A stretch of 64,000 nt of DNA. It comes from Chloroflexota bacterium. GTDB taxonomy: Bacteria; Chloroflexota; Limnocylindria; QHBO01. Positions 1-64,000 of this stretch are shown here, piece by piece. The stretch is from assembly GCA_003243965.1 (NCBI GenBank), contig QHBO01000016.1, positions 225,826 to 289,825 on the forward strand, written 5' to 3'. The stretch's first letter is position 1. Each line of letters starts with the position of its first letter. Below the pieces are notes generated by a model, which searched no databases, was not told where the DNA came from, and was given only the letters and a program-made list of their open reading frames with translations. Both the position numbers and the translations under genes were made by a program.

Positions 1-216
1 CAGGCGACCGCCCCGCCGCCCTCCGGCCAGCGCCGGATACCACGTTCGGCCTTCCCGCGTCGACTCGAATCCGAAGAGGATCGCGCGGATCGCGTTCAGC
101 AGCGTCGTCTTGCCCGCCTCGTTCCGGCCGTGCATCACGGTCAGGCCGGCGGGCAGCTCCCAGGCGGCGGCGCTGAACCGCCCGAACCCGTCGATTTCGA
201 CGCGATCGATGCGCAT
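1..216 (-). CDS. YhaN/SbcC-like AAA ATPase, N-terminal fragment
   Basis: Only the first 72 codons lie in the window; the gene runs off the left edge. The reading begins MRIDRVEIDGFGRF and carries a P-loop (GRNEAGKTTLLNAI, about residues 31-44), the arrangement of SMC/Rad50-like ATPases of the YhaN family. These proteins work with an SbcD/YhaO-type nuclease in DNA end processing. The ATG shares its A with the TGA of the upstream nuclease gene (TGATG overlap), so the two are translationally coupled and probably form a complex. Family is clear from the Walker A context and partner; the exact subfamily cannot be fixed from this fragment. Confidence 0.8.
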   Translation of the reverse strand, partial: MRIDRVEIDGFGRFSAAAWELPAGLTVMHGRNEAGKTTLLNAIRAILFGFESTREGRTWYPALAGGRRGGRL

Positions 217-1538
217 CACCGCTCCTCCTCTGCACCGAGGAGCGAGTCGAGCGCGAGCGCTTGCGCGGCGTCGAGCAGCGCACCGCTGAGTGCGCTGTCG
301 GAGGGCCGCGCATCGTGCAGGAAGCGTCGCCCCCGGGGCGAGCCGTCGAACAGCGGCGCCACGGCGCCGCGCAGCACTTCCGCCCAGCGTGCGTGCTCGT
401 CCGGGTCGGTGCTCCGCTCTGCCCTGCGGGCAGCGTCCGCGGTGCCGAGGAAGTCTCCGATGAAGTCGGGCGCTCCGCGGCGCGCCGCAAGGTCGACCGC
501 CGGTCGCGTCTCGTTCCGAATCGACTCGACCCAGGCCAGCGGCGCCGCCGGGAGCTGCTCATTGAGCAGCGCGCGGAGGTCGTCGGTGTACCCCGGACGA
601 CGGAGCGACGCATGCAGGCCGCCGCGCCCGATGAGGTGGACGCGCGCCACCAACGCTCGCCCGTCGGCCGCCTCCGTAGCCTCGGCCAGGGCGGCGAGGG
701 AGCGACGCTGGAGCTGATCGTCATCGGTCAGCTGATCGATGACGATCTCGAGGTGCTGCCAGCGGACCACGTCGCAGGCCACGAATCTCGCGGCCGGACG
801 GCCATCCGCCGCGACATCCACCAGGTAGCAGCCGCGGGGACCCGTTTCGCCGGGGTCCCTGCCCTGCGGGATGCCGCAGTAGATGGCGAGCGGGTCAACC
901 GAGATCACCCCTGGCCGATGGATGTGCCCCAGCGCCCAGTAGTCCATCCCCGCCGCCCCAAGGTCCTCGATCGAGCACGGGGCATAGTTCCCGTGGCCAG
1001 GGCGATCGCCGACGTTGGCGTGCAGCAGGCCCACCGCGAACGGCACGTCCGGGTCCCTGTGGAAGCCGGCCACCAAGTTCTCGGTGACCGCCGGGCGGTC
1101 GTAGCTGCGCCCGTAAACGCGGGCGATCTCCCTGCCTCCCCGCACGATCGCTTGCGACTCGACGCCCCGCGCTCCGAGGCGCCGACAGGCGTCGGGAAAG
1201 ACCAGCGAGGGGGCCCATGAACGTCCGTCCAGCGGATCATGATTGCCGTGGACCACCACGCTCGGGATGCCCGCCGCCGCCAGCTCCGCCAAGCCGTCCC
1301 GGAACCGGGTCTGGCCCAGAAGCGTGGGGCTGCGACCCTCGAACACGTCGCCGGCGACGACCGCGAAGTCGACCCGCTCCTCGATCGCCAGGCGGACCAC
1401 GTTTCGCCACGCGTCGGTCGTCGCGGCGCGCAGCACGTCCAGCAGCGACGCGGGCGCTTCCGCGCTCACCCCCTGAAACGGGCTGTCGAGGTGCAGGTCT
1501 CCGGTATGCAGAAAGCGGAACGGCTCGATCGACGGCAC
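216..1538 (-). CDS. YhaO/SbcD-family DNA repair metallophosphoesterase
   Basis: 440-residue nuclease-type metallophosphoesterase, the expected partner of the downstream YhaN-like ATPase. The metal-binding motifs are visible in order: GDLHLDSPF near residue 13, AGDVFEG near 60, HGNHD near 98, LLHANV near 170 and LGHIHRPG near 205. The C-terminal part is a capping domain typical of the Mre11/SbcD group. Start is GTG at 1538; a -10-like TACCCT lies 8 nt upstream with no Shine-Dalgarno, so the mRNA may be leaderless. Function (DNA end resection or hairpin cleavage) is known for the family and inferred here. Confidence 0.85.
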   Translation of the reverse strand: MPSIEPFRFLHTGDLHLDSPFQGVSAEAPASLLDVLRAATTDAWRNVVRLAIEERVDFAVVAGDVFEGRSPTLLGQTRFRDGLAELAAAGIPSVVVHGNHDPLDGRSWAPSLVFPDACRRLGARGVESQAIVRGGREIARVYGRSYDRPAVTENLVAGFHRDPDVPFAVGLLHANVGDRPGHGNYAPCSIEDLGAAGMDYWALGHIHRPGVISVDPLAIYCGIPQGRDPGETGPRGCYLVDVAADGRPAARFVACDVVRWQHLEIVIDQLTDDDQLQRRSLAALAEATEAADGRALVARVHLIGRGGLHASLRRPGYTDDLRALLNEQLPAAPLAWVESIRNETRPAVDLAARRGAPDFIGDFLGTADAARRAERSTDPDEHARWAEVLRGAVAPLFDGSPRGRRFLHDARPSDSALSGALLDAAQALALDSLLGAEEER

Positions 1539-1682
1539 CGGTCCAAAGGGTAGCCGATGCTTGCGACAGCTCGGCTGTCCGAGGCCCCACCCCCTCTCGG
1601 CGGCCTGGCGACGACCAGAACGGCAGACGAACGAAGCCGACCCTCACCGTATCGGCGGGGCCGGCTCCGGATGTCTGCACCT

Positions 1683-1703
1683 CGAGGCCGACCCTCGGCC
1701 TCG
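1683..1703. terminator. 9-bp perfect hairpin, probable terminator
   Basis: Arms CGAGGCCGA and TCGGCCTCG with a 3-nt loop, lying between the small membrane protein gene that ends at 1769 and the nuclease gene starting at 1538. No U-tract follows on either strand, so termination is inferred from position and stem strength. The rest of 1539-1768 shows no convincing gene. Confidence 0.4.
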
Positions 1704-1768
1704 GGATGCTCGATCTACTCCCGGCGGCGCGGCCTTGGAGGCAGCGACGCCATCGGTACGTCGCGTGG

Positions 1769-1918
1769 CTAGACGGCGCGCCGTCCGGACAGCAGCTGGA
1801 CGACCAGCACGATCACCGCGATGACGAGCAGAACATGGATCAGTCCACCGCCAATGGGAAAGACGAGCCAGCCGAGCAGCCACAGGACGAGAAGGATGAG
1901 GAGAATCGTCCACAGCAT
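1769..1918 (-). CDS. lmo0937/DUF5670-like small membrane protein
   Basis: 49-residue protein, almost entirely hydrophobic (MLWTILLILLVLWLLGW start, SGRRAV end), with two predicted membrane segments. Size and the MLW..LLILLVLWLLG opening match the lmo0937/DUF5670 family of tiny membrane proteins of unknown function. The ATG at 1918 is preceded by a perfect AGGAGG (1927-1932) at 8-nt spacing, strong support for a real gene. It is the last of three tiny membrane-protein genes downstream of the peroxiredoxin gene and shares its opening with its neighbour at 1987-2127, suggesting duplication. Confidence 0.75.
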   Translation of the reverse strand: MLWTILLILLVLWLLGWLVFPIGGGLIHVLLVIAVIVLVVQLLSGRRAV

Positions 1919-1986
1919 TGTCGGTACCTCCTGAAGGCCCTCCGAGTCTCGCACGTCGCGTGCCAACCCGGCGGCCAAGCGCCTGC

Positions 1987-2127
1987 TCAGGCTTTTTCTT
2001 CGTTCAGGACCTCGATCACCAACAGCACGGCGGCGGCCACCAGCAGCAGGTTGACGAGCGGGCCGAGCGCGAGGAGCAGCCCCACCAGCCACAAGACGAG
2101 CAGGATGGCCAGGGCCGGCCAGAGCAT
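1987..2127 (-). CDS. lmo0937/DUF5670-like small membrane protein (paralog)
   Basis: 46-residue hydrophobic protein beginning MLWPALAILLVLWLVG and ending VLNEEKA, clearly related in its first half to the downstream 49-residue protein. Two membrane segments are predicted. The ATG lies one base after the TAG of the preceding 36-codon frame, so translation is probably coupled; its own Shine-Dalgarno is weak. Function unknown. Confidence 0.65.
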   Translation of the reverse strand: MLWPALAILLVLWLVGLLLALGPLVNLLLVAAAVLLVIEVLNEEKA

Positions 2128-2128
2128 C

Positions 2129-2239
2129 CTAGGGAACCGGCCTGCTGACCACGGCCAAAGCCAGGACTGCGAGGACCACCAGGAGGCAGGCGGCGGTCAC
2201 CACCAGGCTCGCCACCACGTTCCGGCGATCGACCCTCAC
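2129..2239 (-). CDS. Candidate 36-residue single-span membrane peptide
   Basis: The frame starts with a GTG overlapping the peroxiredoxin stop codon (GTGA) and ends one base before the next ATG. It encodes a short basic N-terminus (VRVDRRN) followed by about 22 hydrophobic residues and a tail ending RPVP. Coupled spacing on both sides and the single transmembrane segment support it, but a peptide this small could be chance. No family recognised. Confidence 0.4.
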   Translation of the reverse strand: MRVDRRNVVASLVVTAACLLVVLAVLALAVVSRPVP

Positions 2240-2700
2240 GCAGCCAGCGCCTCAAGCAGCAGGTCGACGTGCTCATCCGGCTTCACTCGCGGGAGCACAC
2301 GCTCGATCGTTGCATCGGCCCCGATGACGAAGGTCGTTCGCTCGTTGCCGAGGTAGGTCCGGCCGCCCGCCGTCTTCTCCACCCAGACGCCGTAGGCATC
2401 GGCGATCCGGTGTCCCTCATCGGCGAGGAGCCGGAACGGGAGCTGATACTTCGCGCGGAACCTGGCATGGCTCTCCACGCCGTCCGGGCTGACGCCGAAG
2501 ACCAGCGCGCCGGTGGCGGTCACCCGCTCGAAGGAGTCCCGCAGCCCACAGGCCTGCCTGGTGCAGCCGGACGTGTCGTCCTCGGGGTAGAAGTAGAGGA
2601 CATACCGATGGCCTGCGAGCTCCGCGCTGGAGACGCAGCCGCCGTCGTCGGCGCGCATCTCGAAGCTCGGAGCCGAGTCACCCCGTTCCAGTCGGCTCAT
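2236..2700 (-). CDS. bcp: Thiol peroxidase of the Bcp/PrxQ family
   Basis: 154-residue peroxiredoxin that reduces hydroperoxides using thioredoxin-type donors in the cytoplasm. The peroxidatic and resolving cysteines are in FYPEDDTSGCTRQACGLRD (about residues 40-58), five residues apart as in E. coli Bcp. Length equals the usual Bcp size from the ATG at 2700; a longer in-frame extension upstream is rejected because it lacks family similarity. TAGACT lies 8 nt before the ATG, consistent with a leaderless transcript. It heads a row of tiny membrane-protein genes, the first overlapping its stop. Confidence 0.9.
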   Translation of the reverse strand: MSRLERGDSAPSFEMRADDGGCVSSAELAGHRYVLYFYPEDDTSGCTRQACGLRDSFERVTATGALVFGVSPDGVESHARFRAKYQLPFRLLADEGHRIADAYGVWVEKTAGGRTYLGNERTTFVIGADATIERVLPRVKPDEHVDLLLEALAA

Positions 2701-2725
2701 CGGTTTCGAGTCTACCGCAGCCGTC

Positions 2726-3721
2726 TCATCCCATCTCCGAGATGGCGAGCAGCACCGGTGGCAGCGATCTCGGGACGAGACGCGAGGCGATCTCGGCCGC
2801 GAAGTCGTCGATCGTGCTCCGGTCCGCCTCCGCCAGGTCATGGCCGGCAGACGGCAAGCGAACCGGCAGCGGCTCCCGATCGGCCAGCACGGCTGCCAGC
2901 AGAGCCGATTCGTCCGGATGCGAGATGTCGTCGTACCGGCCGTGGACCAGCGTCACCGGCCGATTCAGCATCGTCGCCAGCGCACGGGGCGGGGTGTGGA
3001 ACGCCTGCTCCCAGCCGGCGAGCGCGAGGCGCAGCGGCGGCGCGCCCGGGAGCCGCAGGTCCATCGCCGGCTCGCGACGGTCGGCACGCTCCACGATCTC
3101 CTCGCTCCATGCGTCGATGGCGGCCACCAGCGGGTCGGCGATCCTCGGTCGCGCCAACGCGGCGGGGCGACGTGCTGCGGCCGAGCGCTCGGCGACCCCC
3201 CGGCGGAAGACGTCGCGGTAGCTTCTCGCGGAGGCACCGATCAGGCCGAGCGGTCCGACCACCGGGTCGCCGATGGCGACGCTCATTGCGATTCCGGCAC
3301 CCTCTCCGTGCCCCACGATGCCGGTCCGAGCCGGGTCCAGGTCGCGGCGGCCGCGCAACGCGGCGAGGGCGTCCCTGGCATCGTCGATGAGCGTGAAGAG
3401 GTCGCTCTCTTGCCAGCTTCCCCCCGAGCTGCCGCAGCCCCGCTTGTCGAACCGCAGGCTGGCGACCCCCAGCTCGGCGAGCGCCGCCGCGACGCGGGCC
3501 AGGAGTGGCACACCGTCTTGGCCGCGAGCGCGGGGTGCGAACCAGGCAGGATGGCGGTCAGCATCCAGGCGACCGTCACGATCGCGTGCCAGCCAGCTGC
3601 CGAGGAGGAGCACATTTGGGTAACGGCCCGCCGGACCGGGCGGCGCTGCGTCGGGCAGCAGCAGCTCGCCGGCAAGGGTCACCTCGCCGGCGCGAAAGCG
3701 CAGCTCCTCCGGGCGTGGCAC
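2726..3721 (-). CDS. Alpha/beta-hydrolase-fold protein without serine nucleophile
   Basis: About 331 residues with the layout of BAAT/dienelactone-type alpha/beta hydrolases: an oxyanion region (LLLGSWLARDRDG), LRFDKRGCGSSGG, the nucleophile elbow, an acid region (HGRYDDISHPDES) and a catalytic-His region (LPSAGHDLAEAD). The elbow, usually GHSEG, reads GHGEGAG, so the serine is glycine; the DNA (CAC GGA GAG) confirms it. Asp and His remain. The enzyme may be inactive or use another mechanism. Start is uncertain: GTG at 3721 is chosen, GTG at 3736 is possible. It is divergent from the oxidoreductase at 3748. Confidence 0.7.
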   Translation of the reverse strand: MPRPEELRFRAGEVTLAGELLLPDAAPPGPAGRYPNVLLLGSWLARDRDGRLDADRHPAWFAPRARGQDGVPLLARVAAALAELGVASLRFDKRGCGSSGGSWQESDLFTLIDDARDALAALRGRRDLDPARTGIVGHGEGAGIAMSVAIGDPVVGPLGLIGASARSYRDVFRRGVAERSAAARRPAALARPRIADPLVAAIDAWSEEIVERADRREPAMDLRLPGAPPLRLALAGWEQAFHTPPRALATMLNRPVTLVHGRYDDISHPDESALLAAVLADREPLPVRLPSAGHDLAEADRSTIDDFAAEIASRLVPRSLPPVLLAISEMG

Positions 3722-3747
3722 CGCACGAGGGTACACTCGGCGTCCCC

Positions 3748-5058
3748 ATGACCAACGCCACTGGATCGCTCGGACCCTTCCATCCGCTCCCCGAGCCGGT
3801 CCCCTTCGATCCAGATCCGCATGCCGAGCTGCCACGCGGTGCCGACGTCGTGGTCGTGGGCGCCGGCATGGTCGGCGCATCGGTAGCGTACCGATTGGCG
3901 ATGGCGGGCATGCGCCCGTTGGTGATCGAGGCCAATGGGCCTGCCTCGGGGGCGAGCGGGCGGAACGCGGGCATGGCGCTCGCCGGGCTGGGAGGTCACT
4001 TTCCCCGGGTGACGCGCCTGGTGCAAGAGGCAGGGGCGCGGTCGATCGTCGACTACACGACCGCGTCGCTGCGGATCCTCGAAGAGCTCGATGAGCGCCT
4101 CCCGGGCGGCATCGGTTGGCGTCGCGCCGGCTCCCTCGACCTGCTGCGCACCGAGGCCGAGCTGCACCACGGACACGAGCTGGCCAGCATGCAGCGCGAC
4201 GAAGGGCTTGAGGTTCGGATGCTCGCCGGCCGGGAACTCCAGGAGCTCGCCCCGGCGCTGGCCGTCGAGGAGATCCTCGGCGCCGCATGGACGCCGGGCG
4301 ACGGCACCCTGAACCCGTTTCGCCTGGTGTACGGGCTGCTGGATGCGGCGGTCGACCAGGGAGCGACGGTGGTCACCGGAGTGCGCGTCGAGCAGCTCCA
4401 GGTCCGCGGCGGACGGACCGCCGGGGTGCGCACCTCACACGGCGAAGTGGCCGCCGGATCGGTCCTGTTGGCGACCAACGCCTGGACCCCGGCGCTCGTC
4501 CCGGAGATCGGTGACAACCTGACCCCGATCCGCGAGCACGTGTGCGTCACCGAGCCGCTGCCGCCGCTTCTGGGCCCTGGATTCGAGACGAACCAGTGCA
4601 ACGAATACTGGCGGCAGATGGCGACCGGCGAGATCGTGATCGGTGGCTACGCGGTTGCCGACGAGGGGATGGGGATCGGGAGCTACTCGATGGAGGTCCG
4701 GCCACACGTTCCACCCCTGCTGGCCTCGCTGCTGGCACGCATGCATCCGGCCGTCGCCGACGCCCGCATCGTGCGCTGCTGGACCGGGCTGCTCGACTTC
4801 GCAAGCCTCGAGGTGCCCATCGCCGGGGCCCTGAGGACACCCGGCGGCGAGGCGATCCCCGGCGCGTACGTCTGCTGCGGGCTGACCGGTCACGGCATGC
4901 CCTACGCGCCAATCCTCGGCCTCCTGCTCGCCGAGCTCATCGAACGCCAGGCGCGGACGCTCTCGCTCGGCCCGTTCGACATGCGGCGCTACCAGGGCGC
5001 CGCGCACCAGCCCGCCTGGCTGGAGCCATTCCAGGGATTCACCCCACTCGACCGATGA
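3748..5058 (+). CDS. FAD-dependent oxidoreductase, DadA/glycine oxidase family
   Basis: 436-residue flavoprotein of the D-amino acid dehydrogenase/glycine oxidase type. The dinucleotide-binding motif VVVGAGMVGASVAYRLA is near residues 36-52, followed by the flavin-contact motif SGASGRNAGM. A C-terminal GLTGHGMPYAP is the second FAD-contact region of the family. Substrate is probably a secondary or D-amino acid, but cannot be read from sequence. Start is the ATG at 3748; TACACT (3732-3737) ends 10 nt upstream with no Shine-Dalgarno. It stands alone between a divergent hydrolase and the convergent transporter operon. Confidence 0.8.
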   Translation: MTNATGSLGPFHPLPEPVPFDPDPHAELPRGADVVVVGAGMVGASVAYRLAMAGMRPLVIEANGPASGASGRNAGMALAGLGGHFPRVTRLVQEAGARSIVDYTTASLRILEELDERLPGGIGWRRAGSLDLLRTEAELHHGHELASMQRDEGLEVRMLAGRELQELAPALAVEEILGAAWTPGDGTLNPFRLVYGLLDAAVDQGATVVTGVRVEQLQVRGGRTAGVRTSHGEVAAGSVLLATNAWTPALVPEIGDNLTPIREHVCVTEPLPPLLGPGFETNQCNEYWRQMATGEIVIGGYAVADEGMGIGSYSMEVRPHVPPLLASLLARMHPAVADARIVRCWTGLLDFASLEVPIAGALRTPGGEAIPGAYVCCGLTGHGMPYAPILGLLLAELIERQARTLSLGPFDMRRYQGAAHQPAWLEPFQGFTPLDR

Positions 5059-5068
5059 CTCCGCCTCG

Positions 5069-5866
5069 CTAGGCGAGGAAGAAGCGCCAGCTGCCGGAGG
5101 CCACGCTGACGGCGATGGCCAGCACGCCGGCCAACACCGCCGCGCCGAGCAGCACCCAGTCGGCCGCCCGGACGCGCTGCGGGCGAGCGGCGGTCCGGCA
5201 CGGCCGGCTTCCGAAGCCGCGCGACTCGATGGCGAGCGCCATGCGGACCGCCCGGCGGATGGCGGCCACCAGCAGCGACAGCATGCGGCCACCCAGGAGC
5301 GCTACGGCGGCCCGCGGAGAGCGTGCCTCCAGCCCTCGCGCGCGCCGCGCGAGGCCGATCGTCTGCCATTCCTCGGCCAGGATCGGCAGCAGCCGCATGG
5401 CGGCCAGGGTCCCGATCGCGAATCGCGGCGAGACTTTGACCTGCTGGACCAGCGCATCGGCCAGATCGGTCGGATCGGTGGTCACGAAGGCGAGCACCCC
5501 GGCCAGCACGATGGCGAGGAGGCGGAGCGCGGCCGCCAACCCCGCCGACAACCCCGCGGCGGTGACCCGCAACGGACCGACCTCCAGCACGCTGGGCCCG
5601 GTGCTCGAGCCGAAAACGCCGTTGACCAGCCCGATGGCGATCGCCACGGCGAGCATCGGCGCCGTCCGGCGCAGCACGACGTCGGGGCGCAGGCCGGTGA
5701 ACGCCAGTGCACCGAGCTCGACGGTCAGCAGCACGGCGGGGACCACCACGTCGGCCGAGACGAGCAGCACGCCCATCAGCACGCCCGCGCCGGCGAGCTT
5801 CACGATCGGATTCGCGGCCGCCAGAGGGGCCCGTCGGTCCGGTACCAGGGGATGGAAGAGCGTCAC
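5069..5866 (-). CDS. ykoC: ECF transporter T component (EcfT/YkoC)
   Basis: 265-residue membrane protein that couples the ATPases of an energy-coupling-factor vitamin transporter to the substrate-binding S component. Six or so hydrophobic segments are seen, and both EcfT signature helices are present: ARRARGLEA near residue 175 and ALAIESRGFG near 215, the Ala-Arg-Gly type motifs that contact the ATPase grooves. Its start overlaps the stop of the ATPase gene (5863-5866). Position in the thiamine operon makes it YkoC-like. Confidence 0.88.
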   Translation of the reverse strand: MTLFHPLVPDRRAPLAAANPIVKLAGAGVLMGVLLVSADVVVPAVLLTVELGALAFTGLRPDVVLRRTAPMLAVAIAIGLVNGVFGSSTGPSVLEVGPLRVTAAGLSAGLAAALRLLAIVLAGVLAFVTTDPTDLADALVQQVKVSPRFAIGTLAAMRLLPILAEEWQTIGLARRARGLEARSPRAAVALLGGRMLSLLVAAIRRAVRMALAIESRGFGSRPCRTAARPQRVRAADWVLLGAAVLAGVLAIAVSVASGSWRFFLA

Positions 5867-7365
5867 CGGGCTGCCAATGACCCAGGTTCGGCTGACCCCG
5901 CGTCCAGGGCCAGGGACCGGTCGGCGAGCGCCGCCACGAAGTCGGCGTCATGGCTGGCGAAGCCGATGGCGCGGCCCTCGGCGCGGAGGTCGGATAGGAG
6001 AGCGACCAGCTCGAGCCACGTGGTGCGGTCCTGCCCGAACGTCGGCTCGTCGAGCAGCAGGACCGGCGGAGCGGCGGCCAGCGCCGTGCCGACCGACAGG
6101 CGGCGTTGCTCTCCGCCGGAGAGGGTGAACGGATTGGCGCCCGCGAGGTGGGAGAGGCGCAGCCTGGCCATCAGCCCGTCCGCGCGGGCACCTGCCCGCG
6201 ACGGATCGAGGCCCGACCGGATGGGACCCAGCCGCAGCTCATCACGCACGGTCGCGGTCACGAACTGGTGCTCCGGATCCTGGAATACGGTACCGATGCG
6301 GCGCACCAGCTCCGAGGCCCGCCAGCGCCAGAGCGGAGCACTCGCGCGTGCGTTCGGCGTGAGCGCGCGACCACCGATGACGCGACCGAAGCTCGGTCGC
6401 AGCAGGCCGGCGAGCAGCATCACAAGGGTCGACTTTCCCGATCCGTTGGCACCGACGATGGCGAGCACGTGACCGCCCTCGAGCGTGACGTCGGTCGGTG
6501 CCAGTGCCGCGCCCTCGCTCCCCGGATAGGTGAACCCGGCCCGCTCGGCGATGACCAGCGCTGGTCGCTGTCCGGGGCCCTGAGCCTGCGCCTCGGCTGC
6601 CGGGTGGGTGCGGATAACCGGCGGCCGCGGCAGCCAGACGCCGCGCGCCGCAAGCTCCTCGGCGCGCGCGCCGAACAGGTCGTGGGGGTCGCCATCGAGG
6701 GCGACGCCTCCTCCCGCCTCGAGGACCACTACCCTCGTCACCAGGTCCAGGAGCAGGGACACCCGGTGCTCAACCACGACGAGCGTGGTAGCGGCGCCGC
6801 TCACCACCTGGCGCAGCGTGTCACCGAACGCCGCGGCGCCGGCGGGGTCAAGGTTCGCGGTCGGCTCATCGAGCAGCAGCAGTCTCGGACGGAGCGCCAG
6901 CGTCCCCGCCAGCGCCAGGCGCTGCTTCTCTCCACCCGAGAGCGCCGCGGTGGAGCGATCCGACCCGTACCGCCAGCCGACGTTCTGGAGCGCGGCGTCG
7001 ACGCGTGGCCAGATGCGATCCGCCGAGACGCATCGGTTCTCGAGGCCAAATGCGACGTCGTCGCCGGCGCGGGCCATCACCAGTTGCGCCTCCGGGTCCT
7101 GGAAGAGGATCCCGGTCTCGTCGCGGGCGGCGCGCGGCTGGATGCTGCGGACCAGCAGCCGCCCCTCCGACTCTCCGCCGCCCGATGGATCGAGCAGGCC
7201 GGCCAACCCCAGGAGCAGCGTCGACTTGCCAGCGCCCGATGGTCCGAGCAGGAGGACCCGCTCTCCGCGTTCGACTCGCAGATCGAGCCCGCGGATCGCC
7301 CACGCGCGCCTTCCCGCGTGGCGCCAGCCCCAGCCGCGTGCCTCGATGGCGATGTCCGGCGTCAC
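5863..7365 (-). CDS. ykoD: ECF transporter fused double ATPase (YkoD-like)
   Basis: 500-residue protein with two ABC ATPase halves in one chain, as in YkoD of YkoEDC thiamine/HMP transporters. First half: Walker A GPSGAGKST near residue 43, signature LSGGEKQRLALAG, Walker B LLLLDEPTANLD. Second half: Walker A GANGSGKST near residue 305, signature LSGGEQRRLSVG, Walker B LLLDEPTFGQD. It energises uptake through the EcfT and YkoE partners encoded on either side. Spacing is 34 nt after ykoE and a 4-nt overlap before ykoC. Confidence 0.9.
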   Translation of the reverse strand: MTPDIAIEARGWGWRHAGRRAWAIRGLDLRVERGERVLLLGPSGAGKSTLLLGLAGLLDPSGGGESEGRLLVRSIQPRAARDETGILFQDPEAQLVMARAGDDVAFGLENRCVSADRIWPRVDAALQNVGWRYGSDRSTAALSGGEKQRLALAGTLALRPRLLLLDEPTANLDPAGAAAFGDTLRQVVSGAATTLVVVEHRVSLLLDLVTRVVVLEAGGGVALDGDPHDLFGARAEELAARGVWLPRPPVIRTHPAAEAQAQGPGQRPALVIAERAGFTYPGSEGAALAPTDVTLEGGHVLAIVGANGSGKSTLVMLLAGLLRPSFGRVIGGRALTPNARASAPLWRWRASELVRRIGTVFQDPEHQFVTATVRDELRLGPIRSGLDPSRAGARADGLMARLRLSHLAGANPFTLSGGEQRRLSVGTALAAAPPVLLLDEPTFGQDRTTWLELVALLSDLRAEGRAIGFASHDADFVAALADRSLALDAGSAEPGSLAAR

Positions 7366-7399
7366 GCGCCCGGCCCTGCAGCGGCGAGCGGCACGGCGC

Positions 7400-7975
7400 T
7401 CAGAGCGGGCGCTGCGAACGACCGGCGGGGAAGGGGGCCAGCACCCCGGTCGCCGACAGCAGGCGCATCAGCAGCCATGACCCCAGACCGGCAACCACCG
7501 CGGCGCTGGTGGCGACGAACGCGACGTAGGCGACCGTGAAAGTCAGGTCCCAGGTCGGGTAGTAGAAGACGCGGTCGGCGATTGCGGCCGCCCCGCCGGC
7601 GGCTGCGGCGGCAGCCACGGCCATCGCCGGCCCCCATCGTCGATAGCCGCCGGTCGCGAACGCCGCCTCCGCGGCGCCGCCCTGGACGATCCCGTAGACC
7701 AGCAGCAGCGCCCCCCAGGGGGCCCCGAACAGCACCTCCGCCAGGGCAGCGACGACCTCGGCAAAGAGCGCCGCCCCGGGCCGCTGAATGATCAGTGGCA
7801 CGAGAACAGCGGGCAGCATCCAGACGCCGTACATCAGCCCCTGCGCCGGCGGGAACGCGACGAAGAGCGGACCGGCCGCGGCCCAGACGAGATTCCACGC
7901 CTGAAAGACGGCCCCGAAAGCCACCGCGAGCACGGCCGCCACCACGATATCCACGATCCGCCATCGGTTGGTCAT
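7400..7975 (-). CDS. ykoE: ECF transporter S component, YkoE family
   Basis: 191-residue integral membrane protein, the substrate-binding unit of the ECF transporter. The stretch RPGAALFAEVVAALAEVLFG followed by APWG and GIVQGGAAEAAFA is the conserved core of YkoE, associated with thiamine or hydroxymethylpyrimidine uptake. Since the upstream co-transcribed gene is thiamine pyrophosphokinase, thiamine itself is the likelier substrate. Its ATG overlaps the thiN stop (7972-7975). Confidence 0.85.
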   Translation of the reverse strand: MTNRWRIVDIVVAAVLAVAFGAVFQAWNLVWAAAGPLFVAFPPAQGLMYGVWMLPAVLVPLIIQRPGAALFAEVVAALAEVLFGAPWGALLLVYGIVQGGAAEAAFATGGYRRWGPAMAVAAAAAAGGAAAIADRVFYYPTWDLTFTVAYVAFVATSAAVVAGLGSWLLMRLLSATGVLAPFPAGRSQRPL

Positions 7976-8652
7976 CGCTGACCTCCTCGTCCTGCTGAAC
8001 TCTTGGGTGTCTCGACCTTGGGTGTCTCGACCACGAGGAGCGTTCCCCGCTCGAGCGCGACCCAGGCATCGGTGTCCTGCACGACGTTCGACAGCCCTCG
8101 AGAGGCACCGACGATCAGCGGCTCGCCCCGCAGCGGGTAGCGGAGTCCGGCGGTGCGCACGCCCGTCGCGTCACCGGCCACGGGGATGAGGGTCACCAGG
8201 TCGCCGGGCCGCCCCTCGAGGACGATCCGCTCGCTGTCGCGGAGCGCGCGCACCGTGGTACCGCCGCGGATCAGGCGCACGTCGGTGCCGGCCAGTCGGG
8301 CATCCGCCAAGAGCAGCAGATTCGCCAGCTCGTGGTCCAGGCGTTCTCCCCCGAGGGCTCCGAGCACATCGATCCGGTCGGCGCCGGAGTCCAGTGCGCG
8401 ACCGACCGCCAGCTCGGTATCGGACTCGTCCTTGCTTGACGGATGTCGGTCGATCCGGGTGCCCCGCGCGGTGAGCCGCTCGACGAGCGCCGGATGTGCC
8501 GAGTCCAGGTCGCCTACGATCCAGTCAGGCCGAACACCACATTCGTCGAGCCAGTGCACGCCTCCGTCGGCGGCCACGATCAGCTCGGCGTCGCCGAGCC
8601 GCCGTCGATCGCCCGCCACCGGTACGCCATCCGCAACCACCACTGCCCTCAT
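7972..8652 (-). CDS. thiN: Thiamine pyrophosphokinase
   Basis: 226-residue enzyme that converts thiamine plus ATP to thiamine diphosphate. Family motifs seen: VAADGGVHWL near residue 27, DWIVGDLDSA near 44, PSSKDESDTELA near 71, and GALGGERLDHELANLLLL near 97, which hold the Mg/ATP and thiamine-binding residues. The C-terminus carries a duplicated VETPK. It is the first gene after a TPP riboswitch and is followed, overlapping, by ykoE, so salvage and activation are controlled together. An AAGGGAG Shine-Dalgarno lies before the ATG. Confidence 0.9.
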   Translation of the reverse strand: MRAVVVADGVPVAGDRRRLGDAELIVAADGGVHWLDECGVRPDWIVGDLDSAHPALVERLTARGTRIDRHPSSKDESDTELAVGRALDSGADRIDVLGALGGERLDHELANLLLLADARLAGTDVRLIRGGTTVRALRDSERIVLEGRPGDLVTLIPVAGDATGVRTAGLRYPLRGEPLIVGASRGLSNVVQDTDAWVALERGTLLVVETPKVETPKSSAGRGGQR

Positions 8653-8753
8653 CGAAACGCTCCCTTTCCGCGCCGGAGCGCCGCTGCCCCGGGCGCACGC
8701 GAAACGACGAGCGGCGCACCCGGTTGGGGATGCGCCGCGGCACGGTTCAAACC

Positions 8754-8836
8754 GACTTCCTGCGCTGGCATTACCCAGATCAGGTTCGAGGGTCTGCGGC
8801 TCTCCGCACTCTCAGCGCTCTTCGCGCTCCCCTGTC
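8754..8836 (-). promoter_or_regulatory. TPP riboswitch (THI element)
   Basis: On the minus strand the conserved THI-box segments appear in order: GCTGAGAGTGCGG, then ACCCTCGAACCTGATCTGGG, then TAATGCCAGCGCAGGAAGTC. GAC and GTC at the ends can close the P1 stem. It lies about 100 nt upstream of thiN. A downstream hairpin (arms GGCGCA/TGCGCC, 8712-8735) has no U-tract, so control may be by a weak terminator or by access to the thiN Shine-Dalgarno. Thiamine diphosphate binding should lower expression of the thiN-ykoEDC operon. Confidence 0.93.
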
Positions 8837-8884
8837 GTCAATTGGTTGCGCGCTGAGCCTAGCACGGCATGCCATCATCGGGTC

Positions 8885-9370
8885 GTGGAGTCGCACCCCA
8901 ACCTGACCCGCGTTACCCAAGCCGCCGGCGAGCTGGGCGTCAGCATCCGTGTCGAGCGCTTTCCGGAGGGCACGCGCACCGCGCAGGAGGCCGCGCGCGC
9001 GGTGGGATGCGACGTCGGACAGATCGTCAAGTCACTGGTCTTCGTGGCCGACGGCACCCCGGTGGTCGCCCTCGTCTCCGGGGCCGACCGGCTCGACACG
9101 GCCCGTCTGGCCTCCGTGCTGGGTGCGCGCGACGTGCGCCGAGCGACGGGCGACGAGGTCCGCGCGGCAACCGGCTTCGCAATTGGCGGTGTGCCGCCAC
9201 TCGGACATGACTGGCCGCTTCGGGTGGTGATCGATCGGCGCCTCCTTCAGCATGCGCAGGTGTGGGCCGCTGCCGGGCTGCCGGACGCGGTCTTCAAGGT
9301 GGACCCGCGGGCCCTGACGCGAGCGATCGGGGCCACGGAAGCGGAAATCGCGCTGGTCGGCGGCAGCTAG
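8885..9370 (+). CDS. YbaK/EbsC-family aminoacyl-tRNA deacylase
   Basis: 161-residue single-domain protein of the YbaK/ProX editing superfamily, which hydrolyses mischarged tRNAs in trans (for example Cys-tRNAPro). Seen: the start of the fold with TAQEAARAVGC, the catalytic-lysine region QIVKSLVFVADG near residue 45, and the GGVPPLGH loop near 105. Start GTG at 8885; CATCAT ends 6 nt upstream and no Shine-Dalgarno is present. The gene is divergent from the thiamine operon. Substrate specificity cannot be inferred. Confidence 0.82.
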   Translation: MESHPNLTRVTQAAGELGVSIRVERFPEGTRTAQEAARAVGCDVGQIVKSLVFVADGTPVVALVSGADRLDTARLASVLGARDVRRATGDEVRAATGFAIGGVPPLGHDWPLRVVIDRRLLQHAQVWAAAGLPDAVFKVDPRALTRAIGATEAEIALVGGS

Positions 9371-9373
9371 GCG

Positions 9374-9877
9374 TCACGGCGGACCGAGCCAGATGTCGGT
9401 ATGCCGGGTGTCACCGGATAGGGACAGCTGCCAGGCTCGGCCTCCGGGCGCCGCGAATCGGATCGCGGCAGCCGCCCCGCCGGGGTAGAGCGCCAGGATC
9501 CGAAAGCCGCGCTTCGGCAGCGCCGACTGGTAGAAGCGGTACACCGCTGGCCCGGCAGCGTCGGTGGTCCAGATCGCCACCGCAGGCGGGCGGTTGGGCA
9601 ACCTCGCCGCAGCGGGGTACACCGGGAAGCCGGATGGCAGGCCGGGCACCGCAGAGGCCACCGGAGTTTCGATCCCTCCGCCGGCCCGGCTGGCGACCGG
9701 GGACGGCGCGGACCAGGTGGCAGCCGGTGGGCTCGGCGTGCGCACGGCTGGCGGGGCCGAGCACGCGACTGCCACCGCGGCGAGCAGCGCGAGCGGCGGT
9801 GGCACGGTCGTGCGGACCAGCATCGCAGGCAGTCGGTCGGGTCGGGGCAGACGGCCCCGTCCCGTGCGGCGGCTCAT
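9374..9877 (-). CDS. Hypothetical lipoprotein
   Basis: 167 residues with an N-terminal basic region, a hydrophobic stretch and a lipobox-like AVACS near residue 40, predicting an outer-face lipoprotein. A Pro/Ser/Ala-rich linker leads to a compact C-terminal domain (YPAAARLP, YRFYQSALPKRGF) of a type with an alternating strand/helix pattern, not recognised. The ATG at 9877 overlaps the stop of the M23 peptidase gene, so it is coupled to the peptidase and beta-propeller genes and probably acts with them at the envelope. Confidence 0.6.
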   Translation of the reverse strand: MSRRTGRGRLPRPDRLPAMLVRTTVPPPLALLAAVAVACSAPPAVRTPSPPAATWSAPSPVASRAGGGIETPVASAVPGLPSGFPVYPAAARLPNRPPAVAIWTTDAAGPAVYRFYQSALPKRGFRILALYPGGAAAAIRFAAPGGRAWQLSLSGDTRHTDIWLGPP

Positions 9878-10854
9878 GGCGAGAAGTTCGAGATCACGAT
9901 CGGAACGTAGTAGTTGCCGATCCGCCCGTGATCGAACCACGCCACCGAGTTGGCGAGCAGGTTGAAGCTCTCTCGGTAGGTCCCCGGCGGCGGACCTCCC
10001 CGCAGGCCGAACGTGTAGCGGCCGATCCCGTTCGGCCCGATCGGTCCGGCATCGACCGGCGTCGCCACGGTGGACGAGGGCCAGTCGGCGGCCGCGAAGG
10101 CGCTCGCATGCAGTGGTGGGTCGTACGTGACCAGCAGCAGGCGGCCGAGGCTGATGTCCGGTCGCCAGGCACGGCCACCCAGATTCCTGAACTCGACCCA
10201 GTGCGTGACGGTCTGATAGCGCCTGATGACCTCCGTGCCACTGTTGCTTTCACGCACCACGGAGGCGAGGTACGGCACTCGGCCGGGCCAGGTGGTCCAG
10301 CGTCGCTCGGCCATCGGGTCGCTGGGCTGCCAGACGCTGCCGACCAGCCGGTCGAGCTCGAAGTGCAGATGCGCGCCGTAGCAGATGCCGCTGCATCCTG
10401 ACCGTGCGATCTGCTGGCCGGCGTACACCTTCTGGTTGATCCCGACCAGGACACCACCCTGCGCCAGGTGGTAGTAGAGCGAGTCCCGGCCATCGGCGTG
10501 GCGAACGCGGACGTAGTTGCCCGCGGATCCGAACTCCTCGGTCCCATAGCCCTCGAAGAGCCCGACCACGGTGCCGTCGCGGGCCGCGACCACGGCCGAT
10601 TGCAGTCCCATCGGATAGTCGATGCCCGTGTGGTTGTCGTACGCGCGACCCGGATGGCTGGCGCAGTCGTTCCAGACTTGTCCCGTCCAATCCAGCTGGC
10701 GACAGCGCGTCGGATCGCGGTCGATGCCGTAGCTCAGCTGAACGTCCGGGTTCGAGAACGGCAGCGTGTAGTCGTCGGCGGCGAGCGCCGAACCGGCGCC
10801 CAGCAGCAACAGCAGGCCTGCGCCTGCGAGGGCGCGGACAGCGGACCGCATCAT
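9874..10854 (-). CDS. Secreted M23-family peptidase with NBR1-like Ig domain
   Basis: 326 residues. A signal peptide (LLLLLGAGSALAA, cleavage near residue 25) leads into a LytM/M23 zinc endopeptidase domain with HTGIDYP (His/Asp zinc ligands, near residue 75), YYHLAQGG and the HLHFEL motif. The C-terminal third (WVEFRNLGGRAWRPD onward) looks like the Ig-type next-to-BRCA1 domain often fused to bacterial cell-surface enzymes. Predicted role is peptidoglycan peptide cleavage. Start ATG ATG at 10854 overlaps the upstream stop; the downstream lipoprotein is also overlapping. Confidence 0.82.
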   Translation of the reverse strand: MMRSAVRALAGAGLLLLLGAGSALAADDYTLPFSNPDVQLSYGIDRDPTRCRQLDWTGQVWNDCASHPGRAYDNHTGIDYPMGLQSAVVAARDGTVVGLFEGYGTEEFGSAGNYVRVRHADGRDSLYYHLAQGGVLVGINQKVYAGQQIARSGCSGICYGAHLHFELDRLVGSVWQPSDPMAERRWTTWPGRVPYLASVVRESNSGTEVIRRYQTVTHWVEFRNLGGRAWRPDISLGRLLLVTYDPPLHASAFAAADWPSSTVATPVDAGPIGPNGIGRYTFGLRGGPPPGTYRESFNLLANSVAWFDHGRIGNYYVPIVISNFSP

Positions 10855-11867
10855 CGGTCGCACCCCGCCCCGCAACCCGCCCAAGCCACGGCCGGACTAG
10901 CCATGTGCGCGATGCGTCTGCCCCGCAGGTCGAGGATGTCGGTGCCGCCGCCGGCGAGCACCATGACCCGTGAGCCGTCGGGCGAAACGCGAGGGATGGC
11001 ACCCCCGCTGATCCGACGCGCAGCGCCGGCGCCACGCTCCTGGATGAAGACGCCCTGGCCGGCGCGCTCGAAGGCGATCTGCCGTCCGTTTGCGCTGGTC
11101 GAGACATGAATCGCGGCCGCACCGAGATCCGCGAGCGGTTCCCCGCCGGCTCCGAGCCCGAGACTGCGGACCGAGGTCGACCCGTCGGGATTGCTCACGA
11201 AGTACGCGACGCCTCCGGCGTCGAGCAGCGAGAAGCCGGAAAGCAGCTCTCCTGCCGTGAGCCGCACGACCCTGCCCGTCGCCGGCTCAACGCGAGCCAG
11301 ATCCGCCGAAGCCGGTGCCTCCACGGAGCTGACCGCGATAGTCAGCAGCGAGCCGTCAGGGTCAAACGCGATCGGTGCGGTGAACGGGCCGTCCGCGAGC
11401 CGAGTCGCACTACCGCCTTCCGTCTCCACGCGCCACATCCGACCGGCGCCGTCGATGGTCGCCGCCCAGGACCCGTCCGCGGCGACCGCTGAAGCCAGGA
11501 CTCCTTCCAGCTCACTGCGCACCAGCGACCCGTCAGCCGTGGCGATCGAGAGGGCGCCGGGACGGCCCCCGTAGCTGTCGGTGGTCGCCACGATCCCACC
11601 GTCGCGGGAGGTCGCCAGCAGGCGCCGCGCCTCCGAGACGGGATCGATCGGCGTCGATCCGAAGCGCGGCAGGCTGGCATCGATGAGCGTCTGCTCGCCG
11701 ATTCGGCGTCGGGTGACCGCGACGGCAACCCCCGCGCTCCGAGCGGCCGCTGGGTCGTATCGGGCGGCAGAGGGCGGCGGTTCGGCCTGCACGGCTCCGG
11801 CCAAGACGAGGGACATGATCAGGACGGCTGCCGCGAGCAGCGGCAGCGTACGACGCGCGTGAGACAC
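10851..11867 (-). CDS. Secreted TolB-like beta-propeller protein
   Basis: About 338 residues with a signal peptide (PLLAAAVLIMSLVLAGAVQA) and repeated short units such as SPDGSRVMVLAGGG and FDPDGSLLTIAV, the pattern of a WD40/TolB-like propeller. The start GTG at 11867 is chosen because GGAGG (11875-11879) sits 7 nt upstream; a longer in-frame frame to 11948 lacks such support. It heads an overlapping three-gene unit with the M23 peptidase and a lipoprotein. The ending WAGCGAGCDR has a Cys pair. Molecular function unknown. Confidence 0.68.
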   Translation of the reverse strand: MSHARRTLPLLAAAVLIMSLVLAGAVQAEPPPSAARYDPAAARSAGVAVAVTRRRIGEQTLIDASLPRFGSTPIDPVSEARRLLATSRDGGIVATTDSYGGRPGALSIATADGSLVRSELEGVLASAVAADGSWAATIDGAGRMWRVETEGGSATRLADGPFTAPIAFDPDGSLLTIAVSSVEAPASADLARVEPATGRVVRLTAGELLSGFSLLDAGGVAYFVSNPDGSTSVRSLGLGAGGEPLADLGAAAIHVSTSANGRQIAFERAGQGVFIQERGAGAARRISGGAIPRVSPDGSRVMVLAGGGTDILDLRGRRIAHMASPAVAWAGCGAGCDR

Positions 11868-12030
11868 CGAGGAACCTCCGAGGGCACGACAGAAAGGGGG
11901 CTGGGCGTTCGGACGTTCCGGGCGGCGGCGGACTCCTCTGCTGCTCAACGGTCGGCGACCGACTGATTTCGCGGCGACGCTACGCCGCCGCGCTTATCAG
12001 CCGCTTAGCGGCGCATATACTTCGCCGCCG

Positions 12031-12777
12031 ATGTCCCTGCTCGTCGCGGCCCTGGCTGCAGGCGTCGGCACCCTGCTCCTTCTGGGCGGCACCCTCACCA
12101 TCCGGGCCACCGGAGCTCAGCTTGGCCTGGGTCGCCGATTCGCCGGCGCTCGCGAGCTGTCCGTCGGCGAACTGCTGGACCTGGGCGAGATTCCGTCTCG
12201 CCCGGTGCGAGTGGTCGGGCGCATCCGCGCGGGGGATCCGCTCCAGCTGCCCGAAGGTGAGCGGCTGGTCGTGTTTCACCGCGACGTCGAGATCCACGCG
12301 GGGCGTGGCCGATGGCGCACGGTGGAGCGGCTCCGCGAGACCCGTTCGTTCGACCTGTGGGATCACGACGGGTCGCTGCCCCTCGACCCCGCCCGCGCCG
12401 CCGAGCCGCTGGTCGTGATTCCCGAGATCTGGCGCGGGACGGTGAACGAGCTCGACGTTACGCACCGACGGGCGGCCGAACGCCTCGTTTCCGCGGCCGC
12501 CGATGGCATCGCTGCGCGCGCCATCACCCGAACCGTCAACATCGTCGATCGGCTGCGGGTACTCGCCATCGTGCGGCGGTCTGCCGCCGGAGCGCTTGAG
12601 CTGGCCCCTCCGCCGGGAGGCTATGTGATCTCCAACCTGGAGGTCGACGAGGCGATTCGGCTGCTCGGCGGGCCGCGGCGCGACCTGATCGGTCCGGCGC
12701 TGGTCGCATCGTTCCTCGGCGCGGGCCTGCTGGTGGCCGCGCTCGGGGCGGCGATCGGCGGCCTGCTGGCACACTGA
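12031..12777 (+). CDS. Two-span membrane protein with GIDE-like domain
   Basis: 248 residues. One membrane segment at the N-terminus (LVAALAAGVGTLLLLGGTL) and one at the C-terminus (LVASFLGAGLLVAALGAAIG) flank a soluble domain with VRVVGRIRAGD, a VEIH stretch and RSFDLWDHDGSLPLDP, which resembles the GIDE/MULAN-type domain found in some prokaryotic membrane proteins. That assignment is by eye and tentative. TATACT (12016-12021) stands 9 nt before the ATG with no Shine-Dalgarno, implying a leaderless mRNA. It is divergent from the envelope trio. Confidence 0.6.
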   Translation: MSLLVAALAAGVGTLLLLGGTLTIRATGAQLGLGRRFAGARELSVGELLDLGEIPSRPVRVVGRIRAGDPLQLPEGERLVVFHRDVEIHAGRGRWRTVERLRETRSFDLWDHDGSLPLDPARAAEPLVVIPEIWRGTVNELDVTHRRAAERLVSAAADGIAARAITRTVNIVDRLRVLAIVRRSAAGALELAPPPGGYVISNLEVDEAIRLLGGPRRDLIGPALVASFLGAGLLVAALGAAIGGLLAH

Positions 12778-12914
12778 CCACCGCCCACGCTGAACGAGGA
12801 CCCGGCGGTCTGGGCAGCGGCCGCGGATCCGGCCGTCCCCCGCCAAGCGGGCGCGCCGCGCGGCGGTGGCCGGGCGACCCGGCCCGAGGAGAGGTACGGA
12901 GCGGCTCGGTACGA

Positions 12915-15900
12915 ATGGGGGATCGAGTCCGCGCGGTTGCCACTTCTACCATCGGCTGCACGGCACCTACCAAAGGTTCCATCCATCGTCGGAGCGGCTT
13001 CCTGTCGGGCGCCGTGCTGCGGGGAGCGCATCTGGTGGCCAACGGGCATCGCGATCGTGGGGGCGGACGTGAAGAGCTGATCAGCGTCGCCCAGGCCGCC
13101 GCCCTGCTCGGCGTCCATCCCAACACCGTCCGCGCCTGGACCGAGGCGGGGAGGCTGACCGCCTACCGCATCAACGCGCGCGGCGATCGGCGGTTTCGCC
13201 AAGGTGATGTCAAGCGCCTTCTCGGGGAGGGCGCGGATGCGCCGGAGCTCGCGGCCGCGCCGGTCCACCGCCGGGACGCGGAGATCGCGGTGCTCACCCG
13301 GCTGACACAGGGATCCGCCGCCGCCCTGAATGTCGCAGCGGTGTGCCGGACCGCCATCGAGGCCCTCCGGGCGCATTTCGCGTACCCGCAGGTTGCCATC
13401 TATCTGGCGCGGCAGGCAGAGCTCGAGCTGGAGACGCACGCCGGCTACCGAGTCGCTCCGGCCGCGCGACTGCCGCTCGGAGAGAGCCACCTGACGTCCG
13501 ATGAAGGTGCTCCGGCCCTGAGTGAGAACGCGTCCGGACTCGAGCTGCGCCTGCCGCTCCGGGCCTCGGGCGAGGTGCTGGGGCTGATGCTGATCGAAGA
13601 TGGCGTGGACGGCGTGCTGGCCATCTCGCAGGTGCCGTTCCTGGGCACCGTCGCCAACGCGGCGGCTACCGCGATCTTCAACGCGCGGCTCCTGGCGCGC
13701 GCTCGTCGCGAGGTGACGCGCGCCCGGGCACTGCGCAGCGTGACCCAGGAGCTGACCGGAAAGCTCGATCTGGCGAGCGTGCTGGACGACATCGTCGACC
13801 GTACACGCAGCCTGTTCGATGCCGACAAGGCGGGGCTCTGGTTCCTCGGCGACGGCCCAGAGCCCTTCCAGCTCGGAGCAGCACGCGGCATCGGGGAGGT
13901 ATTCCACGCCCGCGTCCGTGCGCTCCGGCTGGAGTCAGACGCCGCCGGCATCAAGGCGATCCGGGAGCGCCGCACATACGTTCTGCACGACGCAGACGCC
14001 GATGACCGCGTCGGCCCGATGCGGGATATCTACGCGGCCGAGGGGATCAAGACCGCGTGCCTCGTCCCGCTCGTGTCGCACGACCAGGCGGTCGGAGTGC
14101 TGGGCCTCTATCACCTGCGCCCCCAGGAGTGGCCCGCGGAGGAGCTGGCTCTCGCCCAGTCGTTCGCCAACCAGGCCGCGGTGGCAATCAGCAATGCGCG
14201 GCTGTATCGGTCGCTTGCCGCGCAGGCGGCCCGCATGAAGTCGATCCAGGACCTGTCGGCTCGCCTCAACCGCCTGACCGAGGTCCAGATGATCGCGGAG
14301 GCGATCGTGGCCGAGGCGAGCACCCTCGCCGAGTTCCACGATATCCGCGTCTATTCGGTGGACTGGGCCACAGGCGTCTGCGAGCCGGTGGCGTACACGC
14401 GGCGCCTGTTGGGAGAGGGCGATTTCCGCGAGCGCCTGCGCGTGGAGATCGGCCCGGGCTCGTTCACCGGGACGGTGGCCCAGACGGGCGAGGCTATGCT
14501 GATCAACGACGCCCTGACCGATACCCGCGGGCACACCATCGACGGCACCGACGACATCGAGGAATCGATGCTCGTGGTACCGATGCTCTATGAAGAGCGC
14601 GCCGTCGGGATCCTGGCGCTGTCGAAGCTGGGCACCAACCAGTTCAGCGACGACGACCTGCAGACGATGAGCATCTTCGCCGGCTACGCGGCACAGGCGT
14701 TCGCCAACGCGCACAGCTACGAGCAGCTCGCCCGCCAATCCGCCGAGCTGGCGCGCCAGCTGGACTCGCAGCGGCGACTTCTCGAGATCAACGAGCGACT
14801 CCTCAGCACCCTCGACCCCGGCGACGTGCTGGAGACGATCGCCGACGGCCTGCGCGCGGTCGTCTCGTACGACAACCTGTCGATCTACCGCGCCGACCAC
14901 GAGCAGCAGGCCTTGGTTCCGGTGCTAACGCGCGAGCATCACGCCGACCTGATCTCGCGCTACGTCATCCCGTTCGGTAGCGGACTGATGGGTTGGGTCG
15001 TCGATCACCACGAGCCGGCGCTAGTCAACGATGCGCTGAGTGACCCACGCGCGCTCCAGATTCCGGGGACCCCAACCGAGCCGGAGGCGATGGTCGTGGT
15101 GCCGCTGGTCAGCAACGGCGAGGTGACTGGCGCCCTCAACGTGTCGCGCGGCGGAGGGCCCGAGGCCTACTTCAGTGATCAGGACTTCGAGCTCGTCAAG
15201 CTCTTCGCCGGCCAGGCGTCCATCGCCCTGCGGAACGCCGATACCCATCACGCGGTCAGCCTGCGGGCCGAAACCGATGCGCTCACCGGGCTCGGCAACC
15301 ACGGCGCGTTCCAGAAGGATCTCGCACGGCTTCTCGATCGAGCACGGGACCTGCCGGCCGACGCCAACGCGGGCGTGGCGCTGCTGATGATGGACCTCGA
15401 CCGCTTCAAGGCCTACAACGATCGGCTGGGTCATCCCGCCGGCGACGCACTGCTGCATGCGGTAGGCACCGCGATCTACGGCGCAGCGCGCTCTGAGGAC
15501 CTGGCGTACCGCTACGGGGGCGACGAGTTCGCGTTGATCCTCTCCTCGGTCGACGCCTCGCAGGCTGAGGTGGTCGCCGAGCGCGCGCGGCGAGCCGTGG
15601 CGCGTCTAACGAGCAAGGACTCGACGCCGGTGACGATCACCATCGGCGTGGCGGCATTCCCCAGCGACGCGACGGACAAGAACGCCCTGATCGGGGCGGC
15701 CGATACCGCGCTCTACTACGGCAAGCAGGCCGGCGAGGACCGGGTCACTTTGGCCGGCGAGGTGCCCCGTGAGATTCGCGACCTGCGCGGCACGCTGGAC
15801 GAACTCGCGCGCGCCGCGCTGCTGCATCCGGAAGACGCCGGCTCAGTTGAGCATCTGGTCGAGCATGCGGCGCGCCTCTCGGTGGCGGCCGCCGATCCGA

Positions 15901-16460
15901 GTGAGCAGCCGGTCCGTGATGCGCTGCTTGCCGTCGCCAGGGGCCTCGAGCGCAAGGACGGCAGCACGCGCGGGCACGCGGACCGCGTCGGGCGTCTCGC
16001 GGGCAGGATCGGCGGCCAGCTCGGCTGCACGGACGACGAGGTGCGGACCATCGAGCTCGCGGCACGGCTCCACGACCTGGAACCGGTCGGAGCGGCGGGC
16101 CTGGAAACGGTGGCGGCGCTGCGGGGTGTGGCGGACATCGTCCGAAGCGTGCGCGAGCCATCGCCGGCGGCGGAGCGATCGCTGGCGGCCCAGATCGTGT
16201 GCGCGGCCGACGTGTACGACAGCACGGTGACCGGAGCCGGCGCACCGCGGCGCGGCCGGGCTGCGGCGCTGTCCGGGCTGCGCGAGCAGGTCGGCACGGC
16301 CTATCTCGCGGAGGTCGTGGAGGCGCTGTCGACGATCGTGGTGACCAGGGAGCGCCGACCGGCGCGGACGACCGGCGGAGGCCAACGTGGCGAGGCGAGC
16401 GCCGATCGACGCCGGTCGGGCGCGCGTCGACCGCGCCGCGCATCGGTGCGGGCCGCCTAG
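12915..16460 (+). CDS. HTH-GAF(x4)-GGDEF-HD signalling protein
   Basis: 1181 residues from the first ATG; the first 50 or so look non-conserved, so the true start may be later. Order: MerR/excisionase-type HTH (residues 55-100, SVAQAAALLGVHPNTVRAW), four GAF-like domains (about 130-785), GGDEF (about 788-950) with intact RYGGDEF and an RxxD inhibitory site (RSED) five residues before it, then an HD domain (RGHADRV, LAARLHDLEP, about 1015-1120). The HD-GYP hallmarks GK and HHERxDGxGYP are absent. Predicted to make cyclic di-GMP in response to GAF ligands; the HD part is probably not a phosphodiesterase. Confidence 0.85.
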   Translation: MGDRVRAVATSTIGCTAPTKGSIHRRSGFLSGAVLRGAHLVANGHRDRGGGREELISVAQAAALLGVHPNTVRAWTEAGRLTAYRINARGDRRFRQGDVKRLLGEGADAPELAAAPVHRRDAEIAVLTRLTQGSAAALNVAAVCRTAIEALRAHFAYPQVAIYLARQAELELETHAGYRVAPAARLPLGESHLTSDEGAPALSENASGLELRLPLRASGEVLGLMLIEDGVDGVLAISQVPFLGTVANAAATAIFNARLLARARREVTRARALRSVTQELTGKLDLASVLDDIVDRTRSLFDADKAGLWFLGDGPEPFQLGAARGIGEVFHARVRALRLESDAAGIKAIRERRTYVLHDADADDRVGPMRDIYAAEGIKTACLVPLVSHDQAVGVLGLYHLRPQEWPAEELALAQSFANQAAVAISNARLYRSLAAQAARMKSIQDLSARLNRLTEVQMIAEAIVAEASTLAEFHDIRVYSVDWATGVCEPVAYTRRLLGEGDFRERLRVEIGPGSFTGTVAQTGEAMLINDALTDTRGHTIDGTDDIEESMLVVPMLYEERAVGILALSKLGTNQFSDDDLQTMSIFAGYAAQAFANAHSYEQLARQSAELARQLDSQRRLLEINERLLSTLDPGDVLETIADGLRAVVSYDNLSIYRADHEQQALVPVLTREHHADLISRYVIPFGSGLMGWVVDHHEPALVNDALSDPRALQIPGTPTEPEAMVVVPLVSNGEVTGALNVSRGGGPEAYFSDQDFELVKLFAGQASIALRNADTHHAVSLRAETDALTGLGNHGAFQKDLARLLDRARDLPADANAGVALLMMDLDRFKAYNDRLGHPAGDALLHAVGTAIYGAARSEDLAYRYGGDEFALILSSVDASQAEVVAERARRAVARLTSKDSTPVTITIGVAAFPSDATDKNALIGAADTALYYGKQAGEDRVTLAGEVPREIRDLRGTLDELARAALLHPEDAGSVEHLVEHAARLSVAAADPSEQPVRDALLAVARGLERKDGSTRGHADRVGRLAGRIGGQLGCTDDEVRTIELAARLHDLEPVGAAGLETVAALRGVADIVRSVREPSPAAERSLAAQIVCAADVYDSTVTGAGAPRRGRAAALSGLREQVGTAYLAEVVEALSTIVVTRERRPARTTGGGQRGEASADRRRSGARRPRRASVRAA

Positions 16461-16498
16461 ATCCTGGGTGGAGGCCGCGGTGTATCATCGCGCCTCCC

Positions 16499-17257
16499 AT
16501 GCCGATCCCCCTCGCGTCGCCGCGTGCCCGGACCGCCACCAGCCTGCTCAGCGTGGCGGGCAGCGTGGCCCTCGCCGCCTGCTCGACGAGCGCGCCTCCG
16601 CCATCGGCTTCCGGACGCTTGTCAACGTCCCCGTTGTTCACGCTCGCGCCGACCATGACCCCTTCGCCGACGCCGCTGCCGACCCCGTCGTTCACCAACC
16701 CGCCCGACCCCTCGCTGCTGGCGCTCGTGCCCCCCACGCTCGGAGCCGTGGTGGTCGACAAGCCTCCGATCACCGAGTACGGGGTGACCCCCGGCGACAT
16801 CGGTCAGGCCGCCTACGGGCGCATCGGTGTCCGATTCCGGAGCCTGGTGATCGCCTACGTCGAGCGTCCGCGAACGATGAGCCTGTATGCCATGCGGGTC
16901 GATCCGCCGGCGGTCCATACCGCCGATCTCGAGCCCTACCTGGCCCCGATCGGGGAGTACGTCGGCATCCAGGGCCTGCACCCCGAAGCGTGGCATCTGG
17001 CGGTCGTCGCCGGCCGCTCGGTGTGGACCCGGGGCGAGGACCCCGCGACTGCCGCCGGCACCACGATCTACACCTGGGCGGCGAGTCACTACGTCTTCCT
17101 GCTGATCGGCGTGGTCGACGCGGTCAACCGCCAGATGGTTGCGGCCCTTCCGGGCGAGCCGCCGCCTGCGCCGCCGCCGACATCGGTGCCGAGCCGATCT
17201 GCGTCACCAGCCCCGCCGGTGGCCAGCCCAAGCCCATCGGCCGCGTCCGGCGGTTGA
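16499..17257 (+). CDS. Hypothetical lipoprotein
   Basis: 252 residues starting MPIPLASPRAR, with a hydrophobic stretch ending VALAACS (lipobox near residue 27), a Pro/Thr/Ser-rich linker (TMTPSPTPLPTPSF) and a globular middle part (about residues 75-210) of unrecognised fold, then a second Pro/Ser-rich tail. TATCAT lies 10 nt before the ATG without a Shine-Dalgarno. It follows the GGDEF gene on the same strand by 38 nt, but probably has its own promoter. Confidence 0.55.
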   Translation: MPIPLASPRARTATSLLSVAGSVALAACSTSAPPPSASGRLSTSPLFTLAPTMTPSPTPLPTPSFTNPPDPSLLALVPPTLGAVVVDKPPITEYGVTPGDIGQAAYGRIGVRFRSLVIAYVERPRTMSLYAMRVDPPAVHTADLEPYLAPIGEYVGIQGLHPEAWHLAVVAGRSVWTRGEDPATAAGTTIYTWAASHYVFLLIGVVDAVNRQMVAALPGEPPPAPPPTSVPSRSASPAPPVASPSPSAASGG

Positions 17258-17357
17258 CCTGCAGACAGCCCGCCCGCCGCGTCGGACAGCCGTAGAGGCT
17301 CAGGACGCTGGAGGCGCGTCTTTCTGGGTACCCCGTCCTCGCGGCTATCATCGCGCC

Positions 17358-18443
17358 ATGCCTACCTTCGACGGAACGGCGAGCGCCCTCGAGTCGGACG
17401 ACCTGACGGATCGTTTCCTGCCGGTCGCGGAGCCCGACGACGACGGACGAGGGCGCAAGCGCGACCGCCTCGCGCGACTGCTCCAGGTGACCGCGATCCT
17501 CTACCAGCTGGGGCGCGGCGAGAAGGGCGTCGCCGTCGGTGAGATCGCCAAGCTGACCGGCATGACCACGCGCACCGTGTATCGGGACATCAAGGCGCTC
17601 GACGAGGAGCTCGGCGTCCCGATCTTCCAGGCGGGGCGCGGGCGCTACGGAGTCGAGAAGCAGTACTTCCTGCCGCCGCTGCACCTCAGCGTGCCGGAGG
17701 CGATCGTGCTCTTCCTGGCTGCCCGGCTGATCACCCGCTGGTCGGATGAGTACGACCGAGCCGTGGTCAGCGCCTTCACCAAGATCGCGCAGGCGCTGCC
17801 GCCGCAGATCGCCCGCCACGTCGCGGCCTCGATGTTGGCCATCGGGGAGCAGCAGGCGAACGAGCCCTTCACCCGGATCTTCGCGACCGTCGCCCGCGGC
17901 TGGGCGGAGGGCCGCGTGGTCGAGATCAGCTACGAATCCAGCAAGGGAGAGTCTCGCACGACGCGCGTGCGGCCCTACTTTCTGGAGCCCTGGGCGGCCG
18001 GACGGAGCGTCTATCTGATCGCGCATGACGAGCCGGCGGCCGCGATGCGCACCTACAAGATCGAGCGCATCGGTGCGGCGGTCCTCACCCCCGAGCGCTA
18101 CCAGATCCCCGACGACTTCGATCCCGATCGATGGCTTGCGAACTCATGGGGGATCTGGTCAGCCGACAGCACCCCGATGCAGACCGTTCGGCTGCGTTTC
18201 TCCGCGGCCGTCGCCCGACGGGTGCACGAGTCGACCTGGCACCGATCCCAGGAGCTGCGTGACCTGCCGAACGGGTCCGTGGAGCTGACCGTCAGAGTGG
18301 CCGGCATCGTCGAGATTCGGCCGTGGATTCTCTCGTGGGGCGACGCGGTCGAGGTCATCGAGCCGGCCGAGCTGCGCGAGTCGGTGGCCGAGCTGCTGAA
18401 GACCGCTGCCTCGCGCTACCAGGCCTCGGCGGCGCGCTCGTGA
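17358..18443 (+). CDS. WYL-domain transcriptional regulator
   Basis: 361 residues. A DeoR-type winged helix-turn-helix is near residues 40-95 (VGEIAKLTGMTTRTVYRDIKAL); the middle and C-terminal parts carry a WYL ligand-binding domain (VVEISYESSKGE, VRPYFLEPWAAGRSVYLIAHD, RTYKIERI) followed by the WCX-type extension. Such proteins sense nucleotides or nucleic acid and often respond to DNA damage or stress. TATCAT is 6 nt before the ATG, again leaderless-like. The CYTH gene overlaps its stop codon, so the two are co-translated. Confidence 0.85.
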   Translation: MPTFDGTASALESDDLTDRFLPVAEPDDDGRGRKRDRLARLLQVTAILYQLGRGEKGVAVGEIAKLTGMTTRTVYRDIKALDEELGVPIFQAGRGRYGVEKQYFLPPLHLSVPEAIVLFLAARLITRWSDEYDRAVVSAFTKIAQALPPQIARHVAASMLAIGEQQANEPFTRIFATVARGWAEGRVVEISYESSKGESRTTRVRPYFLEPWAAGRSVYLIAHDEPAAAMRTYKIERIGAAVLTPERYQIPDDFDPDRWLANSWGIWSADSTPMQTVRLRFSAAVARRVHESTWHRSQELRDLPNGSVELTVRVAGIVEIRPWILSWGDAVEVIEPAELRESVAELLKTAASRYQASAARS

Positions 18444-19084
18444 CCGACGAGGTCGAGCTGAAGTTCCGCGCCGCGACCGATGCGCCGCTCGTCGAGCTGG
18501 CCCGCCGCGACCGGCTGGCGGCCACCTCGCTCGGTCCGCCGATCAGCCATCGTGAGGAGGATATCTACCTCGACACGCCGGACCGTCGGCTTGGTCGCTC
18601 ACGCTGGGCCTGCCGGATTCGCACCCGCGAGGGGCGGACGATCGTGTCACTGAAGGGTTCGGCCCGATCGGATGGTCCCTCCGGGCTTCACCGCCGTCCC
18701 GAGGTCGAGGGCGCGGCGACGTGGCCCGGCGGCCCAGCGACGTGGCCCGCCTCGGAGGCGCGCTCGCTCCTCGAGAAGCTCGCGGACGGCGCGCCGCTGG
18801 AGGAGCGACTGACCCTGCGTCAGGAGCGCACGGAGCGGATCGTCACCTCGTCGGCCGGGCGGCACATCGGCGTGCTCTCGCTTGACACATCCGACGTGGT
18901 CGTCAGGGGGACGCTCCGTGAGCGTCTGTACACCGTCGAGCTCGAGCTCGGCGCGGTTGCCGACGAGGCTGAGCTGGCCGCCCTGCGCGGCGCGCTCCTC
19001 GAGGTCGAGGGGATCGCGCCGGACCCGGTCACCAAGCTGGAGCGTGCGCTCGCCGCCGCAGGGCTCCCGGCCGAGCCTCGCTAG
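18440..19084 (+). CDS. CYTH-domain protein
   Basis: 214 residues, GTG start overlapping the WYL regulator stop (GTGA). The CYTH signature ExExK is at the N-terminus (EVELKF, residues 4-9), followed by alternating basic and acidic strands (DIYLDTPDRRL, ACRIRTREG, VSLKGSAR, YTVELELG) that line the triphosphate tunnel. Family members are triphosphatases (thiamine triphosphate, inorganic tripolyphosphate) or class IV adenylyl cyclases; triphosphatase is more likely for a stand-alone bacterial copy. The next gene starts immediately after its stop. Confidence 0.82.
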   Translation: MTDEVELKFRAATDAPLVELARRDRLAATSLGPPISHREEDIYLDTPDRRLGRSRWACRIRTREGRTIVSLKGSARSDGPSGLHRRPEVEGAATWPGGPATWPASEARSLLEKLADGAPLEERLTLRQERTERIVTSSAGRHIGVLSLDTSDVVVRGTLRERLYTVELELGAVADEAELAALRGALLEVEGIAPDPVTKLERALAAAGLPAEPR

Positions 19085-21274
19085 GTGCGCCGCATCGGCC
19101 TGGGCGAGGCGTGCGCCCTGGCCGCCGGTCTGGCGGTCTTCGCGTACCTGGGTTGGGACGGCGCGCTGTGGGACGCTCGCCTGCAGCTTGTCCTTCATCT
19201 GCTGGCGGTGGCAGCACTCGGTGGCCTGGTCGCCCTCCACCGACGCGGCGTGGCGCTGCCGCGCACGCGGCTCGACCCATTCATCCTCGCGCTGCTGGCG
19301 GCATTCGGCCTTTCGACGCTGACCGCTCAGAACCGCGGCCTCGCGCTGCCGGCGCTGGCCGGCATCCTCGTCACCGCCGGGATGCTCCCCGTCGCGCTGC
19401 TCGCCCTCCGGCGCCGGCCCACCGCCACCGCGCTCGCGGTGCTGACGCCGATCCTTGCCTTGGCCGCCTGGACCCTGCTGTCAATGCTGGCCCGTCGGGT
19501 GGGCTGGTACCAGGCAGGAGCGGTGACCCTGTTCCCCCCGGTGCGCCTAGGGAACGAGAACACGGTCTTCGGATCGGTGGCGGTGGCGCCGTTCGTGCTG
19601 CTGGCCGCCTTGCCGCTCTCCGGCTTCCTCGAGCCGGCGCGACTCCGGCGGGCGGTGGTCATGGTCATCGGGGCGATCGGCCTGCCGCTGGCCCTGCTCT
19701 CCGGTTCGCGTTCGGCCTGGCTGGCGATCGGGATCGCGGCGATCGTTCTCGCCATGCCGCTCGCGCGACGCCTGCGGCCGCGGCGTCGCTGGGGTCCTCG
19801 CGAGCTCGGGGCGGCCGGGGCGGTGCTGGTGGCCGCGATGTTGGGCGTCGCGTTCGCCTGGCCGCGGATCACGGCGGTCACGTCCCTTGTCTATCGCACC
19901 GAGCTGTGGCGGGACACGCTGCTGGCCTGGATCGCCAACCCGATGCTCGGGATCGGCCCGGGCACCATGCCCTACGCGCGCCAGGCCGCCGCGCCGCCGT
20001 TGACCTTTCCCGTCCACCAGCCGCACTCCCACGACCTGCTGCTCGGCGTGCTCGGCGACGCGGGGATTGTGGGACTGCTGGCCGCCATGGCGCTGGTCGC
20101 TGCCTTCGTCATCACCGCGGGGCCCTGGCGCACAAGGACGGCGCGCGGCCGAGCCGCCTTCGCCGTGCTGGCCGGCTTCGCGGTGGCCGGCCTCTTCGAG
20201 GACCTCACCTTCCTGCCGAACATGAACCTGCTGCTGATCGGCTTGGCCGCGGTCGCGCTGGCCGACGCGGGCGCGGTCACCTGGCATCGGGCTCGGATGC
20301 CTCGTCCGCTGGCCGCCGGGGGCGCCCTCGCCACGGGCGGGCTGCTGTTGGCAATGATCTTCTCGGACGCCGCGGCGATCGCGTACCGATCGGGTGCCGA
20401 CGCTGCCGGCGCGTACGACTGGCCAGAGGCCCAGGCAGGGTTGGCACGGGCGGTCGCGCTCGACCCGTGGCATCCGATCGGCCCCAAGGCCCTCGCGATC
20501 GCCGCAGACGGCAACCGCGATCGGGTCGCCGAGCGCAACGCCCTCGATGCCGCGGTGAGGCGCAACCCCGGCGACGGCGCCAGCTGGACCAACCTGGGGA
20601 TCGTCTGTCTTCAGCTGCGTGACACCACCTGCGCGCGGGACGCCGCCCAGCGTGCCGTCGAGACGGCATCGGTTTCCGGGCACGAGCTGATCAACGCCGC
20701 ATTGCTCTTCTCGCGCCTCGGAGATCAGGCGCGCGCCGACGCGGCCTACCGGCTCTCGCTGCTCACCAACCTGAACACCAGCCTGGCCACAAGCTGGCCG
20801 CGGCGGATCGCGCTCGACGAGGGGACGCAACCGATCACCGAGCAGGTGACCGCGCAGACCACCGAGCTCGACATTCTCGTTTCACGCGCGGCGGCTCACG
20901 CGCCCATCGAACCGTCCCGCTACGCCGACCCGGCGGTCCACGCCCTGGCACTCGCGGTCGCGGGACGCCAAGCCGAGTCGTCGGCGGCGCTCGACCGGGC
21001 CCTCTCCTCGCGTCCCGACGACCTTCTCGGCTGGGACCTCGCCGTCCTGCTCCGCACGCACTGGGGCGAGGACGCCACCTCGGCCCGCGCGGTGGGCGCC
21101 GTCCTGCGGGGATCACCGCTCGCCACGGAGCCGCCAAAGGGCCCCTCACTCAGCTACGACATCGGCTCCTTCCGGGCCATTCCGAGGGACGGCCTGGTCG
21201 CCGATGCGGAGCGCCTGCAGCCCCCGCTCCCCTGGCCGTGGTCTCTGGATCGGCTCCTGCCACCGGCGCGCTGA
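19085..21274 (+). CDS. O-antigen ligase/polymerase-like protein with TPR tail
   Basis: 729 residues, GTG start directly after the CYTH stop. The first 440 residues hold about eleven hydrophobic segments and the Wzy/WaaL-type periplasmic loop HQPHSHDLLLGVLGDAGIVG near residue 310. The C-terminal 280 residues are soluble and repeat-like (TNLGIVCLQLRDTTCARDAAQ, INAALLFSRLGDQARADAAY), consistent with tetratricopeptide repeats. Predicted to join or polymerise surface glycans. The WYL and CYTH genes upstream appear to be in the same transcript. Confidence 0.75.
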   Translation: MRRIGLGEACALAAGLAVFAYLGWDGALWDARLQLVLHLLAVAALGGLVALHRRGVALPRTRLDPFILALLAAFGLSTLTAQNRGLALPALAGILVTAGMLPVALLALRRRPTATALAVLTPILALAAWTLLSMLARRVGWYQAGAVTLFPPVRLGNENTVFGSVAVAPFVLLAALPLSGFLEPARLRRAVVMVIGAIGLPLALLSGSRSAWLAIGIAAIVLAMPLARRLRPRRRWGPRELGAAGAVLVAAMLGVAFAWPRITAVTSLVYRTELWRDTLLAWIANPMLGIGPGTMPYARQAAAPPLTFPVHQPHSHDLLLGVLGDAGIVGLLAAMALVAAFVITAGPWRTRTARGRAAFAVLAGFAVAGLFEDLTFLPNMNLLLIGLAAVALADAGAVTWHRARMPRPLAAGGALATGGLLLAMIFSDAAAIAYRSGADAAGAYDWPEAQAGLARAVALDPWHPIGPKALAIAADGNRDRVAERNALDAAVRRNPGDGASWTNLGIVCLQLRDTTCARDAAQRAVETASVSGHELINAALLFSRLGDQARADAAYRLSLLTNLNTSLATSWPRRIALDEGTQPITEQVTAQTTELDILVSRAAAHAPIEPSRYADPAVHALALAVAGRQAESSAALDRALSSRPDDLLGWDLAVLLRTHWGEDATSARAVGAVLRGSPLATEPPKGPSLSYDIGSFRAIPRDGLVADAERLQPPLPWPWSLDRLLPPAR

Positions 21275-21308
21275 AACCGGCGGCCGCTCGCGCGCCGCTC
21301 CGGGGGCC

Positions 21309-21995
21309 TTACTCGGGGTGGAGGGGAAGCCTCAGGATCAGCGCCAGCGCCGGCCGCTCGCGAACGCGCGGCGTGATCGGCGCGCGAAGCCAGGACTCCC
21401 CCGCTTCGCCGGCCCGGTAACGGGCATCGAGCCGCCGGGCGCTCAGCCCATCGATGCCGAGGGCGGCCAGCGCGTCGGCCACCAGGTGTCCCTCGCCGGG
21501 ATAACCGCGGCCCACGATCGCGCGGCCCGCACCCGGCAGGACCTCCCCGAGCTCACGGCGCCGCGCCGCGAACGAGCGGCGCGTCCAGGATCGTCCCGCC
21601 GACCACAGCAGGTCGCTGGCGACGTAGGCCGGCGCTCCGCCGCGCCGGGCGCCGGAGAGGCGCGCCCGAAGAAGCTCCGGATCCGGACGGCCGGAGGCAT
21701 CGAGGACCACCAGCCAGCCGTCGAGCACCACGCCGTCCTCCCGCAGCTCGGCGGTGATCGCCGCCAGCTCGGGGAACGCGGCGAGCGCATCGGCCAGCCC
21801 GCTGACCTGCATCCGGAGACGGCCGTGCTCCGCGAACACGATCGCCCGGATTCCGGGCCACCACGGCTCGAACAGATAGCCGGCATCGTCGAACGGCTCG
21901 TCGACCGCCACCGGCTGCATCGGTGAGATGCGTGACGGCAGTCGCCGGGGCGAGCCGCCACCGGGGATCGTGAGCGGGAGCTGCTCCGGCTCCAC
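21309..21995 (-). CDS. Ligase-fold pseudoenzyme coupled to Ku
   Basis: 228 residues that follow the layout of a LigD/LigB adenylation domain but lack its catalysis. Motif I, usually ExKxDGxR, reads EPWWPGIR (Lys to Trp, Asp to Pro). Motif III, usually DGE, reads LDGWLVVLD. The IIIa-like stretch YVASDLLW survives. Motif IV, usually EGxxxK, is DGLSARR, and motif V WLK is WLRAP. The GTG at 21995 lies 9 nt after the ku stop on the same strand, so co-translation is likely. Probably a structural or regulatory end-joining factor; function is inferred from context only. Confidence 0.7.
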   Translation of the reverse strand: MEPEQLPLTIPGGGSPRRLPSRISPMQPVAVDEPFDDAGYLFEPWWPGIRAIVFAEHGRLRMQVSGLADALAAFPELAAITAELREDGVVLDGWLVVLDASGRPDPELLRARLSGARRGGAPAYVASDLLWSAGRSWTRRSFAARRRELGEVLPGAGRAIVGRGYPGEGHLVADALAALGIDGLSARRLDARYRAGEAGESWLRAPITPRVRERPALALILRLPLHPE

Positions 21996-22004
21996 GCCCC
22001 GCAG

Positions 22005-22898
22005 CTAGGCGGTCTTGCGGCGGCGCTGGGGGCGCGGAGCCTCGGCCACCTCGGCCACCTCGGCCACCTCGGCCACCTGTGGCTCGGTCGCGACCTCCTC
22101 GGCGCCCGCTTCGCGACGCGCCTCGCGCGCGGCTGCCACCGAGGCCTCCAGGGCCGCCATCAGGTCGCCGATCTGGGTCGGCTCGACGCGGTGGATCGGC
22201 TCGGGCGCTTCCCCCGCGACCTTGGCCTCGATGACCGCCATCAACGCCTGGCGGTAGTCGTCGCGATAGGCATCGGCGCTGAAGTCGCCGGTCATGCTCG
22301 CCACAAGCTGCTCTGCCATTGCCACTTCGCCCGGCTTGAACTGGATCTCCTCCTCGGGAAGCGCCAGCTCCTCGATCGACCGCACCTCATCGGGCCAGTG
22401 AAGGGTGGTGAGCAGCATGGTGCTGCTGAACGGGTTGAGCGCGGCGAGCTGTTCCCGGTCCTTCAGCACGATCTTGCAGATCGCGGTCTTTCCCTCATCG
22501 GCAAGGACGCGCTTGAGCAGGTAGAACGCCTTGCGACCGATGCTCTCCGGCTCCAGGTAGTACGCCTGCTTGACGAACTGCGCGCCGTGCGCTTCCCGGC
22601 GCGCATCGACGAAGAGCTCGATCTCGATCGCGCGCAGCGTGGCCAGCGGAATCTGGTCGACGTCCTCCTCGGTGACCACCACGTAGCGACCCTTGGCGTA
22701 CTCGTAGCCGCGCACCGTCTCCGAGCGCGGCACGACCTCGTCGTGGTACGGGCAGTAGATCTTCATCTGGATCCGGTTCAGACAGGTCGCGTGGAGCATG
22801 TTGAAGCCGATCCCGCCCTGCTCGGTCGCGAGGTAGAGCTTGACCGGGATCGTCACCAGACCGAACTGGATCGCCCCTCGCCACATCGATCGCGCCAT
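22005..22898 (-). CDS. ku: Ku protein (non-homologous end joining)
   Basis: 297-residue bacterial Ku homodimer subunit that encircles DNA double-strand ends and recruits ligase. The start MARSMWRGAIQFGLVTIPVKLY is diagnostic; further family blocks are KGRYVVVTEEDVDQI, YYLEPE and ALNPFSSTMLLTTLHWPDE. The ATG at 22898 is preferred over an upstream in-frame ATG because GAGGAAGG precedes it. The C-terminal tail has a VAE repeat and a basic end (RPQRRRKTA) of the kind that aids DNA binding. A TATAGT -10-like element lies upstream. It is followed closely by the ligase-like protein gene. Confidence 0.95.
   Translation of the reverse strand: MARSMWRGAIQFGLVTIPVKLYLATEQGGIGFNMLHATCLNRIQMKIYCPYHDEVVPRSETVRGYEYAKGRYVVVTEEDVDQIPLATLRAIEIELFVDARREAHGAQFVKQAYYLEPESIGRKAFYLLKRVLADEGKTAICKIVLKDREQLAALNPFSSTMLLTTLHWPDEVRSIEELALPEEEIQFKPGEVAMAEQLVASMTGDFSADAYRDDYRQALMAVIEAKVAGEAPEPIHRVEPTQIGDLMAALEASVAAAREARREAGAEEVATEPQVAEVAEVAEVAEAPRPQRRRKTA
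22041..22076. repeat. Four 9-bp tandem repeats inside ku
   Basis: CTCGGCCAC repeated four times without interruption, encoding the VAEVAEVAEVAE stretch in the Ku tail. In-frame and likely to vary in copy number between strains by slippage. Confidence 0.85.
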
Positions 22899-23067
22899 GG
22901 TCCTTTGCCTTCCTCGAGCTGTCGGGCGGTGACTATACATCGGCCCCGCAAGCGGGCCCGATGGCCACCGATGGGCGCCAACGGCCGCCGATGTGCGCTA
23001 CAGGTACCAGCCTCGACAGGCCATGCGGCCATTGTTCGGCTCGTGGCGGTACGAGAGACTCCGCCGC

Positions 23068-23511
23068 ATGAACCCGCGTGCCGCTGCCGCCACGCTCGAC
23101 GAGGAGAGCCCCGATGCGCTGCTGCGCGCCTACATCCTCGAGGACGACCCGGATGTTGCCGCGCTGGAGGCGGATCTCCTTCGCGACCTGGGCTACACGG
23201 TGGTGAGCTGCCGGCGGATCGTGGAGCTGGGCGACCTGATTCAGCTCGGCCTGCCGCACCTGCTGGTGATCGACGCGACACTCCCCGATGGCGACGGCGC
23301 GGACATCACCGCGCTTCTGCTCGATGCCTGGCCGGGGATCCCGGTGGTGATCGTCTCCGCGGCTCCCGTGGAGCGGCTGAACGCGCTGCGGGCCATCGGT
23401 CCGGTGGTTGCCAAGCCATTCGCAATCGACGATTTCCGCCGCGCGGTCCTGGGCGCGGTGGAGATGCCGCGCGGTCAGGCGCCGGGCGCTATCGCTCCGG
23501 GAAGCCGGTGA
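23068..23511 (+). CDS. Stand-alone response regulator receiver
   Basis: 147 residues from the ATG at 23068 (an in-frame start at 22993 is possible). A CheY-like receiver domain with acidic pocket YILEDDPD, phospho-acceptor Asp in LLVIDATLPDGDG, Thr/Ser at VIVSAAP and Lys in VVAKPF. No output domain follows, so it works by protein contact or phospho-relay. No kinase is adjacent. Its 3' end overlaps the convergent osmC gene by 37 nt. Confidence 0.75.
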   Translation: MNPRAAAATLDEESPDALLRAYILEDDPDVAALEADLLRDLGYTVVSCRRIVELGDLIQLGLPHLLVIDATLPDGDGADITALLLDAWPGIPVVIVSAAPVERLNALRAIGPVVAKPFAIDDFRRAVLGAVEMPRGQAPGAIAPGSR

Positions 23512-23993
23512 CCCGGTCCGGTGGTGACCACCAGCCCGGATTGCTGTCTGCCGCCCTCGCCGCGGAGCAGATAGCGATGTTCGATCACCACGGCGGCCGA
23601 GAGCATTGCGTTCACCGGGCAGTAGCGCGTGGCCGACAGCTCGATCGACCGACGCAGCGCTTCCACTTCCACGGCACCCTCGACCCGGTGCTCGACCACG
23701 ATGCGGGTGAAGACGTCGGGATGCGCACCGGCACGGGTGCCGTCGAGCACAATCTCGTACCGCGACGGCCGCTGCCGCTTCTTGCGCAGGATGCTCGCCA
23801 CGTCCATCGACGTGCAGCCCGCGAGCGCGGCGAGCAGCGTCTCCATCGGCGCCGGAGCGGCACCCGCACCGCCCTCAGCCGAGGAGTCGAGGATGACGGT
23901 CAAGCCTTCGGCGGTCCGCGCCTCCACGCGCATCCGCGTCGGATCGACAAAGGTGGCGTGCACGCTGGTCACCGCCGGGCTGCTCACCACCAC
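23475..23993 (-). CDS. OsmC-family peroxide/stress protein
   Basis: 172 residues, GTG start (three consecutive GTG codons at 23993). The two family cysteines are visible: AGCTSMD near residue 61 and TRYCPVNAML near 124, with the acidic MET segment upstream. OsmC/Ohr proteins reduce organic hydroperoxides; this one is closer to the YhfA/OsmC-like branch by its SMD and CPV motifs. The last 37 nt overlap the response-regulator gene tail to tail. Divergent from the NERD-like gene 23 nt away. Confidence 0.85.
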   Translation of the reverse strand: MVVSSPAVTSVHATFVDPTRMRVEARTAEGLTVILDSSAEGGAGAAPAPMETLLAALAGCTSMDVASILRKKRQRPSRYEIVLDGTRAGAHPDVFTRIVVEHRVEGAVEVEALRRSIELSATRYCPVNAMLSAAVVIEHRYLLRGEGGRQQSGLVVTTGPGHRLPGAIAPGA

Positions 23994-24016
23994 ACACTAG
24001 CCGGAGCGCGCCGAAG

Positions 24017-24772
24017 ATGCGCGTGATCCGGGTCGCGGCCGCCCGCGCCACTCCCGCCGCTCGGGTACGCCGCGGCAGCGTGTGGCTTGCGATCCTCGTT
24101 CTGCCGTCCGCCACGCTCGCATTGGTCGTCGCCACCCCGCCTGCCTGGCGACCGCTGGGCGGAGTGGCGCTGGCGGTGGGGCTCACCGTTGCGGTCGCGC
24201 TGCTGGTCAACGAGCTGCGGGAGCGTGGACGCCCCAACCGGGACGTCGAGCGCCTTCTGGCACCGATATTCGGCGAAGAGTACGTGCTCATCGTCGGCCT
24301 CCACGTACCGGCGACGCGCGGCGAGCTGGCGGCGCTCCTGGTCGGGCCGGCCGGTGTCCGCGCGCTGCTGGCTCGGCGCTGGGAACATCGGTTCCGGGTC
24401 CGGGGCCGCGCCTGGGAGGTCGGAGCCGAGCAGGGATGGGTGCCGTTCGCGGAGAATCCGTCGTTCGATGCGCTCGCCCTCCGCGAGGCGGTCGAGCAGT
24501 GGATCGCCGTGACCTCAGGCGAACCGGGCATTCCGATCGCCGCCACCATCGTCTTCCCGCGCGCCGGAAGCCGGGTCATCCTCCAGGAGCCGGACGTCGA
24601 GATCGTGACCCGCGACAACGCCCCGTGGTGGGCGCAGCGCATCGGCCGTGTGCAACGGCTCGACGCCTTCCGCGCGACACGCCTGGTCGACGCGCTGCTG
24701 ACCGCCGCTCGGCCCGACGCCCGCGCTCGGTTGCCACGCCAGGGCGAGGCGGTCGCCCCGCCCCGAGGCTAG
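24017..24772 (+). CDS. Membrane-anchored NERD-like protein
   Basis: 251 residues. Two N-terminal hydrophobic segments (LAILVLPSATLALVVA; GGVALAVGLTVAVALLV) are followed by a soluble domain with VLIVGLHVPATRGELAALLVGPAGVRALLA, FRVRGRAWEVG and IPIAATIVFPRAGSRVIL, the strand and spacing pattern of NERD (nuclease-related) domains. The NERD acidic and Lys residues are not clearly conserved, so catalytic activity is doubtful. The 3' end overlaps the convergent ligase gene by 4 nt. Confidence 0.55.
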   Translation: MRVIRVAAARATPAARVRRGSVWLAILVLPSATLALVVATPPAWRPLGGVALAVGLTVAVALLVNELRERGRPNRDVERLLAPIFGEEYVLIVGLHVPATRGELAALLVGPAGVRALLARRWEHRFRVRGRAWEVGAEQGWVPFAENPSFDALALREAVEQWIAVTSGEPGIPIAATIVFPRAGSRVILQEPDVEIVTRDNAPWWAQRIGRVQRLDAFRATRLVDALLTAARPDARARLPRQGEAVAPPRG

Positions 24773-26511
24773 CCCTCCTCGGCGACGCCGGTCGCCGCGA
24801 TCCGCTCGGTGGTGCCGCCGGCGCCGGTGGCAAGCAGGATCCGGCCGCTCGCCTGGGCCACGTACAGCGACTCGGCGCTCGCCAGGGTGTCGATCTCGGC
24901 CGGCGTCTTGTCGGTGCGGATGCGCATGATCCTCGGAAAGCGCAGCGCAAAGCCGGACCGATGCCGACCGCTGCGATGAATGCGGTCGAACGCGATCTCT
25001 ACGACCACCTCTGGCACCACGGTCCGGTAGCGACCGAAGTCACGGAGCGTGATCGAGGTGAATCGAGCGGTCATCTCGGCGATCTCGGCATCGGTCAGCC
25101 CGGTGTAGGCCTTGCCGATGGTCAGCAGCCGGTCGTCGTCTTCGCCGGCCCGAACGGCGAACGTGTAATCGGAGAGCACACCACGCCGCTTCCCGTGCCC
25201 CCACTCGACGCCGACCACCACACAGTCGAGGGTCGCCAGCGCTCGCTTCAGCTTCAACCATCCAAGCCCGCGACGTCCGGGCTGGTATGCGGAGCCCGGG
25301 TCCTTGACCATCAGCCCCTCGTTACGCCGTTGTCGCGCGTCGTCGAACGCCACGTCGATCTGGTCCGCACCGCGGGCCGTGGCCAGGTGCGAGTAGAGCA
25401 CCCGCTCACCGGTACGCTCCGGTAGCCGCAGCGCCTCGAGCGCAGCCCGCCGCTCTCGCAGCGGGAGGTCGAGCAGATCGCTGCCGTCCAGGTGGAGCAG
25501 GTCGAACGCCACCAGCGCCACCGGCACGCGCTCCAGCAGCTCCGGATCCGGCCGCACCCGCCCGAGGCGCGTCTGCAGGCTCGCGAAGTCGAGCATCGCA
25601 CCTTCACGGAAGGGGACCAGCTCGCCGTCGAGGACCATCTGCCCGGGGAGCGTCGCAAAGGCGGAGGCAACCTCCGGGAATGAGACGGTGACGTCCTTGA
25701 GGTCGCGGCTGAAGAGGCATGGCGCCAGGTCGGGGCCAACATGCAGCTGGGCGCGAATTCCGTCGTACTTGTCCTCGATCCAGGCCTCCTCGCCGACACG
25801 GCGCACCACGTCGTCCGCATCCGCGACCGGCGTCGCCAACATGCAGCGCAGCGGCCGCCCGAGGCGCAACGCGGCCTCGCCGAGCCGATCGTCCGCGGCC
25901 AGCAGGGCGACCTCGCCCGGCTCACCGATCAGCGTCAGCGCCCGCCCCACCGCGGCCGGGTCGTGGCCAAACGCCGCCGCGATCGCCTCTTCCAGGATCC
26001 CCTCGCGCAGCCCGATACGCAGCTCGCGCGCCGCGATGCGGCCGATGTAGCGCGCTTCGGCGGGGCCGACGCGCTCGAACAGGCAGCGCAGCAGACCCAC
26101 TCGCCCCTCCCCGGACGAGGCCTCCGCGATCCGGCGGAACACCGCCTCGACACCGGCCAGCGTCGCCACATCATCGGCGACCGTCCGCTCGTCGCCGATG
26201 TGCAACCGGGTCGCGAGCAACTCCGCTGCGACATCGCCGAAGTCGGAGTGGCGCAGGTACGCCTCGTGCATCGCCTCCTCGCTCGCCCCGGAAGCGGCGC
26301 CGAGCGCGGCAGACTGCTGGACCCAGCCGAGCCCCAGCCGGTCGGCGGCACCAGGGAGCGGACGTCCCGCAAAGAAGGTCGCGGCGCGCGGGACATCGGG
26401 CGTCTCGAGCTCGCGGAGGTAGGCCGCCAGCAGGTCACGTTTGCGGAGCCTGGATCTGGTGGCGGCGACGGCGTCGGCCGTCCGCGCGAACGCTGCAAAG
26501 GGCGACGACAT
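24769..26511 (-). CDS. lig: ATP-dependent DNA ligase (archaeal/LigB type)
   Basis: 580-residue ligase that seals nicks through an enzyme-AMP intermediate. An N-terminal DNA-binding domain (about 1-210, with RIAARELRIGLREG) precedes the adenylation domain: motif I EDKYDGIRAQLH with the nucleotidyl lysine near residue 248, motif III LDGELVPFR, IIIa ALVAFDLLHLDG, motif IV NEGLMVKDP, motif V WLKLKRAL. The OB domain follows with VVVGVEWGHGKRRG and RFPRIMRIRTDK (motif VI). All catalytic residues are intact. TAGACT lies 9 nt before the ATG, leaderless-like. With Ku 2 kb away it is the probable end-joining ligase. Confidence 0.93.
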   Translation of the reverse strand: MSSPFAAFARTADAVAATRSRLRKRDLLAAYLRELETPDVPRAATFFAGRPLPGAADRLGLGWVQQSAALGAASGASEEAMHEAYLRHSDFGDVAAELLATRLHIGDERTVADDVATLAGVEAVFRRIAEASSGEGRVGLLRCLFERVGPAEARYIGRIAARELRIGLREGILEEAIAAAFGHDPAAVGRALTLIGEPGEVALLAADDRLGEAALRLGRPLRCMLATPVADADDVVRRVGEEAWIEDKYDGIRAQLHVGPDLAPCLFSRDLKDVTVSFPEVASAFATLPGQMVLDGELVPFREGAMLDFASLQTRLGRVRPDPELLERVPVALVAFDLLHLDGSDLLDLPLRERRAALEALRLPERTGERVLYSHLATARGADQIDVAFDDARQRRNEGLMVKDPGSAYQPGRRGLGWLKLKRALATLDCVVVGVEWGHGKRRGVLSDYTFAVRAGEDDDRLLTIGKAYTGLTDAEIAEMTARFTSITLRDFGRYRTVVPEVVVEIAFDRIHRSGRHRSGFALRFPRIMRIRTDKTPAEIDTLASAESLYVAQASGRILLATGAGGTTERIAATGVAEEG

Positions 26512-26655
26512 CGGTCGAGCAGTCTAGAGCCCGGCGCCGTCTCACGGCCCGCTCACCCGCGCTTGCAGGCGAGCCGCTGGGCTTCTAAGGAGCGGAACGG
26601 CTACAGCAACAGCGCCCATCCCTGGCGCGAGGAGCGCTACGCGAAGTTCTGACCG

Positions 26656-26880
26656 CTACGCGTCGTCGAGCCGCTTGGCCCGATCGATCAGCTCGGCAAC
26701 CTTGCGGCCGCCCTTGCGACCGATGTCCTGGAAGTGCTCGTGCGGGTAGCGCTCGCTGACCGCTTTCCCGCCCTTTTGGCCGATCTCCTGATAGAACTCC
26801 GCGCCGTAGCGGGCGCGGGTCGTCTTGCCGCCTTTGCGTCCAGCCTCGCGGACGCTCATGTTTCCGTTGTTGTCAACCAT
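26656..26880 (-). CDS. KGG-repeat general stress protein
   Basis: 74-residue hydrophilic protein with three KGG units (EAGRKGGKTTR, EIGQKGGKAVS, DIGRKGGRKVAE), as in GsiB/con-10/Em-type stress proteins linked to desiccation and starvation. The ATG at 26880 has GGTGAGG upstream. The segment before it contains GTTCCC-N13-GGTATG, loosely like a stress sigma-factor promoter; this is weak evidence. It is divergent from a small membrane protein gene at 27013. Confidence 0.85.
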   Translation of the reverse strand: MVDNNGNMSVREAGRKGGKTTRARYGAEFYQEIGQKGGKAVSERYPHEHFQDIGRKGGRKVAELIDRAKRLDDA

Positions 26881-26924
26881 GCGGGCCTCACCGATGTCGT
26901 GTGGTCGGTGGCTGCCCGGCACGT

Positions 26925-26935
26925 TGCAAGTTGCA
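26925..26935. promoter_or_regulatory. Palindrome in divergent promoter region
   Basis: Perfect 11-bp palindrome TGCAAGTTGCA between the KGG stress gene and the membrane-protein gene. It may be an operator for either; no regulator can be named. Confidence 0.25.
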
Positions 26936-27012
26936 TACCGTCGGCCGGGAGGGGAACTGTTCGCCCGGCCAGGCGCGGGCCCGGTCGACGCGGCCCGTAG
27001 AATGGCCGGCCA

Positions 27013-27324
27013 ATGCACCCGTTTGTGCGCAGCCTGGTCATCGGAATCGTCGGCCTGATCGTCGCCGGCGGGCTGATCACGGTCAGCGTCCTGAGCGGCC
27101 GCTCCGGCCTCTCCCTGCCGGCACTGGTGGCGGCCGGCGGGATCACCGCGCTGGTTGGCATCTTCGTTTTCGTGCGGGCATGTGTCTGGTCGCTGCGGAC
27201 CTACCGGGCGGGTGCCACGGGCAGCTCGATGGGAATCGCGGTCGCCGGCGGGATCATGGTGCTGGTGGCCGCACTGGCGCTGGGAGGGCTCGCACTGCTG
27301 GCGCTCACCTTCATCTTCGACTGA
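27013..27324 (+). CDS. Small membrane protein
   Basis: 103 residues with three to four membrane spans (LVIGIVGLIVAGGLITV; LPALVAAGGITALVGIFVFV; GIAVAGGIMVLVAALALGGLALLAL) and a short basic loop. No family recognised. TAGAAT (26998-27003) stands 9 nt before the ATG with no Shine-Dalgarno, so the transcript is probably leaderless. It precedes tRNA-Glu by about 50 nt. Confidence 0.6.
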   Translation: MHPFVRSLVIGIVGLIVAGGLITVSVLSGRSGLSLPALVAAGGITALVGIFVFVRACVWSLRTYRAGATGSSMGIAVAGGIMVLVAALALGGLALLALTFIFD

Positions 27325-27376
27325 CCGGCATGCGGTCCGCGGCCGGCACGGCTTGCTACGATGCGGCGAACCCGGC

Positions 27377-27450
27377 GCCCCCATCGTCTAGAGGCCTAGG
27401 ACGCCACCCTTTCAAGGTGGAGATCACCGGTTCGAATCCGGTTGGGGGCA
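27377..27450 (+). tRNA. tRNA-Glu (anticodon TTC)
   Basis: Acceptor GCCCCCA pairs with TGGGGGC; anticodon stem CCACC/GGTGG encloses CTTTCAA with TTC at 27411-27413; the T arm has GGTTCGAATCC. No CCA is encoded, so the CCA-adding enzyme at 57340 is needed to complete it. Confidence 0.97.
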
Positions 27451-27456
27451 CACCCG

Positions 27457-27636
27457 TCAGACGTGGTTGATCTCGACCCGCTCTCCGCAGTTGGGGCAAT
27501 ACAGGAGCAGCAGCTTGGGATCCTCCGGGATCGGGCGCCAGCTGTAGACATCCTGTTCGCCGATCTGCTCGCCGCAGTGCGGGCACTCATAGCCGAGCTC
27601 CAGCCACTGGTCACGGGGGACGTTCTGGCGTCCCAT
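27457..27636 (-). CDS. Small zinc-ribbon protein
   Basis: 59 residues with two CxxC knuckles, CPHCGEQ near residue 18 and CPNCGER near 47, a classic zinc ribbon. The ATG at 27636 overlaps the stop of the upstream hypothetical gene (ATGA), indicating co-translation. Ends VEINHV. Specific role unknown; such ribbons usually bind nucleic acid or partner proteins. Confidence 0.75.
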   Translation of the reverse strand: MGRQNVPRDQWLELGYECPHCGEQIGEQDVYSWRPIPEDPKLLLLYCPNCGERVEINHV

Positions 27637-28118
27637 CAGGCCCTCGGGCCGTCGCCAGGCTCGCGCTCGGCCACAGGCCGCGGGGGCGGCGGTGGTTCCC
27701 AGCCAAGCTTGCGCGGCGAGCCGGGCGGGGTGGAGCCACCACTCAGGTCGGCGGCGGCGATCGCGGCGCGTGTCTCGCGGGCCCTCGCCGACTCGGCGAG
27801 CAGCGGGTAGGACATTGCGGCATACCCCGGCCATTGCCCGACCCCGCCGTCGCGGATCATGACCATCGACCTGCTGAACGAGCCGGTCACGTCGCGCGCC
27901 GAGCGGTCGAGCACCTCGTAGTCGTGGCTCGTCAGCTCTCGGAGCGCCGCCGGCAGCGTTTCGGGCAGGTATGTCGGATTCGGATTCACCGCCAGGGCAC
28001 GATCGATGGCGGCGAGCACCACCTCATCGGTCAGGCCTCGTGGAAGGGGGCGACTGATGTGGTCCATCCGGGGATCCCGGGTGGGGCCGCTGAGGGTCCG
28101 CACGATCTTCTTGAACAT
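27636..28118 (-). CDS. Conserved-looking hypothetical protein
   Basis: 160 residues starting MFKKIVRTLSGPTRDPR. The central part (DEVVLAAIDRALAVNPNPTYLPETLPAALRELTSHDYEVL) is predicted helical; the C-terminal 40 residues are Pro/Glu-rich and probably disordered. No family recognised. TACAAT (28129-28134) is 10 nt before the ATG without a Shine-Dalgarno. It is translationally coupled to the downstream zinc-ribbon protein, so they may act together. Confidence 0.6.
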   Translation of the reverse strand: MFKKIVRTLSGPTRDPRMDHISRPLPRGLTDEVVLAAIDRALAVNPNPTYLPETLPAALRELTSHDYEVLDRSARDVTGSFSRSMVMIRDGGVGQWPGYAAMSYPLLAESARARETRAAIAAADLSGGSTPPGSPRKLGWEPPPPPRPVAEREPGDGPRA

Positions 28119-28174
28119 GGGCCCGGCGATTGTAGCGTCAGGCTCGTCAGGTCGGGCCTCGGCACACCGGTTGA

Positions 28175-28180
28175 TATACT
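28175..28180 (+). promoter_or_regulatory. -10 element of the galU promoter
   Basis: TATACT upstream of galU, giving a leader of about 90 nt that holds short GC hairpins and a GGGAGAGG ribosome site near the GTG. No clear -35. Confidence 0.45.
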
Positions 28181-28274
28181 GACCGCCCCGTGGGGAACCC
28201 CTCGCCTTCGGCGCGGCCTCGGCAGACGCCTTCAGCGCTGTCACGTTCTCACGACCTAGGGAGAGGCTGATCTG

Positions 28275-29147
28275 GTGCGCGTGCGTAAGGCCGTCCTTCC
28301 GGCCGCCGGCTTCGGGACCCGCTTCCTGCCGGCGACCAAGGCGATCCCCAAGGAACTGCTGCCGCTCGTCGATCGGCCGATCATCCAGTACGCGGTGGAG
28401 GAGGCGCTCGCCTCCGGGATCGAGCAGATCATCATCGTCATCTCCACCGGGCGCAGTGCGATCGAGGACCACTTCGACTCGAACCCGACGCTTGAGCGCT
28501 GGCTGGAGGAGCGCGGCGACATCGAAATGCTCCGCCACATCCGGCGGATCAGCGAAATCGGTCCGATCGCCTTCGTGCACCAGAAGGAGCAGCTCGGCCT
28601 GGGGCACGCGGTGCTGATGGCCAAGGAGCTCGTCGGCGACGAACCCTTCGCCGTGCTCCTCTCCGACGACGTGATGCTCAACCCCGGTGGACCGCCGGTC
28701 ACCCGGCAGCTGATCGACATCCATAAGGCGCACCGGGGCTCGGTGGTGGCCGTCCAGCGCGTGCCGCACGCCGAGGTGCCGCGCTACGGGATCGTGGCGC
28801 CCGTGCGCGAGGAGGGGCGGCTGGTCGAGATCGGCGACCTCGTCGAGAAACCGGACGTCGACGATGCGCCATCCGAGCTTGCGGTGCTCGGCCGGTACGT
28901 CCTGACGCCCAAGATCTTCGACCTGCTGGAGCAGACCCAGAGCGGGGCGGGGGGCGAGATCCAGCTGACCGATGCGATCAAGGCCCTGATGCAGGAGCAG
29001 CCGGTCTTCGGCTACCAGTTCGACGGGACCCGGCACGACGCCGGCACCCGGCTCGGGTGGCTGATGGCGAACGTGTCGCTGGCCCTCGAGTCCGAGGTTG
29101 CCGAGGAGGTCCGCGGCTACATCCGCGGACTCGACCTGCGAGACTGA
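28275..29147 (+). CDS. galU: UTP-glucose-1-phosphate uridylyltransferase
   Basis: 290-residue nucleotidyltransferase making UDP-glucose. The start GTG at 28275 is supported by GGGAGAGG upstream. Motifs: nucleotide-binding PAAGFGTRFLPATKAIPKEL (residues 9-28), LPLVDRPIIQYAVEEAL, SDDVMLNPG and EKPDVDDAPSELAVLGRYVL, matching GalU. UDP-glucose is the donor for GpgS-type enzymes and the substrate of GalE, both encoded later in this window. Followed on the same strand by the PASTA kinase. Confidence 0.95.
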   Translation: MRVRKAVLPAAGFGTRFLPATKAIPKELLPLVDRPIIQYAVEEALASGIEQIIIVISTGRSAIEDHFDSNPTLERWLEERGDIEMLRHIRRISEIGPIAFVHQKEQLGLGHAVLMAKELVGDEPFAVLLSDDVMLNPGGPPVTRQLIDIHKAHRGSVVAVQRVPHAEVPRYGIVAPVREEGRLVEIGDLVEKPDVDDAPSELAVLGRYVLTPKIFDLLEQTQSGAGGEIQLTDAIKALMQEQPVFGYQFDGTRHDAGTRLGWLMANVSLALESEVAEEVRGYIRGLDLRD

Positions 29148-29211
29148 CCGGCGCAGTGGCGTCGCGAGCCGCAGACGTCGCGCCGCACAGAGGGCGGGCC
29201 GCAGGGTGGAG

Positions 29212-30870
29212 ATGATCGGCAGGCTGGTCGGCGGGCGGTATCGGATCATCGCACCGCTCGGCGAGGGCGGGATGGCCACCATCTGGCGGGCACTCGACGA
29301 GCAGCTCGATCGGGAAGTGGCGGTCAAGCTGCTCCGGCCGCAGTACGGATCGGACGCCGGCTTCGCGGCGCGCTTCCGCCAGGAGGCTCGCTCGGCCGGC
29401 TCTCTCTCGCACCCCAACATCGTCAGCGTGTTCGACTACGGGACGGACCCGACCGACGACAACCAGTACATCGTCATGGAGCTGGTCGAGGGCGACAACC
29501 TGTCCACCGTCCTCCACGAGCGGGGCAGCCTGTCGACCGAGGATTCGGTGCGGGTCGCGATCGCGATCGCGTCGGCGCTGGAGGCCGCGCACCGGCGGGG
29601 CATCGTCCACCGCGACGTCAAGCCGGGCAACATCCTGATCACCGACGAGGGCGACGTGAAGGTCACCGACTTTGGGATCGCGAGGGCGGTCAGCGAGGCG
29701 AGCATGACGGTCACCGGCACCACCCTCGGCTCGGTCCACTACTTCTCTCCGGAGCAGGCGCGAGGCGATGAGGTGACGGGCGCCAGCGACGTGTACTCGC
29801 TGGGCATCGTGCTGTACGAGATGCTCACCGGACGGCGCCCGTTCGAGGGCGACTCGGCCGCGGGCGTCGCTCTGCGGCGGCTCAACGAGGACCCGCTGCC
29901 GCCCTCCACCTACAAGCCGGTGCCAGCCGGCCTGTCGGCGATCATAATGCGCGCCCTTGAGCGGGATCCGGCACGCCGCTTCCCCGACGCCGGCTCGCTT
30001 GCAGAGGCACTCCGGGTCTGGCGCCGAAACCCCGACGAGCCGGCCCCCCTGGGCGCAGCCGGTTCGGCGGGAGTGGCGGGCGCCCGGGGAGTGGCGGGCG
30101 CCGCGGCGCTGGCGGCGACTGAGGCCGCCGCAACCGTCCCCACGTCCGGCGATCCGACCGTCTACGTCCCGCCTCGCGTGGCGCGCCCGTCCGACCGCGC
30201 GGTGGCAGGACGGCCGCCGTACCGCGCCGCTCCACAGCGGCGCCGCGGCCAGCCGTGGTGGATCTGGCTGTTGGTGCTGCTCGCGTTGATCCTGCTCGGG
30301 ACGATCGGCTTCCTGGCATCCCAGATCCTTGGCGGGCTGGGCAGCGGCGCCACGACGACCCCCGCGGTGGCGGCCGTCGACCTGCCCAATTGGGTCGGCA
30401 AGCCGATCGCCGAGGTGCGGCGCTCCGCCGACAGCCTGGGGATCACCTTGAACCCCAGCCAGGTGGCGAGCGAAAAGCCCGTCGGCACGGTTATCGGCAT
30501 GGCGCCGCCGGCGGGGACGCAGGTCCACAAGGGGAGCAGCGTCGCGGTGCAGGTCAGCAGCGGTCCACAGATGGTGTCCGTACCGCCGCTGATCGGGCAG
30601 ACGACCGATCAGGCGAACCAGACCCTACAGTCAGCGGGGCTGACGCTCGGCACCGTGACGCCAGAGGCGAGCGGGGCCGACAAGGGGACGGTCATCCGCA
30701 GCGTACCGCCGGCAGGTGATGTCGTCGCCAAAGGCAGCCCGGTGAGTGTCGTGGTCTCGTCCGGCCCCACACCGACGCCCAGCCCGACCCCGACCCCGTC
30801 GCCAACACCCAGCCCAACGCTTCGGCCGACACCCAGCCCCTCACCCTCGACCGCGCCACCCACGCCCTGA
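29212..30870 (+). CDS. PASTA-domain Ser/Thr protein kinase
   Basis: 552 residues from ATG 29212 (a GTG two codons earlier is possible). Kinase domain residues 1-270: glycine loop LGEGGMATIW, VAVKLL lysine, HRDVKPGNIL, VTDFGIA and SPEQARG. An Ala/Gly-rich linker leads to a single membrane span (WIWLLVLLALILLGTIGFLAS) and two extracellular PASTA repeats (PNWVGKPIAEVRRSADSLGI and PPLIGQTTDQANQTLQSAGL), then a Pro/Thr-rich tail. PknB/PrkC relatives bind muropeptides and regulate cell-wall growth; two PASTA repeats is fewer than usual. Confidence 0.93.
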   Translation: MIGRLVGGRYRIIAPLGEGGMATIWRALDEQLDREVAVKLLRPQYGSDAGFAARFRQEARSAGSLSHPNIVSVFDYGTDPTDDNQYIVMELVEGDNLSTVLHERGSLSTEDSVRVAIAIASALEAAHRRGIVHRDVKPGNILITDEGDVKVTDFGIARAVSEASMTVTGTTLGSVHYFSPEQARGDEVTGASDVYSLGIVLYEMLTGRRPFEGDSAAGVALRRLNEDPLPPSTYKPVPAGLSAIIMRALERDPARRFPDAGSLAEALRVWRRNPDEPAPLGAAGSAGVAGARGVAGAAALAATEAAATVPTSGDPTVYVPPRVARPSDRAVAGRPPYRAAPQRRRGQPWWIWLLVLLALILLGTIGFLASQILGGLGSGATTTPAVAAVDLPNWVGKPIAEVRRSADSLGITLNPSQVASEKPVGTVIGMAPPAGTQVHKGSSVAVQVSSGPQMVSVPPLIGQTTDQANQTLQSAGLTLGTVTPEASGADKGTVIRSVPPAGDVVAKGSPVSVVVSSGPTPTPSPTPTPSPTPSPTLRPTPSPSPSTAPPTP

Positions 30871-30960
30871 AGGCAGCGCTGCTGCCGGCTGCCGTCACCC
30901 GCCTCCGGTGCTAGGATGCGACCCGCCCATCATCGGGCAGAAGATCCCAAGGAGGAGTGA

Positions 30961-31284
30961 ATGGCTGCCCCGAGGACCGTCGACGAGTCGACGTTCGAGG
31001 CGGAGGTGCTCAACGCGGAACAGCCGGTGCTCGTCGATTTCTGGGCGCCGTGGTGCGGGCCATGCCGACTCGTCTCCCCGGTGGTCGAGAGCTTCGGTGA
31101 GTCGCACGCCGACAAGATCGCGACCGCCAAGGTCAACACCGATGAGAACCAGCAGCTGGCGATGCGGTACAGCATCTTCAGCATCCCGACCCTGATCGTG
31201 TTCAAGGATGGCCGCGAGGCCGCCCGACTGGTCGGCTACATGCCCCAGGAGGCGATGGAGGCGCGGCTCGCGCAGTTCCTGTAG
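30961..31284 (+). CDS. trxA: Thioredoxin
   Basis: 107-residue thioredoxin with active site WAPWCGPCRL near residue 30 and the cis-proline loop FSIPTLIVFKDG. It reduces cytoplasmic disulfides and can support the Bcp peroxiredoxin. A strong AAGGAGGAG ribosome site precedes the ATG. A GC-rich hairpin terminator follows. Confidence 0.96.
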   Translation: MAAPRTVDESTFEAEVLNAEQPVLVDFWAPWCGPCRLVSPVVESFGESHADKIATAKVNTDENQQLAMRYSIFSIPTLIVFKDGREAARLVGYMPQEAMEARLAQFL

Positions 31285-31307
31285 CCCACGCCACGCCTGA
31301 GCCCGAT

Positions 31308-31331
31308 GGCCGGCCCGGGGGCCGGCCGTTT
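31308..31331 (+). terminator. Terminator after trxA
   Basis: Perfect 8-bp arms GGCCGGCC/GGCCGGCC with a CGGG loop, followed by GTTTGG. It argues against starting the next gene at the ATG inside the hairpin (31306). Confidence 0.6.
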
Positions 31332-31380
31332 GGCGACGCGGCGCTACACTCGTCCCCGCACCGGGAGGCATGACCCAGAG

Positions 31381-31938
31381 TTGATCATCAAGACCGAGCG
31401 CCGTGCCGGCGCGGATCGTCGCCGCTCCAACGATCCGTTCGCCCCCGACCGACGGGAGGCCGACCGCCGCACAATGTGCTGGGAGGTCGAGAACTGCGAC
31501 CTGACGATTCGCTATCGGTGTCCTGCCTTCATCCTGCGCCGGCCGTGCTGGGAGCTGTGGGCTGTCGAGGGGGTGGGGCCGGCGCGGGCCTGCTGCTACA
31601 ACGACAAGGAATGCGCGCCCGGCCGTTGCGTGATCGCGGAGAAGCGATTCGCCGCCGAGCCTCAGCCATTGACCGTGCACATCGGCCGGCGCGGCATGCC
31701 GCTCGGCTACACACGCCCCCGACGCCACAGCTGCCCCCACTTCTACCTGACCCATGGCGGCTCGGGCCGGGTCCCGGTCGAGGCACCGCAACTGCTGCGC
31801 ACGCTCATGAAGCAGGAGGGAGCGGTCGCGCGCTGCCAGTTGCGCGGCGGGGTGCACCTCGACTCCGGATACGTCACCGACCTGTGCCTGACGGGGCAGT
31901 TCCAGGACTGCGTCTTCTTCGAGGACGAGGGGGCCTGA
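31381..31938 (+). CDS. Cys-rich two-CW-like protein
   Basis: 185 residues from TTG 31381; the ATG at 31306 is inside the trxA terminator and is rejected. A basic N-terminus (KTERRAGADRRRSND) precedes a cysteine-rich region: CWEVENC, RYRCPAF, PCWELWA, ACCYNDKECAPGRC, then HSCPHF, ARCQLR, LCLTGQFQDC, about a dozen Cys. CWE-x-C spacings resemble two-CW domains proposed to bind metal. A TACACT upstream may be its -10. Just before folC, but no functional link is evident. Redox or metal-binding role is inference. Confidence 0.6.
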   Translation: MIIKTERRAGADRRRSNDPFAPDRREADRRTMCWEVENCDLTIRYRCPAFILRRPCWELWAVEGVGPARACCYNDKECAPGRCVIAEKRFAAEPQPLTVHIGRRGMPLGYTRPRRHSCPHFYLTHGGSGRVPVEAPQLLRTLMKQEGAVARCQLRGGVHLDSGYVTDLCLTGQFQDCVFFEDEGA

Positions 31939-31949
31939 GCCACCCAGCG

Positions 31950-33287
31950 ATGGATTACGCGGCCGCTGTCGCCGCGCTGCAGGCTCGGGGGCGCTTTGGC
32001 ATCAGTCTCGGGCTGGAGCGCATCGAGCGGCTCCTCGCCGAGCTGGGCGACCCCGGGACCGGCCTCGCCGGCTCGCTGGTGGGCGGCACGAATGGCAAGG
32101 GCAGCGTGGTGGCGTTGACCCGCTCGGTGCTCAACGCGGCCGGGCTCCATGTCGGGACGATGCCCAAGCCGCACCTGGTCAGCTACCGCGAACGGATCGC
32201 GGTCGATGGCGTGCCGCTCCGGCCGCAGCAGTTCGCCGACGCGGTCGCTGAGGTGCTTCCGGTCGCCGACCGGATTTCGGCCCGCCTTGGCCCCCCGACC
32301 GAGTTCGAGACGCTCACCGCGGCAGCCGTGCTGGCCCTCTCGCGGATGCGCCTCGACCTGATGCTGGTCGAGGTCGGGATGGGGGGACGCCTGGACGCCA
32401 CGAATGCGCTGGACCTCGGGGTGGCGACCATCGTCAACGTCCAACATGACCACGAGCGGTACCTGGGCCGGAGCCTGCGGGCGATCGGCACCGAGAAGGC
32501 GGCGATCATCAAGCGGGGCGACCTGGCAGTCACCGGCGCCACGGGCGGCGGTCTGCAGCCCATCCTCGCGCGCGCCGCGGAGGTCGGTGCACCCCTGCGC
32601 CGCGCCGGGAAGGGAGGCGAGTACGGCGCCACGGTCACGCAGCTCGATTGGGACGGGATCGTGGTCTCGGCGCGCCGGCCGGGGGGCGACTTGGCCGACC
32701 TGCGGATCGGCCTGCCGGGCAGTTACCAGGCGGCCAACGTGGGCGTCGCGCTGGCGCTGCTCGACACGCTGGCCGAGGACGCGCAACGGCGGGGCCGGCG
32801 GGCCGATATCGACGAGGCGGCGCTTCGGGCCGGGCTGGCGGGCGCACGCTGGCCGGGGCGCATGGAGCTCCTCCCCGGGCCGCCCGGCGGCCCTGCTCGC
32901 GTCCTCCTCGACGGCGCCCACAACCCGACGGGCGCCGCCGCGCTGGCCAGGAGCCTCGCGGAGCTCGGGGTGCGTGCGCCGGTTCTCGTCTTCGGCGCGA
33001 TGCACGGGAAGCATGTCACCGCCGTCCTGCGCCACCTGGCGACCCTGCACCCGCGACCGATCTTCACCCGTGTTGCCGACGCGCACGCCCACGACCCCGG
33101 TTCGCTGCGCGCGCGGTGGCGGGCCATCGTGGGCACGCCCGCAGAGGTGGCCCCGGATCCGGCGCGTGCGCTGGAGGCCGCCGCACTCATGGCGGCCGAT
33201 GACCAGCCCGTGGTGGTTGCCGGCTCCCTGTACCTTGTCGGCGCGGTGCGGGCGCTGCTCACCGGCGATCGCGAGGAAGGGAGCTGA
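31950..33287 (+). CDS. folC: Folylpolyglutamate/dihydrofolate synthase
   Basis: 445-residue Mur-ligase-family enzyme that adds glutamate to folates (and may join glutamate to dihydropteroate). ATP loop GGTNGKGSVVALTRSVL near residue 46, then EVGMGGRLDATNAL near 145, VNVQHDHERYLG and HNPTGAAALARSLAEL in the C-terminal domain. ATG at 31950 begins 11 nt after the upstream stop. folP follows after 5 nt and folB after 8 nt, forming a compact folate operon. Confidence 0.92.
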   Translation: MDYAAAVAALQARGRFGISLGLERIERLLAELGDPGTGLAGSLVGGTNGKGSVVALTRSVLNAAGLHVGTMPKPHLVSYRERIAVDGVPLRPQQFADAVAEVLPVADRISARLGPPTEFETLTAAAVLALSRMRLDLMLVEVGMGGRLDATNALDLGVATIVNVQHDHERYLGRSLRAIGTEKAAIIKRGDLAVTGATGGGLQPILARAAEVGAPLRRAGKGGEYGATVTQLDWDGIVVSARRPGGDLADLRIGLPGSYQAANVGVALALLDTLAEDAQRRGRRADIDEAALRAGLAGARWPGRMELLPGPPGGPARVLLDGAHNPTGAAALARSLAELGVRAPVLVFGAMHGKHVTAVLRHLATLHPRPIFTRVADAHAHDPGSLRARWRAIVGTPAEVAPDPARALEAAALMAADDQPVVVAGSLYLVGAVRALLTGDREEGS

Positions 33288-33292
33288 ACCGC

Positions 33293-34177
33293 ATGCAGCG
33301 GCGGAACGTGCAGGCGCGGGGTCCGGAGCTGCGCTGGGGTGAGCGGACCTACGTGATGGGGATCATCAACGTCACCCCCGACTCATTTTCCGGCGACGGG
33401 ATCGCCCTGGAGGGGCGCCCCGCGGACGAGGTGGTGCAGGCTGCCGTCACGCAGGCCGAGCGCTTCGTGGCCGCCGGCGCGCAGATCCTCGACGTCGGGG
33501 CAGAGTCAACGCGTCCTGCGGCGGTGTACGGCGAGCACCCCCCGGTCGGGGCGGGTGCCGAGGCGGAGCGGGCGGCGCCGGTCGTCGCCGAGCTGGCGCG
33601 CCGATTCGCCGGACGCGCCCTGGTCAGCATCGACACCAGCAAGGGAGTCGTGGCGCAGGCCGCCCTGGAAGCGGGCGCGACGATTGTCAACGACGTGTGG
33701 GCAGCCAGTCGCGATCCCGGAACGGCCGAAGCGGCGGCCCGCCACGGTGCCCACCTGGTGCTGATGCACAACAAGGATCGGGCCGAGTATCCGGACGGGC
33801 TGATGGCGGAGATCATCGCCCACCTGTCCGCGGCGCTCGAGCGCGCGGCCGGCCTCGGCGTGTCACTGGATCGCCTGATCGTTGATCCAGGGATCGGGTT
33901 CGGCAAGTCGCCGGCGCAGTCGATCGAGGTCCTGCACCGACTCGCCGAGCTCAAGGTGCTCGCTACCCCGATCCTGGTCGGAACCAGCCGCAAGCGCTTC
34001 ATCGGCGAGATCCTGGGCGGTCTTCCTCCTGACGAGCGGCTGGAGGGCACCGCGGCGAGCGTGGCCCTGGCCATCGCGGCCGGCGCCGACGCGGTGCGCG
34101 TCCACGACGTGGCTGCGGTGGTGCGCACCGTCCGGGTCGCCGACGCGATCGTCCGACATCGGTCCCAGCTCGGCTAG
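33293..34177 (+). CDS. folP: Dihydropteroate synthase
   Basis: 294-residue TIM-barrel enzyme that joins p-aminobenzoate to the pterin diphosphate; the sulfonamide target. Signature MGIINVTPDSFSGDG near residue 19, then DVGAESTRPAA near 65, SIDTSKGVVAQAALEAGATIVNDV, LMHNKD and DPGIGFGKS near 200, and GTSRKRFIGEIL. All are typical. Part of folC-folP-folB. Confidence 0.95.
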   Translation: MQRRNVQARGPELRWGERTYVMGIINVTPDSFSGDGIALEGRPADEVVQAAVTQAERFVAAGAQILDVGAESTRPAAVYGEHPPVGAGAEAERAAPVVAELARRFAGRALVSIDTSKGVVAQAALEAGATIVNDVWAASRDPGTAEAAARHGAHLVLMHNKDRAEYPDGLMAEIIAHLSAALERAAGLGVSLDRLIVDPGIGFGKSPAQSIEVLHRLAELKVLATPILVGTSRKRFIGEILGGLPPDERLEGTAASVALAIAAGADAVRVHDVAAVVRTVRVADAIVRHRSQLG

Positions 34178-34185
34178 GCGCCACG

Positions 34186-34557
34186 ATGGCCGATGACGAC
34201 CGCATCTCGCTGATCGGGATTCGTGTGCTGGGGCGCCACGGGGTGCTGCCGCATGAACGCCTCGTCCCGCAGCCGTTCGAGATCGATGTCGTGCTGCGTG
34301 GCGACCTGTCGGCGGCGGCGGCCTCCGACGACCTGCGGCGGACGATCAACTATGGCCAAGTGTTCGAGGTGGTCACAGCGGTCGTCCGCGACGGCCACTA
34401 CGCGCTGATCGAGGCGCTCGCCGGAGCGATCGGGCGGGCGATCCTGGATCGCTGGCCGCTTCCCGAGGTTGAGGTCCGGGTTCGCAAACCCGATGCGCCG
34501 CTCCCCGGCCCGTTCGACCACGTGGAGGCCGCGTTGACGGTGCGCCGCGAGGCCTGA
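34186..34557 (+). CDS. folB: Dihydroneopterin aldolase
   Basis: 123-residue enzyme that converts dihydroneopterin to 6-hydroxymethyl-dihydropterin. Motifs: GIRVLGRHGVLPHER near the N-terminus, the INYGQVFEVV core, and VRVRKPDAPLPGPFD with the family KP. Last gene of the folate cluster; folK is not seen in the window. Convergent with htrA, with a 9-nt gap. Confidence 0.92.
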   Translation: MADDDRISLIGIRVLGRHGVLPHERLVPQPFEIDVVLRGDLSAAAASDDLRRTINYGQVFEVVTAVVRDGHYALIEALAGAIGRAILDRWPLPEVEVRVRKPDAPLPGPFDHVEAALTVRREA

Positions 34558-34566
34558 GCCACTCGC

Positions 34567-35853
34567 CTAGGGCAGCTCGCCGAGGGTGACGTCGACGTCG
34601 CGCGCGGTGCTCTGGCGCAGGACCCGGAGGGTGACGTCGTCCCCGGGGGCGTGCGGCAGGATCAGCGTCGAGAGGTCATGGCTGGCATCGATGCGGACGC
34701 CGTCCAACGCGACCAGCACGTCGGCTTCCTGCAAGCCCGCGCGGGCGGCCGGCGAACCGGGAACTACCGCCGGGTCGTTTCCGGAGGCGGCCCGCGCGAC
34801 CAGCGCCCCGTAGTCGACCGGCAGGTCCTTCTCGGCGGCGAGCGCCTTGGTGACCGGCTGGTAGTGGACGCCGATCCAGGGGCGCGCGATCTTCTTGCCG
34901 GCGACCGCCAGGCGCAGGATCGGCTTGGCCACGTCGATCGGAATCGCAAAGCCGATCCCCTGCGCGCTGGTCGCAACCGCGGTGTTGATCCCGATCACCT
35001 GGCCGCCGCTGTTGAGCAGCGGTCCGCCGGAGTTCCCAGGGTTGATGGCGGCATCGGTCTGGATCAGGTTGTTCAGCTGGTCCGCCCCCGTCTGGGACGT
35101 GCTGCCCGCGGGGATCTGGCGCCCCAGGCCGGAGATAACGCCGCTGGTGACCGTGTTCTGGTAGTCGCCCAGCGGATTACCGATGGCGATCGCCACCTGG
35201 CCCGGTCGCAGCGCGGCGCTGCTGCCCAGCGGAGCGACCGGCAGCCCGGTGCCATCGATCTTCAGGATGGCGAGGTCGGTCAGCGTGTCGGTGCCCGCCA
35301 CCCGGGCGTCGAACGTCCGCGTGTCGTTCAGCACCACCCGGAGGGTGTCGGCACCGCTCACCACGTGCTTGTTGGTCAGGATCCATCCGTTCGCATCGAA
35401 GATGAAGCCGGAGCCAGACCCCTGCCCCTTTCCGAACAGCCCGTTGCTCTGCGTGACGATGGTGACAACCGACGGAGCGACCTTCTGGACCGCGCTGATC
35501 ACCGCGGACGACTCGTCGATCCGAACCGGGGCGGCGGCGCCCGACGCGGCCCCGCCCGCGATGGGGACTCCCCCCGATTGGGGGCGGATCAGGTCGGCGA
35601 CCGCGAGGGCGCTGAGTCCGCCGGAGGCCAGGCCGACCACCAGTGCGACCGCCATGATGGTCAGCAGGCTCGGGCCGCGGCGCACGGCCACCGGGGCCGC
35701 GCTGACCGGCGGTCGGCTCGACCATGCGGGCGCCGCGTGCCATCCTGCGGCAGGCGGCGGCGAACCCGCCGACGGCCCGTAGCGCTGGTACTCGAGCGGC
35801 TGGGTCTCCCCCGGGTCGATCACCGATCCCCGCGGGCGCGAGTCCTTGGACAC
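34567..35853 (-). CDS. HtrA/DegP-type membrane-anchored serine protease
   Basis: 428 residues, GTG start. A Pro-rich cytoplasmic N-terminus, one membrane anchor (LLTIMAVALVVGLASGGLSALAV, residues 63-85), then a trypsin-like domain with catalytic triad LTNKHVV, TLTDLAIL and NPGNSGGPLL, and a C-terminal PDZ domain (GVHYQPVTKALAAE through DVLVALDGVRI). It acts on misfolded envelope proteins. Located downstream of a two-component system on the same strand, across an 82-nt gap. Confidence 0.92.
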   Translation of the reverse strand: MSKDSRPRGSVIDPGETQPLEYQRYGPSAGSPPPAAGWHAAPAWSSRPPVSAAPVAVRRGPSLLTIMAVALVVGLASGGLSALAVADLIRPQSGGVPIAGGAASGAAAPVRIDESSAVISAVQKVAPSVVTIVTQSNGLFGKGQGSGSGFIFDANGWILTNKHVVSGADTLRVVLNDTRTFDARVAGTDTLTDLAILKIDGTGLPVAPLGSSAALRPGQVAIAIGNPLGDYQNTVTSGVISGLGRQIPAGSTSQTGADQLNNLIQTDAAINPGNSGGPLLNSGGQVIGINTAVATSAQGIGFAIPIDVAKPILRLAVAGKKIARPWIGVHYQPVTKALAAEKDLPVDYGALVARAASGNDPAVVPGSPAARAGLQEADVLVALDGVRIDASHDLSTLILPHAPGDDVTLRVLRQSTARDVDVTLGELP

Positions 35854-35935
35854 TGGTGCTGGGTTCCTCGTCAGGTCTGTGTCGGCCGATCTTGGCCCGC
35901 GGTCGTTGCGGGCAGCGGAGTGCCTGGGTGAAGTT

Positions 35936-37480
35936 TCATTGATCTTCCCTCGCCGCGGTCGGCGCGACCGGGCGAGCGAGACGACGTCTCACACGATCCG
36001 GCCGGACGCTCGTGGCGTCCGCTGCGGGCGGCGGCGAGGGTGCGGCGACCGCGCGCCGAGGCAGGTGGACCCGGAACGTGGCACCCTCCCCGACCATGCT
36101 GGCCACCTCGATCCGGCCGTCGTGCATCTCCACGATCGAGCGCACGATCGCCAGGCCCAGGCCGCTCCCCGAGGCGCGCGCCTCCCCGACGTTCGTCCCC
36201 CGGTAGAAGCGCTCGAAGACATGCGGCAGCTCCTCCTCGCGGATGCCGGGACCGGTGTCGCTCACCTCGACCGTCACATCATCCCGCCCGGCCACCACCC
36301 GAACCATCACCTGGCCGCCGGGGGGAGTGAACTTCAGCGCGTTGCCGATCAGGTTCGTCGCCAGCTGGATCATGCGTTCGCGGTCATAGCGGATCTGAAC
36401 GGGCCGCGCGGGAACCTCTGAGGTGAGCGCCACCTGCCGGGTCTCGGCGATCTCGGCATGCGCCTCCACGGCGGCCCGGATCGGCTCACGCACGTCACCG
36501 ATGGTCATCTCGAGCGGAATGATCCCGGCCTCGATCCGCGACAGGTCGAGGAGGTTGTTGGCCAGCCACTCGAGGCGTGCCAGCTGGTCGCGCGAGCGGT
36601 CCAGGAACTCGTGCCGCGTGCCGTCGTCGATCTCCCCTTCGCGCTGCAGCTCGGTGAACATGCGCAGGGCGGCGATCGGGGTGCGCAGCTCGTGGCTCAC
36701 GTCGGCGATGAACTCACGCAGGCGGTCACGATCCGCCTCGAGGAGCCGGAGCGACTCCGAGAGACGCTCGGCCATCTGGTTGAACTGCGCCCCCAGTTGG
36801 TCGACCTCCACGATGCCCGATGGATGCGTCCGCTCGTCCAGCTGCCCCTGCGCGAGCCGCCGCGAGATGCGCTGCAGCTTGGCGAGCGGGATGGTGAGCT
36901 GGCGTGCGAGGAGGAGCCCGATCAGGAGTGACACGGCGAGCGCCAGGACCCCCACGCCGAGAAGTGCGCTGCGCACCTCGGCCAGCGTCTGCGCGCGAGA
37001 CGTGAACGGGCTCGAAACGACCACGTGCAGCGCGAGTATCTGCTGGCCAGGCGCGGTGCGCGGTGGGTCCGGATCGGGCAGCACGATCGCCACGTCCGTG
37101 CTGGCGGGCTGAACGGCGGGGTCGGGACGCAGCCCCTCGGAGGTCAGCTGCGAGATGTTCGACGGCTCGGCACGAGCCGCCAGCGAGCCGTCGCGCTTGT
37201 TGTAGACCGCCACCGATCCCTGCGCCACGCGGTCGGCAACCAGCTGAGCGATGTCGTGGATCAGCTTCCCCTCGCGGAGCTCGCGGTTCTCCAGCTGCGA
37301 CTGGTCAGCGGTGGTCCCCGACGCGTCGAGGGCGGCCTTCTTGATCAGATCGGCGGTGGCCTTGGCGGCGCCGTCGAGCCGGCTCTCGGCCTGCTCCTGG
37401 AAGTAGCCCGGCAGGATCTCGTTGAGCGCCAGCCCCAGGATCAGGAGGGCGATCAGCGCCACGCTGGCCACGGCGGCCAC
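35936..37480 (-). CDS. Sensor histidine kinase (HAMP, PhoR-like)
   Basis: 514 residues from GTG 37480. First membrane span at the very N-terminus (VASVALIALLILGLAL), a periplasmic sensor of about 150 residues, second span (LLGVGVLALAVSLLIGLLLA), HAMP (RQLTIPLAKLQRISRRLAQG), HisKA with phospho-acceptor ADVSHELRTPI, and an HATPase domain with NLIGNALKF, SDTGPGI and GSGLGLAIV. Start is uncertain: no ATG, GTG or TTG exists between the regulator stop and 37480 in frame, so a rare CTG at 37495 is possible. Follows its response regulator. Confidence 0.85.
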   Translation of the reverse strand: MAAVASVALIALLILGLALNEILPGYFQEQAESRLDGAAKATADLIKKAALDASGTTADQSQLENRELREGKLIHDIAQLVADRVAQGSVAVYNKRDGSLAARAEPSNISQLTSEGLRPDPAVQPASTDVAIVLPDPDPPRTAPGQQILALHVVVSSPFTSRAQTLAEVRSALLGVGVLALAVSLLIGLLLARQLTIPLAKLQRISRRLAQGQLDERTHPSGIVEVDQLGAQFNQMAERLSESLRLLEADRDRLREFIADVSHELRTPIAALRMFTELQREGEIDDGTRHEFLDRSRDQLARLEWLANNLLDLSRIEAGIIPLEMTIGDVREPIRAAVEAHAEIAETRQVALTSEVPARPVQIRYDRERMIQLATNLIGNALKFTPPGGQVMVRVVAGRDDVTVEVSDTGPGIREEELPHVFERFYRGTNVGEARASGSGLGLAIVRSIVEMHDGRIEVASMVGEGATFRVHLPRRAVAAPSPPPAADATSVRPDRVRRRLARPVAPTAAREDQ

Positions 37481-37523
37481 AAACCGAACATCCAGACGCG
37501 CGAAGAAGCCGCGTGCCGTCGAC

Positions 37524-38219
37524 TCAGTCCTCGCTGAAGGCGTACCCCACCCCTCGCACCGTCCTGATGTACCGCGGCTGGGCAGGATCCGGCTCGATCT
37601 TGTCGCGGATGTGGCTGATGTGCACGTTGATCGTGCGCTCGTCCTGCTCCAGCGCGTCGTAGTCACGTACCAGCTCGAGCAGCTGGCTGCGGGTGTACAC
37701 CCGCCCGGGACGCGAAGCGAGGTGACGCAGCAGGTCGAACTCGGTCGCGGTCAGGCTGAGCCGCTCGGTGTCGCGCGTGACGCGACGGCGTTCGAGGTCG
37801 ATCACCAGGTCGCCGCGGCGCAGCACGCGTCCGGTCTGCGTGTCGGCAAGCTCCCCGTAGGCCCGGCGGAGGAGCGCCTTCACGCGGCTGACCAGCTCGC
37901 GAACGCTGAACGGCTTCACGAGGTAGTCATCGGCACCGACCTCGAGGCCAACCACCTTGTCGACCTCATCGGCGCGCGCGGTGAGGAAGATGATCGGCGC
38001 CTTCGTCTGGGCCCGCAGACGGCGGCACACCTCGAAGCCGTCGATGCCCGGCAGGCGGACGTCGAGCACCACCAGGTCGGGAGCGAGGTCCTGGAAGCGC
38101 TGGAGCGCCTCCTCGCCGGTGGCGACGACCTGGGCCGTGTAGCCCTCGCGCTCGAGCGCAACCTGCACGCCCCGGGCGACGGCGGGCTCGTCCTCGACGA
38201 TCATGATGTTGCCGGACAC
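37524..38219 (-). CDS. OmpR-family response regulator
   Basis: 231 residues. Receiver domain with IMIVEDEP, phospho-Asp in VVLDVRLPGIDG, and VKPF lysine; winged-helix output from about residue 135 (VIDLERRRVTRD, SLTATEFDLLRHLASRPGRVY, RTINVHISHIRDKIE, IRTVRGVGYAF). GTG at 38219 is preferred because a perfect TATAAT ends 6 nt upstream, placing the transcription start at the GTG itself. The kinase gene follows immediately. Confidence 0.92.
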   Translation of the reverse strand: MSGNIMIVEDEPAVARGVQVALEREGYTAQVVATGEEALQRFQDLAPDLVVLDVRLPGIDGFEVCRRLRAQTKAPIIFLTARADEVDKVVGLEVGADDYLVKPFSVRELVSRVKALLRRAYGELADTQTGRVLRRGDLVIDLERRRVTRDTERLSLTATEFDLLRHLASRPGRVYTRSQLLELVRDYDALEQDERTINVHISHIRDKIEPDPAQPRYIRTVRGVGYAFSED

Positions 38220-38225
38220 CCCGTG

Positions 38226-38231
38226 ATTATA
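38226..38231 (-). promoter_or_regulatory. TATAAT -10 of a leaderless response-regulator transcript
   Basis: Perfect TATAAT on the minus strand. With a usual 6-7 nt to the transcription start, the mRNA would begin at or next to the GTG at 38219. No good -35. Confidence 0.6.
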
Positions 38232-38264
38232 GGAACCCGTCGCAGCGACCCGGGGTGACCGTGT

Positions 38265-38293
38265 TTGCGGCACGTCTGGCCCGCTGGTACGAT
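38265..38293 (+). promoter_or_regulatory. Promoter of the L25 gene
   Basis: TTGCGG (38265-38270), 17-nt spacer and TACGAT (38288-38293), with only 9 nt to the ATG, so the transcript is leaderless or nearly so. Confidence 0.6.
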
Positions 38294-38302
38294 CCGGCCC
38301 CC

Positions 38303-38983
38303 ATGGCACTCGAAATCGCGCCCGACGCGCGCACCGTCACCGGCAAAGCCAGTAAGCGCCTGCGCCGCAACGGCCTCGTCCCAGGCGTCGTGTTCGGCAA
38401 GGGACGCGAGTCGATGCCGGTCCAGATCGAGGCGCGCAGCTTCGAGGCACTCTACCGCGAGGCCGGCCGCACCAGCATCATCCGGCTCACGACGCCCGGG
38501 GCGAGCCGGGCGACGAGCGTGATCATCAAGAGCGTCCAGCGCCAGCCGATCACCGGGCAGGCGCTGCATGTCGACTTCTTCGTCGTGGACCTCAAGCACG
38601 AGATGCAGGCGGACGTGCCCCTCGTCTTCACCGGCGAGGCGCCCGCGATCGAACAGTTCGGCGGGGTCCTGTTCACCCAACTCGACCATCTGCGCGTCCG
38701 CGCGCTGCCGGCGGACATCCCCCACGAGGTGAGCGTAGATCTGTCACCGCTGGTCGACCTCGAAACGGCGATCCACGTCCGCGACCTGGTGGTCGACGAC
38801 AGCAAGGTGCACGTGCTCAACGATCCCGATGAGCTCGTGGCGCGCGTCGCCCCGCCGCGCGTCGAAGAAGAGCCCGAGGTGCCAGAGGCGGAGGCCGCGG
38901 GTGAGGGTGAGGAGCCGGCTGACGAGGAGGCTGAGACCGCCGAGGGCGAGGGGGCCTCGGGCCGCGACCAGGCCGGCGCCTAG
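38303..38983 (+). CDS. rplY: Ribosomal protein bL25, long Ctc/TL5 form
   Basis: 226 residues. N-terminal 5S-rRNA-binding domain (GKASKRLRRNGLVPGVVFGKG, VHVDFF region as LHVDFFVV) plus the C-terminal Ctc/TL5 domain (VPLVFTGEAPAIEQFGG, LPADIPHEVSVDLSPL) and a highly acidic tail (EPEVPEAEAAGEGEEPADEE). Long-form L25 occurs in many non-enterobacterial phyla and is linked to stress. Divergent from the response regulator, sharing an 83-bp promoter region. Confidence 0.93.
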   Translation: MALEIAPDARTVTGKASKRLRRNGLVPGVVFGKGRESMPVQIEARSFEALYREAGRTSIIRLTTPGASRATSVIIKSVQRQPITGQALHVDFFVVDLKHEMQADVPLVFTGEAPAIEQFGGVLFTQLDHLRVRALPADIPHEVSVDLSPLVDLETAIHVRDLVVDDSKVHVLNDPDELVARVAPPRVEEEPEVPEAEAAGEGEEPADEEAETAEGEGASGRDQAGA

Positions 38984-39013
38984 CCCGCAGCGGAACCGGT
39001 AGGGGGCCGACGG

Positions 39014-39361
39014 CTAGCGAATCGCCCGATAACGCCGCTCGCCGGTGCGCGGGTCGATCAGCACCTCCATCAGCCGATGGCTCGTCGGATCGACGAAGCG
39101 CTCCGCCGTCACCTGGAACCGCGGGTCGACGGTCTCGCCGGTCTCGCCGCCGCCCGGCCCGGGGGGAGCCGAGTCGGTCTCGGCGGCCTGCGATCGGTAT
39201 CGGGACCGCTCGAACGTGACGGCGACCACCATGACGCCGCCGGTGAGAATCGCCCAGGCCGCGCCCGGCAGGCCCGACCAACCGGTGGCCAGCGCCGCGA
39301 GACCACCGAGCATCGTGAGCGCGCCGGCGGCGCCGACCACGATCCGGACGATGGTCGCCAT
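39014..39361 (-). CDS. Small membrane protein
   Basis: 115 residues with two membrane spans (VRIVVGAAGALTMLGGLAALA and AAWAILTGGVMVVAVTF) and a hydrophilic tail containing LMEVLIDPRTGERRYRAIR. No family recognised. It lies 6 nt after the YbjQ gene on the same strand. Confidence 0.55.
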   Translation of the reverse strand: MATIVRIVVGAAGALTMLGGLAALATGWSGLPGAAWAILTGGVMVVAVTFERSRYRSQAAETDSAPPGPGGGETGETVDPRFQVTAERFVDPTSHRLMEVLIDPRTGERRYRAIR

Positions 39362-39367
39362 CGGTCG

Positions 39368-39715
39368 CTACTCGGTGGCGGGCTGCGGCGCGGCCGAATC
39401 GGGCGCCACCACCACGGCGGTGCCGTACGCGACGATCTCGGTCATCGTGTTCCCCAGCTCGGAGCTGTCGAAGCGCATCGAGATCACCGCGTTGGCACCC
39501 ATCACCGTCGCGTTCTGGATCATCCGGTCGAGGGCCTGGCGCCGGGTGTCCTCGAGGAGCTGGGTGTACTCGTGGATCTCGCCTCCGACCAGCGAACGCA
39601 GGCTGGCCGCGATATTCCCTCCCAGCCCACGGCTGCGGACCACGAGGCCAAAGGTCTGACCCTTCGTCTCCGCCACACGCTGGCCGGCGATGAAGGGTGC
39701 GGTGCTGACGATCAC
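39368..39715 (-). CDS. YbjQ/DUF74-family protein
   Basis: 115 residues, start GTG at 39715 chosen for the AGGAGG 7-8 nt upstream. Typical YbjQ sequence: VIVSTAPFIAGQRV, GQTFGLVVRSRGLG, GNIAASLRSLVGGEIHEYTQLLEDTRRQAL, MGANAVISMRFDSSE and VAYGTAVVV. The family forms pentameric barrels proposed to bind heavy metals; function is unproven. Followed by a small membrane protein gene. Confidence 0.85.
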   Translation of the reverse strand: MIVSTAPFIAGQRVAETKGQTFGLVVRSRGLGGNIAASLRSLVGGEIHEYTQLLEDTRRQALDRMIQNATVMGANAVISMRFDSSELGNTMTEIVAYGTAVVVAPDSAAPQPATE

Positions 39716-39846
39716 GGTCGTGCCTCCTGCGGCGCGGGCGGAGTGGGCGGAGTGGGCAGCTCCGAATTGTAGGGGCCGGTCGGCGGAGCTTGCTCGCACA
39801 CCGGCTCGGCGCGTTCCGGGGCCCGGCTGAAGGCCATACTGTCGCC

Positions 39847-40464
39847 GTGGACCAGAGCGAGCCGATGGATGCGTTTCGTGGGACCTCGACCGCGGACGCC
39901 GGGGGCGCGGCCGACAGGCTGTGGCCACTGATCCGCGTCCGCCAGGTCCGCCAGTTCACCGAGGAGCCGGTATCGGACCAGGAGCTCGGAGCATTGGCCG
40001 ATGTGGCGCGCTGGTCTGGGAGCAGTCGCAACACGCAGCCCTGGCGCTTCATCGTCATCCGCGAGGTGCAGACGATCGGCGCGATCGCCGCTGCCTCGCT
40101 GCCGCAGACGCGATCGCTGGTGACCGCGTCTGCCGCGATCGCGATCACGATGCCCAGCCAGCCCGGGAGCGCGGTCTCCTTCGCCTACGATGAGGGGCGC
40201 GCCGCTGAACGGATCCTGATCGGTGCGCACCTGCTCGGCCTGGGTGCCGCCATTGCCTGGCTCGTGCCCGACGCCCGTCCGGCCGTTGCCGCCCTGCTCG
40301 GTCTGCCCGCGGAACGCAGCGTCCGGACGATCGTGGCCCTTGGCCATCCGAGCGAAGCGGGGGCCCGCCGGAAATCGGCCCCGGGCCGGGCGCGGCTGCC
40401 GCGCGACGAGGTGGTCTTCAACGAGCGATGGCCATCCGAGACGCCGGGCTCGCGCGGTGACTAG
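39847..40464 (+). CDS. Nitroreductase-family protein
   Basis: 205 residues, GTG start with CATACT 6 nt upstream. FMN-binding motifs: IRVRQVRQFTEEPVS near residue 30 and ARWSGSSRNTQPWRFIVI near 52; the C-terminal TIVALGHPSE is typical. A flavin NAD(P)H-dependent reductase of unknown substrate. Its stop overlaps the convergent BNR-repeat gene by 4 nt. Confidence 0.85.
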   Translation: MDQSEPMDAFRGTSTADAGGAADRLWPLIRVRQVRQFTEEPVSDQELGALADVARWSGSSRNTQPWRFIVIREVQTIGAIAAASLPQTRSLVTASAAIAITMPSQPGSAVSFAYDEGRAAERILIGAHLLGLGAAIAWLVPDARPAVAALLGLPAERSVRTIVALGHPSEAGARRKSAPGRARLPRDEVVFNERWPSETPGSRGD

Positions 40465-41765
40465 CGGGAGCGGGTGTACCAGACGTTGCCCGGGCCCGCG
40501 TAGCTGTTCCCGGCGCCCCAGATCGCGTGGGTCCGACCCGTTCCGTCGATCTCCATCTCGAAGTAGTCGCCATACGGCTGCAGGAACCCGGTGTTGAACA
40601 GGTACGCGTAGCCGGGCACGAACGTCGACAGCCGTTGGTCGGTGCTCCACGTCCGGCCCCCGTCCTTAGAGGAGCGCGTGAAGGTGTTCCATCGGGCGGT
40701 CGGATCGTTGCCGCCGGCATCATGGCCCCTGCGGTCATCCATCCAGCCGATGCGCACGTCGCCATTCCCCGTGGCGACGATCGCCGGGAAGACGTTGTTG
40801 GCGCCGTATGGTGCCGGCGACACGTCGACCGGCCTGGTCCACGAGACTCCGTGATTCGTGGACCGGGCGAAGTAGAGGCGCTGTGGCGCGCCGGGCCTCC
40901 GGTTGGCGTTCCAGAGCAGGTAGACATTGTCCCGGCCGTCCACGACGAGCGCCATCTGCGCACCCCAGTAGTCCCAGCCGCCACACCGGCAGTCGCGGGC
41001 GATCTGCGAGACGTCGATGACCGAGGTGCGCCAGCTGCGGCCGCCGCGTGCCGATGTCGTGAGATACAGGTTGATCGGTCCCTTCGGTCGCGCCGGTCGC
41101 TCGACTCCGTTCCAGGCGAAATACACGCGACCCTCCGAGTCGACGGTACCGCCACTTCCCAGCGACTCGCCGAGCTCGCGCGTGCTCTCCAGTGGCTGCC
41201 GCACGGTCCAGGTTCGCCCGCCGTCATGCGAGGCCGAGACGAAGATGTGGTAGCCAGCGTGGTAGGCCAGGTACACATCCTTCCCCCGCACCGCCAGGAT
41301 CTCCTTGTCGGTTCCACGCTCGAGGTGCTCGGTGAGCACCACGCGCCATGTCCTTCCGAAGTCGGTGGAGCGGGCGACGTACTGGCTCGCCTTGTTGCCC
41401 TGCATGAAGGCCGCATACACGGTCCGACCGTCCGCCGGGTCGACCACGATCTGCGGGTCGTCCTGCCGCTGCCTGGAGGGGGCGATGGGGCGCGGTGTCG
41501 ACCACGTGGCTCCGCCGTCGCCGGAAACCTGCAGCTCGGAGTGCGGGCTCGCGCATCCAGGGCAGGCGGGATCGTTCCCGTAGTGCGAGTAGAGCACGTA
41601 CATGTGGCCGGCCCGGTCCGCCGCGATCGCCGGTTCCCAGTCATCTCCGGCAGGGAAGCCGAGACGCAGCGGGGCGCGGAACGCGGAGGGCGGAGCGGCT
41701 GCTCCGACGAGGAGGATCGCGGCAGCGGCCAGGGCAGCACCGCGGAGCCGTAACGAGGACACCAT
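40461..41765 (-). CDS. Secreted BNR/sialidase-fold repeat protein
   Basis: 434 residues with signal peptide (ALAAAAILLVGAAAPPSA) and six or more Asp-box-type units such as SGDGGATWS, STDFGRTWR, SHDGGRTWT, SARGGRSWR, STNHGVSWT and SKDGGRTWS. This is the six-bladed sialidase-like propeller. Arginines of sialidase catalysis are not obvious, so binding or hydrolysis cannot be decided. Paired Cys in CPGCAS and CRCGGW. Confidence 0.8.
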   Translation of the reverse strand: MVSSLRLRGAALAAAAILLVGAAAPPSAFRAPLRLGFPAGDDWEPAIAADRAGHMYVLYSHYGNDPACPGCASPHSELQVSGDGGATWSTPRPIAPSRQRQDDPQIVVDPADGRTVYAAFMQGNKASQYVARSTDFGRTWRVVLTEHLERGTDKEILAVRGKDVYLAYHAGYHIFVSASHDGGRTWTVRQPLESTRELGESLGSGGTVDSEGRVYFAWNGVERPARPKGPINLYLTTSARGGRSWRTSVIDVSQIARDCRCGGWDYWGAQMALVVDGRDNVYLLWNANRRPGAPQRLYFARSTNHGVSWTRPVDVSPAPYGANNVFPAIVATGNGDVRIGWMDDRRGHDAGGNDPTARWNTFTRSSKDGGRTWSTDQRLSTFVPGYAYLFNTGFLQPYGDYFEMEIDGTGRTHAIWGAGNSYAGPGNVWYTRSR

Positions 41766-41903
41766 CCACCTCTCTCTTGCTGGAAGCGCGATGCTGCGCG
41801 GGCCTGGTGCGTCCAGTCAATGGCAATCGCACCGAACCCGGCGGATGAGGGCGTCCTGCGTTGCGTCGGCGCACCACCTGGTCCCGGTCTAGAATCCGAA
41901 CGA

Positions 41904-42821
41904 ATGGAGGCCGCCGTCCGGACCAGGGAGCTCACCAAACGGTACGGTCGCACGACGGCGGTCGATCGGCTGTCGCTGACCGTGGACAGCGGCCAGGTGT
42001 ACGGCCTGGTCGGGCCGAATGGCGCAGGGAAGACCACCTTCTTCCGGTTGATCCTGGGCCTGGTCAAGGCCGGCGGTGGCGAGGCGCGCATTTTCGGTGC
42101 ACCCGCGGGGTCCGGAGAGGGGCTGCGGCGGACCGGCGCAATCGTGGAATCACCCGCCTACTACCCATTCCTCTCGGGGCGCGACAACCTGCGGGTCCTC
42201 GCCGACTACGCGGGCATCGACCGCTCGCGGATCGCGGAAGCCCTCGAGCGGGTCGGCCTCACCGACCGCGCCGGCGATGCCGCCGGCCGCTACTCGCTTG
42301 GGATGCGCCAGCGGCTCGCGCTGGCCGGCGCGTTCATGAAGGGGCCCGACCTGTATCTGCTCGACGAGCCGACGAACGGACTCGATCCTCAGGGCATCTC
42401 CGCCATGCGGGACGTGATCCGGACGCTGGTGCGTGACGGCGCGACCGTGCTCCTGTCGAGCCACCTGCTCGCGGAGGTGGAGCAGGTGTGCGATCGAATC
42501 GGGATCATCCACCACGGCCGACTGCTCGCGGAGGAGTCGCTGGCAGACATCAAGGGTCCCGGGGCGCTCCTCGTCCGCGCCGTGCCGCTCGAGAAGGCGC
42601 GAGCCATCGCCGAACGGGTGCTCGGCGCCGGGCGGGTCGCGCTGCGCGACGACCTCCTGGAGCTGGCCGAAGCCCAGGATCGGTCGGCGGAGCTGAACCG
42701 CGAGCTGGTCCTCGCGGGTGTGGAGGTGAGCGAGCTCCGCCCGCAGGCGCGGAGCCTGGAGCAGGCCTTTCTCCAGCTGACCGGAGAGGCGACCCTTGCC
42801 GAATCGGTCGGCACGCGGTGA
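41904..42821 (+). CDS. ABC transporter ATP-binding protein
   Basis: 305 residues. Walker A GPNGAGKTTFFRLIL near residue 37, Q-loop region, signature YSLGMRQRLALAGAFM near 132, Walker B LYLLDEPTNGLDPQG and switch SSHLLAEVEQVCD. The C-terminal half resembles drug/lipid exporters of the CcmA/BcrA type. ATG at 41904 is preceded by TAGAAT at 8 nt and no Shine-Dalgarno. The permease gene follows after 7 nt. Confidence 0.92.
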   Translation: MEAAVRTRELTKRYGRTTAVDRLSLTVDSGQVYGLVGPNGAGKTTFFRLILGLVKAGGGEARIFGAPAGSGEGLRRTGAIVESPAYYPFLSGRDNLRVLADYAGIDRSRIAEALERVGLTDRAGDAAGRYSLGMRQRLALAGAFMKGPDLYLLDEPTNGLDPQGISAMRDVIRTLVRDGATVLLSSHLLAEVEQVCDRIGIIHHGRLLAEESLADIKGPGALLVRAVPLEKARAIAERVLGAGRVALRDDLLELAEAQDRSAELNRELVLAGVEVSELRPQARSLEQAFLQLTGEATLAESVGTR

Positions 42822-42828
42822 GCAGGCG

Positions 42829-43680
42829 ATGACCATCGGTCCACTCCGAGCCGAGCTGATGAAGCTGCGCCGCTCGCGCTCGACGTGGGTCTTGGGCGGG
42901 CTGCTGGTGGTCGGCCTCGTCCTGTTCACCTATCTCCTCCTGTACCTCGTGCTCCAGCAGCCGAGCTCCGGACAGACGAACCCGGAGGTCGAGGCAAGTC
43001 GCAGTGCGTTGCAGGCCACGCTCGCGCCCAGTCAGCTCGCGACGACGGTGCTCAGCGACATCTCCGGGCTCGGCGGCCCGCTGGTGCTGATCCTGGGCGC
43101 CATGAGCATGGCCCGCGAGTACACGTGGGGCACGGTGCGGCTGTTGCTCACGCAGACGGCCTCGCGCGGCACGATGGTGATCGCGAAGCTGGCGGCGCTG
43201 GCGGTGGTGCTCTCGATCCTGGTCATCGCTTCATTCGTCGCCGGTGCATTCGGCGCCTGGCCGGTCGCGACCCTGCGTGGAGTGTCGACGAGCTTCCCGC
43301 CTGCCGGCGAGCTGCTGCGCGCCGCGGGCATCGGATGGCTGATCCTGGCTGCCTGGTGCTCGGTCGGGGTGACGCTCGGAACGGTACTGCGTTCGACCGG
43401 CCTTGCGATCGGCCTGGGGCTGGTGTATGCCCTGGTCATCGAGTCGCTCGTCCGGGCGCTCGCACGCAATCTCAGCTTCCTGGAAACGATCTCGCGCGGC
43501 ATGCTGCAGCCGAACGCCAGCGCGCTCGCCGCGTCGGTGGGCCCACCGTCTGCTGCCAGGGGGCTGGGCGACGGGCTGACCCCCAACTCGCCCGGCGTGG
43601 CGGCGGCGGTTCTCGTCGCCTACCTGCTGGCAGCGGTCGCGGTGAGCGTCGTGACGGTGCGGATCCGCGACGTGAGTTGA
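42829..43680 (+). CDS. ABC-2 type permease
   Basis: 283 residues, six membrane spans. The N-terminus (ELMKLRRSRSTWVLGG) and the loop AREYTWGTVRLLLTQTASRG are characteristic of ABC-2 permeases paired with BcrA/NatA-type ATPases. It forms an exporter with the ATPase encoded just upstream. Substrate unknown; the adjacent two-component system faces it and could regulate it. Confidence 0.85.
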   Translation: MTIGPLRAELMKLRRSRSTWVLGGLLVVGLVLFTYLLLYLVLQQPSSGQTNPEVEASRSALQATLAPSQLATTVLSDISGLGGPLVLILGAMSMAREYTWGTVRLLLTQTASRGTMVIAKLAALAVVLSILVIASFVAGAFGAWPVATLRGVSTSFPPAGELLRAAGIGWLILAAWCSVGVTLGTVLRSTGLAIGLGLVYALVIESLVRALARNLSFLETISRGMLQPNASALAASVGPPSAARGLGDGLTPNSPGVAAAVLVAYLLAAVAVSVVTVRIRDVS

Positions 43681-43733
43681 GCGGCGACCCGCGCGTCCAA
43701 GCGCCGTGAGCCGTGACCTGAGCGCCGGCCCCG

Positions 43734-45071
43734 TCAGGCGGGAAGCAGCATCCAGAAGCGGGTGCCGCCCCGCGGGCGGGGCTCATGGCCGATCGTGCCG
43801 CCGTGAGCGCGGACCGCGGCGGCGGCCGTCGCCAGGCCCAGCCCGGCACCGGTTCCCGCGGCGTCGGGACCGCGCAGGAATGGCTCGAACAGGCTCCGTG
43901 CCAGGCCAGCCGGAATGCCGGGCCCCTGGTCCAGCACCTCGATGGCCAGCATCGCGTTCGGCTCGGCCGCCCCCCCTCCGGACGGCGAGGAGACGCTGGC
44001 ATTGATCTCGACCTGGGACCGTGGCGGCGCGTAGGCGATCGCATTTGCCACCAGGTTGGTGAGCGCCTGCTCGATTCGCACGCGGTCGATCCGGGCCTCA
44101 CAACTCGGCGCGCTGGCGACGAGTCGGGTCTCACGCTCCCGCGCCAGCGGGGCAAGCCTCCGCACCACCCCGTCGAGCAGCTGGTCGGCGGGGACCGGGG
44201 CGCGCACCAGTGCCCGACCGTCCGAGTCGCTGGCCGCCAGATCGAGCAGCGCCGTGGCGAGCTCCCCGAGCCGGACCGCATCCGCGTGCGCGGCGGCCAG
44301 CGCGGCGCGAAGCTCCGGAACCGTCGTCCGCGGATCGGATGCGAGCTCCAGCTCCACCTGCAGGGCCGCGATCGGCGTGCGCAGGTCGTGCGACGCGGTG
44401 GCGATGAACAGGCGCTGTCTGCGGACCGCCTCCGCAACCCGCTCGAGCATCCCGTTGAGCGTGGTGGCAAGGCTGTGCAGCTCGTCGCGCTGACGAGGGA
44501 CGCGGAGCCGGCGTTCGAGGTCGTCGGCGCCGATCTCCTCCGCCTCCTCGGTGATCACCGCCACGGGCCGGAGCGCCCGGCCTGCGAGCCACCAGCCTCC
44601 GGCCAGCGAGGCGAGGGAAGCCGCGATGGCCACCACGATCACGGAGCGCGCGAGCCGGTCGAGGGTTGCGGTGATCGTGGCCAGGCTGCTCCCCGCCACG
44701 GCCCGCAGGCCATCGCCGCCCACCGCGGTGAAGATGGCGTAGCCGGCATTGGCCACCGTGACGTCGCCGATGCCGCCACTCGCCGCCGGCGGGGTGAGCC
44801 CTCGCGGCGCGGATGGCGTGGCGTCGACCAGGCGGCCACTCGCGTCAAAGAGCGCCACGAAGACCGTCTGCGTGCCGGTGTCCCCCTCCCGCAGACCGGT
44901 CTGTCCGTTCTCCGCCGCGCTCAGGGCAGCGGTGGCCCGCACCTCGAGGGCCTGGTCGAGTGAGGCGCGGAGCGCGGCCGCGAACTGCCACCACAGCAGC
45001 GCCCCGACCAGTCCGAGGGTCAGCATCATGGCGACGCCGTAGATGAGCGCCAGCCGCGCCCGAATCGTCAT
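43734..45071 (-). CDS. Sensor histidine kinase (HAMP, EnvZ/MprB-like)
   Basis: 445 residues. Two spans (LALIYGVAMMLTLGLVGALLW and SVIVVAIAASLASLAGGWWLA) enclose a small extracytoplasmic domain; HAMP then HisKA with ATASHDLRTPIAAL, and HATPase with NLVANAIAYAPP, DQGPGIPAGL and GTGAGLGLATAAA. The ATG overlaps the stop of the response regulator, giving a classic regulator-kinase pair. Convergent with the ABC-2 permease gene. Confidence 0.92.
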   Translation of the reverse strand: MTIRARLALIYGVAMMLTLGLVGALLWWQFAAALRASLDQALEVRATAALSAAENGQTGLREGDTGTQTVFVALFDASGRLVDATPSAPRGLTPPAASGGIGDVTVANAGYAIFTAVGGDGLRAVAGSSLATITATLDRLARSVIVVAIAASLASLAGGWWLAGRALRPVAVITEEAEEIGADDLERRLRVPRQRDELHSLATTLNGMLERVAEAVRRQRLFIATASHDLRTPIAALQVELELASDPRTTVPELRAALAAAHADAVRLGELATALLDLAASDSDGRALVRAPVPADQLLDGVVRRLAPLARERETRLVASAPSCEARIDRVRIEQALTNLVANAIAYAPPRSQVEINASVSSPSGGGAAEPNAMLAIEVLDQGPGIPAGLARSLFEPFLRGPDAAGTGAGLGLATAAAAVRAHGGTIGHEPRPRGGTRFWMLLPA

Positions 45072-45775
45072 GCTGGGCGGGCAAGCCCCTTGATGCGCTC
45101 TTGCGGCGGCGGCCGCAGGACGTAGCCGACACCACGGATCGTCTCGATCACCGGGACGTGCGGGTCATCGCCCAGGTACCTGCGGAGCATCCGCACGTAG
45201 ACGTCGATGATTCGCGGCGTCCCTTCGAACGCCCAGTCCCACACCTCCTCCAGGATGCGGGAGCGCGGCAGCACCTCGTCGGTGTGACGCAGGAAGTACT
45301 CCAGCAGGGTGAACTCCCGCGCCGTCATCTGGAGCGAGCGAGAACCGATGCTGACCCTCCGGCTTGCCGGGTCCAGGCGCAGCTCTCCCAGCTCGAGGAC
45401 CGAGGGGCGCTCGCGCGGGCCGCGGCGCGACAGGGCGCGGAGGCGAGCGGAAAGCTCCGCAAAGGCGAAGGGCTTGACCAGGTAGTCATCTGCGCCGACA
45501 TCCAGGCCTCGAACGCGATCGACGATGGCATCCCGGGCGGTGAGCAGCAGCACCGGCGTCCAGTCGCCCTTGGCTCGCAGCTCACCGCACAGTGCGAAGC
45601 CGTCGCCGTCAGGCAGCATCACGTCGAGCACCAGGACGTCGTAGACCGATTCGGTCGCCAGCCACCTGGCGTCCTGGACCGTGTCGGCGACATCGACCGG
45701 ATTGCCATCACGGCGCAGCCCGCGGCCGATGATCCCGGCCAGGCGCGCGTCGTCTTCGAGCAAGAGCACCTTCAT
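45068..45775 (-). CDS. OmpR-family response regulator
   Basis: 235 residues. Receiver with VLLLEDDARLA, DVLVLDVMLPDGDGF and LVKPFAFAEL; winged helix with MTAREFTLLEYFLRHTDEVL, RIIDVYVRMLRRYLGDD and ETIRGVGYVL. Coupled to the downstream kinase. Its upstream region contains two pairs of 11-bp-spaced half-sites (45801-45848) that could be its own operator and would also control the divergent secreted protein. Confidence 0.92.
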   Translation of the reverse strand: MKVLLLEDDARLAGIIGRGLRRDGNPVDVADTVQDARWLATESVYDVLVLDVMLPDGDGFALCGELRAKGDWTPVLLLTARDAIVDRVRGLDVGADDYLVKPFAFAELSARLRALSRRGPRERPSVLELGELRLDPASRRVSIGSRSLQMTAREFTLLEYFLRHTDEVLPRSRILEEVWDWAFEGTPRIIDVYVRMLRRYLGDDPHVPVIETIRGVGYVLRPPPQERIKGLARPA

Positions 45776-45800
45776 GGGTACCCACGGTGACGCGTGCGAG

Positions 45801-45848
45801 TTAATGCCAGATGAATTGCGGCCTCGATGCCGTTAACCGACCATTCAT
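45801..45848. promoter_or_regulatory. Candidate OmpR/PhoB-type operator
   Basis: TTAAT-N6-TGAAT (45801-45816) and TTAAC-N6-TTCAT (45833-45848): two direct-repeat-like pairs, each with 11-bp period, the geometry of OmpR-family binding sites. They lie between the divergent response regulator and secreted protein genes. AT-richer than everything around them. Confidence 0.45.
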
Positions 45849-45919
45849 GGCCGCTCGTGCAGCGTGGACTGCGGCCCGGTCCCGGCCGGGCCTCAGCAAC
45901 CGCACATTGGAGCTTCGCA

Positions 45920-46384
45920 ATGAGAATCGCTCGAGTTCGCCTGGCAGCCGTCACCGCGGTGGGGGCAGTGCTGCTGATCGGGGCCGGAATCACGGCCGCC
46001 GGCAGTCCCGCGACAACGTCGTCGAAGGCCACCGCCGAGCCGTCGGAGACGACGACCGTCGACACCGATACCCTCCAGCAGGGCGACCAGACCACGCCCG
46101 ACACGACGGCCGCCATCTCCGGCGCAGTGACCGCCACTGCGGCCGCTCCGAAGGCCGCCGGCACCAAGGCCGCCGGCACCAAGGCCTCCACGGCGGTCGC
46201 CGGCACCAAGACCGCCGGCACCAAGGCCTCCACGGCCACAGCCACCGATGCCGAGACCGCCGATGCCGCCGAAGCCAGCACGGAGGCTGCGAGCGCGGAG
46301 AAGGAAACGGCGGATGCCGGCCCGCAGGTTGGCCATGCCGACCCCGCAGGCAACGTGGACAACCAGTTCCAGGGCGAGCAGTAG
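45920..46384 (+). CDS. Secreted Ala/Thr-rich protein with ADPAGNVDNQF tail
   Basis: 154 residues. Signal-type N-terminus (RVRLAAVTAVGAVLLIGAGITAAG), a long low-complexity Ala/Thr/Lys region with AAGTKA-like repeats, then a conserved end VGHADPAGNVDNQFQGEQ. It is a paralog of the 90-residue protein at 46794, with the same leader and tail but a different middle. No anchor or enzyme motif is seen. Function unknown. A strong inverted-repeat terminator follows. Confidence 0.6.
   Translation: MRIARVRLAAVTAVGAVLLIGAGITAAGSPATTSSKATAEPSETTTVDTDTLQQGDQTTPDTTAAISGAVTATAAAPKAAGTKAAGTKASTAVAGTKTAGTKASTATATDAETADAAEASTEAASAEKETADAGPQVGHADPAGNVDNQFQGEQ
46154..46234 (+). repeat. Degenerate 15-bp coding repeats
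   Basis: GCCGCCGGCACCAAG appears twice in tandem, then as close variants interrupted by GCCTCCACGG units, encoding AAGTK/TAGTK and AST in the secreted protein. Likely slippage-prone. Confidence 0.8.
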
Positions 46385-46465
46385 AAGCCGAGCCGGTCAG
46401 CGCGCTCACTGGGGCCTGGGATCGCAACCACCCAGTCGCCCGGTTCGCCGCTGGAACCTGACGTG

Positions 46466-46500
46466 GAGAAAGCCGGCGCCTCGAGGGCGCCGGCTTTCTC
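46466..46500 (+). terminator. Strong bidirectional-type terminator hairpin
   Basis: 15-bp perfect arms GAGAAAGCCGGCGCC/GGCGCCGGCTTTCTC with a TCGAG loop. The A/T runs inside the stem give a U-rich 3' side on either strand. It ends the gene at 45920-46384. Confidence 0.75.
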
Positions 46501-46745
46501 GCTGGGTGGACCTCTGCGCTTCCCCCCGCGGCGCAGAGAGCCGCCCGCCTGAGACATGCAACGAGCGTGCCGGGCGTTATCCACAGCACCCTCGGTGCGC
46601 TCATCCGCACCTGCCATGGCCCAACCGCGCCGGAGCGCCCGGGCGGTGTGTCCTGGACCGCGAACAAGCATGAACGCCGCGTGAATGACGGCGGCGTCAC
46701 CGTTTACCGATGGCTGACGCCTCCGCTCGCATGCTGGCCGGGCGA

Positions 46746-46765
46746 GATCCGATATAGGTCGGATC
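46746..46765. promoter_or_regulatory. Inverted repeat overlapping a possible -10
   Basis: Arms GATCCGA and TCGGATC with TATAGG between them, 28 nt before the ATG of the second secreted protein. The central TATAGG could be the -10, so a regulator bound here would block the promoter. Confidence 0.4.
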
Positions 46766-46793
46766 CAGTTCAGCCACTCACGAGGAGAACACC

Positions 46794-47066
46794 ATGAAGC
46801 TCAATCGAGTCCGCCTCGCCGCAGCGAGCGCCGTCGGCGCCCTGCTGATCACCGGCGCGGGCGTTGCGGCAGCTGCCAGCCCGGCACCGGCCGCCAGCGC
46901 CTCTGCCGAGACATCGGCAGCCGAGACCGCCGCGGAGGCCACGACCGCCGCCGAGACGGCCGCCGAGGCCACCGAAGCTCCGGAGACGGCCGCCGACAAG
47001 GGTCCCGACGTCGGCAACGCCGACCCGGCGGGCAACGTCGACAACCAGTTCGAAGGCCAGCAGTAA
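46794..47066 (+). CDS. Secreted Ala/Glu-rich protein with ADPAGNVDNQF tail (paralog)
   Basis: 90 residues. Leader RVRLAAASAVGALLITGAGVAAAASPA closely matches the 154-residue protein upstream; the middle is Ala/Thr/Glu-rich (AAETAAEATTAAETAAEAT), and the end is VGNADPAGNVDNQFEGQQ. CGAGGAGA precedes the ATG. Conservation of only leader and tail suggests both ends matter, one for export and one for an interaction. Function unknown. Confidence 0.6.
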   Translation: MKLNRVRLAAASAVGALLITGAGVAAAASPAPAASASAETSAAETAAEATTAAETAAEATEAPETAADKGPDVGNADPAGNVDNQFEGQQ

Positions 47067-47108
47067 GCGACGGAGCCTGCGCCATCGGGGCGTTCTGGGC
47101 ACACGACG

Positions 47109-47131
47109 GGGCGTCGGCAATGCCGGCGCCC
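47109..47131 (+). terminator. Probable terminator
   Basis: GGGCGTCGGC/GCCGGCGCCC arms (one G-U pair) with an AAT loop, 43 nt after the secreted protein gene. No U-tract follows. Confidence 0.45.
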
Positions 47132-47226
47132 TGTCGCTGCATCCCGTACGGTCGTCCGCGCATCGGTCGCGTGCCCATCCAGATGTGCGCCACGGCGCGT
47201 CGCCCCCTCCGCCCTCGGGAGAGTGG

Positions 47227-47298
47227 AGCCGAAGGTGGGATTCGAACCCACGACCGACGGTTTACGAAACCGTTGCTCTACCCCTGAGCTACTTCGGC
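47227..47298 (-). tRNA. tRNA-Thr (anticodon CGT)
   Basis: On the minus strand GCCGAAG pairs with CTTCGGC; anticodon stem ACGGT/ACCGT encloses TTCGTAA with CGT at 47264-47266; T arm GTGGGTTCGAATCCCAC. No CCA encoded. Confidence 0.96.
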
Positions 47299-47317
47299 CT
47301 GCGCGGGAGGCCGAATT

Positions 47318-47713
47318 CTAGCCGATGGTGCGCCGCTGAGAGATCGAGCCGCCCAGCCAGGCGCCCAGCAGCAGCGGAACGGTATGGACCACCACGACCA
47401 GGAAGACCCCGGCACCGACGAGGATCCCCAGCACGGACAGGTGGAGGGCCGAACCGATGAGCCAGACCGCGAGCGCCGCCAGGAGGGCGGGCAGGATAGC
47501 CACCATTACCGCCGGACCCGGGGCCCCGACCTGCAGTCCGCCGACGACGCCGGCGATCGCCGCACCGATGATCGGCAGCCACCCCAGCAGGAGGCTCAGC
47601 ACGAACATCCAGAGCGCGCCTGCCACCAGGGAGCCGCGACGACGCGGCTCGGCCAGGTCGGAGCCGTGGGGCGCCGTGCCAGTCATCGCGTCGGGTTCGG
47701 GGCGGTCGAGCAT
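47318..47713 (-). CDS. Four-span membrane protein
   Basis: 131 residues from ATG 47713 (an internal ATG 9 codons later is possible). Hydrophobic segments: GALWMFVLSLLLGWLPIIGA, AAIAGVVGGLQVG, VAILPALLAALAVWLIGSAL and LGILVGAGVFLVVVVHTVPLLLG. The gly-rich middle resembles small DUF5518-like membrane proteins, but this is not certain. No neighbours suggest a role. Confidence 0.5.
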   Translation of the reverse strand: MLDRPEPDAMTGTAPHGSDLAEPRRRGSLVAGALWMFVLSLLLGWLPIIGAAIAGVVGGLQVGAPGPAVMVAILPALLAALAVWLIGSALHLSVLGILVGAGVFLVVVVHTVPLLLGAWLGGSISQRRTIG

Positions 47714-47781
47714 GACGGCCCGCAATCGCAAGGGGCGTGCCGAGGAGCGCGGTCCGGGGGACCCCTGGCTCGCGCCTCTCC

Positions 47782-48591
47782 CTACTCCGGTGGCGGCGCC
47801 CCGTGGATCAGCTCGTCGTGGTATCGCGGTCCGCGGTGGACGGGCGTCCGCGGGATCGGCGCGACGGGCGCACGCCCAGCACGAACCAGGACGTAGTGGG
47901 CGCAGACATCGGTCAACGGGCAGAGGCCGCAGATCGGCCGAGGCGCCCGGCATGTGTCCCGGCCGTGGCGGATCAGCTCGACGTGGAAGGGATACATCTC
48001 CGACGGCTCCAGGCTCTCCTCCAGGAGCTCGTGCGCACGACCGATGGGCGTCCGCGGAGGCAGGAGGCCCAGGCGCGAAGCGACGCGGTACACGTGCGTG
48101 TCGACCGGCAGCGCCGGTCTGCCGAAGCCGAAGAGCAGGACGATCGAGGCGGTCTTGGCGCCGATGCCGGGCAGCGCCGCCAGCCAGGCGCGGGCCTCCG
48201 AAACCGCAAGCCCGGCCAGGAAGCCGAGGTCGAGCGATGCGCGGGCATCGAGGATCTCGGCCAGGACTCGCTGGATGCGCGGTGCCTTGGTGGGCGCCAG
48301 GCCACCCGGCCGGATCACTTGGGTGAGCTCATCGGTCGGCGCCGACAGGACCCGGTCCCACGACGGGTAGCGCGCACGAAGCGCATCGAAGGCGCGCGCC
48401 GAGTTCACGTCGGCGGTGTTCTGCGACAGGATGGTGAGCACCAGCTCGCTGACCGGGTCGAGGCGCGGACCCGCCCAGCGCGGATGACCGTACTGCTCGC
48501 CGAGCCGCTCGAGCACGGCCGCGATGACACGGCGTCGGCGGCGCCGATCCGCGGCCACGCGCTGCCGGCTGGGACGCGAGCGTGCCACCAC
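47782..48591 (-). CDS. nth: Endonuclease III
   Basis: 269-residue base-excision repair glycosylase/AP lyase for oxidised pyrimidines. Helix-hairpin-helix LPGIGAKTASIVL with the catalytic lysine, VDTHVYRV with the catalytic Asp, and the 4Fe-4S loop CRAPRPICGLCPLTDVC (C-x6-C-x2-C-x5-C). Start GTG GTG at 48591, 8 nt after the glycerate kinase stop. The N-terminus is basic (RSRPSRQRVAADRRRRRR). Confidence 0.9.
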   Translation of the reverse strand: MVARSRPSRQRVAADRRRRRRVIAAVLERLGEQYGHPRWAGPRLDPVSELVLTILSQNTADVNSARAFDALRARYPSWDRVLSAPTDELTQVIRPGGLAPTKAPRIQRVLAEILDARASLDLGFLAGLAVSEARAWLAALPGIGAKTASIVLLFGFGRPALPVDTHVYRVASRLGLLPPRTPIGRAHELLEESLEPSEMYPFHVELIRHGRDTCRAPRPICGLCPLTDVCAHYVLVRAGRAPVAPIPRTPVHRGPRYHDELIHGAPPPE

Positions 48592-48599
48592 AGGCCCGC

Positions 48600-49784
48600 T
48601 CAGCCGATGGCCGAGCTGAGCGCCAGGCCGATGCCCACGCTGCGTGCCAGCCGGGCGGCGGCATTGGCCAGGAGCCGCTCCGACTCGGCCATCGCCTGCG
48701 CCAGCTCCATCGGACGATCGGCGATCGGCTGCACGACGTCGATGACGCCGCTCGCCTCGAGCACGCCCGCGCCCGGCCCAAGGGCGCCGCACAGGAGCGC
48801 CACCGGCGTGCGCCGTGCGCGAGCCAGGGTCGCGACCCGGATGGTTGCCTTGCCATGCAGTGTCTGCTCGTCGGCGCGCCCCTCGCCGGTGATCACCAAC
48901 TGCGCTCGCTCGAGCGCAGCGCCCAGCCCGGTCAGCTCGGCGACCACCTCCGCCCCGGGCTGCACGCGCGCGGAGGTGAAGGCGAGCAGGGCGGCGGTCG
49001 TTCCCCCGGCGGCACCAGCCCCGAGGACATCGGCCACCAGCCGTCCGGTGGCCGCCTCGATCGCCCGCCCATAGCGCGCCAGCGCGGCGTCCAGCTCGGC
49101 CACGGTCGCGGGATCCGCTCCCTTCTGGGGTCCGTAGGTGGCGGCGGCGCCCTGCGGGCCGCAGAGCGGATTGGTGACGTCCGAGGCGACGACCAGCTCA
49201 ATGCCGGCCAGGCGGGCATCGAGGCCCGCCGGATCGATCCGCTCCAGGCGAGCAAGTGCCTGCCCTCCGGGCTCCAGCTCGGTGTCGTCGGCATCGAGAA
49301 AGCGGACGCCGAGCGCGGCGAGCATCCCCGTACCGCCGTCGGTGGCGGCCGATCCGCCGAGCCCGACCACGATCCGCTCCACGCCCGCCTCGAGCGCGGC
49401 CCGGATCAACCCTCCGGTCCCGCGGGTCGAGGCGGAGCGGCAGGTCTGCGGGGACCGCGCGTCGGGCGGGATGAGCGACAGCCCGGAAGCGGCGGCCATC
49501 TCCAGGAACGCGGTGCGGCCACCGTCGAGCAGCAGCCACGGCGCCTGGATCGGGGCCCCGAGCGGCCCGGAGACGCGAGTCACCCGCCGCTCGATCGCCT
49601 CGGGGAGTGCCGCCTCGATGGCCATCAGGGTTCCCTCCCCGCCATCGGCCATCGGCTTGCGGACCACCTCGTCATCGGGGCGGGCAGAGGTCCAGCCCCG
49701 AGAGATCGCAGCGGCGGCCGCCACGGCGCTCAGCGCTCCGCCGAATGAGTCCGGGGCGACGACCACGACCAGCGGCCTTCCCAT
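48600..49784 (-). CDS. Glycerate kinase (GarK/GlxK type)
   Basis: 394 residues. Family blocks: APDSFGGALSA at the N-terminus, KPMADGGEGT near 44, GLGGSAATDGGTGML, ASDVTNPLCGPQGAAATYGPQKGA and VITGEGRADEQTLHGKA. In most relatives the first block is APDSFKG; here the Lys is Gly (codon GGC). The enzyme makes 2- or 3-phosphoglycerate from glycerate. It sits 14 nt after the GpgS fusion, which uses 3-phosphoglycerate, suggesting linked metabolism. Confidence 0.88.
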   Translation of the reverse strand: MGRPLVVVVAPDSFGGALSAVAAAAAISRGWTSARPDDEVVRKPMADGGEGTLMAIEAALPEAIERRVTRVSGPLGAPIQAPWLLLDGGRTAFLEMAAASGLSLIPPDARSPQTCRSASTRGTGGLIRAALEAGVERIVVGLGGSAATDGGTGMLAALGVRFLDADDTELEPGGQALARLERIDPAGLDARLAGIELVVASDVTNPLCGPQGAAATYGPQKGADPATVAELDAALARYGRAIEAATGRLVADVLGAGAAGGTTAALLAFTSARVQPGAEVVAELTGLGAALERAQLVITGEGRADEQTLHGKATIRVATLARARRTPVALLCGALGPGAGVLEASGVIDVVQPIADRPMELAQAMAESERLLANAAARLARSVGIGLALSSAIG

Positions 49785-49798
49785 CGGTCAGCCGACGT

Positions 49799-51718
49799 TC
49801 ACCGCGCCCTGAGGGCGCGGCGCTTCTCCTGGTAGGCCGCAATGCTGGTCATCGGCGGCCGGATCTCGTCGCCGATCTCGCGAACCGCCAGGCCGTATCC
49901 GGATCGCGGCCGCGCCTCGATGAGCTTCATGCTGCGCCCCATCTCGGTCAGCAGCTCCAGGCGGTTGCGCTCCTCGAGCTTGCGGATCGCCGCCTGCATG
50001 ATCACGAAGCTCATCTGCGACAGGTTGCCGAGCGGCTGGTTGCGGTGGATCCGCCGCTCGAGATCGACCTGGCCGATGGCCGACAGGCCGGCCTGCTCCA
50101 GGATGTCGATCAGCAGCCCGATCTCGACCGCGTAGCCGGTGAAGAACGGCAGCCGCTCCAGCAGCGCGCGCCGGCCGGCGTACTCGCCGGAGAGGGGCTG
50201 GATCAGTCCGGACAGCTCGGGGAAGAACAGATTGATGAGGGGCCGCGCCATCAGCTCGGTGACCCGCCCGCCGCCCTCCGCCACGAGCTTGGACCCCTGG
50301 CTGATCGGACGCTGGTAAAAGCCTTTGACGTACTGGATCCGCGGCTCGCGGAGCAGCGGCCCCAGGAGCCCGTGCACGAACCGGGGCTGAATGTTGCGGA
50401 TATCGGTGTCGATCCAGGCCACGATGTCGCCATCGAGCGCGTAGAGGCTCTTCCACAGCGCCTCACCCTTGCCTCGCCGGCTGCCGAGCTCCGGCAGGAT
50501 CTCGGTGTGCAGCTTGACCTCGACCCCCAGGTCGCGGGCGATCGCTACGGTCCGGTCCTCCGACTCGGAGTCGACCACCAGGATCTGGTCGATGAGCGGG
50601 TAGCGGTCCATCAGCATCGCCTTGACGCGCTTGATGACCAGGCCGATCGTCTTCTCCTCGTTCAGGGTTGGGAGGCCGACGCTGACCGTCAGGCCCTGCC
50701 GCTCCTTCATCTCCACCAGCTTGCCGATGTCCCGGAACTCGCCGGCGTGGAACGTGTTCTCGGCAAACCACTTGTCGACCACCATCGGCAGCGAGCGGCT
50801 GCGCTCGACGTACGCGTCGGCGGCGGCCAGCGTTCCCTCCGCGGCGCGCAGCTGGTCGAAGGTGGCGACCCCCAGCGCCTGGCGGGTCTTGACCACGATG
50901 ACGGTCGGCTTGGCCCTGGTCACGACCGCCTCGGGGACGGCGCCGAACAGGTATCGACCGTCCGAGGCGCCGCTCTCGGCCGGCTGCGCCGCGGCGCCCA
51001 TGATCACCAGGTCGTGGCGCGCCGCCTCGGAGACGATCGCCGCCCGGACGGAGGTGGCCTCCACGATGGAGCCGCTCGTCCGTCGCCCGCCGCCGTGATC
51101 GGCGATGAAACGGTCGAGCGCCTCTCGCTCGCGCTCCACGGCGCGCGGCCCGATGCCGCGCGGCACCACGTGCAGCACCACCACCTGGGCTCCGAAGCGC
51201 TTGCCCAGATCCCGCGCCAGGCGCATCGCGAGCTCCGCGTGCGGACCGCCGCGCACCGGAACCAGGATCGAGCGGACGTGCTCCAGGCCGCGCTGCTTCA
51301 CGACCGCGATGTCACACGGTGACTCGCGCACGACCGCGTCGATGGTGGGCGAGAAGACCGATGTCGGGCCCGGGCTGGTTCCCGCCCAGCCGAAGATCAC
51401 AAGATCGGCGGACTCCTCGGTCACCGCCTCGATGACTCCATCAGCGGCGCGCCGCCCGATGCGCACCATGCTGCGGATCTGGACTCCCTCCTCGTCACCG
51501 AAGTCCAGCACGCGCTGCAGCAGCCGACGCGCGGTGCGCGCCTTGGTCGCTCCCTCGGAGAGCGAGATCCCTTCCGGCACCTGGACGATGCCGAGCGCCG
51601 TGATCTCCGTCGGGCGCCCGTTGCTGAGCCCGGATCCGATCCGCACCAGGTCACGCGCCGTCCGCGGGTTGGCGAGCGGCAGCAGGATCCGGTACGGCTG
51701 TCGCCGACGGGGCGACAT
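49799..51718 (-). CDS. UspA-UspA-glucosyl-3-phosphoglycerate synthase fusion
   Basis: 639 residues. Residues 1-140 and 150-300 are two universal-stress-protein domains (YRILLPLANPRTARDLV; VRSILVPVRGGPHAELAMRL). Residues 310-639 are a GT-A glycosyltransferase closely following GpgS: SVGLPTLNEEKTIGLVI, VVDSESEDRT, RRGKGEALWKSL, WIDTDIRNI (metal-binding DxD), YVKGFYQRP and LSGEYAGRRALLERLPF. GpgS transfers glucose to 3-phosphoglycerate. Stand-alone GpgS is about 330 residues, so the Usp part is an addition. ATG overlaps the upstream glycosyltransferase stop. Confidence 0.85.
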   Translation of the reverse strand: MSPRRRQPYRILLPLANPRTARDLVRIGSGLSNGRPTEITALGIVQVPEGISLSEGATKARTARRLLQRVLDFGDEEGVQIRSMVRIGRRAADGVIEAVTEESADLVIFGWAGTSPGPTSVFSPTIDAVVRESPCDIAVVKQRGLEHVRSILVPVRGGPHAELAMRLARDLGKRFGAQVVVLHVVPRGIGPRAVEREREALDRFIADHGGGRRTSGSIVEATSVRAAIVSEAARHDLVIMGAAAQPAESGASDGRYLFGAVPEAVVTRAKPTVIVVKTRQALGVATFDQLRAAEGTLAAADAYVERSRSLPMVVDKWFAENTFHAGEFRDIGKLVEMKERQGLTVSVGLPTLNEEKTIGLVIKRVKAMLMDRYPLIDQILVVDSESEDRTVAIARDLGVEVKLHTEILPELGSRRGKGEALWKSLYALDGDIVAWIDTDIRNIQPRFVHGLLGPLLREPRIQYVKGFYQRPISQGSKLVAEGGGRVTELMARPLINLFFPELSGLIQPLSGEYAGRRALLERLPFFTGYAVEIGLLIDILEQAGLSAIGQVDLERRIHRNQPLGNLSQMSFVIMQAAIRKLEERNRLELLTEMGRSMKLIEARPRSGYGLAVREIGDEIRPPMTSIAAYQEKRRALRAR

Positions 51719-52965
51719 CAGGACTCTGCGGCGCGCATCGCGCGCCATCGGTCGACGAGGTAGGGCTTCAGCTCCTCGAACTGCCGCGCCTGCCCGTCGA
51801 TCACCCGCTCGGCCTGCTCGGTGCTCATCTCCAGCGTCTCGGTGATGAAGCCGGCGGTCCGCCCAAAGTAGATGGGCGTCAGCGCGGCGAGGATCCGCTC
51901 GTGGTCCGCGCCGGGTGACTGGTAGGCCGCGAGGGTGTCGTACAGGCAGCGGACCCACAGCTCGGCGGGGAACAGGAAGTCAGCCGGCTCTCCGCTGATC
52001 TCCAGCGCATCGAGGCGCTCCAGCTGCTCGGGGGCGAGCATCTCCGCCCACGCCTCGCGCATCGCGACCCGCGCGGTCTCGAAGCTGTCGAGCAGCTTGA
52101 CGTGGCTGACGTCGATCGGCTCAGGGGACACGACCCGCTCGAAGCCGTACTCGGGGATCGGGTGCGAGCCGCGGACCCGGAGCCATCGGTCCTCGTACAG
52201 GCCGGCCAGCCGGAAGAGGGTGCCGACCACCTGGCGGAACATGGGCCCCAGGTCGGACGCGGGATCCTTGGCGTCGTGGATCTTTGCGCCCAGGCGCGTC
52301 TGGCAGACCGCGAACCCCTCGTTGATCGCTGAGTGGGTCATCCAGATGTCGATCCCGAACCGCGCGGTCAGCTCGTCGAAGCTCGAGAGCTCCAGGTAGC
52401 GCTGGACGAGATCGCCGCTGACCCCAAAGTCGCCACCGATCGGCTGCCGGATTCGTCGCCCGTAGAGCGCCCGGGTCAGCGGGTAGGCGATCTGGTTGGT
52501 GATCGTGCCGTCCCACTTGTAGCGCGCGTAGAGCGGGGTGACGAAGTCGTAGCCGCCCTTGAGGATCGGTCCGACCAGCAGCTCCACCCACTCCGGGACG
52601 ATGCTGCGCAGGTCGGAGTCGACCATCACCATGGCCTTGACGTTCAGCTCGCGCGCGATCTCCAGCAGCGCCCGCACGGCGGTGCCCTTCCCGCTGGTGC
52701 CCTGGTAGGTGACGCTCACCCTCCGCAACCGATGGCGCGGCGAGACGAGGATGATCTTCTCGATGTAGTCGGGGCTCTCGGTGCTGACCGCCACGCGCGG
52801 CGTGTCGTCCGGCGAGCCGCCATCCGAGTTGACGAGCACCGGCTTGAGGTCGGGGAAGTACTGCACCATGCCGGCCGTCGCGGCGCGCACGACATAGCCG
52901 ATCGTCTCGGCATTGCCGAAGCTGGGAATGCCGACCATCAGGTCTGCGCTGCCGATGCGCCGCAC
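51718..52965 (-). CDS. GT-A glycosyltransferase, GpgS/mannosylglycerate-synthase-like
   Basis: 415 residues from GTG 52965; an in-frame CTG at 53073 has a perfect AGGAGG 5 nt before it and would add 36 residues. Seen: VGIPSFGNAETIGYVVRAA, VNSDGGSPDDT, GTSGKGTAVRALLEIA, MVDSDLRSIVPEWVELLVGP (DxD) and IGGDFGVSGDL. The fold is GT2/GT81-like and related to enzymes acting on glycerate or phosphoglycerate acceptors. Coupled by a 4-nt overlap to the UspA-GpgS fusion, it may extend or modify its product. Confidence 0.75.
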   Translation of the reverse strand: MRRIGSADLMVGIPSFGNAETIGYVVRAATAGMVQYFPDLKPVLVNSDGGSPDDTPRVAVSTESPDYIEKIILVSPRHRLRRVSVTYQGTSGKGTAVRALLEIARELNVKAMVMVDSDLRSIVPEWVELLVGPILKGGYDFVTPLYARYKWDGTITNQIAYPLTRALYGRRIRQPIGGDFGVSGDLVQRYLELSSFDELTARFGIDIWMTHSAINEGFAVCQTRLGAKIHDAKDPASDLGPMFRQVVGTLFRLAGLYEDRWLRVRGSHPIPEYGFERVVSPEPIDVSHVKLLDSFETARVAMREAWAEMLAPEQLERLDALEISGEPADFLFPAELWVRCLYDTLAAYQSPGADHERILAALTPIYFGRTAGFITETLEMSTEQAERVIDGQARQFEELKPYLVDRWRAMRAAES

Positions 52966-53216
52966 CTCGGCGAGGCCCTCGGCGTCCAGTGCGGATGCGG
53001 GTCCGGCGCCTCGTGCGTCCGTTGGGGGAGCGCCGACGCCGCTGCCCGCCGCGCCGGGCTGGTTCGACGTCAGGGCATCCTCCTGTGGTCGTCGCTGCGT
53101 GGCGTGCTCGGGCCGCCTAGCCTAGCACCGCCCCCGGTTCCCGGCCACGGCGCGCGTCTTGGGGCGCGAGCGCGCTCGGCGGCGACCGGGCCGCTGCGCT
53201 GGGACCGCGCCGCCGG

Positions 53217-53915
53217 TCAGCGGTCGCCGATGAAGCGCCTCCGCTTCGGGCGCTGGCCGAACATGCGGCCGAAGATGCTCGGGCCGTGCTCGTGGGCGGC
53301 CGAGATCTCGATCCAGTCCTCGCTCACCTCGCCGGGGTGGTAGCGCGAGTTCATGTGCTTGGCCACGTAGTGCGTAAACCCGTTCGCCCGCCAGGCGAGC
53401 AGCCACGAGTCGATGGGGAGCCGCACCGCGGGGCTGATCCGCACTCGCACGTTCTCCTCCACCACCGAGCTGAGCAGCCGCCGGCGCTCCTGGTAGGGCA
53501 CCTCGTGGAGCAGCTCACCGTCGAGCTCGACCAGGTCGAAGACCACGAACGCCCGCCGCGTCTCGTTGGCGACGGGGTCGGGAACCTCGCCGGCGAGCCC
53601 CTCTTCGGCGAGCGTCGAGGCCCAGTGGCGCGCCGCGCTTCCATCTCCCACGAAGGGCTGCGCGGTCCACACTCCGTCGAGGACGGCCTGCTGGGCAGCC
53701 ACCGATGGGCCGATCACCTCGCCCGCCTCACGATACTCATCGTCGACGGGCGCGCCCAGCCGGTCGGTGAGCCGGGCAGCGCCATCGGTCACGCGCGCCA
53801 GCAGACGGTCGCCGCGCCAGGCGGGCTCGAAGAGCCATTCGACGCTGGCCACGATCGTGTCGCTGCGGGTCGCAAGCTGGGGCAGGCGCGAGGTGTCGAG
53901 CAGCTGATCGGTCAT
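53217..53915 (-). CDS. Second ligase-fold pseudoenzyme
   Basis: 232 residues with ATP-dependent ligase layout but disrupted catalysis. Motif I is FEPAWRGDR (Lys to Ala, Asp to Arg); motif III is LDGVWTA (Glu to Val); IIIa AFVVFDLVELDGELL is well kept, as is motif IV THYVAKHMNSRYHPG, while motif V ends DWIEIS (Lys to Glu). The tail is basic (QRPKRRRFIGDR). It is divergent in sequence from the Ku-linked protein at 21309. Lies between the glycosyltransferase operon and the DEAD-box helicase. Confidence 0.68.
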   Translation of the reverse strand: MTDQLLDTSRLPQLATRSDTIVASVEWLFEPAWRGDRLLARVTDGAARLTDRLGAPVDDEYREAGEVIGPSVAAQQAVLDGVWTAQPFVGDGSAARHWASTLAEEGLAGEVPDPVANETRRAFVVFDLVELDGELLHEVPYQERRRLLSSVVEENVRVRISPAVRLPIDSWLLAWRANGFTHYVAKHMNSRYHPGEVSEDWIEISAAHEHGPSIFGRMFGQRPKRRRFIGDR

Positions 53916-53973
53916 CGGTCTGCCAGAACTACGGCCGGCTGCGCCGGGTGGTTCACCATCTGGGCATCGCGCG

Positions 53974-55308
53974 TCAGACCGGGCCGTAAAGCCGGAGTTC
54001 GCCCTCCTCGATCTCGCCGCCGACCAGGGCCTTGATCGCGTCCCAGGCGTCCAGGTCCCACTCGCCGACGAAGGTGATGGCGGTTCCCTCCTTGCCGGCG
54101 CGACCGGTGCGGCCGACGCGGTGCACGTACGTGTCCGCGTCCTCGGGCAGGTCGTAGTTGACGACGTACGGCAGGTCGGTGATGTCCAGGCCGCGCGAGG
54201 CGACGTTGGTGGCCACCAGGAACTGGATCTTGCCAGCCTTGAAGCTGGCGAGCGTCCCCGCGCGCTCTCGCTGCGAGAGGCCGCCGTGAAGGGCGGCGAC
54301 GTTCTTTCCGCGCCGCTTCAGGGTGGCGGCCAGGCGGTCAACGCCGATCTGCGTGTGGCGGAAGACCAGGAGCCGATCGAACCCGAACTCCTCCGTCAGC
54401 TCGATCAGCGCCCGCACCTTGTCCTGCTCGGCGACGTAATAGACGAGCTGGCGCAGGGTATCCACCGTCCGGACCTCGGGGCGAACGCTCACCTGCTCGG
54501 CGTCACGGTCCATGAACCGATCGCAGATGCGCAGGATGGCGTACGGCATCGTGGCCGAGAAGAGAGCGGTCTGCCGCTGGCGCGGGCAGCGCGCCAGGAT
54601 CGTCTCGACATCGACGATGAAGCCCATGTCGAGCATCCGGTCCGCCTCGTCCAGGATGACCGTGTGCACCCGATCGAGGCGGAGCTCGCCGCGGCGCACG
54701 AGGTCAAGGACTCGCCCGGGAGTGCCGACCACGAGATGCGCGCCGCGCCGCAGCCCGGCGATCTGCTTCTCCATGCTCGATCCGCCATAGATCGCCACCG
54801 GAACCACGTTGCGGAACGCGCCGAGCCTGGCGATCTCATCGGTGACCTGGACGCACAGCTCGCGGGTGGGAGTCAGGACCAGAGCCTGGACGTGATGCTG
54901 GGCCGGGTCGATCTTCTCGACCATCGGTATCCCGAAGGCAGCCGTCTTGCCGGTGCCGGTCTGCGCCTGTCCGATCAGGTCGCGACCACTCCGCAGGGGC
55001 GGAATGGCCCGCGACTGGACCTCGGTCGGCTGGACGTAGCCCATCCGCTCCAGGGCACGAGCGATGGTCACCGGCACCTCGATCTCGCCGAAGCGATGCG
55101 CGCGTGAGGCGGCCAGGACAGCCTGCAACAGCTGCGCGTCCTCCGGAGCTCCGCTGGAAGGCTGACCGGGACCGTGAGCGGGTTCGACGGTGTGCGTCGC
55201 CGATGCCGCGCCGTCAGCGGCCGAGCGTGCGCTCGATCCGTTGCTGCTGGGGTTGCGCCGGCGGCCGCGAGCTGCGCGGCGGGCCGGGATTGATTCGGTT
55301 TCTGGCAA
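53974..55308 (-). CDS. DEAD-box RNA helicase
   Basis: 444 residues from TTG 55308, chosen because GGAG lies 5 nt before it and no ATG or GTG precedes the conserved core. A disordered, basic N-terminus of about 60 residues is followed by the Q motif (GYVQPTEVQSRAIP), Walker A AQTGTGKTAAF, PTRELCVQV, TPGRVLDL, LDEADRML, SATMP, VFRHTQ, NVASRGLDI and HRVGRTGRAG. RhlE/DeaD-like; acts in RNA unwinding and ribosome assembly. Confidence 0.9.
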   Translation of the reverse strand: MPETESIPARRAARGRRRNPSSNGSSARSAADGAASATHTVEPAHGPGQPSSGAPEDAQLLQAVLAASRAHRFGEIEVPVTIARALERMGYVQPTEVQSRAIPPLRSGRDLIGQAQTGTGKTAAFGIPMVEKIDPAQHHVQALVLTPTRELCVQVTDEIARLGAFRNVVPVAIYGGSSMEKQIAGLRRGAHLVVGTPGRVLDLVRRGELRLDRVHTVILDEADRMLDMGFIVDVETILARCPRQRQTALFSATMPYAILRICDRFMDRDAEQVSVRPEVRTVDTLRQLVYYVAEQDKVRALIELTEEFGFDRLLVFRHTQIGVDRLAATLKRRGKNVAALHGGLSQRERAGTLASFKAGKIQFLVATNVASRGLDITDLPYVVNYDLPEDADTYVHRVGRTGRAGKEGTAITFVGEWDLDAWDAIKALVGGEIEEGELRLYGPV

Positions 55309-55457
55309 GAGTGCTCCGGATGCGATGTTGTTGGTGATCGCGCGTCCTCCGGCCGGGTCGGCGCACGTTCGCGCGATGCGCGGCGCGTGCAGCTCGGTGA
55401 CCCGGGGGCGCGATCCGGGGGATCGTACCACGCCGCCGAAGGCGATCCGAACGGAGC

Positions 55458-56552
55458 CTAGGCCACGACCGTGGCGGACGGGCGCGGCCGCTGACCTGGG
55501 TCGCTGGATTCGGGTCCGCCGGCCTCGCCACCCGCCTGCCCGTCGACTTCGATCGCTGCCGCCTCCCGATCCCGGTAGCCGCCCGGGTGGCTGGCGCGCC
55601 AGTTCCACGCGTCGGAGAGCATCTCGTCCAGGGTCGAGTGCTTCGGCTGCCACCCGAGTTCGCGGCGCGCCCGGCGGGACGAGGCGACGAGGACCGGTGG
55701 GTCACCCAGCCGACGCTTCACCACCCGCGCCGGAATGGCGCGCCCCGTCACGCGCCGCGCGGCCTCGACCACCTCGCGCACACTGAAGCCGGCCGCCGAG
55801 CCGAGGTTGTACACCTCGAGGGATGGCTCGGCGTCATCGGTCGCCTCGAGGGCCAGCATGTGCGCCGAGGCGAGGTCGCGCACATGCAGGAAGTCACGAA
55901 TGCACGTGCCGTCCGGAGTCGGATAGTCCTGCCCGAAGATCTGCACGTGATTCGCCTCGCCGGCCGCGACGCGCAGCACCAGCGGCGCGAGGTGGGTCTC
56001 CGGCCGGTGGTCCTCGCCATTGCGCTCGGTGGCCCCCGCCACGTTGAAGTAGCGCAGCGAGATGGCACGGAACCCATGCGCGGCGGCGAACCAGCGCATC
56101 GCCCCTTCGAACGCCAGCTTGGTCGCGCCGTAGGGACTGATCGGCTCGGTTCGGTCTCCCTCGGCGATCGGGACGCGGCGCGGTTCGCCGTACACGGCCG
56201 CGGTCGAGGAGTAGACGAGCCGGCTGGTGCCGGCGCTGCGCATCGCCTCCAGCAGGGCCACGCCGCCCGAGACGTTGGTCCGGTAGTAGAGCCCGGGGTC
56301 GGCCATCGACTCGCCGACCAGGGATCGGGCCGCGCAATGGAGGACCGCGTCGATGCGCTGCTCGCGGAGCACCAGGTCCAACAGCGCGCCGTCCGAGATG
56401 TCGCCGACCACGAGCTTGGCGCCGTCGACCACGGCGGCGGCGTGGCCGCTCGTCAGGTTGTCGTAGACCACCACGTGGTGGCCATCCTCGACGAAGGCCT
56501 CGACGCTGGTCGATCCGACGTATCCCGCACCGCCGACGACGAGGATCCTCAA
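55458..56552 (-). CDS. galE: UDP-glucose 4-epimerase
   Basis: 364-residue short-chain dehydrogenase that interconverts UDP-glucose and UDP-galactose. NAD motif VVGGAGYVGSTSVEAF at the N-terminus, YDNLTSGHA, catalytic Ser-Tyr region VYSSTAAVYGEPRR and SPYGATKLAFE, and YFNVAGA. A Glu/Gly-rich C-terminal tail extends beyond the usual length. Downstream of deoC by 37 nt on the same strand. Confidence 0.93.
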   Translation of the reverse strand: MRILVVGGAGYVGSTSVEAFVEDGHHVVVYDNLTSGHAAAVVDGAKLVVGDISDGALLDLVLREQRIDAVLHCAARSLVGESMADPGLYYRTNVSGGVALLEAMRSAGTSRLVYSSTAAVYGEPRRVPIAEGDRTEPISPYGATKLAFEGAMRWFAAAHGFRAISLRYFNVAGATERNGEDHRPETHLAPLVLRVAAGEANHVQIFGQDYPTPDGTCIRDFLHVRDLASAHMLALEATDDAEPSLEVYNLGSAAGFSVREVVEAARRVTGRAIPARVVKRRLGDPPVLVASSRRARRELGWQPKHSTLDEMLSDAWNWRASHPGGYRDREAAAIEVDGQAGGEAGGPESSDPGQRPRPSATVVA

Positions 56553-56589
56553 TCCAAGGCTCCTGCGGGCCTTCCCGCCCGCTCGCGAC

Positions 56590-57288
56590 TCATCGAACCG
56601 CAGCGGCCGCGAGCTGCGGCGCGTCGGAGGCCACGCTCAACAGCTCCGGGCTCAGCTGCGTCGACACCCGGGCGGCACCCGCCTCGAATGCGGCCGCGAT
56701 CTCCTCGGCGGAGCGAAAGCGTCCGCAGGCCTTGACGTCGACCCGGATCCCGAGGCTGTCGCGAGCGATTCTGCTGCGGCCGATCGAGCGCGCGGCGGTT
56801 GCATCGCCGGTCCCGGTCACCACCAGGTCGGCGCCCGCGCGCTCGGCGAGCAGGCAAGCACGACGGAGGTGCGGCTCGGCGATCGGGTCCGGGCCGAGAA
56901 TCACGCCCACCTCCGCCAGCGCCGAGTGCGCCATGTCAATCACGGCCAGCATGTCGTTGTAGACCGCGTCCTCGTCGCGGGAGACGAGCGCTCCCACGTT
57001 GAGCACGAAATCTATCTGCGTGGCGCCCTGCTCGAGCGCCTTGCTCGCCTCGAACGCCTTGACTGCCAGGACGTGGGCCCCGCTCGGATAGCCGACCACG
57101 GTGCCGAGTCGCACCCGCGAGCGGCCGAGCTGTCGCTTGGCCGCTTTGACCAGCCACGGGTTGACCGTCAGCGCGGCGAGCTCGTGCTCGATGGCCAGCG
57201 CGATCGCCCCGTCCAGATCGGCGAGCGATGCGTTCGGCGTGGTCAACCGATGCTCGAGCCGTCCGGCTCGGCGGGGCGAGGCGGTCAT
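56590..57288 (-). CDS. deoC: Deoxyribose-phosphate aldolase
   Basis: 232 residues. Motifs: LTVNPWLVKAAK, GTVVGYPSGAHVLAVKAFEA, IDFVLNVGAL with the family Asp, and VKACGRFRSAEE, where the Schiff-base lysine is kept though the usual KASGG is KACGR. Degrades deoxynucleoside sugar. A TACAAT -10 on the minus strand at 57326-57331 lies upstream. Confidence 0.93.
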   Translation of the reverse strand: MTASPRRAGRLEHRLTTPNASLADLDGAIALAIEHELAALTVNPWLVKAAKRQLGRSRVRLGTVVGYPSGAHVLAVKAFEASKALEQGATQIDFVLNVGALVSRDEDAVYNDMLAVIDMAHSALAEVGVILGPDPIAEPHLRRACLLAERAGADLVVTGTGDATAARSIGRSRIARDSLGIRVDVKACGRFRSAEEIAAAFEAGAARVSTQLSPELLSVASDAPQLAAAAVR

Positions 57289-57339
57289 CGCGCGAGTGGG
57301 TCTCCTGGATCGGTCCGGATCGCCGATTGTACCAGCGAG

Positions 57340-58746
57340 CTAGGCCGATGCCCCCCGACCTCCACCGCCGGTGCGGTGCGTGCTGTCACCACCGCGATGC
57401 AGCTTCCGCGCAAGCGCCGTCAACCGCTCCTCGGTGTTCAGCGCGGGATCGTCCAGCACCGCCTCGGTGAGCGCGCGCAGGACCCGGCCGACCTCTGGCC
57501 CCGGACCGATTTCCAGGGTGCGTGCGATGTCGGTGCCGTTCACCGCCAGGTCGCTCATCCGCAGCGGAGAGCTGGCAATCTCCGCGGCGACGCGCTGCTC
57601 GAGCTCTGCGATGCCGCCGCGAAGCGGCTCGCGCGTTCCCGAGGCGGCGTTGTCGGCACGCCGCAGGGCGAACAGATCGGGGAGCCGTTGTCTCCCGACG
57701 CGGCGGATGAAACGCCGCACGGCGGCATCGGTCCAGTCCCGGCGATAGGCGAACATGTGGTGCCGCACCAGCTCCGAGACGCGGGCGGCATCGGCGCGCG
57801 AAAGGCGCAGCCGGTCGGCGATCCCGCCGGCCAGCTCTGCTCCCACCGTCTCGTGGCCCAGGAAGTGACCGTCGCCGCCGGTGCTCGCCTTGCCGACGTC
57901 ATGCAGCAGCCCGGTGAGACGCAGGATCGGGTCGTGGCCCGGAAGCGCATCGACGGTCCGCAGCGAGTGCTCCAGCGCGTCGCCCGGGAGCGACTTCCGC
58001 TGCTCCACACCGCGGAGCGCGGCGAGCTCCGGCAGGAGAGCGGTGAGCATGCCCAGCCGCTCCATCCGCCGCAGCGCATCAGACGGCGGATCGTGGGCGA
58101 TGATGCGCAGCAGCTCGTCGCGAACCCGCTCGCCGGACAGCTCGGCGGCGGCCGGCGCGTGGCGCCGCAGCGCGGCCTCGGTGGCCGCCTCGATGCGCAG
58201 CTCGAATCGCGCAGCAAAGCGGACGGCGCGCAGCAGTCGGAGCGCGTCCTCCAGGAGCCGGAGTTCCGGGTCCCCCACCGTACGCAGCACCCGGCGCCGC
58301 AGGTCGGCGCGGCCGCCGTACGGATCCACCAGGTCGCCGATGCCGGCCTCGACGTCCCGTGGCCGCCACGCCACGGCGTTGATCGTGAAGTCGCGCCGCG
58401 ACAGGTCCTCCGTCAGGGAGCTTCCCCAGTGGACCACGTCCGGGCGTCGACGGTCCCGGTAGCTTCCCTCGCTGCGGTAGGTCGTGATCTCCACGCGCGG
58501 CGGCCCGGCGAGCGTCACCGTCCCAAACGGGTTCTCCCAGCGCGCATCCGGGAAGAGACGAGTGACCTCCTCCGGGGTGGCGGCGGTCGCCAGGTCCCAA
58601 TCGGCGGCCACTTCACCATGCAGGATGTCCCGGAGCGAGCCGCCGACCACCGCCGCGTCGTGGCCTGCCTCCGTCAGACGGCGCAGCGTGCCGGCGACGA
58701 ACTGCGGCAGGTCCAGCTTCAGGGGCTCGGCGGCATCGGTCTCCAC
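57340..58746 (-). CDS. cca: CCA-adding tRNA nucleotidyltransferase
   Basis: 468 residues, GTG start at 58746 (VETDAAEP). Head domain: AVVGGSLRDILHGE with DWDLATAATPEEV (metal-binding DxD), then RRDFTINAVAW and DPYGGRADL; neck and tail with RLLRAVRFAARF; HD domain GLLHDVGKASTG. Neither tRNA in this window encodes CCA, so this enzyme is required. Convergent with nothing; deoC follows downstream. Confidence 0.92.
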   Translation of the reverse strand: METDAAEPLKLDLPQFVAGTLRRLTEAGHDAAVVGGSLRDILHGEVAADWDLATAATPEEVTRLFPDARWENPFGTVTLAGPPRVEITTYRSEGSYRDRRRPDVVHWGSSLTEDLSRRDFTINAVAWRPRDVEAGIGDLVDPYGGRADLRRRVLRTVGDPELRLLEDALRLLRAVRFAARFELRIEAATEAALRRHAPAAAELSGERVRDELLRIIAHDPPSDALRRMERLGMLTALLPELAALRGVEQRKSLPGDALEHSLRTVDALPGHDPILRLTGLLHDVGKASTGGDGHFLGHETVGAELAGGIADRLRLSRADAARVSELVRHHMFAYRRDWTDAAVRRFIRRVGRQRLPDLFALRRADNAASGTREPLRGGIAELEQRVAAEIASSPLRMSDLAVNGTDIARTLEIGPGPEVGRVLRALTEAVLDDPALNTEERLTALARKLHRGGDSTHRTGGGGRGASA

Positions 58747-58855
58747 CGGCGTATCGTCGGACCCCCGCCGGGCGCCGCGCAACCGGGCGCTCCGAGTCAG
58801 GTCGCCGCGCCCGACTCGGGAGTCGCTCCGGGCCGGCCACGGCCGCACGGCACGT

Positions 58856-59386
58856 TCAGCTCAGGCGGACCCGGCTGTCCAGAAACAGGTAGGTACGCCA
58901 GGCGCCGTTGCGCTCGTCGGAAAGGTACGTCCCGAACAGGTAGCGCACGTCGGCGCGAGGGGCACGGGGCTCGCGCAGCAGGCTCATGCGCGCCTCGGCG
59001 AGCGTCTTGGCCCCCTTGCGGTGGTTGCAGCTGCGACATGCGGCCACCAGGTTGTCCCATTCGTGCCTGCCGCCGCGGTGTTTGGGAACGACATGATCGA
59101 TGGTCAGGTCGCGTCCCGGGGCGCCGCAGTACTGGCAGACGTGTCGGTCGCGCGCGAGGACCTCGCGACGCGACAGCTTGACCCGTGGCCGCGGCCGTCT
59201 GACGAGGTACACGAGCCGGATCACCGATGGCGCGGCAATGGCGGTCGTGGGCGTATGGATCACCTGGTGGTTGCGCTCCAGCAGTTCTGCCTTCTCGGCT
59301 CCGAGCAGGTTGAAGGCACGCCTGATATCACAGACGTTGAGCGGTTCGTAATTCTGGTTGAGGACGAGCACCGGTGCGTTGAACAC
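58856..59386 (-). CDS. HNH endonuclease
   Basis: 176 residues. N-terminal VLVLNQNYEPLNV and VYLVRRPRP are typical of the stand-alone HNH family; the nuclease core has CQYCGAPGRDLTIDHVVPKHRGGRHEWDN split by zinc-binding CRSCNHRKG. GGAGG lies 1-2 nt before the ATG spacing, with TATGAT upstream. Biological target unknown; not next to a phage or restriction gene. Confidence 0.88.
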   Translation of the reverse strand: MFNAPVLVLNQNYEPLNVCDIRRAFNLLGAEKAELLERNHQVIHTPTTAIAAPSVIRLVYLVRRPRPRVKLSRREVLARDRHVCQYCGAPGRDLTIDHVVPKHRGGRHEWDNLVAACRSCNHRKGAKTLAEARMSLLREPRAPRADVRYLFGTYLSDERNGAWRTYLFLDSRVRLS

Positions 59387-59731
59387 GCCATGCCTCCAGC
59401 GTGGCGATCATAGCAACCAATCCCCCTCTGTTCCGCACGCGGAGGGGCTCTCCGGGCTGTACCTCGATGGCGCGCCCTCGGCGTCCCGCCGAGCGGGCAA
59501 TCGGCGCCGGAGATGGACCCGTCCGGGCGCTCCGGCGTCGGATTCCCGTGGACTGCGCAGACCGATGCGTGAGCCGGCCGGAAAGGCTCTCTGGAGCGCC
59601 CGCTTGCCAACCGGGCGTCAACCGGTCACTCCCGTGGAGTCACGCAGGATGCACGAGTACAATTCGCCCCAGAGCGGTCGAGCGCGTGGCGCCGGGCCGC
59701 GAACATTCACCATCGGTGAGATGAACGGCTG
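59387..59731. other. Intergenic stretch upstream of pdxS
   Basis: About 345 bp with no credible gene. It contains the pdxS -10 TACAAT (59658-59663) with a poor -35, a palindrome TCACC-ATC-GGTGA (59707-59719) overlapping the ribosome site, and several GC-rich inverted segments between 59420 and 59600 that could form a structured RNA. No known RNA family is recognised. Confidence 0.45.
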
Positions 59732-60622
59732 ATGACAACCATCCAATCCAGCACCTTTGCGACCAAGGTCGGACTGGCGCGCATGCTCTCCGGCGGCGTG
59801 ATCATGGACGTCGTCACCGCCGAACAGGCGAGGATCGCCGAGGAGGCGGGGGCGGTGGCCGTTATGGCCCTCGAGCGGGTCCCGTCGGATATCCGCAAGT
59901 TCGGCGGGGTGGCGCGCATGAGCGACCCGCGGCTGATCCAGGAGATCAAGGCGGCGGTGTCGATCCCGGTGATGGCCAAGTGCCGGATCGGGCACTTCGC
60001 CGAGGCGCAGGTGCTCGAGGCGCTCGAGGTGGATTACATCGACGAGTCCGAGGTGCTGACACCTGCCGATGAGGAGCACCACATCGACAAGCACGGGTTC
60101 CGCGTGCCGTTCGTGTGCGGCTGCCGGGATCTCGGAGAGGCGCTCCGCCGCATCGGAGAAGGGGCGGCCCTGATTCGCACCAAGGGAGAGGCCGGTACCG
60201 GGAACATCGTCGAGGCGGTGCGCCACATGCGGGCGGTGCAGAAGGGGATTCGGCAGCTGCAGTCGATGCGCCCCGACGAGCTGTTCGCCGCGGCCAAGGA
60301 GCTGCGCGCCCCCTACGAGCTGGTGCGCCAGACCGCCGAGCTGGGGGAGCTGCCGGTGCCCAACTTCTCGGCGGGCGGCGTGGCAACCCCTGCCGACGCG
60401 AGCCTGATGCGCCAGCTGGGGGCCCAGGCGGTGTTCGTCGGAAGCGGCATCTTCAAGAGCGAGAACCCGGAGCGTTACGCTCGGGCGATCGTCAAGGCCA
60501 CCACGCAGTTCGACAATCCGGAGGTCCTGGTGGAGGTCAGCGCGGGCCTCGGCGAGCCGATGCGCGGACTGGAGCTCTCCGAGATTCCGGTCGAGGAACG
60601 CCTGGCCGTTCGCGGCTGGTAG
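59732..60622 (+). CDS. pdxS: Pyridoxal 5'-phosphate synthase, PdxS subunit
   Basis: 296-residue lyase that forms PLP from ribose 5-phosphate, glyceraldehyde 3-phosphate and ammonia from Pdx[44 protein letters not shown] and [11 protein letters not shown] carry the active-site lysines; [24 protein letters not shown] and [10 protein letters not shown] follow. All as expected. pdxT starts 8 nt after its stop. Confidence 0.96.
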
Positions 60623-60630
60623 GCGCGTCC

Positions 60631-61266
60631 ATGGCACCTCGCTCGCCCGACGGCGGCGACCTGCGCGGCCCGATCTCGCGGATCGGAGTGCTGGCGCTGC
60701 AGGGCGCGGTTCGCGAGCATGAACGGGCGATCACCGAGATCGGCGCCGAGGCGGTGCGCGTGCGACTGCCACGCGACCTCGCCGGGCTCGATGCGCTGGT
60801 CCTGCCCGGCGGCGAGAGCACGACGATGCGGAAGCTGATCGATGCCTACGGGCTCCGCGAGCCGATCCTGGCGCTGGCCCACGCGGGGGCGCCGATGCTC
60901 GGCACCTGTGCCGGCATGATCCTGCTGGCCGACCGGATCATCGACGGCGACGAGCCGGTCTTCCGGCTGCTCGACCTGGCGGTGCGGCGGAACGGCTACG
61001 GACGGCAGCTGGACTCCTTCGAGGCGGACCTGGAGACGCCCGGGCTGCCTGGCGGGCCGCTGCATGGCGTCTTCATCCGGGCACCGATCGTGGAGGATGT
61101 CGGGCGTGCCGTGGAGATCCTGGCGCGCGACGCAGACGGGCGCCCGGTTGCTGTCCGACAGGGCCAGGTGCTCGCCACGGCCTTCCATCCGGAGCTGACC
61201 TCCGACCGGCGCCTGCATCGCCTTCTTCGTCAGCTGATCGCGGACCGTGCGGAGGCGCGGCGATGA
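60631..61266 (+). CDS. pdxT: Pyridoxal 5'-phosphate synthase glutaminase, PdxT subunit
   Basis: 211-residue class I glutamine amidotransferase supplying ammonia to PdxS. VLALQGAVREHERAI, LVLPGGESTTMRKLI, nucleophile LGTCAGMILLAD and FHPELTSD with the catalytic His-Glu. An N-terminal extension of about 15 residues is unusual but harmless. The acetyltransferase gene overlaps its stop by 4 nt. Confidence 0.94.
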   Translation: MAPRSPDGGDLRGPISRIGVLALQGAVREHERAITEIGAEAVRVRLPRDLAGLDALVLPGGESTTMRKLIDAYGLREPILALAHAGAPMLGTCAGMILLADRIIDGDEPVFRLLDLAVRRNGYGRQLDSFEADLETPGLPGGPLHGVFIRAPIVEDVGRAVEILARDADGRPVAVRQGQVLATAFHPELTSDRRLHRLLRQLIADRAEARR

Positions 61267-62333
61267 CGGTCGAAGCCGGCACCATCCGGCCGGCACGCCT
61301 CACGGATCGGCCCGCGCTGGCGGACCTCTCGCGCCGCGTCCACCAGTCCCCCGACGCGCATCGGCGCAGCCTGGGAGTGCCCGCTCCATCGGCGACGCGC
61401 TCGCGACTGATGCTCTCGACGCTGATCCCGTCGTGGCTCCCGCTGCGGGCTCCATCGGTCCACCTGGTGGCCGAGGCCGACGGCCAACTGGTCGGCAGCT
61501 GCCGCGCGATCGAGGAGCCGCACCGCGACGACTGGGTGATCATCGAGCTCGACGCGGCCGATGGACCACTGGCGATGGAGATTCGCTACGAGCTGCTGCG
61601 CGCCCTGGTCGAGGAGGGCGGCCGTCGCAACGTGTCCCGCTACCATGCGGCCTGCGCCGACGTGCGGGAGAACCTGGAGCTGTTCGGTCAGGCTGGCTTC
61701 ATGGCCTACGCACAGGAGGAGATCATGTATCGGCCGCCCGAGCCGATGCACGGGCCGCGCTCGTGGATGCGACGCCTGGTGACCGGCGACGGAAACAGCA
61801 TGCGCCGAGTCGACGGTGCGGCGCGACGCGAGGCGGGCAGTGCGCTCCTGGCGGCGGGCGCTCCCGACGCCTGGCATCTGTTCGACCTCTGGTCACACGC
61901 CACGCCGCCGGCGATTGCTCGGGTCGAGGGCTACTCGGCGGCAGACTGGGAAGCGGTCGCGCACGAGGCGATCGTTCCGCGCAGCAGCCTCAATCCGCTG
62001 CTCCACTTCTCCGGCGTGGCGGCCTGGTACGTGCCCCATGACCAGCGCGCCGGTGCCTTCGTCCAGCACGGTTCGTGCAAAGAGGGGCCACACTACCTGC
62101 GCTTTCTGGTGCGGGACGGGATCGATGGCGCGGACCTGCTGCGCGTCGCGCTCGCCGGGCTCGCTCCCGAGGCAATCGCCGCCGGAATCCTGAGCCCGGT
62201 GCGAACATACGAGGTGACCGGGATGCGGGGTGCGCTTGCCACGGGGTTCGAGCCGATCGGTCGGGTCACGCTCCTGGTGCGCGAGGTGCGCGCCCAGATC
62301 CGCCAGCCGGCGATGGTGCCGGCCGTCCATTAG
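61263..62333 (+). CDS. GNAT-family acetyltransferase-like protein
   Basis: 356 residues. The N-terminal 160 residues have GNAT features ([52 protein letters not shown]); the C-terminal half is a second, weaker acyltransferase-like domain ([41 protein letters not shown]). Overlaps pdxT (ATGA). Substrate unknown; the pdxST link may be operon convenience. Confidence 0.7.
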
Positions 62334-62412
62334 CTGCGAGGAACGCGCCACGAGCACGCAACCCAAGGCCCGCCGCCGAGCCGGCAACTCGACAGGAGGC
62401 ATCGCCGCTGAC

Positions 62413-64000
62413 GTGGCCCATCGCGAAACGACCGACGACCTCGACGCGCTGATGCAGGCCCTGCCCGATGAGATCGTCGAGCCGCTGCGTCCGCTCTCCA
62501 CGCGCAACGACCTGCTCGAGGTGGTGATGGACCTCGGGCGGCGACCGCAGGCGCGCTTCACCATGGACGAGAAGGAGCTGCTCGACCGGGAGATCACCGA
62601 TGCCGACATCGCGCACGTGGTGGACCACATCGGCGCCTTCGGGGACGATAACCGCGCGGGAATCGAGCGGACCCTGCATCGGATCAGCGCAATCCGCAAC
62701 CGTGCGGGGAAGGTGGTGGGGCTGACCTGCCGCATCGGCCGGGCGGTCTTCGGCACGATCGACATCGTCCGCGACATCGTCGAGAGCGGACAGAGCATCC
62801 TGATCCTTGGTCGCCCCGGCGTGGGTAAGACGACGATGCTGCGCGAGGTGGCGCGAGTGCTCGCCGCGGACCTCGGCAAGCGGGTGATCGTGGTCGATAC
62901 CAGCAACGAGATCGCCGGCGACGGCGACATCCCGCACCCCGGTATCGGCGACGCGCGGCGGATGCAGGTTCGCACCCCCAACGAGCAGCACGCGGTGATG
63001 ATCGAGGCGGTCGAGAACCACATGCCCGAGGTGATCGTCATCGATGAGATCGGGACCGAGCTCGAGGCCGCCGCGGCGCGCACCATCGCCGAGCGAGGCG
63101 TCCAGCTGGTCGGCACCGCGCACGGCAACACGCTCGACAACCTGATGCTGAACCCGACGCTCTCCGACCTTGTCGGCGGCATCCAGACCGTGACCCTCGG
63201 GGATGAGGAGGCGCGCCGACGCGGGACCCAGAAGAGCGTGCTGGAGCGGAAGGCGCCGCCGACCTTCGACGTGCTGGTCGAGATCGTCGAGCGGGACCGC
63301 TTCATCGTCCACCGCAACGTTGCCGAGACGGTCGACGCCATCCTGCGCGGCCACATGATCCCGCCCGAGTCCCGCTGGCGCGACGAGCGTGGCGAGGTGC
63401 ATGCCGCCACCAAGTACGACTATCGGATCAGTGAGACGAGCTCCGGCAGCCCGGTCTTCGCGCCCCTGGAGCCGATGGGCGGCTACGGGGCGTATTCCCG
63501 CCCGCGACCGGCCAGCAGCGCGAGCGGGGCGGGCGGCGGCCTGCGCGCGCTTCCGACCCGGACCGGGCCGGGGCGCGGGAACGGGCGCGGGCTGAGGCCG
63601 CTCCCCGGCGAGCAGATCGGGGGCGAGCGTGGAGCGCCCGGCTCCCTCCCCGAACCCGAAGAGCGGCTCGAGCCCCCGCCCGGTGCCAGCCACTCGCGGT
63701 CCGCGACCGGGTCGCGCAGGCCAATGACCATCTTCGGCTTCGGCGTCAGCCGAAAGCGCCTCGAGCAGGCCGTTCACGAGCTCGGTGTGCCGGTGACGGT
63801 CGCCCGGGAGCTCGATGACGCCGACGCGGTGGTCACCCTGCGGAATTACTACCGCCGCAAGCCGTCCGCCCTGCGAGAGGCAGAATCGAACGGCATCCCG
63901 ATCTTCGTCCTGAAGACGAACACCACCCTCCAGATGGAGAGCATGCTGGCCAGCGTCTTCGACCTCGAGGCGGACCCGCAGGACGCGGCGCTGCGGGAGA
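62413..64000 (+). CDS. Ycf45-like R3H/AAA ATPase, 5' part
   Basis: Partial: 529 codons from GTG 62413, running off the right edge. An upstream AGGAGG is 13-14 nt away. The ATPase has [21 protein letters not shown] near residue 130, [37 protein letters not shown], and [11 protein letters not shown], the pattern of the chloroplast Ycf45/stage III sporulation AA-like family. A Gly/Pro/Arg-rich linker (about 345-435) precedes a second domain ([15 protein letters not shown]) leading to the R3H region expected beyond the edge. Function: nucleic-acid-linked ATPase, unproven. Confidence 0.82.

Follow-up and report, generated by a model that had tools for sequence, protein, structure and literature searches.

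The window, which is the whole stretch of 64,000 nucleotides analysed here, comes from a Chloroflexota assembly of the class Limnocylindria (2.2 Mb, 93% complete). Directly after its ku gene lies a small gene for a lysine-free pseudoligase, which we call PSL-A (Table 1). The GTG start codon of PSL-A follows the ku stop codon by 9 nt, exactly as the original prediction had it. The codon composition is of the coding type, with a GC3 of 0.87 against a GC2 of 0.57, and the closest protein match among those listed, from a Candidatus Limnocylindria bacterium, is 99% identical.

Table 1. Features of the PSL-A locus (positions are those of the window)
Feature	Position	Strand	Description and basis
PSL-A gene	21309..21995	-	228 aa, GTG start; lysine-free pseudoligase (ORF list, profile matches, homologues)
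ku	22005..22940	-	directly upstream of PSL-A, same strand; Ku_bact 260 bits, cut-off 150
Adenylation (nucleotidyltransferase) fold	21372..21941	-	PSL-A residues 19-208; structure prediction and fold match
Motif I position, EPWWPGIR	21846..21869	-	Trp45 in place of the AMP-lysine, Pro47 in place of Asp; alignments
Motif III position, DGW	21714..21722	-	Glu lost, family has DGT; alignment
Motif IV position, DGLSAR	21435..21452	-	Lys replaced by Arg187; alignment
Motif V position, WLRAP	21378..21392	-	Lys replaced by Arg204, then Pro206; alignment
Clamp-binding-like hexapeptide QLPLTI	21966..21983	-	residues 5-10, N-terminal tail; alignment; block pLDDT 65 (residues 1-10)
C-terminal tail motif LALILRLPL	21321..21347	-	low-pLDDT region; common to PSL-B
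ATP-dependent ligase	24769..26511	-	N-terminal, adenylation and C-terminal domains; motif I EDKYDGIR with Lys; profile search

PSL-A had been proposed to be a ligase-type adenylation domain, and both the profile matches and the predicted nucleotidyltransferase fold bear this out. Pfam DNA_ligase_A_M matches it with an E value of 3e-5 and 24.2 bits, slightly below the cut-off of 26.2. The NCBIfam models PRK09632 (E 5e-27) and NHEJ_ligase_lig (E 1.5e-21) also match, with scores far under their cut-offs, and mycobacterial LigD sequences from the PDB match at E values of about 1e-18. The fold is predicted to be that of the LigD ligase domain, and it stops near residue 208 of 228. The Pfam scan describes a single-domain protein, devoid of the polymerase and phosphoesterase domains of LigD, and gave no match to the OB domain (DNA_ligase_A_C) in the window PSL-A or in the homologues P0004 and P0121.

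When PSL-A is aligned to M. tuberculosis LigD, EPWWPGIR corresponds to EGKWDGYR, DGW to DGE, DGLSAR to EGVIAK and WLR to WVK. The AMP-handling lysines of motifs I, IV and V are thus gone, as claimed beforehand. In our homologue search, 857 of the 7998 scored candidates had E values of 1e-3 or lower, the weaker of which may include ordinary ligases, and among the best 120 the motif I lysine position is occupied by Trp in 119 and by Ser in one. The motif IV position is Arg in 119 of the 121 aligned rows and Lys in two, and the motif V position is Arg in 120 and Lys in one. For motif III, the loss of Glu was correctly foreseen, whereas the DGW sequence is a local variant: the family consensus is DGT, with Thr at the third position in 112 of the 121 rows and no Glu among the residues listed. 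A catalytic lysine at a shifted position is ruled out for the window PSL-A, because the protein contains no lysine at all, and it would therefore be unable to seal DNA. By the features tested, PSL-A is not a ligase, despite its predicted ligase fold.

A related observation is the near-total avoidance of lysine in these arginine-rich proteins. Besides the window PSL-A, 86 of the best 120 homologues are entirely lysine-free. Lysine accounts for 0.14% of PSL-A residues; the LigD ligase domains of the class (14 proteins) reach 2.9% and the window Ku 3.9%. The window holds eight other called genes of more than 150 aa without lysine, and base composition alone may be the source of the depletion. The residues that replace the catalytic ones at the dead site (FEPWWPG) are fixed among the PSL-A homologues, and the dN/dS values range from 0.07 to 0.32 in 13 pairs; the dead form thus is under purifying selection. 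Overall, the evidence supports the view that PSL-A is a pseudoenzyme kept for binding.

The linkage to ku is conserved across related genomes, in line with the expected co-occurrence. Our class sample comprised 177 genomes, in 131 of which Ku was found. PSL-A occupies 39 places in 38 of them, counting the search rows with E values of 1e-59 or better and a frame-split copy in G080 (L089), and in 36 of the 39 it follows ku immediately and in the same orientation. Two of the three unlinked placements are at contig edges (G107:C9 and G069:C88), and the third (G065:C90) is truly unlinked. Ku is present in 37 of the 38 genomes with PSL-A, versus 94 of the other 139. A conserved gene order with ku is a feature of bacterial NHEJ components, and PSL-A shares it. 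The original prediction cast a dead ligase as a partner of Ku, for example as a DNA-end clamp or a recruiter of the active ligase at 24769, and is partly supported. The fold, the residue loss and the conserved linkage stand, and neither outcome that would have refuted it, a structure without the nucleotidyltransferase fold or a lysine at a shifted position, was observed; binding to Ku, an end-clamp activity and recruitment of that ligase would be predictions. A set of 33 loci, referred to below, was found by the pattern FEPWWPG and favours Trp-bearing members, while the homologue search, the class-genome search and a search of 400 Chloroflexota genomes were independent of that pattern. One locus (L014, JAICUY010000008.1), on a contig titled Steroidobacteraceae and perhaps mis-binned, has ku and PSL-A genes that closely resemble the window's, with 86% identity in Ku. 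One scan of viral contigs with the patterns FEPWWPG and DG[TW]LLVLD yielded 15 pattern matches and no relative.

The second conserved element of PSL-A, missed by the original prediction like the Lys-bearing relatives described below, is its N-terminal tail. The proteins start with the consensus M-x-x-(D/E)-Q-L-x-L-P-V/L, in which Q, L and L do not vary in any of the 91 aligned rows with the tail; the remaining 30 of the 121 rows mostly begin at an internal Met, taken as a mis-called start. Among the 90 PSL-A proteins showing the pattern, 84 have the Gln at residue 5. Direct reading of the loci found the strict pattern in 26 of the 39 PSL-A loci, in all 21 loci of PSL-B, a sister family described below, and in no Lys-bearing ligase out of 19 (17 from the class and two from other phyla). 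A second count, on slightly different rows, gave 25 of 37, 20 of 20 and 0 of 20 Lys-bearing rows of the class, respectively. Three of the 13 PSL-A loci that fail the strict pattern keep QLxL and miss the last position only, and in the other ten the tail is degenerate or lost. Within the first 14 residues of other called genes, the strict pattern was found in 0 of 679, and the strict pattern or a wider one, which allows Ile at the fourth position, in 0 of 918. At the DNA level, a pattern for the tail peptide matched 352 times in the window's own genome, versus 529 times for the reversed control.

A QLxLxL or QLSLPL-type peptide in a flexible tail is a feature of beta-clamp binders, and PSL-A carries such a peptide, albeit degenerate in 10 of the 39 loci. 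The clamp-binding consensus has been given as QL[S/D]LF (PMC12309361). The QLSLPL peptide of Hda is required for clamp binding (PMC3836487) and interacts with E. coli DnaN with a dissociation constant of 280 nM (PMC12309361). The identical hexapeptide begins two of the PSL-A proteins, P0042 and P0094. The window genome encodes a beta clamp (DnaN), and its Y-family polymerase has QLTLFD near the C-terminus. The N-terminal tail of PSL-A is therefore best described as a putative sliding-clamp-binding motif, predicted from its sequence. The opposite end of the protein is also recurrent: a C-terminal tail of the LALIxRLPL type is present in 32 of the 39 PSL-A loci and 19 of the 21 PSL-B loci, and in none of the 19 Lys-bearing ligases.

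PSL-B lacks the motif I lysine as well, with Ser, Trp, Ala or Thr at that position in 120 of the 120 homologues listed. In a 16-row alignment it mostly keeps DGE, and AR replaces AK. Its start reads MxDQLSLRL, with QLSLRL in 99 of the 120 homologues listed, and it is located away from ku in the loci read. PSL-B was found in 64 of the 177 class genomes (matches at E values below 1e-65, and a copy in G041 matched in two pieces, L088) and PSL-A in 38, and no genome has both. Within family f2 alone, 19 genomes have PSL-A, 64 have PSL-B, 24 have neither and none has both (Fisher p 1.5e-9, ignoring shared ancestry). This complementary distribution suggests that PSL-A and PSL-B replace each other across genomes. 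Ku was not found in 7 of the 64 PSL-B genomes. Given this and the position of PSL-B away from ku, a pseudoligase with a clamp-type tail need not act with Ku.

A third protein of the window (53220-53915, minus strand, 231 aa, FEPAWRGDR, pLDDT 84.9) also combines the ligase fold with a motif I that lacks the lysine, and all 50 of its listed PDB matches are DNA ligases. Among its 120 listed homologues, the residue replacing the lysine is Ala in 72, Tyr in 27, Cys in 10, Ser in six and single other residues in five; none has a motif I Lys or the strict tail pattern, and many keep the motif IV lysine. The gene is preceded by a DEAD-box helicase gene and followed by a gene whose product weakly matches a glycosyltransferase. 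The 25 relatives included in our tree belong to four families of the class and group in a single clade.

The search of a sample of 400 Chloroflexota genomes with the PSL profile returned, among the rows listed, matches spanning to the end of the profile only in families f1 and f2; the next-best matches were mostly ligases of 340-390 aa. We read 48 stretches with such relatives (L154-L201) and four earlier ones. In family f22, 19 of the 22 distinct loci are ku-linked, and the motif I residue is Lys in 20 and Arg in two. Tails such as QLSIEL conform to the wider pattern in 21 of the 22 and to the strict pattern in none. Over 39 Lys-bearing rows of the phylum, 19 have the wider tail and none the strict one. 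Most f22 ligases end in LTRFPF. The ligases of f5, f4 and f12 are ku-linked in nine of nine cases, with Lys and without the tail. The lysine is also missing beside ku in three other families: f19 (L158, L162 and L182-L186; 7/7 ku-linked), where it is replaced by Ala in six and Ser in one; f78 (L161, L187 and L188; 3/3 ku-linked), where it is Met and the start overlaps the ku stop; and f9 (L191, L192 and L198; 3/3 ku-linked), where it is Asp in two and Glu in one. In these forms the tail is absent even by the wider pattern. The single copy of f82 and one of the two f17 copies have Arg, with no ku in the stretch fetched. The OB domain scored above the cut-off in the one scanned member each of f22, f19, f78, f9 and f82. 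Outside this family tally (f45, f55 and two f2 rows), the f45 copy L193 reads FEPLRGGLR and the others have Lys, none of them with ku in the stretch.

Our phylogenetic analyses recovered PSL-A, PSL-B and the third family each as one clade. The joining of PSL-A and PSL-B was not resolved in the first tree and received support of 92/79 and 85/77 in later trees, values that are not decisive for a joint clade. On a tree of 62 rows, the presence or absence of the lysine needs four changes, and a single clade of the Lys-less Ku-linked groups, with the f22 copies left out, was not rejected by the AU test (p-AU 0.062). At least the Lys-to-Arg loss in f22 was separate, because both copies nest inside the Lys-bearing f22 ligases. 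Apparently, a ligase of the Ku operon became a non-catalytic subunit.

The window ligase at 24769 has an N-terminal ligase domain as in LigB/Lig1-type enzymes. Besides the window, 5 of the 33 loci have a close relative of this ligase in the neighbourhood of ku, and several loci have flanks too short to tell. The LigD of the window genome, on another contig (C17), keeps its Lys and has the polymerase and phosphoesterase domains. In 9 of the 33 loci (L020-L022, L024, L025, L027, L030, L033 and L034), a LigD-type gene lies within the same cluster, with FEPKWDGYR or FEVKWDGYR as motif I. The window's genome also has a second ku (L094, 6293-7204, minus strand, contig C12), and a PSL profile search of the 13 kb around it revealed no ligase-like ORF.

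We favour the interpretation that PSL-A acts as an adaptor without catalysis: it would dock on Ku at broken DNA ends, and its QLxLP tail is predicted to hold the clamp, with the sealing left to a separate Lys-bearing ligase, likely LigD. We would put the chances of this interpretation just short of even. The ancestor would have been a Ku-operon ligase already equipped with a clamp-type tail, which may have given up catalysis after LigD took over sealing. The domain would have been retained because it binds Ku or DNA ends, much as the ligase domain of M. tuberculosis LigD binds the Ku core (PMC9638933), and because it carries the tail. With PSL-A docked on Ku or on Ku-held ends and the clamp held via the tail, clamp-dependent polymerases could be brought to these ends and fill gaps before LigD seals them. 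Alternatively, PSL-A might keep the ends together in a complex ready for ligation, a capacity reported for inactive human Lig4 (PMC9638927). Several observations speak against the adaptor interpretation: PSL-B genes are located away from ku and 7 of the 64 genomes with them have no Ku found, 10 of the 39 PSL-A loci have a degenerate tail or none, the f22 tails fail the strict pattern, the f19, f78 and f9 forms lack even the wider one, and the support for a clade of PSL-A and PSL-B reaches only 92/79 and 85/77. On the larger scale, we propose, slightly more tentatively, that end joining in Chloroflexota has a third core part: a clamp-tailed Ku-operon ligase would have lost its catalytic role, possibly on several occasions, and become a subunit that in Limnocylindria is a lysine-free pseudoligase tying Ku-bound ends to the clamp.

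The same fold and the same position after ku would also suit a brake, which occupies the Ku surface or the nick used by the LigD ligase domain and thereby lowers or times end joining, for example by keeping Ku-LigD from clamp-marked forks. The M. tuberculosis Ku core binds the LigD ligase domain directly (PMC9638933), and a LigD-type gene in the same cluster at nine of the 33 loci would place the competitor close by. However, the sequence evidence does not separate a helper from a competitor, and the loss of the OB domain would weaken the encirclement of DNA, and therefore the competition at nicks, so that we consider a brake unlikely. Another possibility would be that PSL-A is a structural, end-holding subunit in which the clamp has no role and the tail binds something else. 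The structural role of Lig4 offers a precedent (PMC10858965), and both the degenerate tails at ten PSL-A loci and the non-canonical N-termini of f19, f78 and f9 agree with it. The fixation of Q, L and L in all rows with the tail, the frequent QLSLRL of the listed PSL-B homologues and the similar tail on Lys-bearing relatives argue the other way, and we regard this explanation as improbable.

The main role could also lie outside end joining, for example as a clamp-bound sensor of nicks or flaps in replication, with the ku linkage as a mere operon convenience. This would account for PSL-B, which is not at ku and occurs in seven genomes without a detected Ku. Such a role is hard to reconcile with a ku linkage that is kept across two families and is found again in Lys-bearing and Lys-less relatives of other families, and we consider it quite unlikely. 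Although one copy is split across two frames (L038/L089), a decaying pseudogene is refuted by conservation, as seen in the low dN/dS, the similar lengths of the 120 listed homologues and the fixed residues of the dead site, and we give this explanation almost no weight.

The usual description of bacterial NHEJ involves two proteins, Ku and LigD. What is new here is a natural, selected loss of catalysis beside ku, together with a clamp-type tail and a graded series of relatives. Our literature search, which covered the listed titles and abstract openings, with few subscription papers among them, revealed no paper on a natural bacterial pseudoligase or on a clamp-bound NHEJ ligase. If our interpretation is correct, the dead ligase beside Ku would parallel, as a product of natural evolution, the structural role found for inactive human Lig4, and the clamp-binding tail would connect bacterial end joining to the replication machinery. 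E. coli RecBCD also binds the clamp (PMC13254535). Moreover, the series of relatives, from forms with Lys and the OB domain, through those with the OB domain and no Lys, to those with neither, would allow the transition from enzyme to scaffold to be tested directly with natural proteins.

Hda is an AAA+ protein and does not have the ligase fold. The likeness of this beta-clamp-tethered DnaA regulator to PSL-A concerns the peptide: its N-terminal QLSLPL, needed for clamp binding (PMC3836487), is identical to that of P0042 and P0094. H. pylori LigA is likewise a bacterial ligase with a clamp-binding peptide, but it is NAD-dependent, its peptide lies at residues 554-561, and no Ku link is described in the available part of the report (PMC4976356). 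PSL-A differs from the LigD ligase domain (NHEJ_ligase_lig, TIGR02779) in having neither the lysines of motifs I, IV and V nor an OB domain, and from LigD as a whole in having no polymerase or phosphoesterase domain; conversely, the PSL-type tail pattern precedes none of the 19 Lys-bearing ligases. Many bacterial ku genes share operons with active ATP-dependent ligases (PMC1378119). Among such arrangements, the f22 ligase (L154 and others) is like PSL-A in lying directly after ku and in its QLSIEL or QLQIEL tail, and it has a C-terminal RFPF tail. Unlike PSL-A, it keeps FEVKWDGLR and EGIVAK, and L154 has the OB domain and passes the NHEJ_ligase_lig cut-off (233 versus 227.75 bits). Human DNA ligase IV offers a further parallel: deprived of its lysine, it continues to promote end joining and also helps Lig3 (PMC9638927). 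That protein is the laboratory mutant K273A, whereas in PSL-A the loss is natural and conserved.
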